A stretch of 64,000 bases of DNA from Clostridium sp. BNL1100 (GTDB lineage: Bacteria; Bacillota; Clostridia; Acetivibrionales; DSM-1351). The stretch spans positions 3,415,001 through 3,479,000 of the forward strand of contig NC_016791.1 in NCBI RefSeq assembly GCF_000244875.1. Direction: 5' to 3'. A program made the translations under genes and the position numbers. Positions 1 through 64,000 of this stretch are shown in pieces (the first letter of the stretch is position 1; the number at the start of each line of letters is the position of its first letter). Below the pieces are notes generated by a model, which was not told the origin of the DNA, made no database searches, and was given only the letters and a program-made list of their open reading frames with translations.

Positions 1-927
1 TATTACAATAAAAACGGCGGCAAATAGCCAAAGGCCTCTCTGCCATATTAATGTTACTTGTGACAGCGTCAGGTTTGTAAGGCTTTCCAATAATTTTAGG
101 AATTCATTATTGACCATATACCTATCCCGTACTATAAACAACATGAGAATGGCTGTGGCAATGTTTAAACCCGCATTTGCGGCGGCCAGAGGTATGCTCC
201 AATATGGATAAATTGTCTTCCATACCAGAATACCAAGGCTTATAACCCCTAATAAAACTATACCGATTATATATGTATTCAATCTGTCGACATTGAGTAT
301 TGGCACAAAATGGCTTCCGTTCAATGAAACGCCAATAACCCCAGGTCGGAAGATTAATACCACTGTAACTATAACTGTAAAAAGCATCTCTGCAGTTGTA
401 GATACCCTTGATATTTTCTTTTTGCCATAGTCAGGTATATCGGGCAAATCTTTCAAAGTCCATTTTTTCTTTGTAAACGGGCTATGCCCCTCATGTACCC
501 CGCTTCTTTCCATAATTACAAATACCAGGGTAACCCAGAAGGCTCCCTGCAAAGCCCCTTGGAAAAATGCAGATATGATATTTGCAATAACGTTTGCCGG
601 CTTTTGTGCATCGGCAGGATCAAACAACCAGGCAAATATGGCTATAAATCCCATAGTCAGTGCAGCAATACATGTTACAATCTTTAGCAGGTTTATGTAC
701 TGGTTATAGATACTTGGGCCTATCAGGTATCTTCTTTCAGGATTATATTCAACTGCAAGTTTTACAGGGTTACCCAATTCCTCAAGGACTTCCTTTATCT
801 GGTCATCTGATGCATCCTCCGGCAACATATCCTGAATATTAGACCTAAGCTCCTTGCTTACATCCTCACGGATATTTTCCGGCAAGTGCTGTGTAACTGC
901 ATATATATAACGGTCAATCATCTCCAT
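1..927 (-). CDS. HAAS/DUF1700-like membrane protein, cut by window edge
   Basis: This open frame is read on the minus strand from ATG 927 to the left edge (309 codons, no stop seen). The first ~70 residues are soluble and acidic: an N-terminal MEMIDRYIYAV, then a stretch with LPEDASDDQIKEVLEELGNP. This is the typical helical HAAS layout. At least five hydrophobic segments follow, including one around GFIAIFAWLF, so it is probably an integral membrane protein. HAAS-domain proteins are commonly encoded directly after PadR regulators, and here the start overlaps the PadR stop by 14 bases, implying translational coupling. A GAGGAAAGG ribosome site precedes the ATG; a second ATG two codons later is possible. 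The family's role is poorly defined (regulatory or envelope-stress membrane proteins). The family call rests on pattern and context only. Confidence 0.72.
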   Translation of the reverse strand, partial: MEMIDRYIYAVTQHLPENIREDVSKELRSNIQDMLPEDASDDQIKEVLEELGNPVKLAVEYNPERRYLIGPSIYNQYINLLKIVTCIAALTMGFIAIFAWLFDPADAQKPANVIANIISAFFQGALQGAFWVTLVFVIMERSGVHEGHSPFTKKKWTLKDLPDIPDYGKKKISRVSTTAEMLFTVIVTVVLIFRPGVIGVSLNGSHFVPILNVDRLNTYIIGIVLLGVISLGILVWKTIYPYWSIPLAAANAGLNIATAILMLFIVRDRYMVNNEFLKLLESLTNLTLSQVTLIWQRGLWLFAAVFIVI

Positions 928-1270
928 AATCCCTTTCCTCCTCCAATAAATTCTCCAAATTCCCGGACAGTGTTCTCCATTCCTCTTTGAGACACTGAAA
1001 AACTTTTTTCCCTTCTTCACTAATTACGTAGAATTTTCTTGGTCTGGCTTCGCTTGTATCCCAATTGCTTACCAAAAGCTGCTGCTTCTCTAGCCTGCGC
1101 AATAGCGGGTAAAGGGTTCCTGCATCAATAGGATTGTTTTTTTGCTCCAGCTTTTGTACAAGTGAATAACCATACTCAGGGTTAAATAGTTGGCTGAGCA
1201 CCGATAGTATCAGGGTTCCTCTCTTTAGTTCCACAACCAGTGAACTTAGTATGTCATCTGTAGTTTCCAT
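914..1270 (-). CDS. PadR-family transcriptional regulator
   Basis: This is a 118-residue winged-helix regulator. The PadR core is visible: GTLILSVLSQL (helix 1), YGYSLVQKLEQ (helix 2), then the recognition region DAGTLYPLLRRLEKQQLL and the wing with PRKFYVISEEGKK. A short C-terminal helix would mediate dimerisation. An upstream ATG would add 16 residues, but ATG 1270 has an AGGTGG ribosome site directly upstream and gives the usual PadR length. It is the first gene of a two-gene unit with the HAAS membrane protein. PadR proteins repress their own or adjacent promoters; the dyad inside its own promoter suggests autoregulation (inference). Confidence 0.88.
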   Translation of the reverse strand: METTDDILSSLVVELKRGTLILSVLSQLFNPEYGYSLVQKLEQKNNPIDAGTLYPLLRRLEKQQLLVSNWDTSEARPRKFYVISEEGKKVFQCLKEEWRTLSGNLENLLEEERDYGDD

Positions 1271-1288
1271 TTTACCACCTCGATTAAC

Positions 1289-1318
1289 ATTATACTGTAT
1301 GTCGTACAATATTGTCAA
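1289..1318 (-). promoter_or_regulatory. Sigma-A promoter of the padR operon with internal dyad
   Basis: The minus strand reads TTGACA, an 18-base spacer, then TATAAT: a consensus vegetative promoter 19 bases upstream of the padR start codon. The spacer contains TGTA-N5-TACA, a small dyad of the kind PadR proteins bind, so it is a plausible autorepression operator. Confidence 0.7.
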
Positions 1319-1361
1319 TTCATTATTATTGTTTATTTGTAATTAATATTAATTTATACAT

Positions 1362-1400
1362 AAAAAAACTCCTATAGGTTAATTAGTTAACCCATGGGAG
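1362..1400 (-). terminator. Rho-independent terminator after the EFR1-type gene
   Basis: An imperfect hairpin, CTCCTATAGGTTAA paired with TTAACCCATGGGAG around a 4-base loop, is flanked by seven A on the plus strand. On the minus strand that is a stem followed by a T-run. It lies about 170 bases beyond the stop of the 1573-2358 gene. Confidence 0.65.
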
Positions 1401-1572
1401 CTGTAAAACTGATTCTGAATATCTATAAGTCAATCTACTGTGGAATACCTTTTAGAATACGCTTCAAGAAGGAATTTGTATATATGGGCTTTCATCCTTT
1501 TCAATCAGGAAGTAAACTATACATTATTTCCCATATGTTATCACTTTACAGGTTCTTTCGTCAATGCCGCCT

Positions 1573-2358
1573 TCATTCTAACATTTCACTGATGCTTATA
1601 TTGGGATTGGTATACCTTCCCTTTTTCTCGGTGCCTTTCCCAAATTGTATTGCCTTTGTCGGGCAAAAATGTATGCATGCCAGACACTGGTTACATTCCT
1701 TCCCCCACTTCGGCCTTTTATCTACTTTAATACTCTTGCAGGTACACACCTTTTCACAGATACCGCATCCATTGCAATTATCAGTTGCATAAAAGCTATC
1801 GGTTTTAATGGCATGCTTGTTAAACATGGGACTTATTAAGCCTGTAAACAGCCCGGGTAATGGGCCCTTTACCACATTGTACATTACTGGCTTTTTTTCC
1901 GATACAATTTCGGATATTTTTTTAGTAGTATTTTCTGCTTCAGCAAGCTTTTTCTCTTCCTTCTCTTTTGAATCTATATTGCCCATAACTATATAGTTGT
2001 TTGGCATTATGACAGAAAATCCGGCTGAAAGGTTTATATTTGCTGTCTTGAGGGTCTCCTCCATAACCTTTGTGGTGTTCCCAACATTACCGCCGCAGGT
2101 AGCAACACAAAAGGTGTAGTTGTTGTTATAGTTCTTTAATTTAAGCTTACTTATAAAATCAAGAACCATTCTGGGAGGTGCCCATGCATATACAGGAAAG
2201 ACAAATCCAATTATTTCACCATCCTCAAGATCATATTCAAAGAATTCTGCTCCACTGTTAACAACAGAAGCTATGGATACTAATTTTAAGTCGTTTTGTT
2301 GTGCAATGCTTTTTGCAATATAAAGTGAATTTCCCGTGCCTGAAAACCAAAATATCAT
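1573..2358 (-). CDS. EFR1-type flavodoxin-ferredoxin fusion
   Basis: This 261-residue protein fuses a flavodoxin-like N-terminus to a C-terminal bacterial ferredoxin. The N-terminus starts IFWFSGTGNSLYIAK, the phosphate-binding loop for FMN, and GFVFPVYAWAPP follows at about residue 55. The ferredoxin part carries CNGCGICEKVC around residue 195 and CNQCLACIHFCP around 222, two CxxCxxCxxxC motifs for two [4Fe-4S] clusters. Such EFR1 proteins are common in anaerobic Firmicutes and are assumed to shuttle electrons; their partners are unknown. It stands alone here, with its own terminator. Confidence in the fold is high; the physiological role is not known. Confidence 0.88.
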   Translation of the reverse strand: MIFWFSGTGNSLYIAKSIAQQNDLKLVSIASVVNSGAEFFEYDLEDGEIIGFVFPVYAWAPPRMVLDFISKLKLKNYNNNYTFCVATCGGNVGNTTKVMEETLKTANINLSAGFSVIMPNNYIVMGNIDSKEKEEKKLAEAENTTKKISEIVSEKKPVMYNVVKGPLPGLFTGLISPMFNKHAIKTDSFYATDNCNGCGICEKVCTCKSIKVDKRPKWGKECNQCLACIHFCPTKAIQFGKGTEKKGRYTNPNISISEMLE

Positions 2359-2521
2359 ATCATCACCCTTTCAAACCAATTAACTATGTTTATTATATCT
2401 ATATTTCAGCCAATGTGTAACATGCCTCAAATTTCCAACATATTATATTGTTAACTGATATTCTAAATGTACCACATTATGACACGAAAGCATATACTTC
2501 TAAAATTAAGGATGATCTATC

Positions 2522-3841
2522 ATGAGTTTGTATGAAAATATATTAAGCCGTAAAGAAAAAATAGCGGTAATAGGCCTTGGGTATGTGGGATTACCTCTTG
2601 CTATCGCATTTTCCAAAAGAGCCTCTGTCATAGGTTACGACATAAGTAATGAAAAAATAGAGCTGTATAATAAAGGTATAGATCCAACCAAGGAAGTAGG
2701 AGACTATGCAATAAAAAATTCTACTGTGGAATTTACGTCGGATGAAACACGGCTTAAAGAAGCAGGATTTTTTATTATCTCGGTACCCACACCTGTTAAA
2801 TCAGACCATACTCCTAATCTGAATCCCGTGGAACTGGCAAGCTGCATTGTGGGCAGAAATCTTGCCAAAGGGTCAATTGTTGTATATGAGTCGACTGTGT
2901 ATCCGGGCGTTACCGAGGAAATCTGCATACCCATACTGGAAAAGGAGTCAGGTATGAAATGCGGAGAAGATTTTAAGGTAGGCTATTCTCCTGAAAGAAT
3001 AAATCCGGGTGACAAGCAGCACAGGCTTGAAAATATAATAAAAGTTGTATCTGGTATAGATGCTGATGCACTTGATACAATCGCTAAGGTATATGCAATG
3101 GTTATAAAGGCAGGGGTATATCCTGCCGATTCAATTAAAGTCGCAGAGGCAGCAAAGGTTATAGAAAACTCACAGCGTGATATTAATATTGCATTTATGA
3201 ACGAAATTGCAATGGTTTTTAATAAAATGAATATTAATACCAAGTCGGTACTTGAAGCAGCCGGAACAAAGTGGAATTTTCTCAAGTTTTCCCCCGGATT
3301 GGTTGGAGGGCACTGTATAGGTGTTGATCCGTATTATTTTACCTATAAGGCTGAGCAATTGGGGTATCATTCTCAAATTATCCTATCGGGCAGAAGAATT
3401 AATGATGTTATGGGGAAATACATTGTTGAGAATCTTATAAAAAACATGATTACGGCCGATTTATCGGTTAAAAACTCCAAAATTGCAATACTTGGATTCA
3501 CTTTTAAAGAAAATTGTCCTGATACCCGCAATACAAGGGTTATAGATATAGTGGAAAGCCTCGGTGAATATGGTATTGTGCCCGTTATTTCTGACCCCGA
3601 AGCTGATGCTTTGGAAGCGAAGCAGGAGTACGGTGTTGATTTGACACCTATTGACGACATCAGAGGTATGGATGCAGTAGTTTTAGCCGTTAGCCATAAT
3701 TCGTTTCTAAAGCTATCAAAGGCCGATTTTGATAAGATGTTTAAGACTGATACAAAAGAAAGCAAAGTCATCATTGACGTTAAAGGTGCATTAAACAAAG
3801 ATGAATTTGTTAATCCTGAGTACATTTATTGGAGTCTGTAA
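2522..3841 (+). CDS. UDP-sugar 6-dehydrogenase, TviB/WbpO type
   Basis: This 439-residue nucleotide-sugar dehydrogenase oxidises C6 of a UDP-hexose (likely UDP-GlcNAc/GalNAc, or UDP-Glc) to the uronic acid with two NAD+. The Rossmann motif VIGLGYVGLPLA is at residue ~16, the linker VYESTVYPG follows, and the catalytic Cys265 sits in GGHCIGVDPYYF. The C-terminal UDP-binding half has GFTFKENCPDTRNT. Together these fit the UDP-N-acetylhexosamine dehydrogenase branch better than Ugd. An AAGGATGA ribosome site precedes the ATG. No glycan cluster surrounds it; its nearest possible partner is rfbB 22 kb away. The substrate assignment is inference. Confidence 0.85.
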   Translation: MSLYENILSRKEKIAVIGLGYVGLPLAIAFSKRASVIGYDISNEKIELYNKGIDPTKEVGDYAIKNSTVEFTSDETRLKEAGFFIISVPTPVKSDHTPNLNPVELASCIVGRNLAKGSIVVYESTVYPGVTEEICIPILEKESGMKCGEDFKVGYSPERINPGDKQHRLENIIKVVSGIDADALDTIAKVYAMVIKAGVYPADSIKVAEAAKVIENSQRDINIAFMNEIAMVFNKMNINTKSVLEAAGTKWNFLKFSPGLVGGHCIGVDPYYFTYKAEQLGYHSQIILSGRRINDVMGKYIVENLIKNMITADLSVKNSKIAILGFTFKENCPDTRNTRVIDIVESLGEYGIVPVISDPEADALEAKQEYGVDLTPIDDIRGMDAVVLAVSHNSFLKLSKADFDKMFKTDTKESKVIIDVKGALNKDEFVNPEYIYWSL

Positions 3842-3855
3842 ATAAATAAACAGCT

Positions 3856-3884
3856 AAGCCATTCTATAAGAAATGGCTTTTGTT
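3856..3884 (+). terminator. Terminator after the UDP-sugar dehydrogenase
   Basis: AAGCCATT and AATGGCTT form an 8-bp stem with an 8-base loop, followed by TTGTTTT. It begins 15 bases after the stop codon. Confidence 0.8.
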
Positions 3885-3948
3885 TTGCGCCAATCATGTT
3901 AAATAACAGACAATTTATGTTATATTGTCATATTAATGTAATATCTGT

Positions 3949-3977
3949 TTGAAAGTGGATGAGATGTAGAGTATAAT
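3949..3977 (+). promoter_or_regulatory. Promoter of the dockerin-CotH gene
   Basis: TTGAAA, a 17-base spacer and TATAAT form a near-consensus vegetative promoter. It is about 400 bases upstream of the CotH start codon, and no closer promoter of equal quality is apparent, which implies a long 5' leader. Confidence 0.6.
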
Positions 3978-4381
3978 TGTAATCGTATTAAAATATTTTT
4001 TTAAAAGTATTTTTATAAGCAGTACTGAACCTTGAAAAATCAATATTTCAAAAGAAATATATACGTTACACGGCCTGGTTGACGTCAAAAAATTGTATTT
4101 TAAGCAAATCTTAAAAATATTCATTTGCAAGCATTTTAATTGTGTTTTACGATAATTCATTGATAATCAAATCATTCTTAATACCCCCGAAAATTCTATT
4201 TCCCTCATAAAGTTTCAATAATCCTGCTGAAATCTTTTTTAGACTTACCAAGGCTTTTTTGTTTCACCTACTTATGTTATATGCAACTACTTAAAGTGGA
4301 CTCTACAGAGTTATTCTAGCGGTTTCTTAAAATAACCGCTGATTTTAATGTTTATCCAAATTATTTATAGGAGGTATTTTT
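3978..4381 (+). other. Long untranslated leader of the dockerin-CotH gene
   Basis: About 400 AT-rich bases separate the promoter from the AGGAGG ribosome site at 4369-4374. I see no gene here on either strand. A stem-loop (AGCGGTT paired with AACCGCT, 4318-4340) lies 42 bases before the start codon. Long structured leaders are known for cellulosome genes of related clostridia; whether this one regulates or stabilises the mRNA is inference. Confidence 0.45.
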
Positions 4382-6247
4382 ATGAAAAAAAGTCGTTTGC
4401 TAATTTTGTCAGCATTTTTTGCACTCTTTATTGTACTATTGCCTATGACAAATATTAGCGCAGCTACAATGTATGGAGACCTGAATTCGGATGGTTCAAT
4501 AGATTCTATAGACTATTCCATTATGAAAGGTTACCTTTTTGGCAGTATAACTATAAGTAATCCTACAGCAGCCGATGTAAATGGAGACGGTAACATAGAT
4601 GCAATCGATTTATCATTAATGAAACAATATATTCTGCACATTATTACTAAGTTTCCGGCAGATAATACTACAACGCCAGTAGATAATTCTCCTGCAGCTC
4701 AATTGACCGGAGATATCCTTTTCTCTGTACCAAGCAGTACTTTCAGCAACCAGGTCTCAGTGTCATTGAGCTCAAAAGTTGCTAACTCTCAAATCCGTTA
4801 TACTACCGACGGAAGTGTTCCTACAGCAAGTTCTCCTTTATACAGCAGTCCTTTGTCGTTTACCAAGACAACACAGTTGAGAGCTCAATCCTTTGTAAAT
4901 GGAGCTGTAAGCGGTAATATGGGTACTGCAATCTATGTTGCAAGTGCTATAAATTCAAAGCATGATCTCCCTGTATTGATTCTGGATGCCTACGGCGGTG
5001 GAAAACCGGCTCGTGACTACAAAGACGTTGCCGTTATGCTCATGGAGCCGCAGAACAACGAAGCTTCATTATTACAAACCCCTACAGTTGCCACTCGCGC
5101 AGGTTTTCATGTACGTGGTCAGTCCTCTGCTAATTTCGAAAAGACTCCTTATCGTCTTGAATTGTGGGATAACAAAAACGATGATGCAAAGTATCCCCTG
5201 TTAGGTATGCCGGGGGACGGCGACTGGGCATTGCTCTCACCTTTCCCCGATAAATCTCTTATAAGAAATGCTCTTGCTTATGAATTAGGAGCCAGTATGG
5301 GATTGAAAGCACCAAGATACAGATTTGTTGAAGTATACCTGAATCTTGATAATCAACCGTTATCCTCCGCAGATTACCAGGGTGTATATCTGCTGACAGA
5401 AACACTGGAAATTGACAAGGATCGTGTCAATATTAAAAAACTCAAGGACGACGACCTTACAGAACCGAATATTACCGGCGGTTACTTGATGCAGTTCAAC
5501 ATGATGGCAACTGACGGACCATTGGTAAAAGGATCAGGCTGGAACGATCTTGAGATAACAGATCCTGATGATTTGTTGCCTGAACAGTTGACTTGGATAA
5601 GCAACTATATTCAAAAGGTACATAATTCTATTCGCAGTACTAATCCTTCTGACCCAACCACCGGATATCCTGCTTATATCGACGTTGATTCCTTCATAAA
5701 TTACATTATTGGAAATGAAATTGCCCGTGAAGGCGACTCATACATGCGCAGTACCTACATATATAAGGATCGTGGTGCAAAACTGGCAGCAGGCCCACTT
5801 TGGGATTATGATCTGGGCTATAATTGCGTAACCGGTATGATGGGTATGCCGACAAACTATGTAGAAGGCTGGCAGTTCCAGCCAATGTATGGAATGAGTT
5901 CTACTTGTGACTGGTACTACAAGCTTATGCAGGACCCTACTTTCCAAAGCAAGATCAGTGCACGCTGGCAGGAATTACGTAGCGGACCTCTTTCTGATAC
6001 ACAGATAAAAGCATTGGTTCAAAAGCTGACAACACCTTTAACAAACGGCGCTAAACGTAATTTCCAGAAGTGGAACAACTTGGGCACCGCAAATGTGGGT
6101 GGTTTCAGTACACAAACAACACAGACCTGGGAAGAGCAAATAACAATTTTACAGAACTTTCTGCTCCAAAGGGCTGCCTGGTTGGATAAATCCGGATGGA
6201 AACCAACTACAAGCACTAATCCCGGATGGCCCGGTTGGGGTGGTTAA
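4382..6247 (+). CDS. Secreted dockerin-CotH kinase-fold protein (cellulosomal)
   Basis: This is a 621-residue exported protein. Residues 1-28 are a signal peptide (MKKSRLLILSAFF start, ISAA cleavage region). Residues 30-94 form a type I dockerin: two Ca-binding repeats with DLNSDGSIDSIDYSIMKGYL and DVNGDGNIDAIDLSLMKQYI, which should bind scaffoldin cohesins. Residues ~112-190 resemble a chitobiase C-terminal-type beta domain (IRYTTDGSVPT). Residues ~198-600 are a CotH domain with HVRGQSSANFEKTPYRLELW, GVYLLTETLEIDKDRVNIKKL and LWDYDLGYN. CotH proteins are atypical protein kinases in spore coats; dockerin-bearing CotH proteins place the fold in cellulosomes, where their substrate is unclear. 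The dockerin is N-terminal, the less usual position. The protein ends in a Gly/Trp/Pro tail. It is monocistronic, with promoter and terminator. Confidence 0.92.
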   Translation: MKKSRLLILSAFFALFIVLLPMTNISAATMYGDLNSDGSIDSIDYSIMKGYLFGSITISNPTAADVNGDGNIDAIDLSLMKQYILHIITKFPADNTTTPVDNSPAAQLTGDILFSVPSSTFSNQVSVSLSSKVANSQIRYTTDGSVPTASSPLYSSPLSFTKTTQLRAQSFVNGAVSGNMGTAIYVASAINSKHDLPVLILDAYGGGKPARDYKDVAVMLMEPQNNEASLLQTPTVATRAGFHVRGQSSANFEKTPYRLELWDNKNDDAKYPLLGMPGDGDWALLSPFPDKSLIRNALAYELGASMGLKAPRYRFVEVYLNLDNQPLSSADYQGVYLLTETLEIDKDRVNIKKLKDDDLTEPNITGGYLMQFNMMATDGPLVKGSGWNDLEITDPDDLLPEQLTWISNYIQKVHNSIRSTNPSDPTTGYPAYIDVDSFINYIIGNEIAREGDSYMRSTYIYKDRGAKLAAGPLWDYDLGYNCVTGMMGMPTNYVEGWQFQPMYGMSSTCDWYYKLMQDPTFQSKISARWQELRSGPLSDTQIKALVQKLTTPLTNGAKRNFQKWNNLGTANVGGFSTQTTQTWEEQITILQNFLLQRAAWLDKSGWKPTTSTNPGWPGWGG

Positions 6248-6385
6248 TCTAGGAAACCATGAAGCCATATAATATCCTCCTCTTGGGCGGGATAATACAT
6301 GCATTCTAAAGCCAAAAGCGGAGGATTCCTTTCAAAGAAAACTGTAGTAACTACTTTGAGTAGCAATTTGGCATATATATTAAAA

Positions 6386-6423
6386 GCATCAATCAGCGAT
6401 TATTTCTGATTGATGCCTTTTTT
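6386..6423 (+). terminator. Terminator after the CotH gene
   Basis: An 11-bp perfect stem (GCATCAATCAG / CTGATTGATGC) with a 9-base loop is followed by a T-run. The 140 bases between the CotH stop and this hairpin hold no recognisable feature. Confidence 0.9.
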
Positions 6424-6491
6424 ATCCCCGTTATTTTCTTTGAATTACCTGCAATTAACAATTTCAAATATTACACATATATAAATTTTAA

Positions 6492-6935
6492 TTAAAGAAG
6501 ATTTGGATTTATTCCTATGTAGACGTCGATAATCATATCATCAATGGTCAGCCCGGGCATTGGTTCATTAATAAGAACATTGTACCCTACTGTTATCTGC
6601 TGCAAATCATTTTCCTGGATAAATAAAAGCATTTCGTTGTATGTCCTCTGCAAATCAGCCGGATTGCCTTTGTGCCTTGCATACACTGCATTTGTTACCC
6701 TAAATAAAGGTTTAAATACGTAGTCACCCGATAGTTCCAACTCCTTATCCATTGGCACAAGTATTTCCATATCCAATAAAGGTTCTTCATTTTTTGTTTC
6801 GATTGAAAAAGTTACCGTAACTATGGGCCCGGCTTGAGTTGCACCATTACTTTGAAGAAACTCTCCTATTTTCTCCATTTCGTCGTCTAATTGTCTCTGA
6901 GTCATCTTTTTTCTAAGAGACAGAACATTTTCCAT
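6492..6935 (-). CDS. GyrI-like/DUF5085-like effector-binding domain protein
   Basis: The open frame extends up to 7034, but the likely start is the Met at 6935 (MENVLSLRKKMTQRQLDDEM). The upstream 33 residues are Cys/Ile-rich and not protein-like, although the ribosome site at 6935 (GGTAAAGAG) is only moderate. The resulting 147-residue protein alternates beta strands and helices (GPIVTVTFSIE, FRVTNAVYARHKG, LQQITVGYNVL) in the pattern of the GyrI/SOUL-type effector-binding fold. It has no DNA-binding domain and no signal peptide. No partner gene adjoins it: it reads alone between the CotH terminator and the MBL module. The family name is tentative. Confidence 0.55.
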   Translation of the reverse strand: MENVLSLRKKMTQRQLDDEMEKIGEFLQSNGATQAGPIVTVTFSIETKNEEPLLDMEILVPMDKELELSGDYVFKPLFRVTNAVYARHKGNPADLQRTYNEMLLFIQENDLQQITVGYNVLINEPMPGLTIDDMIIDVYIGINPNLL

Positions 6936-7139
6936 TATAAACTCTTTACCTGATTCTACCATGTGTTTACATATTCCCCTATCTATGTATAATATTTGCA
7001 AACATCTGCAATCTATATTATATATCATTATCAAATAGGTTACTATAGCTTTTTAGTAGATCATATCTACATATCCGTTAAGCCAATCCACCAAAGTCTG
7101 AGTGTAAGGTGAAAATTTTTTCTGATGGGTAAAGATATC

Positions 7140-8213
7140 CTACAGTTCGAATAGATTCAAACCATGTCTTAAATAGTAATTTACGGCATCGTTGCTATTC
7201 TTATGGTCATTTAGATAATTTCTAAAGGATTTAAACATCTGATTTATCCCCATCTGATAGTTATGGTATTTCACCGCTGTTTTCCGGTCACTTTCTGTAT
7301 ATTGGCCGGCATCAATTTCAAATCCCACCATTTTCATATATCCGCAAAGACTTCTGGAAAATAGAGGAAAATATTTATTATTTATCGTATTAAGCAGCGA
7401 TGACAATGCAACCTCCCCTACACCGTCATAACTCAGTAAACTTCTATAAACGTTTACCAAATTCGCCTCTTCATTATCTTCACCATTACTGCGGTATGAC
7501 TTAATCTGCCCCAAAAGCTCTCTGAATTCATTATATTCTCTTAAAAGAGTTTCCATTGCTTCTCCATCCTCTTCCCTGAGTAAATTCCATCTGAATCTTC
7601 TGTTAATATTAAAGTTTGGAATAACAGCCTTAATTGCTGTATCAAATCCAAGGATATTTTCTCCGCCTATCTCCTCCATGTTTAAAAAAGTGTCCAGATT
7701 CTCTTTATTGCTGTTTTTTTTCGCAACCCATTCTCTGTACGAATTACCATCACCAACAATTTCTCCGGTAATGTACACCTTCAACAAACTTTTTTTCAAG
7801 TTTTCAAGTTTTCCCAGAAGCCTCTTACTTTTCTCATAACTGTCTGCAACTTGCTTTGTAACATTATGGTTTATTGATAAATTTACATACCAAGGGTTGG
7901 ACAGATCAAGGGACAAATTGTCATAGAATTCGGAATTTTTCTTGGGATCAATTATTATAGAATATTCATCGGCTATAGTTTTAAGTTCTATATCGTAGTA
8001 ATAATTCTCAAATAAAACCCTATTTACTTCTTTTCCGATATTCAAGAAAAAGCTTATTATCTGAGAATCAAGGAGCCTTTCAACAGTAAACATTTCTGAG
8101 GTTAAAGCATCTCCTCCTTGATTTATATAATATTCGAAGTAATATGTACTATTAACTGCGGCATCCAAATATCCAAGTATTCTAACACTATCATTAGTAA
8201 TTTCAGGGCACAT
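7140..8213 (-). CDS. Uncharacterised protein coupled to the MBL-fold gene
   Basis: This 357-residue, mostly helical, charged protein is without signal peptide or membrane segment. I do not recognise a full-length family. Around residues 255-290 it contains YDGVGEVALSSLLNTINNKY and then FPLFSRSLCGYMK. That is reminiscent of the helical motif (small-x-G-x-x-x-x-S-x-L-L-x-x-x-x-P-x-x-F-P) in some restriction- and McrB-associated N-terminal domains. The start overlaps the end of the upstream MBL gene by 11 bases, so the two are almost certainly co-translated. Function unknown; the pair may act together (inference). Confidence 0.75.
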   Translation of the reverse strand: MCPEITNDSVRILGYLDAAVNSTYYFEYYINQGGDALTSEMFTVERLLDSQIISFFLNIGKEVNRVLFENYYYDIELKTIADEYSIIIDPKKNSEFYDNLSLDLSNPWYVNLSINHNVTKQVADSYEKSKRLLGKLENLKKSLLKVYITGEIVGDGNSYREWVAKKNSNKENLDTFLNMEEIGGENILGFDTAIKAVIPNFNINRRFRWNLLREEDGEAMETLLREYNEFRELLGQIKSYRSNGEDNEEANLVNVYRSLLSYDGVGEVALSSLLNTINNKYFPLFSRSLCGYMKMVGFEIDAGQYTESDRKTAVKYHNYQMGINQMFKSFRNYLNDHKNSNDAVNYYLRHGLNLFEL

Positions 8214-9066
8214 AAGTTACACTCCCTCCATCAATCTTAAACTTTAACTTTATATCTTGTATTGTACGGCTTTTACCCGTAAAATTTATCTCTTCGCCAA
8301 AGGCCTTTAGCTTTGTATTTATCTCAATTATTTTATTTACACTTGGAGGCTCATTGTTATCCGGGTCATATGTCCACGAATCCTTGCAGGAACATACCGC
8401 CTTTTTAAAATCATCGCCTAAAATTGCATCGACAAATGTGGTGCTAGAGGCAGTTTCGCTTGCATGGTGTCCTATTTTCCAAAAAATTGTCTTTTTTAAA
8501 TCAGTTCCATTTTCAAGAATCAGTTGTTCATTTTTACTTGTAGCATCTCCCATGAACAGAAAATGAAAGCTGTCAATCAATATATCTATTACTATTGAGT
8601 TAGCATTTAGATCAATATTGTTGTATTCATGGACACCGCATGTAATTGGATAGAGTATGTTTACATAATTATCAAATATACCATGTATCCTTTCAACAAC
8701 ATCCTCGTCAAGCTGTTCACAATGAATCATCCTACGCTTATGTACAGAAATGTCCTTTAATTTATTAATTTTTTTAAGATTGCTGGGGCTTATTTTTGTT
8801 TCAGCAGGAGCCCAATAATAGATTCCCTTTATTTTAAGTTCCTCATTATCAAAAAGCTGATTTATTCCGCCTATATGGTCTCCATGAGAATGAGTCAGAA
8901 ATACATAATCAATATTCTTATTATCATTCAGCAGTTTAGTAGCCACTTTTGAAAAAGCTCCGCTGTGACCTGTGTCAATTAATATTTGCAAATCATTTGG
9001 GAGCTTAACATATATGCAGTCTCCGAAACCAACACCATAGCATATAATTTCGACCTCTTTACACAT
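8203..9066 (-). CDS. ComEC/Rec2-like metallo-beta-lactamase-fold hydrolase
   Basis: This is a 287-residue cytoplasmic MBL-fold protein. It shows the N-terminal strands with GFGDCIYVKLP, the metal motif FLTHSHGDHIGG (residues ~55-66), FMGDATSKNEQ (~170) with the bridging Asp, and WKIGHHASETASS (~197) with the last His ligands. The arrangement matches stand-alone ComEC C-terminal-domain-like hydrolases, several of which are nucleases or phosphodiesterases. It has no membrane segments, so it is not a competence channel. It is first in a two-gene operon with the uncharacterised 357-residue protein. Substrate unknown. Confidence 0.85.
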   Translation of the reverse strand: MCKEVEIICYGVGFGDCIYVKLPNDLQILIDTGHSGAFSKVATKLLNDNKNIDYVFLTHSHGDHIGGINQLFDNEELKIKGIYYWAPAETKISPSNLKKINKLKDISVHKRRMIHCEQLDEDVVERIHGIFDNYVNILYPITCGVHEYNNIDLNANSIVIDILIDSFHFLFMGDATSKNEQLILENGTDLKKTIFWKIGHHASETASSTTFVDAILGDDFKKAVCSCKDSWTYDPDNNEPPSVNKIIEINTKLKAFGEEINFTGKSRTIQDIKLKFKIDGGSVTYVP

Positions 9067-9106
9067 TTTCCGACCCTGCTTTCATTTTTATAATATATTT
9101 AAATAA

Positions 9107-9135
9107 AATTTACCATATTCTATTAAAATTTTCAA
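9107..9135 (-). promoter_or_regulatory. Candidate promoter of the MBL two-gene operon
   Basis: The minus strand shows TTGAAA, a 17-base spacer and TAAATT, 40 bases upstream of the MBL start codon. Confidence 0.45.
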
Positions 9136-9141
9136 TTAATG

Positions 9142-9195
9142 AAAAAAGTATCATTCAGAAGGTTATAATCACCGTACTGAATGATACTTTTTTTT
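9142..9195 (-). terminator. Terminator after cel5A (symmetric)
   Basis: A 14-bp stem (AAAGTATCATTCAG / CTGAATGATACTTT) with an 18-base loop has A-runs on one side and T-runs on the other, so it can work in both directions. It follows the cel5A stop closely. Confidence 0.88.
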
Positions 9196-9207
9196 AGAAA
9201 CTATTGT

Positions 9208-11030
<1,823 letters not shown>

Positions 11031-11034
11031 TTAG

Positions 11035-11065
11035 AAAAGTGGGAAAATTATCTTTTCCCACTTTC
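11035..11065 (-). terminator. Terminator after metG
   Basis: A 12-bp stem (AAAGTGGGAAAA / TTTTCCCACTTT) with a 5-base loop lies 16 bases beyond the metG stop. On the minus strand it is followed by a T-rich stretch interrupted by C and A. Confidence 0.75.
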
Positions 11066-11080
11066 CCCTGAATCAAAATG

Positions 11081-13045
11081 TTATCTTATTTCCGCACCCG
11101 ATGGCATTGGCTTTTCAGGTACCATAAGTGCAAGTTCTCCATTTTCATCCTCTGCACACAGTAACATACCCTCGGACAAAACTCCCGCCAGCTTTACAGG
11201 CTTGAGATTTACCAGTACCATTACCTTTTTACCAACCATCTGTTCCGGCGTATAATGTTTCTTTATACCTGAAACTATCTGTCTTATCTGTCCACCTATT
11301 TTTACCTGTGAGCATAATAACTTCTTGGATTTTGGAACCTCTGCACATTCCACTATTTCGCCAACCTGGAATTGCATTTTTGTAAAATCATCATAGGCGA
11401 TTTCTTCCTTTGGTTCAATCTCTATGACATTTTCATTTTTTTCTTCCGCAACAGGTGCAGGAGTTGTTTCAGGTTCGTCTTTTTGCCCTGCTTTTTCCAG
11501 TATATCCTTTATATCCAATCTTAAAAACAGAATTTCAGGTGTATCAGTAACCTTTGTTCCTGATTTGTATTGTCCGTAAACCTTCATATCCTCTATTGGC
11601 CTGATACCTGTATTTAACTGGGCAACTATCTTTTGTGCAGTCTCAGGCATGAATGCTTCCAATAAGCTTGCTCCGGTCACAATGCTTTCTACCAGATTGT
11701 ACAATACTGTTTCCAGCCTTGGCTTTTTGTCTTCGTCCTTTGCAAGTATCCAAGGCATTGTTTCATCAATATATTTATTACAGCGTTTAAATAATGAAAA
11801 TATCTCTGAAAGTGCATCTGCAACTCTCAATTTATCCATTTTTTCAACTACTGTTTCAGGTGTTTTTAGGGTTAATTCAATGAGTTCATTGTCGATTTCT
11901 TCCCTCACATTTGAATTATTTACAACACCTGAAAAATACTTGTTGCTCATAGCAATTACACGGTTAACCAGATTGCCAAGTACATTGGCTAAGTCTGAAT
12001 TTATACGTTCAGTAACCAATTCCCAGGAAATTACACCATCATTATCAAAGGGCATATCATGAAGAACGTAGTATCTGACTGCATCTACTCCGAAAATGTC
12101 AACCAGTTCATCGGCATATATTACATTTCCCTTTGATTTACTCATCTTGCCACTGCCCATCAGCAGCCACGGATGACCAAATACCTGCTTGGGAAGCGGA
12201 ATATCCATAGCCATAAGCATAATAGGCCAATAGATTGTATGGAACCTTAAAATATCCTTGCCTATCAGATGTAAATCCGCAGGCCAATATTTATTAAATA
12301 ATTCATCATTATTTCCGTCAACATCAAAGCCCAAGCCTGTAATATAGTTGCTCAGTGCATCAAGCCACACATATACAACATGCTTGTCATCAAAGTCTAC
12401 AGGAATTCCCCATTTGAATGAGGTTCTTGAAACACACAAGTCCTGTAGTCCCGGCAGTAAAAAGTTGTTCATCATTTCATTTTTTCTGGACTCAGGCTGA
12501 ATAAATTCAGGATGTTCATTAATATGCTTAATCAAACGATCCGCATATTTACTAAGCTTCAGGAAATAAGCCTCCTCTTTTGCAGGATGACATTCCCTTC
12601 CGCAATCCGGGCATTTGCCGTCCACTAGCTGTGAAGCAGTAAAAAATGCTTCACATGGAGTACAGTACATTCCTTCATAGTGTCCCTTATAAATATCTCC
12701 CTGCTCATAAAGCTTCTTGAAAATTTTCTGAACCTGCTTTTCGTGATATTCATCGGTTGTACGTATGAATTTATCATATGTTGTATTCATTAAATCACAG
12801 ATACGCTTTATCTCTACAGCAAAGTTATCAACGTATTCCTTGGGGCTGATATCGGCTTCCTTGGCTTTCAGCTCTATTTTCTGACCATGCTCATCAGTCC
12901 CGGTCTGAAAACGTACATCGTACCCCTGCATTCTTTTAAATCTTGCAAAACTATCAGCCAATACTATTTCAAAAGTATTACCTATGTGAGGTTTACTGGA
13001 TGTGTATGCAATAGCCGTAGTCAAATAATAAGGTTTTTTTGACAT
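11081..13045 (-). CDS. metG: Methionyl-tRNA synthetase
   Basis: This 654-residue class I aminoacyl-tRNA synthetase charges tRNA-Met with methionine. The HIGH-type motif is KPHIGN (residues 18-23). A single zinc knuckle, CTPCEAFF and CPDCGREC, lies around residues 127-150. The KMSKS motif (GSGKMSKSKGN) is near residue 300. An anticodon-binding helical domain follows. The last ~110 residues are a Trbp111/EMAP-II-like tRNA-binding domain (FQVGEIVECAEVPKSKKL, MVLVNLKPVKLAGVLSEGM), which makes the enzyme dimeric in related bacteria. A Glu/Pro-rich linker joins the two parts. The ATG has a GGAGG site. Expression is controlled by the T-box leader directly upstream. Confidence 0.97.
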   Translation of the reverse strand: MSKKPYYLTTAIAYTSSKPHIGNTFEIVLADSFARFKRMQGYDVRFQTGTDEHGQKIELKAKEADISPKEYVDNFAVEIKRICDLMNTTYDKFIRTTDEYHEKQVQKIFKKLYEQGDIYKGHYEGMYCTPCEAFFTASQLVDGKCPDCGRECHPAKEEAYFLKLSKYADRLIKHINEHPEFIQPESRKNEMMNNFLLPGLQDLCVSRTSFKWGIPVDFDDKHVVYVWLDALSNYITGLGFDVDGNNDELFNKYWPADLHLIGKDILRFHTIYWPIMLMAMDIPLPKQVFGHPWLLMGSGKMSKSKGNVIYADELVDIFGVDAVRYYVLHDMPFDNDGVISWELVTERINSDLANVLGNLVNRVIAMSNKYFSGVVNNSNVREEIDNELIELTLKTPETVVEKMDKLRVADALSEIFSLFKRCNKYIDETMPWILAKDEDKKPRLETVLYNLVESIVTGASLLEAFMPETAQKIVAQLNTGIRPIEDMKVYGQYKSGTKVTDTPEILFLRLDIKDILEKAGQKDEPETTPAPVAEEKNENVIEIEPKEEIAYDDFTKMQFQVGEIVECAEVPKSKKLLCSQVKIGGQIRQIVSGIKKHYTPEQMVGKKVMVLVNLKPVKLAGVLSEGMLLCAEDENGELALMVPEKPMPSGAEIR

Positions 13046-13080
13046 TTTTACTCCTCCTGATTTACTATCTATCTTTTTTT

Positions 13081-13367
13081 AAAATAAAAAACGCCTTTAA
13101 ATAATAATTATTTAAAGACGAGAAAACTCGTGTTACCACTTTAATTTACTTTTTGCCTCACGGCAAAAGCCTTAACAACTGCAATAATACAGCATGCACT
13201 ATAACGGGTGTTCCCGTCGATACCTAAAGCCGAAATACCAGCCCTCAGCAAAGAAGCTCCAAGTCCATCTTCAGCAATTTCACGACTCCCCTGTTCTCAG
13301 CACTCCCAAGGTTCTCTGTAATCGTTACGTCGCCTACTCTTCTCTTCATAGCCTGTAAAACACTATT
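13081..13367 (-). ncRNA. T-box leader controlling metG
   Basis: The minus strand carries the diagnostic T-box AGTGGTAACACG at 13129-13140. It is followed by a long AT-rich terminator hairpin (13083-13120, ending in a T-run), which the T-box sequence would disrupt in the antiterminator form. Upstream sequence contains stem-I-like elements (AGAGAAGAGTAGGC, with the GA-rich internal loop motif). A Met codon ATG at 13266-13268, in the context GAAGATGGAC, is a plausible specifier. Uncharged tRNA-Met would bind and allow metG read-through. Confidence 0.88.
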
Positions 13368-13373
13368 AATATT

Positions 13374-13402
13374 AGTCTAAAGCCAACACGATTAGTTGTC
13401 AA
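13374..13402 (-). promoter_or_regulatory. metG: Promoter of the T-box-metG transcript
   Basis: The minus strand reads TTGACA, a 17-base spacer and TAGACT, placing the start point just before the first T-box stem. Confidence 0.68.
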
Positions 13403-13419
13403 GGGGATTAGCACCATAA

Positions 13420-13455
13420 TAAACAAGCTCGCCAAAAGGCGAGCTTGTTTAAATA
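13420..13455 (-). terminator. Terminator after the 1557-residue protein gene
   Basis: A 13-bp perfect stem (AAACAAGCTCGCC / GGCGAGCTTGTTT) with a 4-base loop lies 20 bases beyond the stop codon. Confidence 0.85.
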
Positions 13456-13472
13456 TACTCATTTTAAATTCC

Positions 13473-16400
13473 TTATGGTATAAACTGCTCCACGGTGTTT
13501 ACAGGCTTTCCGTTATTTGTTCCACCTATTGCATAAATTGAACTATTGATAGGTACGATGGATAAATAACTTCTCTTCATAGACATTTCAGTCTTTAGCT
13601 TCCATTCGCCTGTTACCGGATCAAAAACTTCAACAACTCCCAGGTCTCCCTCGTTATTGTAACCGCCTATTGCATATATAATGTTATTAAGCTGGCAAAC
13701 TCCCAGAGCACGTCTTGGAACCTGCAAAGAAGTTTTTGTTTCCCATTTGTCTGCTACGGGATTATAACTTTCAACACAGTTTAAAAATCTATTTGTAGAG
13801 TTGAATCCTCCTACTACGTATATTTCCCCGTTTACAACAGCAACTCCTGCGGTATCTCTCGCTGTAGGCATAAGAGCCTTGGTAACGGTTGACCATTTGT
13901 TACTAACAGGATCATACTCCTCAACAATTCTAAAATATCTTGTACTATTGCTTCCACCTATTACATAGATTTTACCATTTACAGCTGCAGCCACGGCTCC
14001 CTGTCTCATTGTAGGCATATCTGCTTTCTTTGTCCATTTATCTGTAACGGTATCATACATTTCAACAAGCCCTAAGTTTTGTGAACCTACTTTACCACCT
14101 ATTACATATATGTTTCCGTCTATTGAAGCAACTGCCATACCCTGTCTTGGCCCACCGGGCATACTTGTTTTGGTTGTCCAGGTTTTTGTTTGAGGATTAA
14201 ATTCCTCAATGGTATCTGAAAGGACACCGTCACTCTCAATTCCACCAATTGCATAAATTTTCCCGTTTACATTAATTACAGCCGCCTTGCTCTTAGAAGA
14301 TTGCATGACTGGTTCTGAATACCACTGATTAGAAAAATGTTTTAAAATTTCATCTATTCTGGTCTGGAATTGATTTCTTTCATTGTCCAAACGTGCAGGT
14401 AGATTATTAACGTCAAGCTGAACTTCATCCAATGCCTTCTTTATAGGTTCCAATGAGCTTATATTAGGCAGCATATTTTCCAACACAGTTAATTTAACGT
14501 CAATTCCTGCAACAATAATTACATCCTGTGCCTTATTTATTCTTACCTGCAAAGATTCTTTTACCGGGCCAGCACTTACTTTAGGCATCAGATTTTTAGC
14601 AGAATCAAGGAGATTTTGAGTCTGTTGAATTATTTCAGAAGATCTTAAGTTAGGTAGCTTTGCTTCTACTTCTTTTAAAATACGGTCTATTTCAGCAGCA
14701 TAGTCTATTGTTGAAGCAATAATCATATCTGTCCAGTCACTGAAGCCTTTTGAATTAACTGCCCTCACTTTATATTGGTGGGTACTTCCTGGAATAAGAC
14801 CCCCATGAAGATAATTAGTTACATCCTTAGTATTAATAATATCCCCATCAACTTCCAGTTCGTAAAAAGTTGAATTTAGTGATGGTGACCATGAAACATA
14901 TATCTCCGTACCTCCAGTTACTTCCGCTTTCAAATTCTCCGGTTTTTGAGGTATATCATCAGGCACCGAAAATTCAGTAACAGTTACCTTTATCGTATCC
15001 GGCTCCGAATCTCTGAACCCATTATTAACTACAAGAGAAACTTCGGTAGTTCCAACAGGTAATTTTATTGTTGGCTGGATACCCTCTGCAGTTTGAGTTC
15101 CGTTATTCCAACTCCATTTATATATAAGCTTGTTTCCGTCAGGGTCACTTGATTTTGAACCATCAAGGGTTACATCTGCATCAATAGCTCCCAGTAAAGC
15201 CTTAACGTTTATATCCTCACCGGCATTAGCTGTCAGAACACCCTTTTTACCTTCAATTCTCAATTCCTTGAGTACAGGACTAGTCGAGTTTGCAGTACTT
15301 AGTTTTGCCTCTATCATTAAAAAACGTCCGCTTACATTTGAAATAGGCATTCCGTTTGATATAGCTGTAGATGTTTTTCCTGTAAGTTCTTCAATAGTAT
15401 TTGCGGCCTTTACACTTACTGCTATAGCAGTATTTTCAGGAGTATCCTGGTCCCATGAAACACTTGACCATGTGTTTTGTTCGTTTCCACCATCATGTGT
15501 AACAACCCAGGTACCGTCATGAGCAGTGACATTTTGAAGGTTATAGCCTGTCATATCACTATATGTATATGGTCCTGCACCTACAGCATATTTGCCTATT
15601 ATTTTGCCAGTGGTATCAATTTTAAAAGTATTGTTTGAGCTCTGGCAGGTTACCCATATGTATCCTTCACTGTCAACACCTACTCCTATGGGAACCGAAC
15701 CCCCGTTGTCACCTATATTTACGGATGAAAGGTATTTCCCTGTGGAGTCAAATTTATCAACCCAGTTGTTTCCTGAACATGCCATCCATATGTTGCCGTC
15801 TCTGTCTACAGCAACTCCCCTGCCTATATTTCCATTTCCATAATGGTATGTATATGCCCCCGTACTAGGGTTAAGCCTTATTAATGCACTTCTATCGTTG
15901 CTATCTTTAGTTGGACAGGCAGCCCAAACGATTCCATTTTTATCAACAACTATTCCATAAGGACCTTTTCCCACATCGTAACTTTTTAAGAAAGTATTTG
16001 TATTAGTATCCAAACTGTCAATTCTTAATGGAGTTCCGTTTCCTGATGACCATAAAACTCCATCCTTGTCTATGGTAGCACCGTATGGATTAGACACTGT
16101 ACTTACTGATATCCCGGTAAAACTTCCGTCTTCGGGATTCAGCACAACATATCTCTTTTCGTAATATAATCCAACCCATATTCTCCCCTTTTTGTCTATT
16201 GCTAAAGCTCTTGGCCAGCAATCAGAATTATTTCCTACTGGGGCATACGCAAGAATCGCTTCGTCCTGTCCCCATGGAAGAATTTCATTAGCATCTATTT
16301 TGCCATTTCCATCAAGATCAGTAGACGTATCGATCTTACCGTTTTTATTTTTATCTATACCACCTGTCATTGCTATCTTGGTAACCGAGCCGGTACTTCT

Positions 16401-18146
16401 GTTACCTACCCAACAGTTACCATCCTTATCAACTGCGGTACGAGATGGGTTTGTACCGCTTGAACTACCTGTGCGATAGCGGGCAACTTCCCTGCCTGTC
16501 CTTGTATCAAGTTTTGATACTGTTCCCTCGGTAGCATTGGCAATCCAGATATATGGGAAAACTTCAGCGTACTTGTTCAACTGCAGTTGGTCAGGCACTT
16601 CAGTATGATTAACACCTTTTAAAGCTCCCAAATCAAAATCTGCGTTTGTTGTATAAGTGGAACTCACCGTATCAAGTACTTGGAAAGAATCACTTCTGGT
16701 AAAGAGTTCCTTCCCATCATAATACAACACTGCCTTTACTTTATATTCTGATGGTTGTGCAACAACAGGCAAAAAACTTCCAAGTGGAATGGTATTTTCA
16801 CCTGTTTTTAAAATAGAAGTAGCTTCTTGTGTATATATTTCATAGCCGTTTGTATCAAATACGCTAACAGTTGCCTTGACAGGTTTATTTATATTGGCTG
16901 CACTGCAATTTATATAAAAATCCAACTGCGGTTTAACAGGCTTGTTTATAATACATGCACCGGGAGTTATTTCTATTTCGCACTCTCTTATTTCTAATAC
17001 TGGTTTAATGTTAAATTGTTTTGATTTAATTTCCTTTATTTCTCCCTGACTATCTTTGAGTACAACTTCAGCCTGATAAGTCCCTTCTGTGCTCATTGAG
17101 CTGTTCCAGGAAAATCCTCTTATTGCATTTGGTGAAAGATTAATTCTTAATCCGTCCGGGGTAATTACTGTGGCATAAACCTGGACGTTGCGTCCTGTAT
17201 ATTCAGGTACTATTTCAACCTGATCTTTTGGAGAAAAAGTTTCAGTGGCAACACCGTTTGAATAAAGTTTTATGTCATTAATGGCAGCTGTCAATTGAGA
17301 CTTTTCTTTATATAGCACATCAATGGCAAGAGCCGTATCGTACGGATTGTTATTCCAACTGCCGTTTGAAGCCTGCTTACTCATAAAGTAATCGGGCATG
17401 GTACTTACAAGTTCCGGCTTATCCTTACAAAGACCCAAAAATGCCAAGCAACTGGCTTCTATACTCCCCCAGCTTTTGTCCGCATATCTGTGGGAAACGA
17501 GCCAATCGCAAGCCTTTTGCAGTTCTACTGACATATTAATTCTTGTCCTGCTTTGATATTCTGTCAAAAAAGACCTTACTAATCCTGTCATTTCTACACT
17601 GCCTGTGTTTTCACCTTTGATCATACCCCAGCTTCCGTCGGGATTCTGATTTGACAGCAAATTATAGGCTGCCTTTGTTACTTCTTTAGTGTAGACGTCC
17701 TGTTTCATCAAAACAGATGCAACCAGACATGTAGTCAGATTATCTGTAGCACCTCCGTTTACAGTTCCCCAACCTCCAAACTCAGCCTGTGAACTAACCA
17801 ATTCGGCTATTTTATCGGCATTTTCAAAGCCGGAAACGGCTAAGTATCTGGCCAGATCTGTGTTGTTCTTCGGTGAGTTGCTAGTTAGCCAATTGATTCC
17901 TAATTGACTGTTTTGATTATTTAAGTCATATTTTTTTAAGATTTCAACAACCTTAGACGTAATTCTGGCTTTTGTTTCTGCAGTTTCGCCCCATGAACCG
18001 TCACTATTCTGGCTGGACATAAGCCAGTTCACGCCAGAATTAATAGTATTGTCCATATTCTCCTGAGCCAGTACATTTGTAATTCCTGAAAATAAACTTA
18101 CAATTATAAAAACTATGGCTATTAAAGCACTTATAACTCTTTTCAT
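13473..18146 (-). CDS. Giant secreted multi-domain protein: alpha/alpha repeats, two beta-propellers, PKD, Fn3
   Basis: This 1557-residue protein has a signal peptide (residues 1-27). Residues ~30-280 are helical repeats of the prenyltransferase/squalene-cyclase type, with QNSDGSWG, NQNPDGSWG and related QxxxGSW motifs. Residues ~290-490 look like beta-sandwich domains. Residues ~530-870 form a Vgb/NHL-type propeller (repeats such as DGNCWVGNRSTG, GRIWVGLYYE and GNIWMACSGN); a Ca-type DKNKNGKIDTSTDLDGNGKID insertion lies near 595. Residues ~970-1058 are a PKD domain (VTLDGSKSSDPDGN), ~1065-1143 an Fn3 domain, ~1145-1270 helical coils, and ~1272-1557 six Kelch repeats (INGKIYVIGG-like). No catalytic residues, dockerin, SLH or sortase signal is evident, so it is likely an extracellular binding or scaffolding protein. 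Function unknown. Confidence 0.9.
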   Translation of the reverse strand: MKRVISALIAIVFIIVSLFSGITNVLAQENMDNTINSGVNWLMSSQNSDGSWGETAETKARITSKVVEILKKYDLNNQNSQLGINWLTSNSPKNNTDLARYLAVSGFENADKIAELVSSQAEFGGWGTVNGGATDNLTTCLVASVLMKQDVYTKEVTKAAYNLLSNQNPDGSWGMIKGENTGSVEMTGLVRSFLTEYQSRTRINMSVELQKACDWLVSHRYADKSWGSIEASCLAFLGLCKDKPELVSTMPDYFMSKQASNGSWNNNPYDTALAIDVLYKEKSQLTAAINDIKLYSNGVATETFSPKDQVEIVPEYTGRNVQVYATVITPDGLRINLSPNAIRGFSWNSSMSTEGTYQAEVVLKDSQGEIKEIKSKQFNIKPVLEIRECEIEITPGACIINKPVKPQLDFYINCSAANINKPVKATVSVFDTNGYEIYTQEATSILKTGENTIPLGSFLPVVAQPSEYKVKAVLYYDGKELFTRSDSFQVLDTVSSTYTTNADFDLGALKGVNHTEVPDQLQLNKYAEVFPYIWIANATEGTVSKLDTRTGREVARYRTGSSSGTNPSRTAVDKDGNCWVGNRSTGSVTKIAMTGGIDKNKNGKIDTSTDLDGNGKIDANEILPWGQDEAILAYAPVGNNSDCWPRALAIDKKGRIWVGLYYEKRYVVLNPEDGSFTGISVSTVSNPYGATIDKDGVLWSSGNGTPLRIDSLDTNTNTFLKSYDVGKGPYGIVVDKNGIVWAACPTKDSNDRSALIRLNPSTGAYTYHYGNGNIGRGVAVDRDGNIWMACSGNNWVDKFDSTGKYLSSVNIGDNGGSVPIGVGVDSEGYIWVTCQSSNNTFKIDTTGKIIGKYAVGAGPYTYSDMTGYNLQNVTAHDGTWVVTHDGGNEQNTWSSVSWDQDTPENTAIAVSVKAANTIEELTGKTSTAISNGMPISNVSGRFLMIEAKLSTANSTSPVLKELRIEGKKGVLTANAGEDINVKALLGAIDADVTLDGSKSSDPDGNKLIYKWSWNNGTQTAEGIQPTIKLPVGTTEVSLVVNNGFRDSEPDTIKVTVTEFSVPDDIPQKPENLKAEVTGGTEIYVSWSPSLNSTFYELEVDGDIINTKDVTNYLHGGLIPGSTHQYKVRAVNSKGFSDWTDMIIASTIDYAAEIDRILKEVEAKLPNLRSSEIIQQTQNLLDSAKNLMPKVSAGPVKESLQVRINKAQDVIIVAGIDVKLTVLENMLPNISSLEPIKKALDEVQLDVNNLPARLDNERNQFQTRIDEILKHFSNQWYSEPVMQSSKSKAAVINVNGKIYAIGGIESDGVLSDTIEEFNPQTKTWTTKTSMPGGPRQGMAVASIDGNIYVIGGKVGSQNLGLVEMYDTVTDKWTKKADMPTMRQGAVAAAVNGKIYVIGGSNSTRYFRIVEEYDPVSNKWSTVTKALMPTARDTAGVAVVNGEIYVVGGFNSTNRFLNCVESYNPVADKWETKTSLQVPRRALGVCQLNNIIYAIGGYNNEGDLGVVEVFDPVTGEWKLKTEMSMKRSYLSIVPINSSIYAIGGTNNGKPVNTVEQFIP

Positions 18147-18174
18147 ATTGTATTCCTCTCTTTGTAATCAACAT

Positions 18175-18219
18175 AAAAGTAAGCAAACGTAAAAATTTTG
18201 TTTACATTCACTTACTTTT
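18175..18219 (-). other. Stem-loop between the Mtd_N-like genes and the giant gene
   Basis: AAAAGTAAG pairs with CTTACTTTT, with a weaker inner stem and an AT-rich loop. It sits between two minus-strand genes and could be a weak terminator or an attenuator; the T-run after it is poor. Confidence 0.4.
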
Positions 18220-18227
18220 ACTTAAAC

Positions 18228-18416
18228 TTATTTATTCTTGTCAGATTTCTTACGTTTTTGTTTACCCTTTGATAGCAATAAATTTCCGCAACTTGATCCT
18301 ATAAACAATTCATGTGTATCAGTGGTAAATCCAAGTTCGCCCTCTTGAAGAATAAATTCTTTCAGCTCGGATTCACTTCCCCTTCGTATACATATAAGGG
18401 TTTTATTATTTTCCAT
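18228..18416 (-). CDS. Small Mtd_N-like domain protein
   Basis: This 62-residue protein consists essentially of one copy of the motif ICIRRGSESELKEFILQEGE, then LGFTTDTHELFIG. That is the beta-strand pattern of the major-tropism-determinant N-terminal (Mtd_N-like) domain found in phage tail-fibre and surface proteins. A basic tail, KGKQKRKKSDKNK, follows. It lies 13 bases downstream of the larger Mtd_N-like gene in the same direction and has a strong AGG-type ribosome site. It may be a duplicated or stripped-down copy. Function unknown. Confidence 0.7.
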   Translation of the reverse strand: MENNKTLICIRRGSESELKEFILQEGELGFTTDTHELFIGSSCGNLLLSKGKQKRKKSDKNK

Positions 18417-18429
18417 TTAAAGCACCACC

Positions 18430-19455
18430 TTAGAAAGATCCACCGTCAATTTTTCCGATTGTCAGTGTATATCCGTTTTCATCGTCGAATATTATTGAAT
18501 CATTATCAATATTTACACTAACTCCATTGATGTCTACGTTTATTCCATGGTAAGGCTTTACAGACACGGAATCTTCATTTACTTCCACACCGTTTCCGGC
18601 ACCGACATCAATGGTTATAGTATCCAGCGAACCGCCTCCAACAAGACCTTTCCCGGCTTCGACTGTCTGGTTTGCACCTCCGGTTACAACCCATTGGTTT
18701 GACAAATTATATGTATAATTCTTGTTTTGATCTTCTACATACACGGCCCAACCTGTTGAAGGTACATAGAAATCCCAAGAGAAGCCGTTCCAATCAGCAA
18801 TCTGGCCTTCTTTTCCACTAAATAACCCTTCTGCTTCAGCAGAAATAATATATCTGTCGTGAATTTGTGGATTCGCAGGTACAGTCCTGACATTTAATGA
18901 TTTGACACTATCCTGCCAGTCTAGGCCCTTTATTGCATTAAAAATTTCAGTTTTAATTTTTTGAGCAGACCAAAGGTCAGTAGTAGCAAACCCTGAATCA
19001 TTTATTTTTCTGTGTATTTCAGGATTGTCTATGTGCTCCTTTATTTCTGCTGCAGTTTTTACATTCTTACCATCAGAAACCTTGTTCACATGACCTTCCG
19101 TAAGATCCTCAGCCCTGACTTTTTTATAGTTTATACCGTCTTTAATATCATCCAGCGTACCTTTTAGTTCCCCAACAGAATAGTTATTAATCTTATACCA
19201 TGTCGAACCGTCATCATAATAAAGAGTGCCTCTGTCGTCTCCCGAAATCACAAAATAGAATCTTCCACTGGTTGATGGTTCTGGACGGTTAGCAAGTGTA
19301 CCTTTCATTGCAGCGCCCACTAAAAAATTCAGAGTACCATCACCTACATAGACCTCTTTGGTATCCGTACAGAAACCAAGTTCACCAAGCTCCAATGCAC
19401 CATAATTGATCAGTTCGCTTTTGGTACCTTTTCTAATAATAATTTTTTGAGTCAT
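18430..19455 (-). CDS. Mtd_N-like fibre/surface protein
   Basis: This 341-residue protein starts at the ATG at 19455, directly after AGGAGG; an upstream start would add 11 residues without support. Residues 1-40 are an Mtd_N-like motif: KIIIRKGTKSEL, then GELGFCTDTKEVYVGDG. The middle resembles phage tail-fibre proteins: GTLANRPEPSTSGRFYFVISGD, a DGSTWYKIN region, and a segment around SAQKIKTEIFNAIKGLDWQD. The C-terminus is a beta-rich repeat region (VEAGKGLVGGGSLD, VNEDSVSVKPYHG). There are no other phage genes nearby. It probably forms an extended trimeric fibre (inference). It has no signal peptide, so export is unexplained. Confidence 0.7.
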   Translation of the reverse strand: MTQKIIIRKGTKSELINYGALELGELGFCTDTKEVYVGDGTLNFLVGAAMKGTLANRPEPSTSGRFYFVISGDDRGTLYYDDGSTWYKINNYSVGELKGTLDDIKDGINYKKVRAEDLTEGHVNKVSDGKNVKTAAEIKEHIDNPEIHRKINDSGFATTDLWSAQKIKTEIFNAIKGLDWQDSVKSLNVRTVPANPQIHDRYIISAEAEGLFSGKEGQIADWNGFSWDFYVPSTGWAVYVEDQNKNYTYNLSNQWVVTGGANQTVEAGKGLVGGGSLDTITIDVGAGNGVEVNEDSVSVKPYHGINVDINGVSVNIDNDSIIFDDENGYTLTIGKIDGGSF

Positions 19456-19576
19456 TGAAATACCTCCTAGTTTTTTGATTTTACTCACATTATTAAAAGT
19501 AATATGAATGCCTTATATTACAACCTATTTTTTACATATTTAGGTTCAATTAGTACCCAAGTTACATCCAGCAACT

Positions 19577-19626
19577 AAAAAAAGAGTATCGCTCCTACGA
19601 AAACGTAGTTTTACGACACTCTTTTT
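19577..19626. terminator. Bidirectional terminator between the Mtd_N genes and tag
   Basis: AAAAAGAGT pairs with ACTCTTTTT around an inner hairpin (CTACG / CGTAG). A- and T-runs flank both sides. It lies downstream of the minus-strand tag gene end at 19700. Confidence 0.75.
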
Positions 19627-19699
19627 AGAATATACCGCTTACACGGCTACCTTCTGCTCGTCAATTAATTGCTTATACTTTAGTTTTTATGGGATTATT

Positions 19700-20260
19700 T
19701 TATCTGTTTATTGTATGATACGGACATGATCTTATATGATCATCCACCATACCGATTGCCTGCATAAATGAATATATTATAACAGGACCAACAAATTTGA
19801 AGTGTCTCTTCTTCAAATCCTTGCTTATTTCTTCTGACATGGGAGTTTTTGCAGGAATTTGTTCATCGGATTCCGAAATATTTATCTGAGGGCGATAATC
19901 AACGTAACGCCACAGGTAATCTGAAAAACTTACAAACTCTGTTTGTATTTTAAGTACTGCTAAGGCATTGCTTCTGACAGACCTTAATTTCAAGGGGCTT
20001 TTAATAACATTATATTCATTTTTGATATTTTCCAGTTCTTCATCGCTCAGCGTTGAACAATACCGGATATCGAAATTCCTAAAAGCTTTTTTATATTCTT
20101 CTCTTTTCGATAGTACGATACTCCAGGATAATCCGCTTTGAGCCCCTTCCAAAGTAAGCATTTCAAATATATATGAATCATCATAACTTGGTCTGCACCA
20201 TTCGTTATCGTGATATTGTTTCATAATAGGATTATTGCCGGGCCATAAACAAGCACTCAT
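19700..20260 (-). CDS. tag: DNA-3-methyladenine glycosylase I
   Basis: This 186-residue base-excision repair enzyme removes 3-methyladenine from alkylated DNA. The family's zinc ligands are visible: Cys4 near the N-terminus, the His in YHDNEW, and the His and Cys in DDHIRSCPYH at the end. The core FEMLTLEGAQSGLSW and the helix GPVIIYSFMQAIG fit Tag. The length matches the family. It is second in a short unit, 34 bases after the MBL-fold gene. Confidence 0.95.
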   Translation of the reverse strand: MSACLWPGNNPIMKQYHDNEWCRPSYDDSYIFEMLTLEGAQSGLSWSIVLSKREEYKKAFRNFDIRYCSTLSDEELENIKNEYNVIKSPLKLRSVRSNALAVLKIQTEFVSFSDYLWRYVDYRPQINISESDEQIPAKTPMSEEISKDLKKRHFKFVGPVIIYSFMQAIGMVDDHIRSCPYHTINR

Positions 20261-20294
20261 AGAAAACCCTTTCTTTTCATAGTTTAATTTTTAT

Positions 20295-20930
20295 CTATAA
20301 ATAATCCAGTGCCACAACTTTCGGATATTCGGATAAATTATCTGCATTTATTGTAATCTCATTACCAGGGTACCTTTTACCGTCCATTTTTTCCAGAAAA
20401 CTTTCCGGCTCTGCCAATTCAAAAGTCAGATGATCTGTCTTATAGTGCATTGGAATTGAAATCTTGGGATTAATTGATTTAATAACTTCTATTGCCGTAT
20501 CTCCGTCAATTGTGTATACGCCACCTATCGGAAGTAAAAGCACATCTACCTTTCCGATTTCCTTAAGCTGTTCTTCAGATAAAACATGTCCCAAATCTCC
20601 CAAATGACAAATAGTCATACCATCAATGGAATAAATGAATACTATATTTTTACCCCTTTTTGTACCACCCAATTCATCATGAAAAGTTGATATTCCTTTT
20701 ATACCTATATCTCCGTGGGTAAAATCACCTGCATCTTTTATATGCTTAAAACCGCCCTTCACCGCCCCAACATTGTCATGGTCATAATGATTATGACTTA
20801 CTGTTACAATCTCTGCCTCTGTATGCGGAAGAGGATAACCCACCTTTTCATCAAAAGGGTCTGTCAATATCCTTGTACCATTATCCGAAGTTATAAGAAA
20901 ACACGAATGTCCAAACCATTTAATCTTCAT
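20295..20930 (-). CDS. MBL-fold hydrolase, UlaG/UPF0173-like
   Basis: This 211-residue cytoplasmic metallo-hydrolase begins MKIKWFGHSCFLI. It carries the metal motif VSHNHYDHDNVG (residues ~43-54), CHLGDLGH (~108) and IPMHYKTD (~160). It is the L-ascorbate-6-phosphate-lactonase-like/UPF0173 branch, whose members are mostly uncharacterised. It is transcribed ahead of tag; a role in DNA repair is not implied by sequence. A GAGG ribosome site precedes the ATG. Confidence 0.88.
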   Translation of the reverse strand: MKIKWFGHSCFLITSDNGTRILTDPFDEKVGYPLPHTEAEIVTVSHNHYDHDNVGAVKGGFKHIKDAGDFTHGDIGIKGISTFHDELGGTKRGKNIVFIYSIDGMTICHLGDLGHVLSEEQLKEIGKVDVLLLPIGGVYTIDGDTAIEVIKSINPKISIPMHYKTDHLTFELAEPESFLEKMDGKRYPGNEITINADNLSEYPKVVALDYL

Positions 20931-21003
20931 ATTTATCCTCCTATTTAAACTAAGTTTTATACATATTTTACTATAAATTCACCAGAGTTTAAATAAAATT
21001 GGA

Positions 21004-21044
21004 AAAGACCTCCTTCATATGATTACATACGATAAGAGGTCTTT
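21004..21044. terminator. Terminator after the PPC-like repeat gene
   Basis: A 9-bp perfect stem (AAAGACCTC / GAGGTCTTT) lies 15 bases beyond the minus-strand stop at 21060. Confidence 0.72.
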
Positions 21045-21059
21045 ATTTAACATTTATTA

Positions 21060-21887
21060 TTAATAAGTAAATACAGAAGCTTGATAGTTATAATAAGATG
21101 CACTATCTCCCGCTACAGCAAACAGGTATTCATGATTGGCTACACCTGTGAAGTTGTAATATTCAGATTTATCTTTTATTGCCAGATTTCCTTGTCTTAT
21201 AACCTCACCAGTGGTCATATCCCATATGTATGTATAATAGGTTACAGTATTTGATATCTGTGGTATGAATACTAACCTAAGATTACCGGTTGTAGTACAC
21301 TTAAACGTAAAATAATCAACATCGTCTCCAGAACTTAATTTTCCTCGGAAAGGTATACCCATTTGAACTATGTTTGCTTCTTCAGGTGTGTTGTTAGGTT
21401 CAGACTCCAAATTCTGAATTGCTACTCTAGTAGGAGTTGCATTTAATGCAGCTTGGTAATATGTATCAGATTCCTTGTCTCCGGTTACAAGGAACTGATA
21501 TTCGTGATTGGTCTCACCTGTAAATTCGATATTTTCTGTTAGGCCTATGTTTGTTAAATATCCTGCTCTTATAGTTTTCCCACTAGTTATATCCCACAAA
21601 TATAAATAATAATTTACAGTATTTGATGTCTGTGGAATGAATACTAACTTTATTTTACTAGGTTCAGTACATGTATAACTATAAAAATCAGTATCACTTC
21701 CAGAACTTAACTTACCAAGGAAAGGACTACCTGCTTTAATTATGTTTGCATTTTCTGCGGAATCATTGGGTTCAATCTCAAAGTTGCCGATTGCAGTGCT
21801 TGCAAATGCCGGTTGTATAATTAAAGTAAGTGTCAAGCACAAAATAGTACATATAGTTATTAACTTTATTTGTTTTTTGCTAATCAT
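21060..21887 (-). CDS. Secreted protein with two tandem PPC-like beta domains
   Basis: This 275-residue exported protein has a signal peptide (residues 1-29, ending IIQPAFAS). The rest is two ~115-residue copies of one domain. Copy one runs IEPNDSAENANIIKAGSPF, GKLSSGSDTDFYSY, TSNTVNYYLYLWD. Copy two runs SEPNNTPEEANIVQMGIPF, GKLSSGDDVDYFTF, ISNTVTYYTYIWD. The E-P-N-D/N opening and D-x-D-x-Y/F strand are hallmarks of bacterial pre-peptidase C-terminal (PPC) domains, which bind carbohydrate or calcium. No catalytic domain is attached, so it is a free-standing binding protein. It has its own terminator. Confidence 0.82.
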   Translation of the reverse strand: MISKKQIKLITICTILCLTLTLIIQPAFASTAIGNFEIEPNDSAENANIIKAGSPFLGKLSSGSDTDFYSYTCTEPSKIKLVFIPQTSNTVNYYLYLWDITSGKTIRAGYLTNIGLTENIEFTGETNHEYQFLVTGDKESDTYYQAALNATPTRVAIQNLESEPNNTPEEANIVQMGIPFRGKLSSGDDVDYFTFKCTTTGNLRLVFIPQISNTVTYYTYIWDMTTGEVIRQGNLAIKDKSEYYNFTGVANHEYLFAVAGDSASYYNYQASVFTY

Positions 21888-22106
21888 ATATTCTCCTCTT
21901 ATACTTTTTTAATTATGTATCACTTTGTACAAAATGTTAAACATATATCAAATGTTAGATTACCAGTAAACCCCAGTCAATTAACATTTATCGGAAAAAA
22001 TTAAAATATCCCCCAATATACATGAATATGCAACTATTATCTCTGTTTTAGTAACTTATAAAAATTAATAAATATTTCCCAGGATATTAATAGATTATTA
22101 CTCTCC

Positions 22107-22127
22107 AAATGATAATTGTTATCATTT
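22107..22127 (+). promoter_or_regulatory. Fur box of the iron ABC importer operon
   Basis: A 21-bp inverted repeat, AAATGATAA and TTATCATTT around TTG, contains TGATAAT-like half-sites of the Fur consensus. It lies immediately upstream of the -35 element, so Fur-Fe(II) should repress the operon. Confidence 0.82.
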
Positions 22128-22130
22128 AGC

Positions 22131-22183
22131 TTGACTTTTTTAAATAGCATATGCTATATTTTATAAAGTTAGCACATGCTAAC
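22131..22183 (+). promoter_or_regulatory. Promoter with two TAGCA/TGCTA palindromes
   Basis: TTGACT (22131) and TATATT (22155) form an 18-spaced promoter. A 14-bp perfect palindrome, ATAGCATATGCTAT (22144-22157), overlaps the -10. A second, GTTAGCA-CA-TGCTAAC (22168-22183), covers the probable start point. The centres are 25 bases apart. These do not look like Fur sites and suggest a second regulator. Confidence 0.55.
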
Positions 22184-22229
22184 CATATTTGAGCCAAATC
22201 AAAATAGTAAATTGAAGGAGGTGTTTTTA

Positions 22230-23300
22230 ATAAAGAACAAACAATTATTTGAGATAAAGGGAATCTATTTCACCGCAGTAGTTACCTTGCTTGCTGCCAT
22301 CATTTTCTCCCTGTGTTTCTCGGCATCGGTAGGCCAAGCAGATGTTCCTCTGAAACAAACTTTCAATATTCTGGTTAACAAAATTACAGGCGGTGCTTTC
22401 GGTTCTCTTGAAAATATACCAAAAGCCTTTGTTAACATTGTCTGGCAGGTCAGAATTCCAAGAATTCTTTTTGCTGTTTTCATTGGAACAGCTCTTGCGG
22501 TAAGCGGTGCCGTTATGCAAGCTCTGGTACAGAACCCTCTTGCCGACCCGTACATATTAGGTATTTCGTCCGGTTCCTCTTTAGGAGCCACATTTGCTAT
22601 TTTAATTGGCTTCGGTGGAGGGACAATTTTTTCACAGTTTGGTTTGACATTTGGTGCCTTTTTAGGTGCAGTGCTTGCCTCTATGGCAGTTTTATTGCTA
22701 TCAAGTGTGGGGGGTCGGATGACATCAATGAAGCTGGTGTTGTCAGGTTCGGTTATTAGTGCCTTATTCAGTTCATTCTCAAGCATTATTGTTTATTTTT
22801 CCAATAATGCGGAAGGTATGAAAAACGTTACCTTTTGGGCTATGGGAAGTCTCGCTTCATCAGGCTGGAGTAAGATACCTGTTCTAGCCCTTGTTGTAAG
22901 CATCGTAACCGTATTTTTTCTATTTCAGCATAGGATACTCAATACCATGCTTTTAGGTGATGAGGCTGCAACGACACTAGGTATCCCTCTTTCAAAGTAC
23001 AGAAGATTTTATATGCTGCTTACTTCTCTGTTAACAGGAGTTGTTGTTGCTTACTCCGGAATGATAGGCTTTATTGGTCTTATTATACCTCATATTGTCA
23101 GAGGCTTTATCGGTTCTGACCACAAACGTATGCTACCTATGACTGCATTAATAGGCTCTCTGTTTTTAATCTGGGCAGATGTGTTCTCCAGAATAATTGT
23201 AGAAAATGTTGAGCTGCCAATCGGTATTATTACCTCCATCATAGGAGCACCAATGTTTATCTATATTATTGTAAAAAAAGGATATAATTTTGGAGGATAG
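22230..23300 (+). CDS. FecCD-family iron-complex ABC permease
   Basis: This membrane permease of the FecCD/BtuC type has about ten hydrophobic helices. Family motifs include RIPRILFAVFIGTALAVSG, QALVQNPLADPYILGIS, GGRMTSMKLVLSG and, near the C-terminus, GFIGLIIPHIVRGF, which contacts the ATPase. It carries ferric siderophore or haem across the membrane. The start is unusual. The frame is open from ATG 22176, but that codon lies in the operator palindrome and has no ribosome site. A strong AGGAGG (22216-22221) is followed 8 bases later by an in-frame ATA at 22230, with no ATG/GTG/TTG at proper spacing. I chose 22230, so the exact start is uncertain. The gene ends one base before the ATPase start. 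Confidence 0.82.
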   Translation: MKNKQLFEIKGIYFTAVVTLLAAIIFSLCFSASVGQADVPLKQTFNILVNKITGGAFGSLENIPKAFVNIVWQVRIPRILFAVFIGTALAVSGAVMQALVQNPLADPYILGISSGSSLGATFAILIGFGGGTIFSQFGLTFGAFLGAVLASMAVLLLSSVGGRMTSMKLVLSGSVISALFSSFSSIIVYFSNNAEGMKNVTFWAMGSLASSGWSKIPVLALVVSIVTVFFLFQHRILNTMLLGDEAATTLGIPLSKYRRFYMLLTSLLTGVVVAYSGMIGFIGLIIPHIVRGFIGSDHKRMLPMTALIGSLFLIWADVFSRIIVENVELPIGIITSIIGAPMFIYIIVKKGYNFGG

Positions 23301-23301
23301 T

Positions 23302-24063
23302 ATGGAACTTAACGTTAAAAATCTTAATGTATCAATTAATAAGAAAGAAATTGTAAAAGATGTTTCACTGAGGGTAAAAAACAAGCAATTTGTGGGGATT
23401 ATCGGTGCAAACGGCTGCGGTAAATCCACCATGCTTAAAAGTATCTACAAAAGTCTGAAACCCCAAGGAGGTTCAGTGTTTTTAGATAATGTTGATTTGC
23501 TGAACACCCCCCCAAAAAAAGTATCTCAGAAAATGAGTGTTGTAGGCCAGTTCAATGAAATTAGCTTTGACCTGACTGTTTTTCAAATGGTTATGCTTGG
23601 ACGAACCCCTCACAAAAAGCTTTTGGACTCCGATACCAAAGAGGATCTGGACATTGTCCATCAGGCAATACAAAAAACCAATCTGACAGAATATGTGAAC
23701 AGAAGCTATTTAACACTATCGGGCGGAGAGAAACAGCGTGTTATTCTTGCCCGGGCAATTGCACAGCAGCCTTCTTTTTTAGTATTAGATGAACCTACCA
23801 ATCATCTTGATATACGTTATCAACTGGAAGTACTCCACTGTGTTAGAAATTTGAATATTGGTGTACTTGCTGCATTGCATGACTTGCAGATGTCAGCGGA
23901 ATATTGTGATTATATTTATGCCATGAAAAAAGGCAAGATAATTGCACATGGAAAACCCAAAGAGCTTTTTACAGAAGAACTTGTAGCGGATTTATATTAT
24001 GTTAAGTGCAAGATTTATGAGAACCCGGTTTCAAAAAATTTAAGCTTTGTATATCAAATTTAA
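23302..24063 (+). CDS. Iron-complex ABC transporter ATPase
   Basis: This 253-residue FepC/FhuC-type ATPase has Walker A GANGCGKSTM (residues ~33-42), signature LSGGEKQRVILARA, Walker B FLVLDEPTNHLD and a switch His in LAALHDLQ. The ATG at 23302 follows GGAGG with 5-base spacing; a TTG four codons earlier is less likely. It energises the FecCD permease encoded directly upstream, and the binding lipoprotein follows 11 bases later. Confidence 0.93.
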   Translation: MELNVKNLNVSINKKEIVKDVSLRVKNKQFVGIIGANGCGKSTMLKSIYKSLKPQGGSVFLDNVDLLNTPPKKVSQKMSVVGQFNEISFDLTVFQMVMLGRTPHKKLLDSDTKEDLDIVHQAIQKTNLTEYVNRSYLTLSGGEKQRVILARAIAQQPSFLVLDEPTNHLDIRYQLEVLHCVRNLNIGVLAALHDLQMSAEYCDYIYAMKKGKIIAHGKPKELFTEELVADLYYVKCKIYENPVSKNLSFVYQI

Positions 24064-24074
24064 GGAGAATCTTT

Positions 24075-25127
24075 ATGAAGAAAATAACAACACTTTTTAC
24101 AGCAATAATAATGACATTAACCTTTTTTCTGACAGGCTGTGGAACTGAACCTGCTGCACAAAATTCGGCTTCAACCGCTGATTCTAAAGAAACAACCACT
24201 TCTTACCCCCTGATTGTTAAAAACTATACTAAGGCAGAAGGAGGTACTGAATGGCTGGAAAAAGATATCACATTTGAGAAGGCACCCGAAAGAATAGTAG
24301 CTACAACACGTACCGCCGCTGAGTTTTTAATTCATCTTGGTCTGACGGATAAAATTGTTGGTGTGGGCGGTGTTTTCGGTATACCTGATAAATCTGTATC
24401 GGAAGAATTCAATAAGCTTACCAATCTTGGCAAGTCATATATCAGCAAAGAGGTTGCAATGAGTGTAAACCCTGACTTTATTTTCGGAAGGGGCGGACTT
24501 TTTGACAATGCAGACTGGGGTGTGGGAACCGTTGACGCTTTGAATGAAATGGGTATAAATACATATGTAATGGAATCTTCCATAACCGGAGGTACATTCG
24601 AGTCCATATACAAGGACATTGAAATGATAGGTAAAATTTTCGGTGTTCAGGAAAAGGCACAGGAATTTGCTGATAAATTAAAGGCACGACAGAAAACGGT
24701 ACAGGATGCCCTGAAGGCTATAAAGCAGGATAAAACTTTTGCATACATACACTCAAGCGAACCTGAAAGTTTATCCATTTATGCTGCCTACAACGAAACC
24801 TTCTTTAATGACATGTTCCGAATGCTTAAACTCCAAAATGTATTTGAAAAAGAGCAAGGCGAAATCAGTGTTGAAGCCTTAATTGAGCAGAATCCCGATA
24901 TTCTTATGACATTGCACTGGGACACTGAAGGAGAAGCTGCAACTCAAAAGGATGAGAATGCCACCATTAATAATATTATAACAAACCCAAAGCTTGAAAG
25001 TTTAGATGCTGTTAAAAATAAGCAGGTGTTTGTAGCCAACTACAACCATTTATTTGGCTATAGCTATCAGAGTCTGGACGGTCTTGAAAAGCTTGCAAAA
25101 GAGCTTTACCCTGAGCTGTTCCAATAG
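24075..25127 (+). CDS. Iron-complex substrate-binding lipoprotein
   Basis: This 350-residue class III periplasmic-type binding protein has a lipobox LTGCG with the lipidated Cys22. The FepB/FhuD-like fold is recognised from APERIVATTRTAAEFLIHLGL, DKIVGVGGV, NPDFIFG and, near the end, KNKQVFVANY. It captures the ferric complex outside the cell for the FecCD permease. It is the last gene of the Fur-boxed operon and is followed by a strong terminator. The ligand (siderophore versus haem) cannot be decided from sequence. Confidence 0.9.
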   Translation: MKKITTLFTAIIMTLTFFLTGCGTEPAAQNSASTADSKETTTSYPLIVKNYTKAEGGTEWLEKDITFEKAPERIVATTRTAAEFLIHLGLTDKIVGVGGVFGIPDKSVSEEFNKLTNLGKSYISKEVAMSVNPDFIFGRGGLFDNADWGVGTVDALNEMGINTYVMESSITGGTFESIYKDIEMIGKIFGVQEKAQEFADKLKARQKTVQDALKAIKQDKTFAYIHSSEPESLSIYAAYNETFFNDMFRMLKLQNVFEKEQGEISVEALIEQNPDILMTLHWDTEGEAATQKDENATINNIITNPKLESLDAVKNKQVFVANYNHLFGYSYQSLDGLEKLAKELYPELFQ

Positions 25128-25137
25128 TAGTTCTTCA

Positions 25138-25195
25138 AAAATGGGGCTGCTGCAAAACAGAAAGTTTTTCTGTTTTGCAATAGTCTCATTTTTGT
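25138..25195. terminator. Convergent bidirectional terminator (iron operon / rfbB)
   Basis: A long hairpin with the core stem TGCAAAACAGAAA / TTTCTGTTTTGCA and flanking AAAATG / CATTTT arms lies between two convergent genes. The rfbB stop codon falls within its right arm. Confidence 0.85.
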
Positions 25196-26196
25196 TTATT
25201 AAGGACTTTATCCAACCATTTTTTATTATCCAAATACCACTGTATGGTTTTTTTGAGTCCTTTATCGAAATCAACCGATGGATTCCACCCCAACTTTTCC
25301 CGGATTTTTTTAGTACCGATGCTGTAACACAGGTCTGATGCCTTTCTGTCCTGTACATGCTGAATCATATCTTCACGAACTTCGCCTTTTATATAAGTTA
25401 AAATCTTATCTACCACAAACCGGTTATGATCTTTTTTCTCTGTAGCTATATTGTAAACTTCACCGGGTTCACCCTTATGTAAAACCAGGTCTATTGCCCT
25501 GCAATTGTCTTCAACATATAACCAGTCCCTCTGCTGCATCCCATCACCATATACCGGAAGTTTGCGATTCTCCATTGTATTATGTATCATCACCGGAATC
25601 AGCTTCTCCGGGTATTGATACGGGCCGTAATTGTTTGAGCTTCGAGTAATATTGACAGGAAGCCTGTATGCATCCCAATAGCATTTTACATAGAATTCAG
25701 CAGCTGCCTTGCTGCAAGAATATGGATTATGAGGGTTCAAAGGAGCTTCTTCAGAACAACATACAGTACAGGAACCATATACCTCATCTGTGGATATTTG
25801 CAAAAACCTGACACCATTAATATATTCATTCTCCCTAATTTCCCAGGCTTTTTTGGCAACATCCATTAAGTTTACGGTTCCCGTTATATTGGTTTCGATA
25901 AATTCCATTGTGTTGGTCATGGAGCGGTCTACATGGCTTTCTGCTGCAAAATTGACTATATAGTCAATTTTATGTCTATTAAATATCTCTTCTATTTTCT
26001 CTTTATCACATATATCACAGCAATAAAACTTATAGTTTGTGTCATTAATTAAGGCTCCTGTTAAATTATCCGGGTTACCAGCGTAAGTGAGCTTGTCTAC
26101 ATTAATTATATAAATATCTTTGTGGTTTTTTAACATATACCTGATAAAATTAGAACCTATAAATCCTGCTCCGCCAGTTATTAAATAAGTTTTCAT
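25186..26196 (-). CDS. rfbB: dTDP-glucose 4,6-dehydratase
   Basis: This 336-residue extended short-chain dehydrogenase converts dTDP-glucose to dTDP-4-keto-6-deoxyglucose in rhamnose and deoxysugar synthesis. NAD binding is shown by TGGAGFIGSNFIRYML. The catalytic region is STDEVYGS, followed by the YSCSKAAAE Tyr-x3-Lys pair, and the substrate loop NNYGPYQYPEKLIP is conserved. A GGAG ribosome site precedes the ATG. It is solitary: rfbA, rfbC and rfbD are not in the window. A related 4,6-dehydratase specificity (for example CDP- or UDP-sugars) is less likely given the close RmlB pattern. Confidence 0.9.
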   Translation of the reverse strand: MKTYLITGGAGFIGSNFIRYMLKNHKDIYIINVDKLTYAGNPDNLTGALINDTNYKFYCCDICDKEKIEEIFNRHKIDYIVNFAAESHVDRSMTNTMEFIETNITGTVNLMDVAKKAWEIRENEYINGVRFLQISTDEVYGSCTVCCSEEAPLNPHNPYSCSKAAAEFYVKCYWDAYRLPVNITRSSNNYGPYQYPEKLIPVMIHNTMENRKLPVYGDGMQQRDWLYVEDNCRAIDLVLHKGEPGEVYNIATEKKDHNRFVVDKILTYIKGEVREDMIQHVQDRKASDLCYSIGTKKIREKLGWNPSVDFDKGLKKTIQWYLDNKKWLDKVLNKQK

Positions 26197-26411
26197 ACTA
26201 AATTCTCCTTTTACAATTATAATTTAGCATAAAGGTCTTTATATAGAAAGCAGATATTCATTAATCAACAGAAAAGCAACTATAAGTATAAAGTTGTCTT
26301 ACTGTTTTTAAACTTATATTTTTATAAAACATCCTTTAACCTTAATTAAATACAGACGGATAAAAGAAAATCCATATAAAAATATAGTACGAAAAATTGG
26401 GTGGAAGCTAT

Positions 26412-26956
26412 ATGGAAAAAGTGAGAGTGCTGCGAAACTTTTTGGGATGGCACAGTCATAGGCATTAACTAATGCTGGGAATGATATAGTTGCAACTATT
26501 AATGGAGAGAAAATTACTAAAAAAGGCTTTGACACATACAAAGTAATGATAAATAGTGAAAATAAGTTGTCAGATAAGGAAATATTGGACAAAATAGTTG
26601 AGAGCCACGTAGTTTATATGCAGGCTGTTAAGGAGGGATTTCACGTATCTGATCAACAGGTTGAAGCTGCTATAAAATCAGCTCAGGAAGCAATAAAGAT
26701 GGACAGTAAACAATATGAAGCATTTAAGGAATACCTTAGCGGGTTAAAAATTAGTGAGAATGAATACTGGGAAAGTGTTAAACCTGCTTATAAAAAGGCT
26801 TTGATACGCGGAGCTTATAACAATGCATTAAAGCAAAAGTTTAATAAGGCTAAGATAGAAAATAACAATGAGCATAATTCTAAATTCTCTGAATTTTATA
26901 AACAAAAAATAAAAGACTTAAAAAGTAAGACTAAAGCAGAGTCATTTTTAAAATAA
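26412..26956 (+). pseudogene. Decayed SurA-N (PrsA-like) secreted protein gene
   Basis: From 26474 the frame reads AGNDIVATINGEKITKKGF and on through a helical SurA_N-like chaperone domain to a stop at 26956. No start codon with a ribosome site opens this frame, and an amber codon sits at 26459. A plausible original start, ATG 26412 behind GGTGGAAG, reads MEKVRVLRNFLG in another frame, like the beginning of a signal sequence. It then runs into a stop at 26466-26468. The simplest reading is a frameshift or small deletion between ~26445 and 26475 that separated the signal peptide from the domain. No PPIase domain follows. An internal ATG at 26546 could make a 136-residue cytoplasmic fragment, but it lacks a ribosome site. 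Confidence 0.55.
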
Positions 26957-26962
26957 TATAAC

Positions 26963-27008
26963 AAAAAACCATGTATAAGGTGAGTAGCCCTATATACATG
27001 GTTTTTTC
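26963..27008. terminator. Bidirectional terminator ending the nucleoside operon
   Basis: A 14-bp stem (AAAAACCATGTATA / TATACATGGTTTTT) carries flanking A- and T-runs. It serves the minus-strand operon ending at 27024 and probably also the pseudogene on the plus strand. Confidence 0.85.
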
Positions 27009-27023
27009 TTAATTTACATTTTG

Positions 27024-27746
27024 TTATTCATTGCAGGTCTTTTTAAACAAAGCAATTGTTTCTTTCATTTTTGGAATATCCGTATGAAGCTTAAGTACTG
27101 TACTTCCCACAAAAACACCGTCAGCTCCTGCTTCTTTGGCCATTTTTATGTCTTCGGGTGCATATATGCCCACACCGCAGTATATCTCCCTTTTTATTCC
27201 TAGACTCTTCAAATGATCTATACAATCCTTGAGGGTTGGGAATTTAGGATTAACGTTGTTGGTAGTTGGCTTTGCCTGCATGTACACAAATCCGTTGGAC
27301 TCAACTGCCGCCTTAATTTCATTTTCATCCATGTGAAATTGAACGTAGCAGGAAATTTTTATACCGTTAGCAATAAGCTTGCTTTTAACTTCCTGATTGT
27401 CTTTTCCTACATAGATAAGATCCATCATATTGTTATCAACACAGAACTTAATAAAACGGTCTACCCCAATCTCAAGAATTGTATTTTCATAGGACAATAA
27501 TATAAACTTAGTATTGGGATGGCTGTTTTTAATCTCTACAATTCCATCCATGTACTTTTCGTAATCATTGCAGGCTGCAAGAGCCTCTTTCATTCTATTT
27601 GCGATATATTCCCCTTCAAGGTAAGGGTCAGAGGAAGGAAAATCCACCTCAATAATGTCACAGCCTGCGTCAATATAGTCCTTAGCCATCTCTATGCTTG
27701 ACTCTATTGTTGGGTATCCGTTGGATAAATAACATATTAGTTTCAC
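27024..27746 (-). CDS. Orphan TrpA-like TIM-barrel lyase
   Basis: This 240-residue homologue of the tryptophan synthase alpha chain begins at a GTG 6 bases after GGAGG. Both catalytic acids seem kept: the Glu in DIIEVDFP (TrpA Glu49) and the Asp in SSDPYLEG (TrpA Asp60). The phosphate-binding end is also present: GVGIYAPEDIKMAKEAGADGVFVGS. TrpA cleaves indole-3-glycerol phosphate by a retro-aldol step. There is no trpB or other trp gene here; instead it closes the BMP/nucleoside operon, 164 bases after the alcohol dehydrogenase. I infer a retro-aldol role on a different phosphorylated sugar adduct. A misplaced indole-glycerol-phosphate lyase is the alternative. Confidence 0.78.
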   Translation of the reverse strand: MKLICYLSNGYPTIESSIEMAKDYIDAGCDIIEVDFPSSDPYLEGEYIANRMKEALAACNDYEKYMDGIVEIKNSHPNTKFILLSYENTILEIGVDRFIKFCVDNNMMDLIYVGKDNQEVKSKLIANGIKISCYVQFHMDENEIKAAVESNGFVYMQAKPTTNNVNPKFPTLKDCIDHLKSLGIKREIYCGVGIYAPEDIKMAKEAGADGVFVGSTVLKLHTDIPKMKETIALFKKTCNE

Positions 27747-27910
27747 ATTAAGCCTCCATAAGCCTTACGGCATAATCATTTTTTACTCTACTTTCCCGGC
27801 GGTACTACTTATTCAGGTTAGAGTATATTAATTAGTTTACATAAAATGCTTTGATATGCTGCAAATTCACCAGAATAATTTCATACCAACCAGGAAATTC
27901 GAGTTGTTTT

Positions 27911-29062
27911 TTAAGCTCTATATACTTTAATAAATAGTTCCTTGAGTTGTTCTATTGAAGGAATAACAGGATTAGTTTTTGTACATCCGTCCTTTAGTGC
28001 CATTTCAGCCATTGCATCCAACTCATCTGTATATTTCTTTTCATCAGGTATTAGTTCTGCAAAATGACTTGGAATTCCAATGGATTTATTCAGCTCACGA
28101 ACCACATTTACTAAGTTTTCTGCCCCCAGCTCTTTTGCCAAATCATCATAGGAATTCTTTGCATCGGAATTATGTGAATTAAATTCCATTACATAAGGCA
28201 GTATCACTGCATCAGCAAGTCCGTGTGAAATTCCGAAAAAGCTTCCCAACGTATGTGCCATAGAATGAACTATTCCCAGTGAAACGTTGGTAAATGCCAT
28301 TCCTGCAGCCATAGATGCATTAATCATAATTTCCCTGCATCCTATATCACTTCCTTGACTGCACGCCTTTGGGAGATTTAATATAATATCCTTTGCTGCA
28401 TTCTTCGCAAATATATTGCTAATATAATTTGCTCTGTTTGAAACAAGTGCTTCCAGTGCATGAGTTAATGCATCCATACCTGTTTCAGCCGTAATTTTTG
28501 CAGGCATCGTAACAGTAACCTCCGGGTCGCAAATTGCGATATCCGGCATCATTTCCATATTTCCTACTCCATATTTTATATGGGTTTCGTCATCTGTAAT
28601 TACCACAGAACGGCTTACTTCACTTGCTGTACCACTGGTCGAAGGAATGCATACAAGAATAGCCTTGTTCCTTAGCTTTGGTACTGTGTTTGGAGGTACA
28701 ATGTCATTTAGGGTTGTCAGCTCAGGGTGTTCATAATATACCCACATTGCTTTTGCTGCATCCATTGCAGACCCACCGCCCAGTCCCACAACTATATCAG
28801 GCTGGTACTGTTTCATCACCTCTGCACCATTGTAAACCGTACTGAATAGTGGATCAGGTTCCACACCTTCAAATACCCGACTTTCTATTCCGGCTTCTTT
28901 TAAGTAATCTATTGTTTTTTGCAGAATTCCACTTTTTTTCATGCTTGAGCCACCGGTTACAATTACCGCCCTCTTCCCCGTCAGGGCTTTGAGGTGTGCA
29001 AGTGAACCTGCACCGAACATCAATTGGCTTCCGGCAAGTTTCATTGGTCTCATCATATACAT
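27911..29062 (-). CDS. Iron-containing alcohol dehydrogenase
   Basis: This 383-residue group III alcohol dehydrogenase has NAD(P)-binding GLGGGSAMDAAKAMW (~residues 93-107) and PSTSGTASEVSRSVVI. The metal-binding region begins at TGMDALTHALEA (Asp and His) and continues with IVHSMAHTLGSFFGISHG (two His). It would interconvert an alcohol and an aldehyde or ketone. Its ribosome site is AAAGGA. It lies 24 bases after btpA in the nucleoside operon, so the likely job is to reduce an aldehyde released by the lyases (inference). Butanol-dehydrogenase-type naming would be unsafe. Confidence 0.9.
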   Translation of the reverse strand: MYMMRPMKLAGSQLMFGAGSLAHLKALTGKRAVIVTGGSSMKKSGILQKTIDYLKEAGIESRVFEGVEPDPLFSTVYNGAEVMKQYQPDIVVGLGGGSAMDAAKAMWVYYEHPELTTLNDIVPPNTVPKLRNKAILVCIPSTSGTASEVSRSVVITDDETHIKYGVGNMEMMPDIAICDPEVTVTMPAKITAETGMDALTHALEALVSNRANYISNIFAKNAAKDIILNLPKACSQGSDIGCREIMINASMAAGMAFTNVSLGIVHSMAHTLGSFFGISHGLADAVILPYVMEFNSHNSDAKNSYDDLAKELGAENLVNVVRELNKSIGIPSHFAELIPDEKKYTDELDAMAEMALKDGCTKTNPVIPSIEQLKELFIKVYRA

Positions 29063-29086
29063 TCAGTCCTTTATTTTTAATTTACA

Positions 29087-29875
29087 TTATACATTCAATG
29101 CATTAATTAACTCTGTGCAAAGTTCCAACGAAATAGGGTTTTTTATATTTCCGCCCTCTTTCAGGCTGGAACCGACTATGGCACCGTCTGCAATGCTAAG
29201 TTGCTCTTTTATATTGCCTGTTTTAACGCCGCTTCCTGCAATTACGGGTATATTGGTTACTTTCTTTACCCTCTTTATGATATCTATTGGAGTCTCAACC
29301 CCAATGTGAGTACCTGTTACAATAATTGCATCCGCTCCGCATGCTTCCGCAGCTCTTGCAGAATCCTCAATGCTTACATGTGTAAGTACCATGTGTGTGT
29401 GCTTAACCTGAATATCTGCAAGAATTTTCACATTTTCAGCGCTAAGATTCTTTCTGAATTTCATGGCTTCTCTGGCACAAGGCTGTATAACTCCTCCGAA
29501 AAATTCTACTGTATCCACAAACACAGGAATTCTGACGAAATCAGCTCCTATTGCCTTTGCTATAGATAATGCGGTTTTGTAATCATTCATTGCCGCATCA
29601 ATACCGATAGGAATATTGACATTTTGAGCAACGACAGCACTTATAGCTGCAAGAGCACATGACTGTTCAATGTCAAGATTTACTCCGAACACATTGTCAC
29701 CCATATTTTCAATTATAATGGCATCCATTCCTGCCTTTTCAAGTGCTATTGCATCCTTTACAGCCTGGTCGGTTATTTTTTTCATTTCACCGCAAAAGTC
29801 AGGTGTTCCGGGCAGTGCGAGACAATGTACCATTCCTATTACTAGAGCTTTTTCTTTAAATTCTAATCCCTTCAT
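29087..29875 (-). CDS. BtpA/SgcQ-family TIM-barrel protein
   Basis: This 262-residue protein has BtpA-family motifs: VIGMVHCLALPGTP near the N-terminus, AGMDAIIIENMGDNVF (~residues 48-63), GADFVRIPVF (~118) and GSGVKTGNIKEQL (~217). The family is a TIM barrel related to phosphate-binding lyases and isomerases. It includes E. coli SgcQ of a cryptic sugar operon; biochemical functions are not settled. Its ATG overlaps the phosphorylase stop (ATGA), and AGGAGG lies in the end of that gene. Context suggests a sugar-phosphate lyase, isomerase or nucleosidase role. Confidence 0.85.
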   Translation of the reverse strand: MKGLEFKEKALVIGMVHCLALPGTPDFCGEMKKITDQAVKDAIALEKAGMDAIIIENMGDNVFGVNLDIEQSCALAAISAVVAQNVNIPIGIDAAMNDYKTALSIAKAIGADFVRIPVFVDTVEFFGGVIQPCAREAMKFRKNLSAENVKILADIQVKHTHMVLTHVSIEDSARAAEACGADAIIVTGTHIGVETPIDIIKRVKKVTNIPVIAGSGVKTGNIKEQLSIADGAIVGSSLKEGGNIKNPISLELCTELINALNV

Positions 29876-30642
29876 TTAGAAGCCACCTCCTTATCATATA
29901 TAACAAGTCCATCCATTGCGATTTTGCACAAATCAATTTCTGATTGTTTTCTTGCATCTCCTTTCAGAAAATCCTTCAGGTTTTCAAGAACAGTTGTCAT
30001 TGTAACAATGCATGCCTTTATTCCCATCAGATTTGCGAGGACCAGCATACAGCTTGATTCCATATCCACAGCGGAAATATTGTATTTCTTGAGAGCAGTA
30101 AAGGTTTCACTCATATCCCTTTGCATTTTTTCTGAAAGACGTGAATCTCTCATCTGACTGTAGAAACCGTCCATTGTGCAGGATAATCCGTTTACATATT
30201 CTCTGTTGTTATTCAAAGTACTTTTATTCATACAATTAATTAAATCAATATCTGCTACCGCAGGATAAGATACCGGCACATAAGTTTTGCTGGTAGCTTC
30301 CTCTCTCATTGAACCTGTAGGTATAATCAACTTGCCAAGCAAATCATCCTTTAAGCCCATTGTAGTTCCCATGCGTACCGCTACTTCCATACCGCACTGG
30401 TACATTTCCTCCATTGCAATTGCAGCCGATGGCGCACCTATTCCCGTTGATGTTACCGTAATCCGAACACCTTTGTAATAGCCTGTATAGGTGTTAAATT
30501 CTCTTGCAAATGCTATATGCCTCACATCTTCCAACTGGCTTGCAACTGTCTCAACTCTCCAGGGATCTCCTGAAAAGAGAACGTATTTTGCTATATCTTC
30601 TTCCCGTGTTTTTGAGTATAAAGTCTCCATTCTATATATCAC
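29872..30642 (-). CDS. Uridine-phosphorylase-like nucleoside phosphorylase
   Basis: This 256-residue PNP_UDP_1-family protein would split a nucleoside with phosphate into base and (deoxy)ribose 1-phosphate. Motifs in uridine-phosphorylase order are: FSGDPWRVETVA (phosphate-binding loop), TSTGIGAPSAAIAMEE, RMGTTMGL (usually RIGTxG) and AVDMESSCML (ribose-binding Met-Glu pair). The length suits UP. Its start (GTG 30642) lies in the last codons of the kinase gene. The variant TMG after RMGT and an unfamiliar base-specificity loop mean the base is not predictable from sequence. Confidence 0.85.
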   Translation of the reverse strand: MIYRMETLYSKTREEDIAKYVLFSGDPWRVETVASQLEDVRHIAFAREFNTYTGYYKGVRITVTSTGIGAPSAAIAMEEMYQCGMEVAVRMGTTMGLKDDLLGKLIIPTGSMREEATSKTYVPVSYPAVADIDLINCMNKSTLNNNREYVNGLSCTMDGFYSQMRDSRLSEKMQRDMSETFTALKKYNISAVDMESSCMLVLANLMGIKACIVTMTTVLENLKDFLKGDARKQSEIDLCKIAMDGLVIYDKEVASK

Positions 30643-31592
30643 ACTTCCTCTTTTATAAATTTATCGAATCTCTCAAGGAATTCCTGTTCAGAAGGAGCAT
30701 TAGTGGTACACCCAACCTTTTCAATGATAAAGGATGAAAGTACACTGCCAAGGCTGCAACAGTCCTTTATGCTTCTGCCTTTGAGATAACCGTACAGGAA
30801 GCCCGCCATAAACGCATCTCCAGAACCGGTGGTATCCACTACCCTTCCAAACTCTGCTGCTGTTATCCTATGGGATAAGATTCCGTTTTCTGTCTTTTGG
30901 TAATAAATGCTCCCCTTCTTGCCCAAGGTTGTTACTATAATCTGTGCTGCTGTCTTATCAAACAACTCCCTGATATCATTGAGTTCGAAAACCCTTTGTA
31001 TCTCTCCCTGTTCACCTTCATTGCAGAATATTATGCTGCTGGAGGAGAGAACCTCTTTAAAGAATTTTTCAGGGAAAGCGTCAAAATCACATTTCATTCC
31101 AAAAACCAGAGGAACTTTTTCAGCCATACACTGTTTGTAAAATTCAAGATTATCTTCATATGATCCAACAGTCATAACACCAATCTGTGACTGTCTGAAA
31201 AACTCCGGATTCATTCCTTTTGCATACTTTTTGTCCATAGCTCCGGGATAAAAAATCGTAACATGGTTATTTTCCGAATCTGCAATAAGGTAGCAATTTG
31301 AAGTTGTTTCGTTAGGAACTATCTCGACCGCATCCATGCATACGCCAACATTTTGGAGATGATCATAGAATCCTGTCTCCCTGTAGTCATCTTCGCCTAC
31401 TCTGATAACAGGAAGAGCCTTCATATTAAGCTTTGCCAAAAGATAAGCAATATTAGTGGAACAGCCTCCGTACTGAATCCTTGCATTATCACTGTTTTCT
31501 ACCAGTGAAGTATATCCGTATCTTAAAGGAGTTGTTGTTTTTATAATTCTGTCCAAACTGACATATCCGTTTATTACAACATCATATTTCAT
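30639..31592 (-). CDS. PfkB-family sugar or nucleoside kinase
   Basis: This 317-residue ribokinase-fold kinase has an N-terminal NGYVSLDRI, the substrate region YGGCSTNIAYLLAKL (usually GG-x-x-x-N) and VVDTTGSGDAFMAGFLYG with the catalytic Asp. FCNEGEQGEI is the second hallmark segment. It probably phosphorylates the sugar or nucleoside handled by the operon. A true fructose-phosphate kinase is unlikely in this context. It is translationally coupled to its neighbours on both sides. Confidence 0.88.
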   Translation of the reverse strand: MKYDVVINGYVSLDRIIKTTTPLRYGYTSLVENSDNARIQYGGCSTNIAYLLAKLNMKALPVIRVGEDDYRETGFYDHLQNVGVCMDAVEIVPNETTSNCYLIADSENNHVTIFYPGAMDKKYAKGMNPEFFRQSQIGVMTVGSYEDNLEFYKQCMAEKVPLVFGMKCDFDAFPEKFFKEVLSSSSIIFCNEGEQGEIQRVFELNDIRELFDKTAAQIIVTTLGKKGSIYYQKTENGILSHRITAAEFGRVVDTTGSGDAFMAGFLYGYLKGRSIKDCCSLGSVLSSFIIEKVGCTTNAPSEQEFLERFDKFIKEEV

Positions 31593-32161
31593 CAGACCAT
31601 CTCCCCTTTATCCAGGAGATTAAAAAGCTCCTGTGAAGTCACTACTTTGCCTAAATATTTTTTTATGTCTGTCAAGTGAACCTGATTAACCGTCTCGTCA
31701 TTGGTTGCTACACAATCTGATACCACTATAGGAGTATAATCCAGGTAATAAGCATCTGTTACTGTTGCTCGGATACAGCAATTTGTTTTAGTACCAACAA
31801 TTATGACATTTTGTATCTTATTTTCTCTTAGTACCATGTCAAGGTCAGTACCAAAAAAACCGCTGTAGCGTCTTTTTTTAATTACATAATCCTTCACAGG
31901 ATCAACCGTTAGCATTGGATCTATTTCATCTCCCCCGGTGCCTTCGATACAGTTAGGACGCATGTTAATCAGATTTTTATCGAATTTATCCTTCCTGTTG
32001 CTGTGCCTCAGAAAGATAACAAGCATATTATGTTTCCTGCATTCATCAAGAACCTTTTTTATTCTTGGTAATATTTCAAGGTTTTGAGGGTAGAACACCA
32101 ACCCTTGGGGGTCAGTAAAATCCTTTACCATGTCTACTATAATGAGTGCTGTATTATTCAA
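31592..32161 (-). CDS. Isochorismatase-family cysteine hydrolase
   Basis: This 189-residue protein is of the nicotinamidase/isochorismatase/ureidoacrylate-hydrolase fold. The catalytic Asp is in LIIVDMVKDF, a Lys in VIKKRRYSGF, and the nucleophilic Cys in VGTKTNCCIRATVTDAY. The start is TTG 7 bases after AGGGGG and overlaps the end of the permease gene. In this operon it may open or deamidate a base released by the phosphorylase (inference); nicotinamide is one candidate. Confidence 0.85.
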   Translation of the reverse strand: MNNTALIIVDMVKDFTDPQGLVFYPQNLEILPRIKKVLDECRKHNMLVIFLRHSNRKDKFDKNLINMRPNCIEGTGGDEIDPMLTVDPVKDYVIKKRRYSGFFGTDLDMVLRENKIQNVIIVGTKTNCCIRATVTDAYYLDYTPIVVSDCVATNDETVNQVHLTDIKKYLGKVVTSQELFNLLDKGEMV

Positions 32162-33071
32162 GCTTAAACCCCCTTATATTAGTACGTCGTTTCTCAATAG
32201 CCGATACCGCAAACAGTACTATAACAATCATCAGGTATGGTACTATTTCAAACAGGCCTGATACCGGGCCTGCAAATAAAGCAAGGTTTATGGCCAATGA
32301 CTTTGCAAGTCCGAAAAGAATTGCGTACATAGCAGACTTAATCGGCTTGGCTTGTCCGCAATATATTGCTGCTATGGCGATAAAACCTCTTCCTGCTGTC
32401 ATATTGTTGGTAAACAGGGCCATTCTTTCAACCGCCAGGTTGGCACCTGCCAAACCGCAGAGAGCAGCTCCTATAAGTACGGCAATATACTTTATTGCAG
32501 CACTGTTGATACCAACAGATTTTGCAGCTTCTTCATTCTCACCAACTACCCTTACGTAAACACCGAATTTCGTGTTATACATAATTACGGTGACAACAGC
32601 AATGAGTATAATACTTAAATAGGTAATAGCTGTGTGTCCGCTTAAAAGTGAATTTAGTACGGGTATATCCTTTATAACGGGTATACTTATTTTTAAGCCT
32701 GCCGTGTTAACAATAGAACTGACATTGATATTAGCCATTTCCATGTACTTAAGAACAAATGAACTTAAGGCTGCAACAAAAATATTTATACCGAAACCTG
32801 TAATAATAAAGTTACTTTTCATTGTGATTCCAAAGAACGAAAAAATTAGCCCCAAAACAAGTGTACATAAAACACTTATTAAAACTCCTAACCACAAGTT
32901 CCCCGTAATCAGAACAAACAGTGTACTACTGAAAGCACCCATAAGCATCATACCTTCAAGTCCAATATTAAGGACGTTTGCCTTGTGTGCAAATAATCCA
33001 CCCAGTACGGCAAGAATCAACGGAGCACTATGATAGATCATGTCATACAAAATGTTATTCAATAAGCTCAT
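32154..33071 (-). CDS. BMP-system ABC permease (second subunit)
   Basis: This BPD_transp_2-family permease of the NupC/YufQ type has about nine helices. Motifs include GLFAHKANVLNIGLEGMMLMGA and GGxxSGLAGA-like GAALCGLAGANLAVE. It pairs with the adjacent permease to form the channel of a nucleoside importer. I chose the ATG at 33071 because AGAGGT has correct spacing to it; an ATG two codons earlier is too close. Confidence 0.9.
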   Translation of the reverse strand: MSLLNNILYDMIYHSAPLILAVLGGLFAHKANVLNIGLEGMMLMGAFSSTLFVLITGNLWLGVLISVLCTLVLGLIFSFFGITMKSNFIITGFGINIFVAALSSFVLKYMEMANINVSSIVNTAGLKISIPVIKDIPVLNSLLSGHTAITYLSIILIAVVTVIMYNTKFGVYVRVVGENEEAAKSVGINSAAIKYIAVLIGAALCGLAGANLAVERMALFTNNMTAGRGFIAIAAIYCGQAKPIKSAMYAILFGLAKSLAINLALFAGPVSGLFEIVPYLMIVIVLFAVSAIEKRRTNIRGFKLE

Positions 33072-33083
33072 AATCATCTACCT

Positions 33084-34166
33084 CTATTTATTAAAGTCTG
33101 TACTTGAAGACTTCTTCCATAATAATTTAACTTTCTCAAACAAATGAAACTGTTCATTAAAGAACTTTACAGATAGTAGCAGTATCAAAATACCCTGAAT
33201 AACACCTACAATATCCTTTGGAACATTGGTAAATACGCCGATATAGTCGCTTCCGGTTTTCAAAGCTGCATAGAATACAGCTGCCACCAGAATACCTACA
33301 GGATTATGGCTGCCAAGAAGTGCAATCAACATACCGTCCCAGCCTAATCCCGGACTTCCGGAAAAATCAAGAGTAAATCGGTACTTCTCGCTCATGAGGA
33401 ATCCGGCACCTGCCAATCCGCTAATGGCACCACTTATAAGCATAATGATAATAATCTTCTTGCTAACATTCATACCAGTGGCTTCCGAAAACTCAGGGTT
33501 TTTACCGATAGCTTTTACTTCATATCCAAGTTTTGATTTATTGAAAACTATATACATAATTCCAAAAACTATAAGTGCTATAAAAAAGAATACGGTAAGA
33601 TTAGAGCCGAATATTTTTTTAAACATAGCACTTTCCGCTATTGGATAGGTTGAAACATATCCTGATGCCGGGTCTTTGAAAACGCCCTGAGAAAGAAACT
33701 TTACTATTTCAACAACCACATAGTTGAGCATGAGTGTTACAACCATCTCATTTACATTAAAGTATGCCTTGAGCAGAGCAGGAATAAGTGCAAAAAGCAT
33801 TCCCACAACAACACCTGTTAGTACACATAACGTAATATGAAGTACAGGTGGTAGTCCCTTTACGGTAAAGCCTACTACTCCGGCAAAAAACGCACCCAAC
33901 ACCGCCTGACCTTCAACACCCATATTAAAGATATTTGCCTTGAAGGTTATTGCAATTGCAAGACCGGTTAATATTAAAGGAGCTGCAAAGTGCAAGGTCT
34001 TCAAAAGTCCGTCCAGGCTAAAGAGAGATTTTTTAATCATTACGGAATAGGTCAAAAATGGATTTTCACCAATTGCCGCAATTATAATCCCTCCTAATAT
34101 AAGGGCACTGATTACCGGAAATAAAACATTAAATATATTTTTTAAAAGTGTATTATTTTTCTTCAT
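33084..34166 (-). CDS. BMP-system ABC permease (first subunit)
   Basis: This 360-residue BPD_transp_2-family permease of the NupB/YufP type has the EAA-like FKANIFNMGVEGQAVLGAFF region and LISGAISGLAGAGFLMSE. A C-terminal hydrophilic tail is present. It lies 10 bases downstream of the ATPase gene and 12 bases upstream of the second permease. Confidence 0.9.
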   Translation of the reverse strand: MKKNNTLLKNIFNVLFPVISALILGGIIIAAIGENPFLTYSVMIKKSLFSLDGLLKTLHFAAPLILTGLAIAITFKANIFNMGVEGQAVLGAFFAGVVGFTVKGLPPVLHITLCVLTGVVVGMLFALIPALLKAYFNVNEMVVTLMLNYVVVEIVKFLSQGVFKDPASGYVSTYPIAESAMFKKIFGSNLTVFFFIALIVFGIMYIVFNKSKLGYEVKAIGKNPEFSEATGMNVSKKIIIIMLISGAISGLAGAGFLMSEKYRFTLDFSGSPGLGWDGMLIALLGSHNPVGILVAAVFYAALKTGSDYIGVFTNVPKDIVGVIQGILILLLSVKFFNEQFHLFEKVKLLWKKSSSTDFNK

Positions 34167-34176
34167 AATTTCCCTC

Positions 34177-35724
34177 TTATTCTAAGGATAGTCCCGCCAT
34201 TAGCAGTCCAATTTCAGTGCTGTCGGCCTTTTTACCTTCAACTTCCCCTACAATACGCCCTTTGTACATAACTATTATCCTGTCGCTCAGGTTCATTATC
34301 TCGCTGAGTTCGCTGGAGACAAGCAAAATGGCCTTGTTTTCACTTCTCAGTTCAAGAATCTTATTATGGATAAATTCTATTGAGCCTATATCAACACCGC
34401 GGGTAGGCTGGCTTACTATGAGTACCTTTGGATCCGAGTCAAACTCTCTTGCTACAATTATCTTCTGGGCATTTCCCCCGGACAGCTGTGATACATTTCC
34501 GTTCTTTTCAGCTACTCTAATATCATATTTTTCTATAAGCTTGTTGCTGGTATTTTCAATTTCGTTTTTAAGAAGGATTCCATTTCTGCATACCTTTTTA
34601 TTACCGTGGTACCCGGCTATAATATTCTCAAAAATTGTCATATCCTTGCACAGTCCCTGAGCATATCTATCTTCGGGAACTATTCCGATACCCGCTGAAC
34701 GCAGGCTACTTGGCCATTTATTTGTTATATCTTTTTCATATAATCGAACCGAACCTTCCATTGATTCCATCAATCCTGAAAGAACTCGTACCAGCTCACT
34801 CTGTCCGTTTCCTTCTACCCCTGCAACTCCTAAAATTTCACCTTCTTTTATTTCAAAACTAATATCCTCAATAACTTTCTTTCCAAAGTTATCCCGGGTA
34901 GATAAATGGCTTACGGAGTAGGCCACCTTATTTCCACTTACATCCTTTTCTTCCTTACTTACATTCAGTATTACTTCACGTCCAACCATCATTTTGGCTA
35001 TTTCAGCCGAGCTTGTGTCTTTTGTTGCTTTACTTCCCACAACCTTGCCTCGTTTTATAACTATAACCTTGTCGCTGACTTCCATTACTTCACGGAGTTT
35101 ATGGGTAATTAGTATGATTGTCTTTCCCTGCTTTTTAAGTTCCTTGAAGCTTAGTAGAAGCTCATCCACTTCCTGAGGAGTAAGAACCGCAGTAGGTTCG
35201 TCAAATATAAGAATATCTACATTACGGTAAAGCATTTTTAAAATCTCCACACGCTGTTTTGCTCCTATGGAAATGTTCTCAACAATATCGTCTGCTTTAA
35301 GCTCAAACTTGTAATCCTCAATTATCTTCTGAACTTCTTTTTTCTCAAAGTTTTTGTTTATAATGGGAGTCTTTATCTTAATTTTTTGAGACAAATTTAT
35401 CTTTTTGTTTTTTTCTACTCCAAGTAATATATTTTCAAAAACAGTCAGGCTGGGCACCAGCTTAAAATGCTGATGCACCATACCCAGGCCACAATTAATG
35501 GCATCTAATGAAGAACCAAATGAAACCTTTTTTCCATTAACTAAAAGTTCCCCGCTTGAAGGACGCTGAAGTCCGAAAAACATATTCATGAGAGTTGTTT
35601 TTCCAGCCCCGTTTTCTCCAACTATTGCGGTTATTTCGCCTTTGCCAATGGAAAGGTTTATATTATCGTTAGCAACAAAATCGCCATATTTTTTTGTTAA
35701 ATTAACAGCTTCTATTGCATACAT
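34177..35724 (-). CDS. BMP-system ABC ATPase with two nucleotide-binding domains
   Basis: This 515-residue RbsA/NupA-type protein has two fused ATPase domains. Domain 1 has Walker A GENGAGKTTLMN (~residue 36), signature IGAKQRVEIL and Walker B ILIFDEPTAVLTPQE. Domain 2 has the degenerate Walker A GVEGNGQSELVR usual for this family, signature LSGGNAQKIIVARE and FDSDPKVLIVSQPTRGVD. It powers nucleoside import with the two permeases and the BMP lipoprotein encoded around it. Its start is 32 bases after the BMP gene. Confidence 0.94.
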   Translation of the reverse strand: MYAIEAVNLTKKYGDFVANDNINLSIGKGEITAIVGENGAGKTTLMNMFFGLQRPSSGELLVNGKKVSFGSSLDAINCGLGMVHQHFKLVPSLTVFENILLGVEKNKKINLSQKIKIKTPIINKNFEKKEVQKIIEDYKFELKADDIVENISIGAKQRVEILKMLYRNVDILIFDEPTAVLTPQEVDELLLSFKELKKQGKTIILITHKLREVMEVSDKVIVIKRGKVVGSKATKDTSSAEIAKMMVGREVILNVSKEEKDVSGNKVAYSVSHLSTRDNFGKKVIEDISFEIKEGEILGVAGVEGNGQSELVRVLSGLMESMEGSVRLYEKDITNKWPSSLRSAGIGIVPEDRYAQGLCKDMTIFENIIAGYHGNKKVCRNGILLKNEIENTSNKLIEKYDIRVAEKNGNVSQLSGGNAQKIIVAREFDSDPKVLIVSQPTRGVDIGSIEFIHNKILELRSENKAILLVSSELSEIMNLSDRIIVMYKGRIVGEVEGKKADSTEIGLLMAGLSLE

Positions 35725-35756
35725 ATTGCCGCCCTCATTCTGGTTTATTTTTATTT

Positions 35757-36986
35757 TTAGTCGTTTGGCATTTTTAAATTTGCAAGCTTAGTTTTATCAA
35801 ATTTTTCTCCTGCCTGAGCATTTGTAACCTTGATTTCTCCACTTGCTATCTTTTCAGAGATAGTCTTGAGCTGACCCTTGATTTCATCCCACTTTGCTTT
35901 TCCGTCAGCAGTAATCTTTGACTCGATAACACTTAAATCAGTGATTCCTGTAGCACCGGAAGCAAGATTGTAGCTCATAACTTTTCCGTTAACCTTATCC
36001 ATAGCATTATCCTTAAAGTTCTTTGCTATTTCATATACAGGTACTTCTGTGTTCTTTAAAACACTTGTAAGTATATTTCCGGGTTGGTTTGCGTCCTTGT
36101 TTGCGTCAACTTCTATTGAAAGCTTTTTAACTTCTTTAGCTTTTGCGTCTACTCCATCACCTACAGCACCTGCAACTGCATATACTATGTTTGCACCATC
36201 GGAATAGTATGTGTTAGCTTTTGTTGCACCTGCTGCTGAATCACTGAAACCTGCATTATAATCACTGTAGAAGGTATAATTTACGCCAAGTTCTTTAGCT
36301 ACGTAGTTGATACCTTCTGCAAAACCATATCCGAATACTGTGATACCGTTTGATTTTGATCCTCCGAGGAAGCCGACTTTTCTTCCTGCATCACCTGAAG
36401 TAAATGAATAATCTGCGCTATTAAACAGCTTTGAAGCATTTTCGTTTACTAATGTAGCTAATGCACCTGCCATAAAGGATGCTTCGTGAACATCAAAGAG
36501 AACTGAAACAACGTTTTTATGTTTTACGCTTCCGTCATCATTTACGTTTGGATTGTCGTTGAATATTACAAATGTAGTGTCCGGATATTGTTCGGCAATT
36601 GGCTTGCTTCCTCCAACTCCCTTTATTAAAGCGTCAAAGTTGTATTCAAGGCTGAAAATCAGCTTGTAGCCAGCACCTGCTAATTGTGTCAAGCTGCCTG
36701 GTATATCAGTAGTTTCAACAACCTTATAATTTATTCCCAAATCATTTTTTGCTTTTTCAAGACCTGCAATTGCCGACTGGTTATATCCCTTGTCGTTAGG
36801 GCCTGCAGCAGAAGTAATCAGCGCTATTCCAGGGCCTAAATCGACAGTACCGGAACTTGAATTTGAAGCATTTGTACTACTGGCAGAGGAATCACCAGTT
36901 TTGGAATCAGAACAGCCTGTAAAAACCATTGATACCAGCATAATCAGTGCGAGCAGAAAAGACAGTTTTTTTGTAATTTTTTTCAT
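35757..36986 (-). CDS. BMP/PnrA-family nucleoside-binding lipoprotein
   Basis: This 409-residue substrate-binding lipoprotein has a lipobox around FTGCSD (Cys25) and a Ser/Asn-rich tether. The BMP/PnrA fold shows as PGIALITSAAGPNDKGYNQSA, DTTFVIFNDNP, GRKVGFLGGSKSNGITVFGYG and IVYAVAGAVGDGV. Family members bind purine or other nucleosides. First gene of the ten-gene catabolic operon; strong GGAGGAGAGG ribosome site. The family's usual base-stacking aromatic residues cannot be verified without a structure. Confidence 0.93.
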   Translation of the reverse strand: MKKITKKLSFLLALIMLVSMVFTGCSDSKTGDSSASSTNASNSSSGTVDLGPGIALITSAAGPNDKGYNQSAIAGLEKAKNDLGINYKVVETTDIPGSLTQLAGAGYKLIFSLEYNFDALIKGVGGSKPIAEQYPDTTFVIFNDNPNVNDDGSVKHKNVVSVLFDVHEASFMAGALATLVNENASKLFNSADYSFTSGDAGRKVGFLGGSKSNGITVFGYGFAEGINYVAKELGVNYTFYSDYNAGFSDSAAGATKANTYYSDGANIVYAVAGAVGDGVDAKAKEVKKLSIEVDANKDANQPGNILTSVLKNTEVPVYEIAKNFKDNAMDKVNGKVMSYNLASGATGITDLSVIESKITADGKAKWDEIKGQLKTISEKIASGEIKVTNAQAGEKFDKTKLANLKMPND

Positions 36987-37044
36987 GTTGACCTCTCCTC
37001 CGATAATATAGTGTTATAGATTTGATATATTAGAATTTCAGAAG

Positions 37045-37063
37045 CCTAAGTCGCGATCTTAGG
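37045..37063. promoter_or_regulatory. Dyad upstream of the nucleoside operon, candidate operator
   Basis: CCTAAG-TCGCGAT-CTTAGG is a perfect 6-bp inverted repeat with a palindromic TCGCGA centre. It lies 60 bases upstream of the BMP lipoprotein start and between it and the GntR gene. It could be the GntR operator or a leader hairpin. A T-run on the plus side also resembles a terminator, but no plus-strand gene precedes it. Confidence 0.4.
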
Positions 37064-37180
37064 TCCTCTTTTTTATAAAAGCCATGGCGTAATTGATTTT
37101 TGAGTGCAGAAAACTAAGCCACAGCATATTATCCTACTTGGCATTTTTACTTCTTTTTCACTAATTCGAAAATTTAAGAA

Positions 37181-37909
37181 TTATTCATGTATCTGGTTAA
37201 TATAAAATTTGAACTTGTCCGACCTGTAGAAGCTTTTAAAAGATTCTATAGGTATCTCTCTCCCATTTACCATTCCATACGTTATAGCCTTAAACAAAAG
37301 TACAGGATCTCCCTCTTTTACCTGAAGCTCTCTGGCTACCTCATCAACCGCCAATACTGCCTCAATGGTTCTTGTTGCTTTTGTAATTTTAGTACCGTAT
37401 TTTGTTTCAAGTACTTTGTAAATGGAATCAACTCCGAAATCATAGGTGTCTATTAAGGGAAATAACTTGCATGGTAAATACGCAGTTGTCAAGTTAACAG
37501 GTTCATTGTTTGCATAATATACACGCTTAATTTTATATACCTTGTCCCCCTGACTAAGCTGTAATTTCTTGAGCATAACTTTGTCAGCCTCAATAACCTC
37601 CGACTTGAGAAGTCTCTTAGAAGGGGTCATCCCCAATTTTAAGATATCTTGAGTACAACTGGTTATTGAAATCAAATCCTGATCCAGAGTATCTTTTTTA
37701 ACAAAAGTTCCCTTACCCTGAATACGATACAGATATCCCTCGTTCACAAGATCATCTATTGCCTTTTTAACAGTTATCCTGCTCAGTCCAAAGATACCCA
37801 TCAGTTCTCTTTCACTTGGTATAAGGCCATCGGGGCCGATTTCCTCATTATTAATCATTTCTACTATTTTTTGTTTCACCAAATAGTATTTAGGTACCAT
37901 TCCGCTCAC
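37181..37909 (-). CDS. GntR/HutC-family regulator with UTRA domain
   Basis: This 242-residue protein has an N-terminal winged helix (residues ~8-70: IPSERELMGIFGLSRITVKKAIDDL, then GYLYRIQGKGTFV). The C-terminal UTRA ligand-binding domain (~95-235) includes VYKIKRVYYANNEPV. The start is GTG 37909, 6 bases after AGGGGG. It precedes the BMP operon on the same strand by 195 bases and is the obvious regulator. HutC-type repressors respond to the pathway substrate or an intermediate (family knowledge). Confidence 0.92.
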   Translation of the reverse strand: MSGMVPKYYLVKQKIVEMINNEEIGPDGLIPSERELMGIFGLSRITVKKAIDDLVNEGYLYRIQGKGTFVKKDTLDQDLISITSCTQDILKLGMTPSKRLLKSEVIEADKVMLKKLQLSQGDKVYKIKRVYYANNEPVNLTTAYLPCKLFPLIDTYDFGVDSIYKVLETKYGTKITKATRTIEAVLAVDEVARELQVKEGDPVLLFKAITYGMVNGREIPIESFKSFYRSDKFKFYINQIHE

Positions 37910-38267
37910 GATTATCCCCCTTGAATGTCCTTGTTATTATAATATTATATTGTTATGTTGATATGTCCACTTACATAATATATTATATATAGCCAAAAGT
38001 CAACATGATTCGACATTAATTTTATGTACATTTTCACTATTGACCGTACTAATAATACTACCGAATATATTATCTGTTTTTTATACTGTTTCTATCACTT
38101 TTCAATGCAATTGCAGTATGTAGAAAATTTGTATTGGATTACCTTTTCGGTTGGCTAAAACTTTTAAATCGAGCTTCTTACACAGGATTTAGAATATTAA
38201 CATATCTATTTTTTTACAATATCGCTTATATTTCATCAATAATCTTCTTATTAATCCAATATATTAC
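37910..38267. other. AT-rich intergenic region, no gene seen
   Basis: These 360 bases hold the divergent promoter area of the gntR and LysM genes. They are very AT-rich with several TATAAT-like strings. I see no coding frame, repeat array or known RNA motif. Confidence 0.4.
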
Positions 38268-38297
38268 TTGAAAAACCAGTTGATATGTTGGTATAAT
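38268..38297 (+). promoter_or_regulatory. Promoter of the LysM protein gene
   Basis: TTGAAA, an 18-base spacer and TATAAT lie about 150 bases upstream of the start codon. Confidence 0.55.
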
Positions 38298-38451
38298 TAT
38301 CCTATTGCTTGGTGAAAATCGGTAATTTATTAATCTACAATACTTCTATTATAATTCAAATGAAAAAATTCAAACTAACTGAGAGGAGGATAATTTATTA
38401 AAGGGGAGATTATTGAACACCAATGCAAAATTTAAATCAGAGGTTAAATTT

Positions 38452-39411
38452 ATGAGGATTACAAAAAGCATTTCTTTAGCATTGTTGTCATTTGCCTTAT
38501 TACTATGCACAACAATCCCGTCAGCAGCTTCAGGAGTTCCTACAGACAAATATACCTATACATTGTCCGGTCAAGTCGGAACACAGTCAGAAACAATTGA
38601 ATTTGAAAACACCGACGGAGCACAAACGTATAATGTTATTCTAGTTCAAGCCAACGCTGAAATTAAGTTTACACCTAAAGAAAAAATGTCTGCAGCAGTA
38701 AGAGCATATGATCCTGATGGTTACTATTCAGGAAATTTAATGTGGACAATAGATGGCTCTGAGGAAGCTGTAACTGAAATCGAGGCAAATAAAACAGCTA
38801 CTGCTACTCTTGTTAAAAATTTTTGGGGGCTAAAAAACCCTTACTACGTATTCAGTTTTGGTGACGGTAATGATACTACTAAAATTGTTTATAAGATTTC
38901 TGACAGCGCAGCTACTCCTACACCATCACCAGAACCTGCACCAAAACCAACACCAACACCGAAGCCTACTCCTTCTCCATCTACACCAACAACACCGAAG
39001 CCTGCTCCTTCTACATCTACAGTAACACCAAAGCCTGCTCCTACTACTGTAAATGCTACATACAAGGTGCAACAGGGAGATTCATTGGCAACCATCGCAT
39101 TAAACAATTATGGAAGCTATAAATATCATACAAAAATATACAATGCAAACAAAGCACTTATAAAGAAAAACAACAACCGTTTAGTTGTTGGTATGACGCT
39201 CGTTTTACCAAAAGATGGATTATTGCCTGCACTCAAAGTCGGAAGCGGAGATAAAGTTTATACCGTAAAAGCAGGAGATACACTCAGTAAGATTTCAGCT
39301 AAGTTTTACGGTGACTCAAGCAAATATAAGAAGATATACGAGGCAAACAAAGCTAGAATTAAAAATCCAAACATGATTTATGAAGGACAGAAAATCGTAA
39401 TAACTAAATAA
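38452..39411 (+). CDS. Secreted protein with two C-terminal LysM domains
   Basis: This 319-residue exported protein has a signal peptide (MRITKSISLALLSFALLL start, cleavage after PSAASG). An N-terminal beta domain of ~110 residues, which I do not recognise, follows. Next is a Pro/Thr/Ser linker (~residues 160-205, PTPTPKPTPSPS type). Two LysM peptidoglycan-binding domains close it: YKVQQGDSLATIALNNYG and YTVKAGDTLSKISAKFYGDS. It likely anchors non-covalently to the cell wall. I chose ATG 38452 (GAGG 8 bases upstream) because it starts at the signal peptide; a TTG at 38413 with GGGGAG is also possible. It is monocistronic. Confidence 0.85.
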   Translation: MRITKSISLALLSFALLLCTTIPSAASGVPTDKYTYTLSGQVGTQSETIEFENTDGAQTYNVILVQANAEIKFTPKEKMSAAVRAYDPDGYYSGNLMWTIDGSEEAVTEIEANKTATATLVKNFWGLKNPYYVFSFGDGNDTTKIVYKISDSAATPTPSPEPAPKPTPTPKPTPSPSTPTTPKPAPSTSTVTPKPAPTTVNATYKVQQGDSLATIALNNYGSYKYHTKIYNANKALIKKNNNRLVVGMTLVLPKDGLLPALKVGSGDKVYTVKAGDTLSKISAKFYGDSSKYKKIYEANKARIKNPNMIYEGQKIVITK

Positions 39412-39435
39412 GTTATGTCTTTTAAATCATAACAG

Positions 39436-39518
39436 AAAAAAGATCCTATAATTAAGACCGTTAAAAAGGGCGCAAAGCCCGGAATTTAACTGGCTCTCAG
39501 TTTATAGGGTCTTTTTTT
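39436..39518. terminator. Bidirectional terminator (LysM gene / second BMP operon)
   Basis: A long hairpin with outer stem AAAAAGATCCTATAA / TTATAGGGTCTTTTTTT encloses a smaller GGC/GCC hairpin. It is located between two convergent genes. Confidence 0.82.
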
Positions 39519-39561
39519 GTTAAATCATGACACACGTAAAACAGGCAATGTTGTCAGCTTA

Positions 39562-40497
39562 TCACCTGGTTCCTTTTTCATAAGGCATTCCGTCCGCTTT
39601 CGGCATTACCGAGCGTCCCACAAACAAAACAAGTACAATAATGGTTGTAATATAGGGTAGCATGGATAAGATCTGGGACGGTATCCGGACCTTGTCTCCG
39701 CCCAGTAGTACCACAAGTGCCTGTGATAGTCCGAAGACCAGACATGCACCATATGCTCCTTGCGGTGTCCATTTTCCGAATATTACCGCTGCAAGTGCAA
39801 TAAAGCCCTGACCGGATATGGCTATAGCGGAGTAAAGTGACACCACGGCAAGTGTCATAGCCGCACCTCCGAATCCGGAAAATACACCTGAAAGGATAAC
39901 GCATAAGTATCTTATTGTTGAAACGCTTATGCCCAGCGAATCTGCAGCAGCGGGATGCTCACCTACAGACTGTATCCTGAGTCCCCACTTTGTCCTGTAC
40001 AATACGAACCAGATCGTCAGCATAAGTATAAATGCTATTATTACAGTTGTATCCATGTTGAGTAGTGAAAGTACCGGATGTTCCTTTGAATTTATTTTAC
40101 CAAATATTTTTGGTATCTTTTCAGTTACGGGCTTAGTCATGGTTGCTCCTTGGAAGAAAAGCCTTGAAAGAAACAGTGAAAGACCCAGTCCGAGAAAGTT
40201 CATGGCAATACCTGATACCGTCTGATTTGCTTTAAACGATACGGCCGCAACAGCATGCAACAGGGCAAGCATGCCCCCTGCTAAACCGGCTGATAAAAAT
40301 CCGAGCCAGGGATTAGATGTATAATAACCGACAGTAGCACCTGTAAATGCACCTATGGTCATCATTCCCTCTATGCCAAGATTAATAACACCTGCACGTT
40401 CGGAGATAACTCCGCCCATGGCGCCGAAGACCAGCGGTGTTGAATACATCAGGGTTATACTTATTGCCAGCAATATGCTATTTAACACTATCAACAC
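39562..40497 (-). CDS. Second BMP-system ABC permease (subunit 2)
   Basis: This ~311-residue BPD_transp_2 permease has GVISERAGVINLGIEGMMTIGA, then SVSTIRYLCVILSGVFSGFGG and GQGFIALAAVIFGKWTP. It overlaps the upstream permease gene by 20 bases if read from GTG 40497; GTG 40488, three codons later, has better spacing to AGAGG. It is the last gene of a four-gene importer operon. Confidence 0.9.
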   Translation of the reverse strand: MLIVLNSILLAISITLMYSTPLVFGAMGGVISERAGVINLGIEGMMTIGAFTGATVGYYTSNPWLGFLSAGLAGGMLALLHAVAAVSFKANQTVSGIAMNFLGLGLSLFLSRLFFQGATMTKPVTEKIPKIFGKINSKEHPVLSLLNMDTTVIIAFILMLTIWFVLYRTKWGLRIQSVGEHPAAADSLGISVSTIRYLCVILSGVFSGFGGAAMTLAVVSLYSAIAISGQGFIALAAVIFGKWTPQGAYGACLVFGLSQALVVLLGGDKVRIPSQILSMLPYITTIIVLVLFVGRSVMPKADGMPYEKGTR

Positions 40498-41605
40498 CTC
40501 TCTTCCTGAGTCTGTCCGATATCAGCGGAAATATCGTCGCCAATGCCACAAAGAATACAATTGTACCTATCATTATATTGATTATTTCTGACGGAGCCCC
40601 AATATCTGATTGTATTGAGCCACCTCCGTAAAGTAAACCGCTGAAAAACAATCCTGCAAAAATACATCCTACAGGCGAGCTTCCTGCGATGAGTGCTACA
40701 GAGAGACCATTCATGCCATTTCCTTCAAATGCGGAAAGTGTAGAAATTCTGTGAGGGTCACAGCCTGTAATCTGCATAGCACCTGCAAGACCTGATATAG
40801 CTCCGGCTATAACCATGGACAGAATTATTTTCGAAGTTACATTCATGCCGGAGAATTCTGCTGCATCTCTGTTGAAGCCTACTGCACGGAGTTCAAAGCC
40901 TTTTGTGGTCCTGTAAAGAAAAAATGTAACCAGTATTACGACTATTATCGCTACCAAGATGCCGTAATTCAGATTGGTTCTTAGTAATATCTCCTGTAGG
41001 ATTGGGTGTTCCTTCAGCCATGCAATGCCCTGTTTGGAGGTTTTCCACTGTTGTAGCACCATCGTATACGTCTGAGCATGTACTTCGTACGTGGCCTCAG
41101 CATTGGGTTTTTTCAGTCCGGGTAGCGTAATTATGAAATTATTCATGTAAAGTGCAATCCAGTTAAGCATAATGCCTGTTATTACTTCATGAATACCGAA
41201 GCGACCCTTAAGAAGTCCTACCAATCCTCCATATATAGCTCCTATCATAATAGCTGCTATAATAACGACCAATATCTGGAGGGGACCCGGAAGATTCAGC
41301 CTATACCCCAGTACTGCTGCAGTCATAGCACCCATAATGTACTGTCCCTCAGTTCCAATGTTGAACAGACCTGTTTTGAATGCAAAAGAGACACTTACGG
41401 CAGTGAGGATTATAGGTGTAGCTTTAATTATGGTATTTGAAATATATTTCGGTTTTGAAAATATGCCTCTGAACAGGGAAGCGAACGCATCTATCGGATT
41501 GTATCCTGCAATTGCAAGAACTATAGCACCCACAACGAATCCCAATATAATAGAAAGAAAAATTCCGGTCAAGGGCTTTTTAATAATCCTACTTATATGC
41601 TCCAT
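40478..41605 (-). CDS. Second BMP-system ABC permease (subunit 1)
   Basis: This 375-residue permease has TGLFNIGTEGQYIMGAMTAA and MVIAGAISGLAGAMQI; helices span the length. A GGGGGT ribosome site lies inside the end of the ATPase gene (17-base overlap), so the two are co-translated. Confidence 0.9.
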   Translation of the reverse strand: MEHISRIIKKPLTGIFLSIILGFVVGAIVLAIAGYNPIDAFASLFRGIFSKPKYISNTIIKATPIILTAVSVSFAFKTGLFNIGTEGQYIMGAMTAAVLGYRLNLPGPLQILVVIIAAIMIGAIYGGLVGLLKGRFGIHEVITGIMLNWIALYMNNFIITLPGLKKPNAEATYEVHAQTYTMVLQQWKTSKQGIAWLKEHPILQEILLRTNLNYGILVAIIVVILVTFFLYRTTKGFELRAVGFNRDAAEFSGMNVTSKIILSMVIAGAISGLAGAMQITGCDPHRISTLSAFEGNGMNGLSVALIAGSSPVGCIFAGLFFSGLLYGGGSIQSDIGAPSEIINIMIGTIVFFVALATIFPLISDRLRKRGVDSVK

Positions 41606-43145
41606 TTTTTTTACCCCCTCCTGCCATAATTAGTCCGATGGTATTCTCGTCCGCCTCTCCCTGACTGAAAGTGGCTACGATTCTTCCGTCGTAAAGGACA
41701 GCGATTGTATCCGAAACATCCATGATTTCATCAAGCTCAAAAGATATCAGTAAAACAGCCTTACCCTCATCGCGCTGACTTACCAGTGATTTGTGCACAT
41801 ACTCGATTGCTCCTACATCCAGGCCTCTGGTAGGCTGTACCGCAACAAGGAGCTCAGGATCGTTGGTTACTTCCCTGGCAATAATGACCTTTTGCTGGTT
41901 TCCTCCTGAAAGAGCTCTCACTTTGGTGTCTTCACAGTTCGAAGGTCGTACGTCGAAACGTTCTATACAACCTTTTGCAAATGAATATATGGATTTGTAA
42001 TCCAGTATTCCGGAACGGGAAAAAGGCCTATTGCCATAGTTCTCCAGTACAAAGTTTTCTGCTACTGAAAAATCCAGCACTAAGCCTCTTTTGTGACGGT
42101 CTTCGTGAATGGTGCAAAGCTTATTATCCAATACATTCCTTGGAGTTGTGTTTTGTATTTCTTTACCGTGTATCTTTATCTTTCCGTTTTTAACTTTTGA
42201 GAGACAAGTAATAGCTTCCACCAATTCCTTCTGGCCATTACCGTCAATACCTGCAACTCCTACGATTTCACCCTTTCTTACTGAAAGAGAAAGGTTCTTC
42301 ACCTTTTCGATGCCTCTATTGTCAGCAACCGTTAGATTATCGATTTCAAATATAACCTCTTCCGGTTTTGCAGGCTTCTTCTGTATATGAAGATTCACAT
42401 CGTGTCCGACCATCATGGATGCAAGCTGCATTTCATCAACATCGCATACATTCACTGTGTCTATGTACACTCCTCGTCTGATTATCGTGCATACATCCGA
42501 GGATTCCTTTATCTCCTTCAATTTATGTGTAATAATTATTATTGTTTTGCCATCGGCTATAAGGTTATGCATGATAGTAATAAGATCTTGAATTTCCTGG
42601 GGAGTTAATACAGCAGTCGGTTCATCAAGTATCAGTATTTCGGCTCCCCTGTAAAGTGCTTTCAGAATTTCAACTCTCTGCTGCATTCCAACTGTAATAT
42701 CCTCAATTTTTGAGTCCGGGTCCACATACAACCCGTATTTTTTGCTGAGCTCTTGAATATCTTGCCGTACTTTTTTATTGTCAATGACTCCGGCTTTGTT
42801 TGTGACTTCTTTGCCAAGAATTATATTCTGTGACACAGTGAAGTTCTCAACCAGCATGAAGTGCTGGTGTACCATTCCTATGCCGTTTGCAATAGCCATA
42901 TTTGGATTTTTTATGTTCACTTTATTGCCCTTAAGGTAAATATCTCCGCTACTGGCCTGGTAAAATCCGTAAAGAATATTCATCAGGGTTGATTTACCTG
43001 CTCCGTTTTCCCCCAGCATTGCGTGAATAGTGCCTTTTTTAATATCAAGGCTGACCTTGTCCAGAGCACAAAAATTGCCGAAGTATTTTGTAATGTTACG
43101 CATTTGCACTGCAAACTGTTCACTAATGTCCATAGTTACCCCCAT
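41589..43145 (-). CDS. Second BMP-system ABC ATPase, two fused domains
   Basis: This 518-residue NupA/RbsA-type double ATPase has Walker A GENGAGKSTLMNILYG, signature VGMQQRVEILKAL and Walker B ILILDEPTAVLTPQE. Its second domain has GIDGNGQKELVEAI and LSGGNQQKVIIARE. It is about as long as the ATPase of the first system but clearly diverged, so this is not a recent tandem copy. ATG 43133, four codons in, has better spacing to GGGGT than ATG 43145; either is possible. Confidence 0.93.
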   Translation of the reverse strand: MGVTMDISEQFAVQMRNITKYFGNFCALDKVSLDIKKGTIHAMLGENGAGKSTLMNILYGFYQASSGDIYLKGNKVNIKNPNMAIANGIGMVHQHFMLVENFTVSQNIILGKEVTNKAGVIDNKKVRQDIQELSKKYGLYVDPDSKIEDITVGMQQRVEILKALYRGAEILILDEPTAVLTPQEIQDLITIMHNLIADGKTIIIITHKLKEIKESSDVCTIIRRGVYIDTVNVCDVDEMQLASMMVGHDVNLHIQKKPAKPEEVIFEIDNLTVADNRGIEKVKNLSLSVRKGEIVGVAGIDGNGQKELVEAITCLSKVKNGKIKIHGKEIQNTTPRNVLDNKLCTIHEDRHKRGLVLDFSVAENFVLENYGNRPFSRSGILDYKSIYSFAKGCIERFDVRPSNCEDTKVRALSGGNQQKVIIAREVTNDPELLVAVQPTRGLDVGAIEYVHKSLVSQRDEGKAVLLISFELDEIMDVSDTIAVLYDGRIVATFSQGEADENTIGLIMAGGGKKNGAYK

Positions 43146-43205
43146 CTTTTAGTTGGTAAATGCAACAGGTTGGGGGAAGTGCATCCCCCCTGATTTAAAT
43201 GAATT

Positions 43206-44294
43206 TTATTTGAGTGTACTTATGTAGTTGTCGAATGTAGCCTTATTGTATGGAACGTTGATTGATTCATCCATTATTTTTCCTTCAACTGCCTTGGCAT
43301 CTGTCAATACTTTCTGATCCACATTAGGATTTTTTTCGGGAATGCCAACACAGCCTTCCTTCATACCAAACACCTGTGTGGTTCCACCAAGTTCCTTGCC
43401 ATCCTTTACCTGTGTTGATACGAGATCCATCGCCTTACCCACAAGCTTCATAGCGGATATAAGAATATTTTTCGGAGCCAAGTCGCTCTGGTCCCTGTCA
43501 ACACCTATAGCAAACTTGTTGGCTTCCTTGGCTGCTTCAATAACCCCAATGCCTGCACCACCAGCCGCATGAAATACAATATCGCAGCCCTTGGTATACA
43601 TGGAAGAAGCTATTGCCTTAACAACCGCTTGATCTGTAAAGCTGTTGGCATACTGGACATTAACTGTAATATCCTTGCCGAGTTCCTTGGAAGCGTAAGC
43701 AACACCTGCTCTGTAACCAAATTCGAACTGGTCGATAACATCACCCTTAATACCTCCTACAAAACCAACCTTGTTTGTCTTTGTGGTTTTAGCAGCAATG
43801 TAGCCTACCACAAAGGATGGCTCCTGAGCCCTGAACACAACACCTATGACATTGGAAGGTGTCTCTTCCCCATAGGAGTTGTCAATGATTGCATAGGTCT
43901 TGTCAGGATATTGGGAAGCCGCAGTCTTTATTCCATCTGCCATGGCATAACCTATACCCCAGATGAGACTATTATTCTGGTCGGCCAGCTTGTCAAGATT
44001 CGTTCCATAATCGCTTTCCTGCTTTGATTCCAGATAGGAAATAGATGCATTTGTTTCTTTACTGAACTGCTGAAGACCTTCCCAGGCAGACTGGTTGAAG
44101 GATTGGTCGTTGATCCCGCCGACATCAGTTACCATACCTACTACAAAGGATGAAGCAGTCGCACTGCTTTTAGGGGTTGAATCACCTGTGGAAGTGCCGG
44201 CAGTGGAATTGCTTTTGTCTGTTGTACTGCCTCCGCAGGCAGCAAGTGATACTATCAATGCCAAGGTTAAAATACTTGATAATACTTTCTTCAT
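43206..44294 (-). CDS. Second BMP/PnrA-family binding lipoprotein
   Basis: This 362-residue lipoprotein has a lipobox SLAACGG (Cys20). BMP motifs are VGMVTDVGGINDQSFNQSAWEG, NSLIWGIGYAMADG, NKVGFVGGIKG and CDIVFHAAGGAGIGVIEA. The true start is ATG 44294, preceded by AGGAGG; an upstream start would add 18 residues ahead of the signal peptide. It would deliver a nucleoside to the permease pair. No catabolic genes accompany this system, so it may feed the enzymes of the first operon or general salvage (inference). Confidence 0.93.
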   Translation of the reverse strand: MKKVLSSILTLALIVSLAACGGSTTDKSNSTAGTSTGDSTPKSSATASSFVVGMVTDVGGINDQSFNQSAWEGLQQFSKETNASISYLESKQESDYGTNLDKLADQNNSLIWGIGYAMADGIKTAASQYPDKTYAIIDNSYGEETPSNVIGVVFRAQEPSFVVGYIAAKTTKTNKVGFVGGIKGDVIDQFEFGYRAGVAYASKELGKDITVNVQYANSFTDQAVVKAIASSMYTKGCDIVFHAAGGAGIGVIEAAKEANKFAIGVDRDQSDLAPKNILISAMKLVGKAMDLVSTQVKDGKELGGTTQVFGMKEGCVGIPEKNPNVDQKVLTDAKAVEGKIMDESINVPYNKATFDNYISTLK

Positions 44295-44352
44295 TTTTTC
44301 CCTCCTAAAAGAATTGTTGTATTTATATACAGCGAAAGTAATACTCATGAGC

Positions 44353-44433
44353 TCATTCCGCTACATACCACTGATAAGTCCCCATGTTCTGCTGATCCTC
44401 CGGTCCGAAACCGTTAGACAGAAGTTCTTCTAA
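44353..44433 (-). other. Coding-like remnant or short leader frame in the BMP-2 leader
   Basis: Within the 150-base leader, one minus-strand frame reads LEELLSNGFGPEDQQNMGTYQ and then WYVAE before a TGA. The composition is protein-like, but there is no start at the head of the frame. An internal ATG would give only MGTYQWYVAE, behind a GGAGG 11 bases away. It could be the tail of a deleted gene, a leader peptide or chance. Confidence 0.25.
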
Positions 44434-44452
44434 ATAAGAGTTTTATACCACT

Positions 44453-44481
44453 TTTATACCATATATTGTATCATATGTAAA
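44453..44481 (-). promoter_or_regulatory. Promoter of the second BMP operon
   Basis: The minus strand shows TTTACA, a 17-base spacer and TATAAA. The -10 is part of a direct repeat, GGTATAAAA, 2 bases apart. The leader to the start codon is about 150 bases. Confidence 0.55.
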
Positions 44482-44588
44482 CACATGTAATATATGGGCT
44501 CGATTTTATATTAAATTCACGCTAATATATGTTCAACAATTGAATTATTTAAGAATTTTATATACGAAGATGGCAAGACAGGACAAAT

Positions 44589-44627
44589 AAAAAAAATTAA
44601 GATGGTATGAACCATCTTAATTTTTTT
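44589..44627. terminator. Strong terminator ending the polyol operon
   Basis: A perfect stem (AAATTAAGATGGT / ACCATCTTAATTT) with a 4-base loop is flanked by A7 and T7 runs. It is about 30 bases beyond the minus-strand HAD gene end and works in both directions. Confidence 0.9.
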
Positions 44628-44657
44628 ATAGGGTATTCTTGTTAAATTATAATAAAC

Positions 44658-45311
44658 TTAAATATAATCCTTTACCTGCCCAAGCTCTTGAATAATGGCA
44701 TCAGCCAGGAAAAGACCCTGAACTCCCGATGTGGGATTGCTGTAACCAATACATGCTATTCCCGCCGAAAACGCTGCCTGAACCCCGGAAGTTGAATCTT
44801 CTATAGCGATTGCATTGTCCTTTTGTATTCCACTAATAGAAAGTACTTTTTGATAAATATCGGGGCTTGGTTTCTGAAACTTTACTTCGTCTCCTGTAAC
44901 AGAGTAATCAAAATATCTGCTTAATTTGAAATAGTCCAGTACACGACTGACGTAGTACCTGTTAGAGGATGAAGCAATTGCTGTATTGTAATTATTTTTC
45001 CTAAGCTCAGTCAACAACTTCTTAAGTCCATTTGTAGGCTGTATTTTTTCTTTTTTAACATAACCCAGAATCAGGTTAAATTGACGCATCTCCAGTTCTT
45101 CCGGATTCGCATTCAGATTGTTTTCTTTTATGATTCTAGTCCACAAGTCCTTATTGGACTTACCGACGTATTCTTTCAGATTAAATGTCTCATTAAGTCC
45201 ATAGCTTTGTAAAATTTCCAATTTTGCACGGTAATGCAGAGGTTCACTGTCAAATATAACTCCATCTACATCAAATATAACCAAATTGACTATACGTTCC
45301 TCAGTATTCAC
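44658..45311 (-). CDS. HAD-family phosphatase, beta-phosphoglucomutase-like
   Basis: This 217-residue HAD subfamily IA protein has FDVDGVIFDSEPLHYRAK (Asp nucleophile and general acid), IASSSNRYYVSRVL (motif II Ser/Thr region), FQKPSPDIYQ (motif III Lys) and IAIEDSTSGVQAA (motif IV). It either removes phosphate from a small sugar or polyol phosphate or acts as a phosphomutase. Last gene of the long operon, 45 bases after mgtC, just before a strong terminator. Confidence 0.9.
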   Translation of the reverse strand: MNTEERIVNLVIFDVDGVIFDSEPLHYRAKLEILQSYGLNETFNLKEYVGKSNKDLWTRIIKENNLNANPEELEMRQFNLILGYVKKEKIQPTNGLKKLLTELRKNNYNTAIASSSNRYYVSRVLDYFKLSRYFDYSVTGDEVKFQKPSPDIYQKVLSISGIQKDNAIAIEDSTSGVQAAFSAGIACIGYSNPTSGVQGLFLADAIIQELGQVKDYI

Positions 45312-45356
45312 TTTATCACCTCAGACCTTTATTTTTCCTTTTTACATTTACATAAA

Positions 45357-46058
45357 CTAGATTTCATGAATACTGTTCAGTGCCGCTGCATGGCTAAGGG
45401 ATTGTAAAACCTCTGTATGCGGACGGTTATCCTTTGATTGTACTGAGAGGAGGACAGACATAGCCTTTTTCTCCTCTCCTTTGTTCTTAACAATTTGAAC
45501 ATCCATGACATCAATAGAGTTTTTCTTTGCCAGGCTAAGAAATGAACCCAATCCCAGTGAGTTTTCAAATTCCAGATACAGATGCAGTAAATTTGATTTC
45601 TTACGCATCATATTATCCATCTTATGCAAAATAGTCATGACGAAAAATATAGTAGTACCACCCAAAATTGCACCTTCGTAAAAACCGATACCTATTGACA
45701 ACCCAATGCAGGCTGAAGCCCACAAACCGGCAGCTGTAGTCAAACCTCTGACTTGGTTCCTTCCGGTGATGATTATTGTTCCGGCACCCAGGAATCCGAT
45801 ACCGCTGACAACCTGGGCCCCTAATCTGCCGATATCTCCGGTATGATATGTTTGGTAAATATATTGATTTGTCATCATGACGATTGTTGAACCCAGGCAT
45901 ACAAGTATGTATGTACGAAAACCCGCAGGGTGGCGTTTACGTCCCCTTTCAAATCCAAGAATTCCACTAATTACTACTGAAAGAAAAATACGTACGCAAA
46001 TGGAAAGAACATTTACATCTTTTAATATGGCTAATTGGCTAATCAATCCGTAAATCAC
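45357..46058 (-). CDS. MgtC/SapB-family membrane protein
   Basis: This 233-residue protein has four or five N-terminal helices and a C-terminal ACT-like cytoplasmic domain. The family pattern is LGFERGRKRHPAGFRTYILV (residues ~35-54) and GIGFLGAGTIIITGRNQVRGLTTAA. Its role in other bacteria is Mg2+/phosphate homeostasis and ATP control. GTG 46058 is the outer start, but AGAAGG lies right at it; TTG 46046 has better spacing. It lies 25 bases after the GDPD gene inside the polyol operon. Confidence 0.88.
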   Translation of the reverse strand: MIYGLISQLAILKDVNVLSICVRIFLSVVISGILGFERGRKRHPAGFRTYILVCLGSTIVMMTNQYIYQTYHTGDIGRLGAQVVSGIGFLGAGTIIITGRNQVRGLTTAAGLWASACIGLSIGIGFYEGAILGGTTIFFVMTILHKMDNMMRKKSNLLHLYLEFENSLGLGSFLSLAKKNSIDVMDVQIVKNKGEEKKAMSVLLSVQSKDNRPHTEVLQSLSHAAALNSIHEI

Positions 46059-46083
46059 CTTCTTATCTATTGCCCTTTAGCAT

Positions 46084-46854
46084 TTAGCTGTGCAGTCCTT
46101 TCGCTTTCAATATTTTAAGTGCGGGAATCGGGTTGTTACAGGTCATGAGTCTTGCACCGCAGCGTATGGATTCATAAACCATCTCATCAGTGTCAGGGCA
46201 GTAGGACCATGGTAATATTCCAAGGTTTTCAAACTCCTGAACACGTTCGGGAGTTATTATTTTCATATCAATACCTACTGCAAATAATTTTGAATAAGTA
46301 CCGTTCTCCCCTTCAACAAAGTTCTCCATTTTTTCCTTTGGAAAGCCCTGAACCTTTACCCTATAGGAGTCATACATATAGGCTGCAATGAAAGCGTCAA
46401 AGCAGGTAAAAACACAGCGATGCATTAAGCCGTATCCCTTTAATATTTCCATAGCAAGATCTACAGTTTCATATGTCTTTTCCTTAATTTCTGCATTTAA
46501 AAGTATATTTTCATACGGTTGAACCAGCTCACAAAATTCACGCAGCGTGGGTACTTTTAAGCCTTCAAATACTTTGCCGAATTTCCCCCCTGCGTCCAAT
46601 TCCTTAATTTGCTTGAGCGTCATGTCATGAATATAACCCTTGCCGTTTGTAGTACGGTCCACAGTTCTGTCATGCATTATGACAACAACTTTGTCTTTAG
46701 TCAGATTCATATCAAATTCAATCATATCAACATTCATTTCCAAAGCTTTTTGTACGCTAAGCAGAGTATTTTCAGGATAAAACGCATCAACTCCTCTGTG
46801 CCCGGCAACCAATATACTCTCCTTGTCCAACAACCTGTCTATGATTTTCCGCAT
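46084..46854 (-). CDS. Cytoplasmic glycerophosphodiester phosphodiesterase
   Basis: This 256-residue GDPD-family barrel has catalytic AGHRGVDAFYPENTL (His/Arg and Glu), DMIEFDMNLTKD and VIMHDRTVDRTTNGKG (second His), NAEIKE for metal binding, and the C-terminal ARLMTCNNP, which in canonical enzymes is GVDGIITDxP. There is no signal peptide, so it acts on imported or internal phosphodiesters, releasing an alcohol or polyol and a phosphomonoester. Its place in a polyol operon suggests glycerophospho- or polyol-phosphodiester substrates (inference). Confidence 0.9.
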   Translation of the reverse strand: MRKIIDRLLDKESILVAGHRGVDAFYPENTLLSVQKALEMNVDMIEFDMNLTKDKVVVIMHDRTVDRTTNGKGYIHDMTLKQIKELDAGGKFGKVFEGLKVPTLREFCELVQPYENILLNAEIKEKTYETVDLAMEILKGYGLMHRCVFTCFDAFIAAYMYDSYRVKVQGFPKEKMENFVEGENGTYSKLFAVGIDMKIITPERVQEFENLGILPWSYCPDTDEMVYESIRCGARLMTCNNPIPALKILKAKGLHS

Positions 46855-46884
46855 ATTCCAAAAGACTTCCTTTCAAAATTGCAT

Positions 46885-48555
46885 TTAATAAGATGTAGCT
46901 TTTTTTATATTTTTTAAACGTTTTATTACACTGTTGTTATCTTTTCCGAAATAATCATGAAGTTCTGAATACTCCTGATACAGCAATTCATATGTTTTGC
47001 TATTCTCCGGGTCAGGCAGATATGTATTTTTTATTCCGCCACCCATAGCATTTCCGGCTTGTTCAATGGTATCGTATCCTCCATTGACACTACCCGCAGC
47101 TACAGCTCCAAACATTGCAGCACCCATTGCGGTTGTCTGCTTTGATGCCGTGACATGAACAGGCATTTGTATAATATCTGCAAAGGTTTGCATAACAAAG
47201 GGACTTTTTTCTGCAATTCCGCCCGTTGCATACAACTTTTCTATTGTAACTCCGTGTTTTTTAAAGGTGTCTATAATCATACGTTTTCCATATCCCACAG
47301 CTTCCACCAAAGCTTTATACATTTCAGGAGCAGTTGTAGTGGTCGTCATTCCAAACATTACACCTGTCAAATCCACGTCAACCAGGACAGAACGGTTTCC
47401 GTTCCACCAGTCTAACGCAAGCAATCCGCTGCTTCCCGGCTTAATCTTTGAGGCAAGCTCATCCAGATATGCAGTAACATGCATTCCTTTTTCCTTTGCC
47501 TTTGCTGAAATTTCTTCCGATACACAATTTTTTGTAAACCATGCAAAATGGTCGCCCATACATGATTGTCCGGCTTCGTAGCCAAAATATCCCGGCAGAA
47601 TTCCATCTTCACATATTCCGCACATTCCCGGCACCTTTATATTCTGTCTGCTTGCCATCATATCGCAGCCTGATGTTCCGATAACCATCAGCATGATATC
47701 AGGGCCTGTAATACCGGCACCGGGAACAGCGGCATGTGCATCTCCGCAGCCTACGGCCACAGGAGTTCCCACTGGAAGCCCTGTCCATTCGGAACTGCTT
47801 TCGGTAATACAACCTGCTTTACTTCCCACAGGATATATAGTTCTTGACATTTTTGTATCAATAACATGTTCAAGCCTTGGGTCAAGTGCTTTAAAGAAAT
47901 CATTGGAGGGATATCCTGTTTTCTTTTGCCAGATTGCTTTATAACCTGCCGTACAGCTGTTCCTTTTTTCTTCACCTGTAAGCATCAACGTTATCCAGTC
48001 TGATAGCTCCATGAACCTGTCGGCAGCCTCATATATTTCAGGTGCTTCATTGAGAATCTGCCATATCTTAGGAAACATCCATTCAGAAGATATTTTCCCC
48101 CCGTAAAATCCAAGGAATTCTTCGCCTCGTTCTGCTGCAATCTCATTGAGTTTATTCGCTTCATCCTGTGCCGCATGGTGCTTCCACAGCTTTACATATG
48201 CGTGGGGATTATCCTTGAATTTGTCCAGCATACACAAGGGAGTACCGTCCTTCAACGTCGGAAGCATTGTACATTCCGTAAAGTCGGTACCTACGCCGAT
48301 AACTTGTGAAGGGTCGATGCCTGACTCCTTGAATACATTTAACAATGTGGTGCTTGCACATTCAATATAATCAGGAGGATATTGCAGCGCCCAATCTGCT
48401 TCCAGCTTAGTAGTTCCGTTTGGAAGTTTTCTTTCCATAACTCCATGTGGGTAATCCATGGATGAAGCTGCTTTAATAGTTCCGTCTGATACATCAACCA
48501 AAATTGACCTGGCACTCAGTGTTCCAAAATCAATACCAACCACATACTTTGACAT
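46885..48555 (-). CDS. Ribulokinase-like FGGY carbohydrate kinase
   Basis: This 556-residue kinase is AraB-like: GIDFGTLSARSILVDVSDG at the N-terminus, GVGTDFTECTMLPTLKDGTP (~100), GTSGCDMMAS (~280) and LYATGGIAEKSPFVMQTFAD (~455). The start at 48555 follows GAGG and directly precedes MSKYVVGIDFG; an upstream start adds 15 residues. It would phosphorylate a ketose such as ribulose or erythrulose produced by the adjacent dehydrogenase. True L-arabinose use is unlikely because araA and araD are absent. The closest named family is L-ribulokinase. Confidence 0.9.
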   Translation of the reverse strand: MSKYVVGIDFGTLSARSILVDVSDGTIKAASSMDYPHGVMERKLPNGTTKLEADWALQYPPDYIECASTTLLNVFKESGIDPSQVIGVGTDFTECTMLPTLKDGTPLCMLDKFKDNPHAYVKLWKHHAAQDEANKLNEIAAERGEEFLGFYGGKISSEWMFPKIWQILNEAPEIYEAADRFMELSDWITLMLTGEEKRNSCTAGYKAIWQKKTGYPSNDFFKALDPRLEHVIDTKMSRTIYPVGSKAGCITESSSEWTGLPVGTPVAVGCGDAHAAVPGAGITGPDIMLMVIGTSGCDMMASRQNIKVPGMCGICEDGILPGYFGYEAGQSCMGDHFAWFTKNCVSEEISAKAKEKGMHVTAYLDELASKIKPGSSGLLALDWWNGNRSVLVDVDLTGVMFGMTTTTTAPEMYKALVEAVGYGKRMIIDTFKKHGVTIEKLYATGGIAEKSPFVMQTFADIIQMPVHVTASKQTTAMGAAMFGAVAAGSVNGGYDTIEQAGNAMGGGIKNTYLPDPENSKTYELLYQEYSELHDYFGKDNNSVIKRLKNIKKATSY

Positions 48556-48584
48556 CTGTTTATTATTCCTCGCTTTCATTTTGT

Positions 48585-49661
48585 TTAGAAAGTGATACAA
48601 ACCTTGAAATCGCCATACTTTCCAGTTGCATATTCAAATGCCTTTTCCCATTCCTCGATTGGGAAGCAGTTTGTAATAAGACCGTCTGTTTTCAATTTTC
48701 CATTATTGATGTTTTCAATTACAAACGGGTAACAATATGGACTGAGGTGTGAACCTAGCAGATCAAGTTCCTTACTGTCGCCGATTATTGACCAGTCAAC
48801 AGTTGTCTCCTGACCAAATACACTGAATTCTACAAAACGGCCGAGTTTACGTACCATTGAAAGTCCCTGCTTAACGCTGGACGGATGTCCTGTAGCTTCT
48901 ATATATATATCACAGCCATAGCCTTCAGTAAGCTTTAAAACCTCAGCTACTACATCCTGATTTTGAGGATTAAAGACCAAATCAGCACCGAATTCTTTAG
49001 CTTTGTCCAATCTGGATTGAACCATGTCCAATACAATCAGCAATTTAGGATTTTTCATTCTTGCATAGGTAATCATTCCAAGTCCCAGAGTTCCTGCTCC
49101 CGAGATAACCACAACATCGTCGCAGCCAATTTGAGCACGGTCAACACAGTGCTTTGAGCATGCGTAAGGTTCAATCAACATAGCTTTGTCAAGGGGCATG
49201 TCTTGGGGAACTTTATGGACAACTGAAGTCTTTGGATAGCGGACATATTCTGCCATACCTCCATTATTTTCAGTCTGGAAGCCAAAAATATTATGGGGCT
49301 GACACATCCAATAATGTCCGTCCTTGCAGAATCTGCATTCTCCGCATGGAACAATCTGGTCTGCCGTAACTCTATCGCCGATTTCAAAGCCTTTTACATT
49401 TTCTCCCATTGCCACAATTTTACCAAGAAATTCATGACCCGGAATAAACGGAGGCTTTACCCATGAAGGTTGGCTTTCATCACCCCAAAATTTAGGAGCA
49501 CCGTGCTGGCACTTTAAGTCTCCTGCGCAAACGCCGCAGCCTTCTGTTTTAATAATTATATCGTCAGGGCCGCATTCCGGTGTAGGGTATGCAGTTTCAA
49601 ATCGGTAATCACCAAGCCCGTAGGCTACAAGAGCTTTCATAGTCTTTGGATAGTTAGACAT
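48585..49661 (-). CDS. Zinc-dependent polyol dehydrogenase, erythritol/L-threitol type
   Basis: This 358-residue medium-chain dehydrogenase has catalytic zinc ligands Cys in GCGVCAGDLKC and His in IPGHEFLGKIV. The structural zinc loop is VPCGECRFCKDGHYWMCQP, and the Rossmann motif is SGAGTLGLGMI. Segments such as CAGDLKCQHGAPKFWGD and NNGGMAEYVRYPKTSVVHKVP match what I remember of enzymes named erythritol/L-threitol dehydrogenase. It would oxidise a tetritol or pentitol to the ketose for the FGGY kinase, 29 bases downstream. Exact substrate not proven. Confidence 0.86.
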   Translation of the reverse strand: MSNYPKTMKALVAYGLGDYRFETAYPTPECGPDDIIIKTEGCGVCAGDLKCQHGAPKFWGDESQPSWVKPPFIPGHEFLGKIVAMGENVKGFEIGDRVTADQIVPCGECRFCKDGHYWMCQPHNIFGFQTENNGGMAEYVRYPKTSVVHKVPQDMPLDKAMLIEPYACSKHCVDRAQIGCDDVVVISGAGTLGLGMITYARMKNPKLLIVLDMVQSRLDKAKEFGADLVFNPQNQDVVAEVLKLTEGYGCDIYIEATGHPSSVKQGLSMVRKLGRFVEFSVFGQETTVDWSIIGDSKELDLLGSHLSPYCYPFVIENINNGKLKTDGLITNCFPIEEWEKAFEYATGKYGDFKVCITF

Positions 49662-49709
49662 AAATATCTTCCTTTCTTAATATATAATATTTATTTTAAA
49701 TGTGAATTC

Positions 49710-50597
49710 TCATAATCTATGGTAAAGAGATACGCAGTACTGACCAACATCGTATGCGTATTTGGCTGCAATATCTTTCATACTTTCAGGCATATTTTTT
49801 GTAAAACCGTAAACTTCATATGTGAAATCGCCTGTATAATTTGTATTTTTTAATGCTTTAAGGGTCTTTTCCCAACCTACCGTGCCCATAAAAGGCAGGA
49901 AGTGCAAGTCGCTGATGCCTGTATTATCGTTTACATGAAGTGCAACTATACGGCTGCCAAGTGTTTTTATTGAATTGGACTCATCATAATACAGACGGTT
50001 TCCATGTCCAAAATCCCAGCAAACACCTATACGAGAATCCTTGTAGGAATCCACCAGCATACAAAGCTCTTCGGCTCTTGCAGAAAATTTTCTTCTCTGC
50101 GGGTACTCGATCATATTTTCATAAGCTATGCTTACTCTATTTTTCAATGCGAGCTCAATAATTGAATCATAGAACTCATGATTGTACCGGACACTTGCTT
50201 CATCGTCGAATTCTTTTTCAATACATTGTGTAAAAGGATGAACTACCAACCACTTTACCCCAAGCATACTGCTGATTAACACACTTCTTCGTGCGAATTT
50301 GTAATAATCTTCTTTCTCCAAATCACTTTTCCATTCCGGCATGTATCCCGGATTGTAAGGTAAATGGGCTTGTGAAAAATCAATCCCTAGTTTTTGACTT
50401 TCGTTAATAATTTCATCGACGTAGCTTTGCCAGTCATCTTCGCTTAATTCAGTTCTTGTGAAAAAGAACTCGGTAAAGCTGAAGTCAAGCGTTGTAAAAC
50501 CTGCCTCCCTGCATCGGCGTATTGATTCCAAATACGGTGTATGCAGTCCGCCGTCCCTGCGCTTTGAAAAAAGATTAGTAGAAGTTGCCAGACGCAT
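49710..50597 (-). CDS. Sugar-phosphate isomerase/epimerase-like TIM barrel (copy B)
   Basis: This 295-residue AP_endonuc_2/xylose-isomerase-like barrel begins MRLATSTNLFSKRRDGG. Probable metal ligands lie in GVKWLVVHPFTQ (His), SIAYENMIEYPQRRKFS (Glu), GVCWDFGHGNRLY (Asp, His) and ALHVNDNTGISDLHFLPF (His/Asp). It is a diverged paralogue of the next gene and probably isomerises or epimerises a (phospho)ketose of the pathway. Erythrulose-phosphate isomerases of this fold are known. Confidence 0.86.
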   Translation of the reverse strand: MRLATSTNLFSKRRDGGLHTPYLESIRRCREAGFTTLDFSFTEFFFTRTELSEDDWQSYVDEIINESQKLGIDFSQAHLPYNPGYMPEWKSDLEKEDYYKFARRSVLISSMLGVKWLVVHPFTQCIEKEFDDEASVRYNHEFYDSIIELALKNRVSIAYENMIEYPQRRKFSARAEELCMLVDSYKDSRIGVCWDFGHGNRLYYDESNSIKTLGSRIVALHVNDNTGISDLHFLPFMGTVGWEKTLKALKNTNYTGDFTYEVYGFTKNMPESMKDIAAKYAYDVGQYCVSLYHRL

Positions 50598-50622
50598 GAT
50601 TTTACTCCCCTTCTATTTGTTA

Positions 50623-51498
50623 TCAGCGCAATGAAAGTAGATAGTTTCCTACATCAACACTGAAACGTGCACTTGGAATTTTTAAGCCTTCCGGCATATA
50701 ATTGTTTATTCTTATCTCATATACCAAATCGCCTTCATACCCGATTTTAGTAAGTGTTTTCATAACTTTTTCCCATGGAATTGTTCCAAGGAAAGGAAGA
50801 AGATGCAGGTCATCCTGTCCGAAGTTATCATTAATGTGAAGTGCTTTTACACGACTACCAAGCTTTTCTAAGGCAGGAATCTGATTTGTATAAACACGGT
50901 GTCCATGCCCTGTATCCCAGCAAACACCCACCGGTGCATCCTTATAGGAGTCAACCAGTGCTATCAGTTCTTCGGCTGTTGCTCCGAAGCGACGTCTGTT
51001 ATCCCTGTCACACATGTTTTCAAAGGCAATCCCTACGTTTTCTTTTGCGGCTTGTTCTACAACCTTGTCAAAATTCTCATGGTTTGCCGCAAGGTCTGCC
51101 TGTAAATTGTATTCGGCCTTATCAATCTCTGTTACAGGGTGCATTACAGCCCATTTTACTCCCAGAATACTGCTGACATGTATTGCACGACGGGTAAGTT
51201 CATCAAAACGCTCTTTTTCTTCCGTGCTTTTGAAATATGCACCTTTAAAAGGGCGATACGGCGGGTGTGACTGTGAAAATGTAATACCAAGCTTTTCTGC
51301 CTCATTACGGATATTTTCAGCATTTTTTATCCAGTCATCGCCGTTTAGTTCTGTCTGACGGTTCAGCATGGCACACATGTTTAAGTCAAGAACATTAAAT
51401 CCGGCCTCCTTGCAGCGGTGCATAGATTCAATATATCCTGTGAACTCCTTTGTTTCCCTGCATTCTCTAAATAGTGAAGTCATTGTAGCAACACGCAT
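50623..51498 (-). CDS. Sugar-phosphate isomerase/epimerase-like TIM barrel (copy A)
   Basis: This 291-residue barrel is paralogous to the downstream gene: MRVATMTSLFRECRETK, SQSHPPYRPF, GVKWAVMHPVTE, GIAFENMCDRDNRRRF, GVCWDTGHGHRVY and ALHINDNFGQDDLHLLPF. Metal-ligand positions match copy B. The spacing is 25 bases, so it looks like an old tandem duplication with divergence to two successive steps or substrates. It follows a stable intercistronic hairpin. Confidence 0.86.
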   Translation of the reverse strand: MRVATMTSLFRECRETKEFTGYIESMHRCKEAGFNVLDLNMCAMLNRQTELNGDDWIKNAENIRNEAEKLGITFSQSHPPYRPFKGAYFKSTEEKERFDELTRRAIHVSSILGVKWAVMHPVTEIDKAEYNLQADLAANHENFDKVVEQAAKENVGIAFENMCDRDNRRRFGATAEELIALVDSYKDAPVGVCWDTGHGHRVYTNQIPALEKLGSRVKALHINDNFGQDDLHLLPFLGTIPWEKVMKTLTKIGYEGDLVYEIRINNYMPEGLKIPSARFSVDVGNYLLSLR

Positions 51499-51533
51499 GT
51501 TTTTATCTCTCCCTTCTTATACAATCGGTTTAA

Positions 51534-51575
51534 ATAAATATTTTTCTCTGCCCTAAGGCAGAGAAAAATATTTAT
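51534..51575 (-). other. 19-bp intercistronic stem-loop after the binding-protein gene
   Basis: A 19-bp perfect stem (ATAAATATTTTTCTCTGCC and its complement) has a 4-base loop, 5 bases after the binding-protein stop. There is no following T-run. Such hairpins stabilise binding-protein mRNA and dampen downstream transcription in sugar ABC operons. Confidence 0.75.
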
Positions 51576-51580
51576 GTGGA

Positions 51581-53008
51581 TTATTGTCCGTTTGCATCCA
51601 AATAGTCTTTTAATGTCATATTTACTTTTTTATCAATATTTGAAATAGTAGTTGCCCTATCCTGAGAACCTTCACTCAGCTTTATAATTTCATTCTGTAC
51701 GGTAGTATCAATATCTGTAAATGCAGGAACCCATGGTTCTAAGTAGTTAGGATAATCCTTGGAGTTATCGGCGATTGTCAGAATAATATTATACAGAGGA
51801 TTTTTCTCTAAGAAGGTCTTTACTTCAGGTAAATCATAAGCTTTTGAATTCATGGCATAGTAGCCTGTGTTCATAAACCAGTCGCCTGACACTTTTGGGG
51901 TTGCAAGGTATTTCATGAAGTCCCATGCACCAAGACGTTTGTTGTCATTTCCTGCATCAAAAACATACAATGCAGAACCGCCGATACCTGTACCCTTTGT
52001 ACTATTTGCATCAACACGAGGAAGTTCAGCCACACCAACATCGAATGTTCCTGTATTCTGAATCTTTGCAACAATTGAAGCCATTGAAGAAGTACTTGCA
52101 GTCATCATTGCATACAAGCCGGATTGGAAGCCTTCATTCGGACTAACTACACCGTAATCAACTCCGCCTGTAGCCAAAACCTTTTCCCATTCTGTCAGGA
52201 AGTGGTCAAGAGTTCCGTCTTTTGTCATTGCAAGAGCAGTAGGAGTACCCTTACGGCCGTCGGCGTTATCAAACATATACTTTTCGCTGCCTTGCATTGG
52301 AATCCATGACCCCAGGAGGAAGAAACGAGTCTTTGTACCAAGACCGAAAGTTTTGATTTTATCCCCACTCTTAACAGTCAGGGCTTTAACGTATGTTGCC
52401 AGTTCTTCCAAAGTTGTAGGTGCTTTATTTGGATCAAGTCCTGCAGCCTTAAACATATCTTTGTTATAGTACAGCATAACTGATGAGTTTGAGAATGGTA
52501 AACCAAGAACCTTGCCGTTATACATTGCATAGTGCAGTGCATTTGCATTAAGGTCATTTAAATTAATTCCGTTGGCATCCATATCAACAAAATTCTGAAT
52601 AGGATAGATGTACTTGCTTTCCTTTACATCAAATATACCCTTGGAGCTCATCTGCATAATATCAGGAAGTTCGTTTGCAGCGTCAGCCTGTAATATAGCA
52701 GATAACTTTGTTGAAGCTTCATCGTATTCTCCCTGATAGATAAGGTCTACGGTGATTCCCTTTTTAGTACCTTCCGATGAGTTGTACTCATCAACCATTT
52801 TCTTAAGCTGATCAGCAATGTTACCTTTCATTGAGTGCCAGAAAGTAACCTTGACCGGACCTGACGGCAGTATACTTCCTGTTGCTGCCTTAGTTGCAGT
52901 AGTTTCTGCCTTTGTGCTGTCCGTAGGTTCCGAAGACCCACAACCCACAAATATGGAAGCAGACATAACTACACTTACAAACAATGCTAAAATTCTTTTA
53001 AGTTTCAT
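51581..53008 (-). CDS. CUT1-family sugar-binding lipoprotein
   Basis: This 475-residue SBP_bac_1-type extracellular binding protein has a lipobox FVGCGSS (Cys23). Typical parts are VKVTFWHSMKGNIADQLKKMV, LPDIMQMSSKGIFD, YYNKDMFKAAGLDPNKAPTT and LGAWDFMKYLATP. It captures a sugar, polyol or polyol derivative for the two permeases encoded just upstream. Some cluster-B members (UgpB) bind glycerophosphodiesters, relevant given the GDPD in this operon. No ATPase gene is present, so a shared MsmK/UgpC-type ATPase elsewhere must serve. Confidence 0.92.
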   Translation of the reverse strand: MKLKRILALFVSVVMSASIFVGCGSSEPTDSTKAETTATKAATGSILPSGPVKVTFWHSMKGNIADQLKKMVDEYNSSEGTKKGITVDLIYQGEYDEASTKLSAILQADAANELPDIMQMSSKGIFDVKESKYIYPIQNFVDMDANGINLNDLNANALHYAMYNGKVLGLPFSNSSVMLYYNKDMFKAAGLDPNKAPTTLEELATYVKALTVKSGDKIKTFGLGTKTRFFLLGSWIPMQGSEKYMFDNADGRKGTPTALAMTKDGTLDHFLTEWEKVLATGGVDYGVVSPNEGFQSGLYAMMTASTSSMASIVAKIQNTGTFDVGVAELPRVDANSTKGTGIGGSALYVFDAGNDNKRLGAWDFMKYLATPKVSGDWFMNTGYYAMNSKAYDLPEVKTFLEKNPLYNIILTIADNSKDYPNYLEPWVPAFTDIDTTVQNEIIKLSEGSQDRATTISNIDKKVNMTLKDYLDANGQ

Positions 53009-53077
53009 TTTCCTTTCCTCCTTTAAATCATTATTAATATTTTCTTATTTAGCTATATATAAGAAATGTGTTACAAA

Positions 53078-53914
53078 TTAACCCTTTACCGAACCGCTGG
53101 CGATACCGCGAACAATGTTTCGCTGACCGAATGCGAAAATAATTATAGTAGGAAGCAATATAATTGCTATTGCTGCAAAAATCGGAGCCTTAACGCCGGA
53201 ATCATCTGCTGCCAGCATTGTTATACCAACCTGTACCGTTCTCATTTCAGGCCTGTTGGTAACAAGCAGAGGCCACAGGTATGTGTTCCACACCGCAACA
53301 AAGGAATTTAATGAAAGAGCGGTAATGGTAGCTTTTGAAACCGGAATACATATCTGGAAAAAGAATTGCAGGTCTCCGCAACCGTCAAGAAATGCCGCTT
53401 CACGAAGGGAGCTGGAAATTGTCTTGAAACTTTGCCGGAACATAAACACCTGAATAGCTGATACAAAATAGACTGCCATGATACCTACATATGAGTTAAG
53501 CATACCTAGTTTGCTTATAGTAATGTAGTTCGGGATTAAAACTGCTTCCGTTGGTATCATCATTGTACCTATTATTATGAAAAACAGAACATTTTTGCCT
53601 TTGAAGTTGAAAAATGCAAAGGAATATGCCGCAAACATTGAAAGCAACAACCTTACCAGTGTAACCACCACTGCTATTAAGAGTGAATTTAGCATAAACC
53701 TCGGTACCAGTGAGTCAAACAGAACGTGCTTAAAATTATCAAGGTAAGTAAAATCTTTTGGAAATATTGTCGGCGGATAGCTGTCAAATGTAGCATCGTC
53801 TTTAAACCCGCACATAAAAGCATAAAAAAGAGGGAATGCAATCAGGATACCTAATGCCAAAGAGAGAACCGATTCAACAATGCTTTTAGCCTTTATAATT
53901 TTATTGGGAATCAA
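53078..53914 (-). CDS. CUT1 sugar ABC permease, MalG/UgpE type
   Basis: This 278-residue inner-membrane permease has six helices. The EAA loop is REAAFLDGCGDLQFFFQICIPVSK, and the C-terminal FAFGQRNIVRGIASGSVKG is typical of MalG-like subunits. Its start overlaps the partner permease stop by 4 bases. Confidence 0.92.
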   Translation of the reverse strand: MIPNKIIKAKSIVESVLSLALGILIAFPLFYAFMCGFKDDATFDSYPPTIFPKDFTYLDNFKHVLFDSLVPRFMLNSLLIAVVVTLVRLLLSMFAAYSFAFFNFKGKNVLFFIIIGTMMIPTEAVLIPNYITISKLGMLNSYVGIMAVYFVSAIQVFMFRQSFKTISSSLREAAFLDGCGDLQFFFQICIPVSKATITALSLNSFVAVWNTYLWPLLVTNRPEMRTVQVGITMLAADDSGVKAPIFAAIAIILLPTIIIFAFGQRNIVRGIASGSVKG

Positions 53915-54855
53915 TCGTATACCACACCTTTCTTTTCATACATGAAGTTGAACATCAGGAATATAAATGCAAGCAGGAAAGTTACAATACTGGCTGTAGA
54001 ACCAAGTGCGTAATTGCCGCTTCTGAAACCGGTAGTATATACATAGTAAATCATTGTGGATGTAGAATTGACCGGGCCGCCCTTTGTAAGAATCATGGTT
54101 GGTGCATTCATCATTATACCTGCAACCATTTGTGTACAAAAAACAAAGAAGATAGTTGGTGATGTAATAGGTATAACAATCTTGAAAACCTTTCTCCAGT
54201 AGCCACAACCTTCAAGATTGGCTGATTCAATCAATTCATCAGGCACATTACGTACCGCAGCCAACAAGAGCATAAAGTTAAATCCGATATGAATCCATAC
54301 CATTATCACAGATAAAGAAGGCAGTGCCCAGACCTTGTCATTAAGCCAGTCTATGTTGGTTTTGTTTTGCATTACGCCGATAATTTCTAGAAAGTAATTA
54401 ACCAAACCTATTTTACGGTGCAATAATTGCTGGAAAATATAACAGGAGGCAGATACTGATACCGCCATAGGCAATGCAAACAAGGTTTGATAAATATTTG
54501 AAAATAGCTTTCTTTTGTTGGCAATCAATGCAAGAGTAAATGGTAAAATAACTGCTAGTGGTACATAAATTAAGGTAAATTCAAGCGTTACCCCAATAGC
54601 ATTCATAAACTCCTCACGACTGAAAATACTCAAATAGTTTTTTAAGCCGACAAATCTTACAATCTCACCTTGTTTATTTACAGCAGATAAACTATATAAC
54701 AGCGTTCGAATAAATGGATAATAAGAGAACGCTACCGCAAAAATAAGAATTGGTAATACAAATAAATAAGGTTTCTGAAACTCGACTATTTTTCTACCCA
54801 GCGTTTTTTTGCCCGCTATTTGTCCCCTTTCTTTAAGGGATTTTGAAGTGGACAT
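53911..54855 (-). CDS. CUT1 sugar ABC permease, MalF/UgpA type
   Basis: This 314-residue permease has a cytoplasmic N-terminus and about six helices. The EAA loop is IESANLEGCGYWRKVFKIVIPITS, truncated here as read. It is the first gene of the ten-gene operon transcribed away from the LacI gene. Its promoter region contains the LacI-type palindromes. Confidence 0.92.
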   Translation of the reverse strand: MSTSKSLKERGQIAGKKTLGRKIVEFQKPYLFVLPILIFAVAFSYYPFIRTLLYSLSAVNKQGEIVRFVGLKNYLSIFSREEFMNAIGVTLEFTLIYVPLAVILPFTLALIANKRKLFSNIYQTLFALPMAVSVSASCYIFQQLLHRKIGLVNYFLEIIGVMQNKTNIDWLNDKVWALPSLSVIMVWIHIGFNFMLLLAAVRNVPDELIESANLEGCGYWRKVFKIVIPITSPTIFFVFCTQMVAGIMMNAPTMILTKGGPVNSTSTMIYYVYTTGFRSGNYALGSTASIVTFLLAFIFLMFNFMYEKKGVVYD

Positions 54856-54950
54856 AAATAAACACCTCCCATGTTGTAAAAATTCTTCTATATAACATCA
54901 GCTGTGTTCAGATTCTTCTAAAACAACAGACAATGATATCGAATTAATGA

Positions 54951-54972
54951 AAATTTGGAACATTCCAAATTT
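54951..54972. promoter_or_regulatory. LacI-family operator O1
   Basis: A 22-bp near-perfect palindrome has 10-bp arms, AAATTTGGAA and TTCCAAATTT, around CA. It lies 96 bases upstream of the first permease gene of the polyol operon. The GGAACNTTCC-like core is shared with three more sites in this intergenic region. Confidence 0.8.
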
Positions 54973-55091
54973 AATTTAAAAATACATTTTCTCTCTTTCC
55001 TTCTAATTACTATGCATAATGTATAATTTTTTTAAAAATCAGCTGACTTTATTGAACAATTTGTATATATACTATGTATAACTTTATTATC

Positions 55092-55103
55092 TGGAACGTT
55101 CTA
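55092..55103. promoter_or_regulatory. LacI-family operator O2
   Basis: TGGAACGTTCTA, one mismatch from a perfect palindrome, with the CG centre typical of LacI/CcpA-family sites. Confidence 0.7.
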
Positions 55104-55122
55104 AATTCTGATTATTGCTTTT

Positions 55123-55134
55123 TGGAACGTTCCA
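55123..55134. promoter_or_regulatory. LacI-family operator O3
   Basis: TGGAACGTTCCA, a perfect 12-bp palindrome with CG centre, 31 bases (three helical turns) from O2. Confidence 0.8.
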
Positions 55135-55273
55135 TTCATCTGATGTCTATATATTAGTTCATATCATAATCGAAGTCAATACATTTTGCATAAATTTTTT
55201 GAAAGATTTTTTTATTTTTTGTCGAATTATAACAATAATAATTATGGTATAAATTATAATTGAATCAACAATG

Positions 55274-55302
55274 TTGACATTATTTACTGCAGGTTATATA
55301 AT
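55274..55302 (+). promoter_or_regulatory. Promoter of the lacI-type gene
   Basis: TTGACA, a 17-base spacer and TATAAT form a consensus promoter. A degenerate operator-like site (TTGGAACGGTTTAA, 55308-55321) covers the probable start point, suggesting autoregulation. Confidence 0.75.
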
Positions 55303-55436
55303 TTGAATTGGAACGGTTTAATGGAATTTATCTAAGCACTGTTAAATCAGCTAAGTAAATTTTAACATTGATAAAATATATAATAAAGCCCTCGGAGTTT
55401 CCGAGAACAGACTTACATATATAAGGAGGGATTTGA

Positions 55437-56465
55437 ATGAAGGTTACAATTCTTGACGTTGCACGGGAAGCCAATGTTTCCAAAAGCACAGTTTCGCTTG
55501 TCCTCAATAATTCAAAAGCCGTTAAGCTTGAAACACAATACAAGGTGCGTGAGGCAATAAAGAAGCTAAATTATACACCAAATCTAGCCGCACGTGAACT
55601 GACCACCAGTCGCACACACACTTTGGGGATAGTTTTTTTAACCTCCAATCATTTTAAAAAGGCTTATGCTTTTGATTCTGTCGCTGAAACTCTTTTATAT
55701 GACACCAGCAACGGAATATATACCGGCCTTAAAAATACGGATTATGCACTGCTTACAGAACGGTTTTCATCTGTCAGTAATCCCGATGCACTTCCGTCAT
55801 TGATTATGAACCGAAGAATTGACGGGGTGTTTCTCATAGGAGGTCTGTTTACGTCTGACCTTATTGAACATTTAAGGCAAATTAATCTTCCAACTGTAAT
55901 TATCGGTCTGCAATACAACGGAACGGATTCCATCTTCTCCGAGATGGAACAGGTTGGTTATCTTGCCGGTAAGGAGCTTCTGGAAAAACACCATAAGAGA
56001 ATCCTGTTTTTAAACGGTCCTGCTAACAGCAGTAATTCTCAAAAAAAACTTTCTGGAATACAAAGAGCCTTTTCCGAATACGGTGAAGATCCGAAGGGTC
56101 TATATGTAGTTAATTCAGGTTACACCGGTTTGGACGGTTATAAGTCATTAAAAGAAATTTGGGAATCCGGTTTACGGCCGGATGCTATTTTCGGTGCAAG
56201 CGACGGTATTACTTCCGGCGCTATGAGGTTTTTGTTTGAACAAAAGGTTAATATTCCGGAGGACTTGTCTGTTATCGGGTATGAAAGTTCTATCCTGTCT
56301 GAATATTCACCCGTCAATCTGACTGTTATTGATGCTCATAAGGAGAAAATGGGTGAAGAAGCTTGTCGTGCACTCTTGAAAAGGATTGAAAAGCCCCGTT
56401 CAAATACCGTTTGGTTAGGAATTCCACCAACTCTGTCCCATGGTTCCTCTGTAATTCAACGTTAA
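55437..56465 (+). CDS. LacI-family transcriptional regulator
   Basis: This 342-residue protein has an N-terminal helix-turn-helix (VTILDVAREANVSKSTVSLVLN, residues 2-23). The hinge is YTPNLAARELTTSRT, and a periplasmic-binding-like effector domain follows. Its operators lie in the divergent intergenic region. It is transcribed away from the polyol operon and together with an FAD oxidoreductase 66 bases downstream. The effector is probably the imported polyol or a phosphorylated product (inference). A strong AAGGAGGG precedes the ATG. Confidence 0.94.
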   Translation: MKVTILDVAREANVSKSTVSLVLNNSKAVKLETQYKVREAIKKLNYTPNLAARELTTSRTHTLGIVFLTSNHFKKAYAFDSVAETLLYDTSNGIYTGLKNTDYALLTERFSSVSNPDALPSLIMNRRIDGVFLIGGLFTSDLIEHLRQINLPTVIIGLQYNGTDSIFSEMEQVGYLAGKELLEKHHKRILFLNGPANSSNSQKKLSGIQRAFSEYGEDPKGLYVVNSGYTGLDGYKSLKEIWESGLRPDAIFGASDGITSGAMRFLFEQKVNIPEDLSVIGYESSILSEYSPVNLTVIDAHKEKMGEEACRALLKRIEKPRSNTVWLGIPPTLSHGSSVIQR

Positions 56466-56531
56466 ATTTTACTTACAACATACGCTATAAAAATAATTAT
56501 AATTCCATTCAGAACAAGAGAGGAGATTTTT

Positions 56532-57899
56532 ATGAATATTCAACAGTTAAAATGTGATGTTGCGGTTATCGGAGGTGGACCCGCCGGAATTGCTGCAGCA
56601 CTGGCAGCCGCCAGAAACGGCGCCAAAGTTTTTCTCGCAGATCGCAACGAATATCTCGGAGGTAACATGTCTTCAGGGCTTCCTTTACTGGGTTTTCTTG
56701 ATAAAAACGGGAACCAGGTAACAGGCGGTATTGCACAGGAGATTGTAGATAAATTAACATTGCGTGGAGCGTGCCTGGGCCATAACCCTTGCCCACTGCA
56801 TAATTCAGTTACAATCATTGACTCTGAAATGATGAAGGTTCTCGCCTTTGAGATATGCAGAGAAGCGGGAATTCAGGTTTTACTACACTGTGAGGTCATT
56901 GATGTTAATGTTGAAAACGGCCGAATAGACCGGGTGTATCTCATGGGTAAAGGCACACGCTATGATATTGAAGCTTCCGTTTTTATAGATGCTACAGGCG
57001 ACGGCGATGTTGCATATCTTTCAGGTGCTACATTTGAAAAGGGTCAACAGGAAACAGGGATTTTACAACCCCCTTCCCTCCTTTTTACACTTAGTAATTT
57101 TAATGAAGAAAAGTTCTGGAGTTTCTTAGAAGAGCATCCTGAGGATTTGATTCCCGCCGAAAGCATGAATGTTTCCAACGGATATGATGTACAATTTTTT
57201 AGAAGCCACCCGGGCTATGTATTCCTTGGACTGCGAAATACATTAACACGAATGAGTGAACAAAATTTAAATCCATTCAAAAGAGATACTCTCATATACA
57301 TTAAAACCCCGCATCCGGGTCAGATTTGCATTAACGCCACACGGATTTTAAACTTTGACGGAACTGATCTCAAGGATTTAACACGGGGCGGCGAAGAAGG
57401 TATGCAGCAAATCGTAAATATAACTGAGTTTCTTAGAAAATATATACCGGGCTTTGAGGACACCTATGTTTCTTACATTAACAGTTCAATAGGTATTCGT
57501 GAAACCCGCCGTTTTTCCGGCATTAAGAGACTTACTATAGACAATGTGACAAATGGTGTTATTCCTGAGGACAGCATTGCCCTTGGTTCCTACAAAGTAG
57601 ACATTCATAACGGTCTGAATAGTTCTACTGATCTCATTGACCTTGAAGGGCCTTATGGAATACCCCTGGGTTGCCTAATCAGCAGTGATGTGAACAATCT
57701 GGTACTAAGCGGCAGATGTATTTCCATGGATGCACCTTCATTAGCCAGTGCCCGTGTTATGACAACTTGTATGGCAATTGGACAAGCTACCGGAGTATGC
57801 GCTTCTCTTTCTACTAAAAAGAATATTCTCCCTTCTTCAGTTAACAGCGCAGAAGTCAGAGAAATATTGCTAAAAGAAAAAGCAATTCTTAGTATTTAA
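56532..57899 (+). CDS. FAD-dependent oxidoreductase (FAD_oxidored family)
   Basis: This 455-residue flavoprotein has the dinucleotide-binding motif CDVAVIGGGPAGIAAALAAAR (residues ~9-29), RNEYLGGNMSSGLPLLGF, the second conserved region FIDATGDGDVAYLSGA (~157) and a C-terminal LVLSGRCISMDAPSLASARV (~400). It has no signal peptide. Members of this family are often found in carbohydrate gene clusters and named by context only. Here it shares the LacI transcript and may oxidise a polyol or sugar derivative of the same pathway (inference). Confidence 0.88.
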   Translation: MNIQQLKCDVAVIGGGPAGIAAALAAARNGAKVFLADRNEYLGGNMSSGLPLLGFLDKNGNQVTGGIAQEIVDKLTLRGACLGHNPCPLHNSVTIIDSEMMKVLAFEICREAGIQVLLHCEVIDVNVENGRIDRVYLMGKGTRYDIEASVFIDATGDGDVAYLSGATFEKGQQETGILQPPSLLFTLSNFNEEKFWSFLEEHPEDLIPAESMNVSNGYDVQFFRSHPGYVFLGLRNTLTRMSEQNLNPFKRDTLIYIKTPHPGQICINATRILNFDGTDLKDLTRGGEEGMQQIVNITEFLRKYIPGFEDTYVSYINSSIGIRETRRFSGIKRLTIDNVTNGVIPEDSIALGSYKVDIHNGLNSSTDLIDLEGPYGIPLGCLISSDVNNLVLSGRCISMDAPSLASARVMTTCMAIGQATGVCASLSTKKNILPSSVNSAEVREILLKEKAILSI

Positions 57900-58115
57900 G
57901 AATAATTACCGTGAATGATTTTGAGATTTGACGGTGTACACCTGTGTCATTCCTATTTATGAAAGCATGCCTTGTTTACATCAGGAAACAGGCCCCTTAA
58001 ATTATATCCGATTAATTTACCACCACAGCATACTTTTGGAACTGTCCATAAAACCAAAGCAGATGCACAAGCTGCTGAAAAAAAGCACAGCCGCTTATAC
58101 TAAATATTAATAAAT
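57900..58115. other. Intergenic region, no supported gene
   Basis: About 215 bases follow the FAD oxidoreductase. Short open frames exist on the plus strand (for example one ending near 58110) but lack ribosome sites and recognisable motifs. A decayed gene cannot be excluded. Confidence 0.3.
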
Positions 58116-58164
58116 AAAATAGGCTTCCCATTGAATAATTATTTAATCATAGGAAGCTATTTTT
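58116..58164 (+). terminator. Terminator after the lacI-FAD unit
   Basis: AATAGgCTTCC pairs with GGAAGCTATT (one bulge) around an AT-rich loop, followed by TTTTATTTTT. Confidence 0.65.
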
Positions 58165-58225
58165 ATTTTTCATAAAATCTTCAATGTACATTCCATTATT
58201 TTCAGTTACAATTGTGCCCAAGGCG

Positions 58226-58251
58226 AAAAACCACACCGGTCAGGTGTGGTT
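58226..58251 (-). terminator. Terminator after the AraC-type gene
   Basis: AACCACACC and GGTGTGGTT form a 9-bp stem with a 5-base loop. On the minus strand a T-run follows. It lies 20 bases beyond the AraC stop. Confidence 0.85.
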
Positions 58252-58270
58252 CCTAATATTTTTTATTTAA

Positions 58271-59110
58271 TTATTTTTCTTTAACCGGAATCCATATTTC
58301 GCTGATATAGCCTTCACTCTTTGTGTCCCCTTCTGTATAAAGCTCTATGTCATATCCGGGTATCAATTCATATTTTGATTGTGGAAGCCATTCACTATAA
58401 ATCCTTTTCCACATATCTTGAATAGCGTCCGGCATTGCTCCTACGCACTTGAATATTGCCCATGTGTAGGAAGGTATTTCAATAGTTATAAAACCTTCGG
58501 GTATCTGCTTTACACACTTTTCCTCACACCCTATACCATATTCATATTCCTTGCAGCCGGGTTCACCGGGCAGACATATTCCAAACATACCACAAACCTT
58601 TTGGTGCAACCCTTCTGCACAATATTCTGCCCAAAACATTGGGATTCCGTTAGTTCTATTTTCCTCTGTGAACTTTCTTGTTTTAGTAACTACCCTGAAT
58701 GAATCCTTTTTTTCAATTTTGTAATCCATAACACTACCACCTTCCAAAACAATTTTTAGTGTGAGACGATTAAATGATTTGAGCTCCGTTCCGTGTTTTT
58801 TTGCTTGGGACGGTAATACTCCGTGGAACCGTTGGAACGCTTTTGTAAAGCTTTCTGGAGTATCATATCCGTACTTAAAAGCAATATCAATAACTTTTGA
58901 ATTGCTGTTTAATAAATCTTGCGCCGCCAGTGACAGCCTTCTGTTTCTCACATATTCACTTACTGTCATACCTGTCAGTAATGAAAATGTTCTCTGAAAA
59001 TGAAAGCTTGAGTAAAAAGCACTTTGTGCAATATCATCACAAACAATATTTTCATTTAAATGTTCTTCTATATAGTCTATAGCGTAATTCAGAGTGCGAA
59101 CCCATTCCAT
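58271..59110 (-). CDS. AraC-family regulator with GyrI-like effector domain
   Basis: This 279-residue protein has N-terminal AraC DNA-binding helices (residues ~8-105: DDIAQSAFYSSFHFQRTFSLLTG and AFKYGYDTPESFTKAFQRFHG). The C-terminal ~155 residues are a GyrI/BmrR-type effector-binding domain (FITIEIPSYTWAIFKC, YELIPGYDIELYTEGD). Such proteins (Rob/TetD-like layout) sense small hydrophobic or cationic compounds. It is monocistronic with its own terminator; its target is not evident, though the ars operon end lies 68 bases upstream of its start on the same strand. Confidence 0.93.
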   Translation of the reverse strand: MEWVRTLNYAIDYIEEHLNENIVCDDIAQSAFYSSFHFQRTFSLLTGMTVSEYVRNRRLSLAAQDLLNSNSKVIDIAFKYGYDTPESFTKAFQRFHGVLPSQAKKHGTELKSFNRLTLKIVLEGGSVMDYKIEKKDSFRVVTKTRKFTEENRTNGIPMFWAEYCAEGLHQKVCGMFGICLPGEPGCKEYEYGIGCEEKCVKQIPEGFITIEIPSYTWAIFKCVGAMPDAIQDMWKRIYSEWLPQSKYELIPGYDIELYTEGDTKSEGYISEIWIPVKEK

Positions 59111-59177
59111 TCAATCACCTCCTTTGCATTATCATTTTACAAAAAGTGGCAGTACAAATTCCTGTCATTTACTGCTT

Positions 59178-59576
59178 CTACTTGTCTAGTGACTTTTTGA
59201 GAGCCATAACTTTTTCTTCTATAATTTTAATCACTTTAATAAATTCTTTATCGTTTTTTCCGGTTGGGTCTTCCAGACCCCAATCTTCTCTGTGTTTGCA
59301 CGGCAAAGACGGACACTGCACGTTGCACCCCATTGTTATCACAATGTCAACGGTTGGTATATCTTGAAGAAGCTTTGATTTTTGTGTTTTCTCCATATCA
59401 ATTCCATAAATCTGTTTCATCAACCGGACAGCATCCTTGTTAATTTGAGGCTTTGTTTCAGTGCCTGCGGAATAACTCTCAAATACATCCGAAGCAAGAT
59501 GTCTGCCTAATGCTTCTGCAATCTGACTACGGCAGGAATTATGAACACATATAAATGCTACTTTAGCTTTACCCAT
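59178..59576 (-). CDS. arsC: Arsenate reductase, thioredoxin-coupled LMW-PTP type
   Basis: This 132-residue protein has a CX5R loop (Cys10 to Arg16 in CVHNSCR). The redox cysteines of ArsC lie in MGCNVQCPSLPCKHREDWGLED, quoted here in part, and DPTGK carries the general acid Asp. It reduces arsenate to arsenite using thioredoxin. It is the last gene of the arsR operon and starts one base after the small thioredoxin gene ends, a direct hint that the latter is its reductant. Confidence 0.92.
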   Translation of the reverse strand: MGKAKVAFICVHNSCRSQIAEALGRHLASDVFESYSAGTETKPQINKDAVRLMKQIYGIDMEKTQKSKLLQDIPTVDIVITMGCNVQCPSLPCKHREDWGLEDPTGKNDKEFIKVIKIIEEKVMALKKSLDK

Positions 59577-59577
59577 T

Positions 59578-59880
59578 TTACTGCTTCCTTACTTTCTCTA
59601 ATATACTAATTACTTCTTCAGTTTTCAAGACTTTACCGTATGAAACAACTTTGCCGTCTACAACCAAGGCAGGTGTTGTCATTACACCATATGCAGCAAT
59701 CTGTGCAAAATCCTTAACGTGCTCAATAGAAGTGTCCATTCCCAGCTTTGACAATGCTTCTTTTGTAGCAGCTTCCAGCTGATTGCATTTTGCACATCCC
59801 GAACCAAGCACCTTTACATATGCATCACCTTTAATGCCTGTTTCACTTAAATCTTCCTTCTTCTTTTTAAAAAATGGCAT
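59578..59880 (-). CDS. Small thioredoxin-like disulfide protein
   Basis: This 100-residue thioredoxin_3-type protein has CxxC Cys29-Ala-Lys-Cys32 in GSGCAKCNQLEAATKEAL and the cis-Pro motif TTPALVVDGKVV. A lysine-rich N-terminus (MPFFKKKKEDL) precedes the fold. Family members are often encoded with UPF0718 permeases and ArsR regulators. It probably reduces ArsC or the permease (inference). Confidence 0.9.
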   Translation of the reverse strand: MPFFKKKKEDLSETGIKGDAYVKVLGSGCAKCNQLEAATKEALSKLGMDTSIEHVKDFAQIAAYGVMTTPALVVDGKVVSYGKVLKTEEVISILEKVRKQ

Positions 59881-59906
59881 AATAAAATCCTCCTGATAAG
59901 TTTATT

Positions 59907-60920
59907 TTATAATAATAAATATTGAAATGCATTAAACAGATATCCAACAATAATAATACCTATCGTACAAATTGCAACAAATAATGCCAAAAGCCTTGGT
60001 TTTAAAGCCTTACGAAGCATAATGACAGATGGTAAACTGAGTGTTGTTACCGCCATCATGAATGACAGAACAGTTCCTAAATTTGCTCCTTTATACAGTA
60101 ACGCTTCTGCAACGGGTATAGTACCAAAAATGTCTGCATACATAGGAACCCCAATTAACGTAGCAAGTACTACACCAAACGGATTATTACTACCCAGAAT
60201 GGTTTCAATCCAGCTTTCAGGAATCCAGTTATGAATTACTGCACCGATTCCTACGCCTATTAATATATATGGAAATACTTTTTTAAAGGTTGCTGCTACT
60301 TGGTCTTTTGCATATGTAATACGTTCTTTTTTTGTTAAATTCGGTGACTCAATATCCATGCCTGAGGCATTTAGTATAATATCCTCTACATACTTATCCA
60401 TATTCATTTTCCCAATAATTGTACCGCCTGCAACTGCAATTATAAGACCAACTATAACATAAACAACAGCTACCTTTGCACCAAAAATGCTCATTAAGAT
60501 TACTAATGAACCAAGGTCTACCATAGGAGAAGAGATTAGAAATGAGAAAGTTAATCCTAGCGGCAATCCTGCACTGGTAAACCCAATAAAAAGCGGAATG
60601 GACGAACAGGAGCAAAAAGGCGTAACAGTTCCTAAAAGTGCCGCTATAGTATTTGCCCCGATTCCACGAAAACGTGTCAATATTTTCTTACTCCGTTCCG
60701 GCGGAAAATAGCTTTGAATATAGGTAATTATAAAAATAAGAAGACATAGTAATATTGTAATTTTTATTACATCGTATATAAAAAACTGAATACTACCTCC
60801 AAGCCTTCCTGACATATCAAGGCCAAAGAATGAAAGTAAATTTTGTGTAAGTATGTTAAGCCATTTCATTCCAAGCACCTGATTCTGCAAAAACAGGCCT
60901 ATTCCTTTGAAAACCTCCAT
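59907..60920 (-). CDS. UPF0718/ArsP-like permease
   Basis: This 337-residue membrane protein has eight to ten helices. Family motifs are GTVTPFCSCSSIPLFIGFTSAGLPLG (~residues 94-119; the C-S-C-S cysteines are typical), VDLGSLVILMS and GVPMYADIFGTIPVAEALL. ArsP, the methylarsenite/organoarsenical exporter, belongs to this family. Since no ArsB or Acr3 is encoded here, this is the probable arsenical exporter of the operon. A GGAG site precedes the ATG. Confidence 0.86.
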   Translation of the reverse strand: MEVFKGIGLFLQNQVLGMKWLNILTQNLLSFFGLDMSGRLGGSIQFFIYDVIKITILLCLLIFIITYIQSYFPPERSKKILTRFRGIGANTIAALLGTVTPFCSCSSIPLFIGFTSAGLPLGLTFSFLISSPMVDLGSLVILMSIFGAKVAVVYVIVGLIIAVAGGTIIGKMNMDKYVEDIILNASGMDIESPNLTKKERITYAKDQVAATFKKVFPYILIGVGIGAVIHNWIPESWIETILGSNNPFGVVLATLIGVPMYADIFGTIPVAEALLYKGANLGTVLSFMMAVTTLSLPSVIMLRKALKPRLLALFVAICTIGIIIVGYLFNAFQYLLL

Positions 60921-60939
60921 ACATATCTCCTTTTCATTA

Positions 60940-60963
60940 ATATATCTATTTTTATCGATATAT
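60940..60963. promoter_or_regulatory. Second ArsR operator, between arsR and the permease
   Basis: ATATATC and GATATAT arms with a 10-base spacer. It shares the ATATC-N10-GATAT pattern of the site at the arsR promoter. Confidence 0.65.
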
Positions 60964-60981
60964 CAATTTTTAATAAAGCCA

Positions 60982-61278
60982 TCACCCGATGGCCGTATAT
61001 ATTTCTGTAATTTTACCAAGCAGTTCTCTAGCATAGGCACTGCCATCTTCGCTTATAGAATAGTGAGTCCATTTTCCTTCTTTTCTTGCATTTACAACAC
61101 CCGAATCACATAATATTTTCATATGATGAGACAAAGTGGACTGACCAATTTTTAAATCCTCCAGCAGTTTGCAAGCGCATTTTTCACCTGTCTGGAGCAA
61201 TTCCAGAATCATAAGGCGATTTTCATCACAAAAGGCCTTAAATACTCTTGCATTTTCTTCGTGTTCACTGATTGACAC
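60982..61278 (-). CDS. arsR: ArsR-family metalloregulatory repressor
   Basis: This 98-residue winged-helix repressor has a DNA-recognition helix IGQSTLSHHMKILCDSGVV. Candidate arsenite ligands are Cys34 and Cys36 in EKCACKLLE (the ELCVCDL position of classical ArsR) and possibly Cys17. Arsenite binding should release it from the ATATC-N10-GATAT operators. It is first gene of the operon with the permease, thioredoxin and arsC. A short AGGTGATAAAGTG leader with a ribosome site precedes the ATG. Confidence 0.93.
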   Translation of the reverse strand: MSISEHEENARVFKAFCDENRLMILELLQTGEKCACKLLEDLKIGQSTLSHHMKILCDSGVVNARKEGKWTHYSISEDGSAYARELLGKITEIYTAIG

Positions 61279-61287
61279 TTTATCACC

Positions 61288-61344
61288 TCATATCTAAAAT
61301 ATTCGATATGAAAATATTATATGAATCAAATCGAAATTTGTCAA
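61288..61344 (-). promoter_or_regulatory. arsR promoter with ArsR operator
   Basis: The minus strand has TTGACA (61339-61344), a 17-base spacer and TATAAT (61316-61321). A dyad with arms TCATATC and GATATGA and a 10-base spacer (61288-61311) covers the start point, so a bound repressor would block initiation. Confidence 0.82.
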
Positions 61345-61574
61345 TGTATAAACCGCTCACCTTTTCCCTTTGTATATCTAAATTAATACTATAATATCTT
61401 TATATTAATGTAAATAATACCCAGTACTTATTTTACAATTTATACCATGTTAACTTGTTTTTTACATATTTTTGTAGTAAAATGTTATATAGTTATTCTT
61501 GGCAGATATGTTAATAAAACCAAATTTTAAATGTATTTATCGTCTATTTTTAAAAGCGTAGGAGGTTAAACTGT
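61345..61574. other. Intergenic region upstream of the RiPP precursor
   Basis: About 230 AT-rich bases lie between the divergent arsR and RiPP promoters. No coding frame or known RNA motif was seen, and no certain promoter for the peptide gene could be fixed. Confidence 0.35.
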
Positions 61575-61757
61575 ATGAAAGATATTCAATTATCAAAAAA
61601 TGAAGTTAAAGAATTATTAAGAAATGGCTACGGCCTTTCTCAGAAAAAAGAAGTTGGTACAACGTCAGGCACTATAGTGGCAATGGTGGATTCGTCGGTA
61701 GTTATTGAACCACAATACCCTCCCATTAGTCCTGTAGTATGTGTAGTAGTAGTTTAG
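61575..61757 (+). CDS. Candidate RiPP precursor peptide
   Basis: This 60-residue peptide starts behind a strong TAGGAGG site. The N-terminal half is helical and charged (LSKNEVKELLRNGYGL), like a leader. The C-terminal half is hydrophobic with Thr29, Thr30, Ser31, Thr33, Ser40, Ser41, Ser52 and one Cys56 in an all-valine setting (PVVCVVVV at the C-terminus). It has no signal peptide or clear Gly-Gly site. A radical SAM gene and a LanM gene follow, so it is probably their substrate: LanM would dehydrate Ser/Thr and could join one to Cys56. It resembles no lantibiotic I know. Whether it is the only precursor is unknown. Confidence 0.65.
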   Translation: MKDIQLSKNEVKELLRNGYGLSQKKEVGTTSGTIVAMVDSSVVIEPQYPPISPVVCVVVV

Positions 61758-61810
61758 AATAAATTTTTAAAAGATGCTTTAAATATCTGCCATTTTTTTA
61801 TAATCCCAAT

Positions 61811-61834
61811 AGAATAAACCTAGGAGTTTATTCT
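61811..61834 (+). other. Stem-loop between precursor and radical SAM genes
   Basis: AGAATAAAC and GTTTATTCT form a 9-bp perfect stem with loop CTAGGA and no T-run. It could partly stop or stabilise the precursor mRNA, the usual way to make more peptide than enzyme. Confidence 0.5.
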
Positions 61835-61898
61835 GTTATCTTATAAATTTTCTATTTTTTTGTAACAAAAAATATTTAATGAAAGTAGGATGTTTTCC

Positions 61899-62882
61899 AT
61901 GCTACAAAAATCTTTAAGTTTGATTATTACCAAAAAATGTACAGCTGATTGTGACATCTGTTGTTTTTCCTGCTCACCTCACGTTGAGGATAAAATGCCG
62001 TTGGAAGATGCACTCAATTATATTGATCAAGCTTCCCAAATCCAACAATTTACTGCTGTGGGAATTTCAGGCGGTGAGCCTTTTCTATATTATAATGATC
62101 TTATAGAAATTTTGAAAAGATGCAAATCTTTAAATTTAGGCTTTTCATGTTCTACCAATAGTTTTTGGGCAGCTACAATCGATAATACCAGATTATTTCT
62201 TAAGCAGCTAACTGATATTGGCTCTCTTACGTTAAATTTAAGTATTGATGAATTTCATTCTAAATATATACCCTTTCAAAATATAAAAAATGTTCTTAAA
62301 GTCGCAAAGGAGTTTTCTAATCTGTCTATTTTATTGGGTTGTGTTTGTACAAAAACAAGTAAAAAGTTACACGATATACTTGAATATTTAGGAGATGATA
62401 TTATGGGTTATTATATAGCCTCATCTCCATGTTTACCTGTTGGTAATGCAGAAACCCGCATTAAACCGGAAGATTTATTCATATTTGAAAATTCAATAGA
62501 CAAAAAGTGTTCCGGCTTATCCCACTTGGTTGTTATGCCGGACGGAAGTACTTACCCTTGCTGTTACCAGGGCGGCTTCACTCCTGCATTATATTTAGGT
62601 TCCGCAAAGGAGTTGCCTTTAACTGAAATAATAAAGAATTTTAACGGAAATATGTATTGTAGAACACTTGAAAACCATGGAGTTAAGTGGTTCGTTGATA
62701 AAATACATGAAAATAATCTGCCAATTAAACTTAAAAACGGAGGATATGTAGGCATTTGCGATGTTTGCCATACCTTATTTCATGACCCTGAATATTTAAA
62801 ATATTATGAGCCGTTTTTAGATATAGAAATGTATAACATCATACAAAGAGAGTTGGAAAAAGACGCTGTCATGGGAGGTTAA
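61899..62882 (+). CDS. Radical SAM enzyme with SPASM-like C-terminus
   Basis: This ~327-residue enzyme has the radical SAM CX3CX2C motif in KKCTADCDICC (residues ~12-22 from the second Met). SAM-binding GISGGEPFLYY follows (~52). The C-terminus has extra Cys in KKCSG, YPCCYQGG, MYCRT and GICDVC, a SPASM/twitch-like pattern for auxiliary clusters. Enzymes of this kind modify RiPP precursors (thioether or C-C links, epimerisation). I chose ATG 61899 over 61890 because GTAGGA is correctly spaced. The GGGAGG site for the next gene lies in its last codons. The modification made cannot be told from sequence. Confidence 0.87.
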   Translation: MLQKSLSLIITKKCTADCDICCFSCSPHVEDKMPLEDALNYIDQASQIQQFTAVGISGGEPFLYYNDLIEILKRCKSLNLGFSCSTNSFWAATIDNTRLFLKQLTDIGSLTLNLSIDEFHSKYIPFQNIKNVLKVAKEFSNLSILLGCVCTKTSKKLHDILEYLGDDIMGYYIASSPCLPVGNAETRIKPEDLFIFENSIDKKCSGLSHLVVMPDGSTYPCCYQGGFTPALYLGSAKELPLTEIIKNFNGNMYCRTLENHGVKWFVDKIHENNLPIKLKNGGYVGICDVCHTLFHDPEYLKYYEPFLDIEMYNIIQRELEKDAVMGG

Positions 62883-63395
62883 ATGGACACATACAACCAG
62901 TATCAATACATATATGCACTAACAACTAAGGAAAGAGTTGAAGCATTTTTAAATGCAAACATGGATGTTTCTGAGGACCCGATAATAATCGAAGAAAAGT
63001 GGTTCAATGTAAAAAGTCTGGTAGGAAAGGACTCATTGGATAAAAAACTTGATTATATGGGTATAACTTATGACCAGTTTGCTTTCTCCATTAAAGATTT
63101 CAATAGTTTTGAATCCGACATTCTATACGATTATCTTAAGGAAAGCAAATGGTATAAAAAATATCAGGAAATTATGCTGGACTTCGGCAATTCATATAAA
63201 TCCGAAAACGTCGTCAACGAACAATTGATACTTCCATTTATAAGATACATAGAAAAAACTATATCTGGTAAAACTTTTAAAAACTTGCAGATTGATGCGG
63301 GTGTATTAATTACTTTTAGTCCAGAGTATTGCAATTCAATTAAACAAGATTACATGGAAATGCTTAATCATAGAAATGGGAGAATACAAAAATAA
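62883..63395 (+). CDS. LanM lanthipeptide synthetase, N-terminal piece
   Basis: This 170-residue frame starts directly at the stop of the radical SAM gene behind GGGAGG. It reads like the beginning of a LanM: a helical region with KWFNVKSLVGKDSLDKKL, KWYKKYQEIMLDFG, and then LPFIRYIEKTISGKTFKNL where LanM proteins have their P-F-x-x segment. It stops at 63393-63395 in an A-rich stretch. The continuation lies in the +1 frame (next feature). This is either a frameshifted LanM or a split enzyme. Alone it lacks the dehydratase active site. Confidence 0.7.
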   Translation: MDTYNQYQYIYALTTKERVEAFLNANMDVSEDPIIIEEKWFNVKSLVGKDSLDKKLDYMGITYDQFAFSIKDFNSFESDILYDYLKESKWYKKYQEIMLDFGNSYKSENVVNEQLILPFIRYIEKTISGKTFKNLQIDAGVLITFSPEYCNSIKQDYMEMLNHRNGRIQK

Positions 63396-64000
63396 AAACT
63401 CATTAAATGGTGAGGATGGAAACTCCAGATATCTTGACTTTCTTAATAAAAATTACAAGACCCCTGACCAAATAGAAGAATTTTATTGTAAGTATCCTGT
63501 ACTGGCAAGATTAATAGTACAGAAAATGCTTGATCTGACTCTGGAAACAGAGCGAATGTTAGATAATATAGATTTAAATTTTCAAAGTATCAGCAATACT
63601 CTAAAACTGAAAAGTGCTCATATTACAGAAATCCACGGTTCACAGGGTGATACCCATAAAAGGGGTAAATCTGTTGCAAAGCTGGTTCTTGATAATGGAC
63701 AGGTTTTTATTTATAAACCACGCAACTCTGATATTGAAAGAGCCTTCAACAAATTTGTCCAGTATATTAATGAAAACAGCAATTTAATGGATTTATACAT
63801 TAACAAAGTGTATTATGCAAAGGATTTTACTGTTGAAAGTTATATAGAGACCGAACCCTGCTATACGCTTGACGAGGTAAAGGAATTCTACTACAGGTTT
63901 GGTGAAATGCTTGCATTAACAAGCCTTCTTCAGGGTACTGATTTTCATAGTGAAAACGTAATAGCTTTTAATAAATATCCTGTTATTGTTGACTTTGAAA
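63376..64000 (+). CDS. LanM lanthipeptide synthetase, dehydratase part, cut by window edge
   Basis: This frame is open to the right edge (208 codons). It continues the LanM N-terminus: YCKYPVLARLIVQ (where LanMs have the YPVLARL motif), then HGSQGDTHKRGKSVAKL and VFIYKPRNSDIERAF (kinase-like dehydratase core with GD-x-H-x-x-G and YKPR). Near the edge it reads LQGTDFHSENVIAFNKYPVIVDFE (TDxHxEN and the DxE metal site). These match the DUF4135 dehydratase domain; the LanC cyclase half would lie beyond the window. ATG 63376 overlaps the previous stop by 20 bases and has no upstream ribosome site, so separate translation is doubtful. Confidence 0.85.
   Translation, partial: MGEYKNKNSLNGEDGNSRYLDFLNKNYKTPDQIEEFYCKYPVLARLIVQKMLDLTLETERMLDNIDLNFQSISNTLKLKSAHITEIHGSQGDTHKRGKSVAKLVLDNGQVFIYKPRNSDIERAFNKFVQYINENSNLMDLYINKVYYAKDFTVESYIETEPCYTLDEVKEFYYRFGEMLALTSLLQGTDFHSENVIAFNKYPVIVDFE

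Follow-up and report, generated by a model that had tools for sequence, protein, structure and literature searches.

Two routes to D-amino acids in ribosomal peptides bear on the locus described here. In the epipeptide system (precursor YydF), the radical SAM enzyme EpeE, or YydG, abstracts a hydrogen at the C-alpha of Val and Ile and probably returns one from Cys223, according to PMC8326336. Among the most frequent tailoring enzymes of class II lanthipeptide clusters are NAD(P)H-FMN reductases, including LanJB, which turns dehydro residues into D-residues, and radical SAM genes have been noted in lanthipeptide clusters (PMC7268733); LanJB is able to reduce both Dha and Dhb (PMC11519912), and bicereucin and carnolysin are class II peptides with LanJB (PMC7268733, PMC11519912). 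The carnazolamide (dehydrazole) cluster, as described in PMC10676384, joins a LanM-like dehydratase, azole machinery, and a PoyD homologue, and thus holds a LanM-type dehydratase and a radical SAM epimerase together, as the present locus probably does. A LanM-type enzyme and a radical SAM epimerase in one pathway are already known, with the epimerase of PoyD type. Landornamide, which likewise has a LanM, is a further case. Both systems have PoyD-type epimerases and proteusin (NHLP) leaders, whereas the epimerase here is of EpeE type and the leaders are short. The literature searched, which comprised few subscription journals and excerpts of the papers cited, names no LanM cluster with an EpeE-type epimerase. 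The operon reported here would unite the EpeE-type epimerase of epipeptides with the LanM/LanJB route, and it appears to bring known parts together in an unusual way, short of a proven new peptide class.

The window is a stretch of 64,000 nucleotides (positions 3415001-3479000) from a Clostridium genome assembled as a single contig of 4,613,747 bases. Five genes on the + strand, in the order P1, radical SAM enzyme, LanM, LanJB, and P2, run across its right end, and the genome carries two copies of the set: copy A, which continues into the right flank (L005, where a position equals the window position minus 60000), and copy B (L006), about 225 kb away. The sequence-only reading had described a 60-residue leader-like peptide, a CX3CX2C radical SAM enzyme, and a LanM start, closely spaced on one strand, and the + strand open reading frames at 61575-61757, 61890-62882, and from 62883 bear this out. 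The features are as follows.

61561..61565, + strand, Shine-Dalgarno-like GGAGG of P1, read from the sequence
61575..61757, + strand, P1-A, precursor-like peptide of 60 residues, with a leader of about residues 1-23 and a Val/Ile-rich tail with one Cys
61890..62882, + strand, EpeE/YydG-like radical SAM enzyme, probable peptide epimerase of 330 residues, open in copy A, assigned from family and PDB matches
62883..63395, + strand, LanM 5′ piece of 170 residues, not in frame with the 3′ piece in copy A
63376..64000 and on to L005 5940 (1,940 bases past the window end), + strand, LanM 3′ piece with the DUF4135 start, assigned from a Pfam match
L005 5964-6689, + strand, LanJB-like NAD(P)H-FMN reductase of 241 residues (PF03358)
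L005 6756-6941, + strand, second precursor P2-A of 61 residues, with a GGAGG site and a class-II-like leader
L006 6156-6329, copy B, P1-B of 57 residues, without Cys
L006 7019-10075, copy B, intact LanM of 1018 residues

The radical SAM enzyme matches PF04055 (E 1.8e-11) and the SPASM family PF13186 (E 2.8e-5), and C17, C21, and C24 form its CX3CX2C motif. Its best NCBIfam model is the YydG peptide epimerase (E 1.4e-60), at 205.4 bits, below the 300-bit equivalog cut-off (TIGR04078), and all three PDB sequences under E 1e-5 are YydG/EpeE chains (best E 1.9e-44), the structures being matched by sequence. With a chain offset of 25 residues assumed, C207, C224, and C225 align with EpeE C206, C222, and C223; the enzyme has both the CX3CX2C motif and a Cys facing the proposed donor C223. 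The alignment also includes a C-terminal ICxVC. At one position the deposited EpeE chains differ, an Asp being replaced by Ala in 8ai6, apparently through a mutation designed to probe it, and this Asp faces Ser211 or His212 here; a possibly catalytic residue is thus not kept. In a tree built from 38 rows, 36 of them different, the enzyme groups with one from Clostridium tunisiense (44% identity, support 100/98), apart from the Bacillus EpeE branch, to whose members it is about 30% identical and which it differs from further in being followed by LanM. By these comparisons it is an epimerase-like enzyme on its own branch, probably inverting residues to the D-form, with Val/Ile-type targets expected as for EpeE. 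The sequence-only reading had allowed for crosslinks or epimers; the second option gains from these matches and the first loses. Because the enzyme matches epimerases, D-residues are expected rather than a crosslink, and the expected mark is an inversion that leaves the mass unchanged and shows only in D2O or chiral analysis, not a shift of -2 Da. A crosslinker of sactipeptide or ranthipeptide type was considered and rejected, since among the best 25 of 38 families the runner-up to YydG is HxsC (3e-10), and the crosslinker models WgkB (6.9e-7) and PapB (1.2e-4) score lower again.

The second half of the operon resembles a class II lanthipeptide cluster. As had been proposed from the window, the LanM starts with a DUF4135 domain (E 1e-91 for the 3′ piece of copy A), and the right flank supplies the LanC domain that was to be sought there (LANC_like, 7.5e-43). 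Both the intact LanM of copy B (606 bits) and the 3′ piece of copy A (581.4 bits) exceed the TIGR03897 cut-off of 304 bits. The copy B enzyme aligns with CylM over residues 38-1017, and the alignment keeps the DxH, Arg/Thr, and Zn-ligand positions of CylM. The adjoining reductase (PF03358, E 4.4e-19, 69 bits against a cut-off of 24) stands beside LanM in both copies, has SP1951 as its closest PDB relative, and is a probable LanJB-type dehydroamino-acid reductase.

P2 lies directly behind LanM and the reductase and has a class-II-like leader and a tail rich in Ser, Thr, and Cys; each core has two Cys, and Ser/Thr number 13 in one copy and 15 in the other. Its leader matches family models below their cut-offs: the Mersacidin family (PF16934) weakly at E 0.0066 (P2-A, 16.6 of 27.6 bits) and the lichenicidin-A2 family/SP_1948 model (TIGR03893) at E 0.66 (P2-A, 10.4 of 32.95 bits). 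To judge by their numbering, SP_1948 and SP1951 probably come from a single Streptococcus pneumoniae cluster. With these proteins, as with bicereucin and carnolysin, our operon shares a class-II-like leader, an NAD(P)H-FMN reductase, and a LanM; unlike all of these, the present locus adds an EpeE-like radical SAM enzyme and a second, unrelated precursor, P1. P2 is probably the natural LanM substrate, which goes part of the way toward the refutation that the sequence-only reading had set for its hybrid, a right flank with lantibiotic precursors matched to the LanM. Across 58 genomes of the order, P2 was found in its own genome and in one weak row (E 0.0097, two stops), and it had no match among plasmids. 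A terminator-like hairpin follows P2-A (z -4.4; no shuffle out of 200 reached its stability). The possibility of an attenuator hairpin in the gap from P1 to the radical SAM gene was also considered and set aside, as it did not clearly surpass shuffled sequences (z -1.3 in copy A, with 22 of 200 shuffles as good, and +0.3 in copy B, with 121 of 200). The right flank had been named as the place to look for a further precursor, a transporter, and a protease; P2 supplies the precursor, but the operon contains no transporter gene and no protease gene. Farther right, on the opposite strand, lie an S8 peptidase (PF00082, E 1.7e-50) and ABC genes, which may be the leader protease and exporter or, alternatively, part of a neighboring cluster.

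P1 has a different character. Within codons 1-23, eight codons differ between the copies, six synonymously and two (codons 2 and 3) nonsynonymously, and past codon 23 P1-A and P1-B are largely unlike. Because codons 4-23 carry synonymous differences only, P1 is, as judged from this codon comparison, more than a chance open reading frame. Ribosomal peptide precursors typically keep the leader and let the core vary, the pattern seen here in two sequences. The tails are rich in Val/Ile (14 of 37 residues in A, 13 of 34 in B) and contain seven and five Ser/Thr, with a single Cys in A; P1-B has none, and therefore no lanthionine can form in it. Neither Pfam nor NCBIfam gives P1 a match above cut-off (one Pfam row, E 0.15); it matches no class II precursor model of either collection and, like P2, shows no family match there to a proteusin NHLP/nitrile-hydratase-like leader. 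By eye it is not YydF-like, unlike the precursors of epipeptide systems. No homologue was found in 10 other genomes of the genus, where rows at E 0.036-0.087 fall inside open frames of at least 438 residues, and plasmids gave one meaningless match (E 2). The idea of a dispersed cassette family was dropped, as good matches occur at two genome sites only; the other two of four rows were at E 0.05-0.08 and, in another search, the other 29 of 31 rows were at E 0.4 or worse.

The two copies are unequally preserved, and neither is complete in the assembled genome. In copy A the radical SAM gene is open, and LanM falls into two different frames (62883-63395, and from 63376 on), a break that the sequence-only reading had not remarked on; in copy B LanM is intact, and the radical SAM gene is reduced to its last part, a 186-residue open reading frame without the CX3CX2C half. 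A tract of 4,314 bases (L005 2564-6878) is common to both copies with zero substitutions and one gap column, and it is because of this gap column that LanM is out of frame in copy A, which could reflect decay or a sequence error. The reductases are identical in protein sequence. The tract begins within the radical SAM gene and ends within the P2 core, with 15 substitutions to its left inside L005 2320-2600, and the cores of P1 and P2 differ between copies (P2-B has 64 residues). This pattern fits gene conversion, or an assembly that failed to tell the repeats apart; under either, the true partnering of radical SAM gene and LanM could be either way. Over radical SAM codons 144-330 the copies show 9 synonymous and 10 nonsynonymous differences; four of the nonsynonymous ones fall at the deletion junction, and codons 148-330 by themselves give 9 and 6. 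These counts point to weak constraint on at least one copy. Two copies whose enzymes are identical over 4.3 kb and whose precursor cores differ are a natural test of substrate tolerance.

We compared the surroundings of related genes. A scan for radical SAM relatives gave the best 80 of 102 loci, and with five earlier stretches these made 85 loci, in which matches to LanM, to the reductase, and to P1-A and P1-B were sought at E ≤ 1; L005 and L006, included as positive controls, were recovered. In this inspection of homologous neighborhoods, which the sequence-only reading had suggested, none of the 85 loci had a LanM match (32 of the 80 span at least 16.3 kb, and the others end at contig ends); the reductase gave a single row (E 0.17), and so did P1-B (E 0.85). 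DUF4135 occurs anywhere in 3 of 21 genomes checked (those of 21 of the 80 loci), one being Ruminiclostridium hungatei, 13 kb from its radical SAM gene. That cluster is the nearest to a second case, with an EpeE-like radical SAM enzyme and a LanM on one contig. It was rejected as a relative, since its LanM has three tandem precursors of its own and the radical SAM gene lies about 13 kb off on the other strand. With a few first-look candidates scored per genome, 3 of 391 Clostridia genomes carry the radical SAM enzyme at E ≤ 1e-30, and the LanM occurs at E ≤ 1e-60 in 3 out of 398 genomes from the phylum; both counts include the genome of the window. In the C. tunisiense family the enzyme occurs at E ≤ 1e-40 in 2 of 206 genomes, the second of which (G857) has no LanM in its 1.5-kb flanks (two genes). 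LanM-reductase pairs without a radical SAM match were found at three loci, L142 (18 kb examined; reductase 32% identical), L137 (5.2 kb; 34%), and L138 (5.7 kb; 32%), in genomes G005, G614, and G590, respectively. The two modules each occur alone, and their union is seen only here among the loci examined.

Small open reading frames with ribosome sites near the 25 best radical SAM loci (L045-L069) were screened by eye, with no statistic. Four loci (L051, L053, L054, and L064) show the 49-residue YydF-like frames beside Bacillus/Heyndrickxia enzymes that served as a positive control, four others (L052, L055, L057, and L068) have peptides with Val/Ile-rich ends, and the remaining 17 showed nothing clear; the Val/Ile-rich frames weakly favor pairing P1 with the radical SAM enzyme. 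Among plasmids, radical SAM relatives occur in five records (25-28% identity), of which pTA14 was inspected, and LanM relatives in 92 records, all under 60% identity; a Rhizobium plasmid stretch came without annotation. Viral contigs gave no match for the radical SAM enzyme, and phages gave one for LanM (29%).

From the gene content, the homologies, the conserved catalytic residues, the conserved leader, and the duplication, we infer reactions, substrate pairing, and activity as follows, and on balance we think it somewhat probable that P1 is served by the epimerase and P2 by LanM and LanJB, giving a pair of D-amino-acid peptides from one duplicated five-gene operon. LanM would dehydrate Ser/Thr of P2, some of which would close (methyl)lanthionines with the two P2 Cys, and the flavin reductase would convert leftover Dha and Dhb to D-Ala and D-Abu. 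The EpeE-like enzyme would invert Val/Ile in the hydrophobic P1 tail by abstracting the C-alpha hydrogen, with a hydrogen returned from the conserved Cys. The product would be two D-amino-acid-containing peptides, probably membrane-active, made by two unrelated stereo-inverting chemistries, with copy A supplying the intact radical SAM enzyme and copy B the intact LanM, the two acting in trans, unless the phasing of the repeat is wrong. Against this pairing stand the subthreshold P2 matches, the missed YydG equivalog cut-off, the Asp that is not kept, the missing transporter and protease genes, and the LanM frame in copy A. P1 also persists in copy B despite the loss of the CX3CX2C half there, which may mean that another enzyme serves P1 or that copy B is decaying.

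That last point is where the proposal of the sequence-only reading, a hybrid class in which LanM (with LanJB) and the radical SAM enzyme both modify P1, finds some of its support, since copy B retains P1 with an intact LanM and no intact radical SAM enzyme. P1 also stands first in the same operon and has Ser/Thr in both cores, and carnazolamide (PMC10676384) is a precedent for joint action. The proposal's starting observation, a leader/core peptide sharing an operon with both enzymes, stands; action on one precursor fares less well, as a separate LanM-type precursor exists, the P1 and P2 leaders are dissimilar by eye, the two modules are each found alone elsewhere, and lanthionine could form in P1-A only. 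A hybrid on a single precursor is possible but not needed, and we regard it as unlikely. An extended form, in which P1 would gain D-residues by two routes (LanM/LanJB at Ser/Thr, EpeE-type at Val/Ile) and act with P2 as a two-component agent, the broken copies complementing each other in trans, seems to us decidedly unlikely. The same broken enzymes, LanM in A and the radical SAM enzyme in B, could instead mark both copies as remnants of an acquired cluster whose product is no longer made, a reading to which the near-equal codon differences over 144-330, an S8-peptidase fusion beside copy B that seems truncated by eye, and the absence, from 10 other genomes of the genus, of any radical SAM relative more than 33% identical lend weight. 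We hold it doubtful, given the synonymous-only changes in P1 leader codons 4-23, the open state of the copy B LanM, both reductases, and both P2 genes, and the strong hairpin after P2-A.

Returning to the pairing of P1 with the epimerase, one further partner for this enzyme was weighed, namely, the opposite-strand cluster that ends about 140 bases from P2. None of that cluster's radical SAM enzymes has YydG as its best family, and on Thermus aquaticus pTA14 an EpeE-like radical SAM gene, an SdpI-family gene, and a related methyltransferase gene adjoin a protein with an alternating-Asn tail. It is nevertheless very improbable that the window enzyme also or mainly serves this neighbor, which lies on the other strand and has its own radical SAM/SPASM and B12-radical SAM enzymes, whereas the window enzyme sits directly behind P1. 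The neighbor's precursor is a 55-residue alternating-Asn peptide, and that cluster may be the more striking lead.

To the right of the window, a second RiPP-like cluster stands tail-to-tail with the copy A operon (P1 - rSAM - LanM - LanJB - P2).

Asn cluster, by strand (L005 covers the window end and right flank; window position = L005 + 60000)
L005:7078-17357 and L146:2709-4010, minus, whole cluster
L005:8780-8947, minus, 55-aa precursor-like ORF
Minus, ABC exporter
Minus, PrmC/HemK-like methyltransferase
Minus, PqqD-like protein
Minus, rSAM/SPASM
Minus, B12-binding rSAM
Minus, S8 peptidase
Minus, additional ABC-like genes (by eye)
Minus, 99-aa membrane protein (by eye)

In the tail of the 55-aa ORF, every second residue is Asn, and this alternation, together with an amide-type methyltransferase, suggests a resemblance to polytheonamide-like channel peptides. 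The methyltransferase is matched in one other genome of the 391 of the class (E <= 1e-25). An annotated hypothetical protein on Thermus aquaticus plasmid pTA14 (L150, about 2599-6074) likewise has a long alternating-Asn stretch in its tail; its neighbours are an EpeE-like rSAM gene, a gene of the SdpI family, and a relative of the Asn cluster's methyltransferase.

Both operon copies have an inverted 9-mer, GGCAGATAT / ATATCTGCC, on either side of P1, the precursor-like peptide (copy A, window 61501-61509 and 61783-61791; copy B, L006:6082-6090 and 6352-6360). Read by eye only, the minus strand at window 59178-61278 carries what looks like an arsenic-type gene set (ArsR-like regulator, permease, thioredoxin-like, and arsenate-reductase-like genes), and the minus strand left of copy B (L006:1300-2700) carries an S8 peptidase that seems to be cut short and joined to a C-terminus resembling a histidine kinase.

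Elsewhere, three YydG-like rSAM genes lie in tandem at L043:6085-11785 (G000 3545084-3550784, minus strand), with more rSAM-like genes on both sides by eye and a B12-rSAM-like gene nearby; genus mate G007 also has three matches. The window's EpeE/YydG-like rSAM enzyme has its closest relative in Clostridium tunisiense; 3.4 kb from that gene, at the contig end (L045:12362-13315), four near-identical precursor-like ORFs of 46-52 aa form a tandem array, and between array and rSAM we recognized, by eye, B12-rSAM-like and M16-peptidase-like genes.
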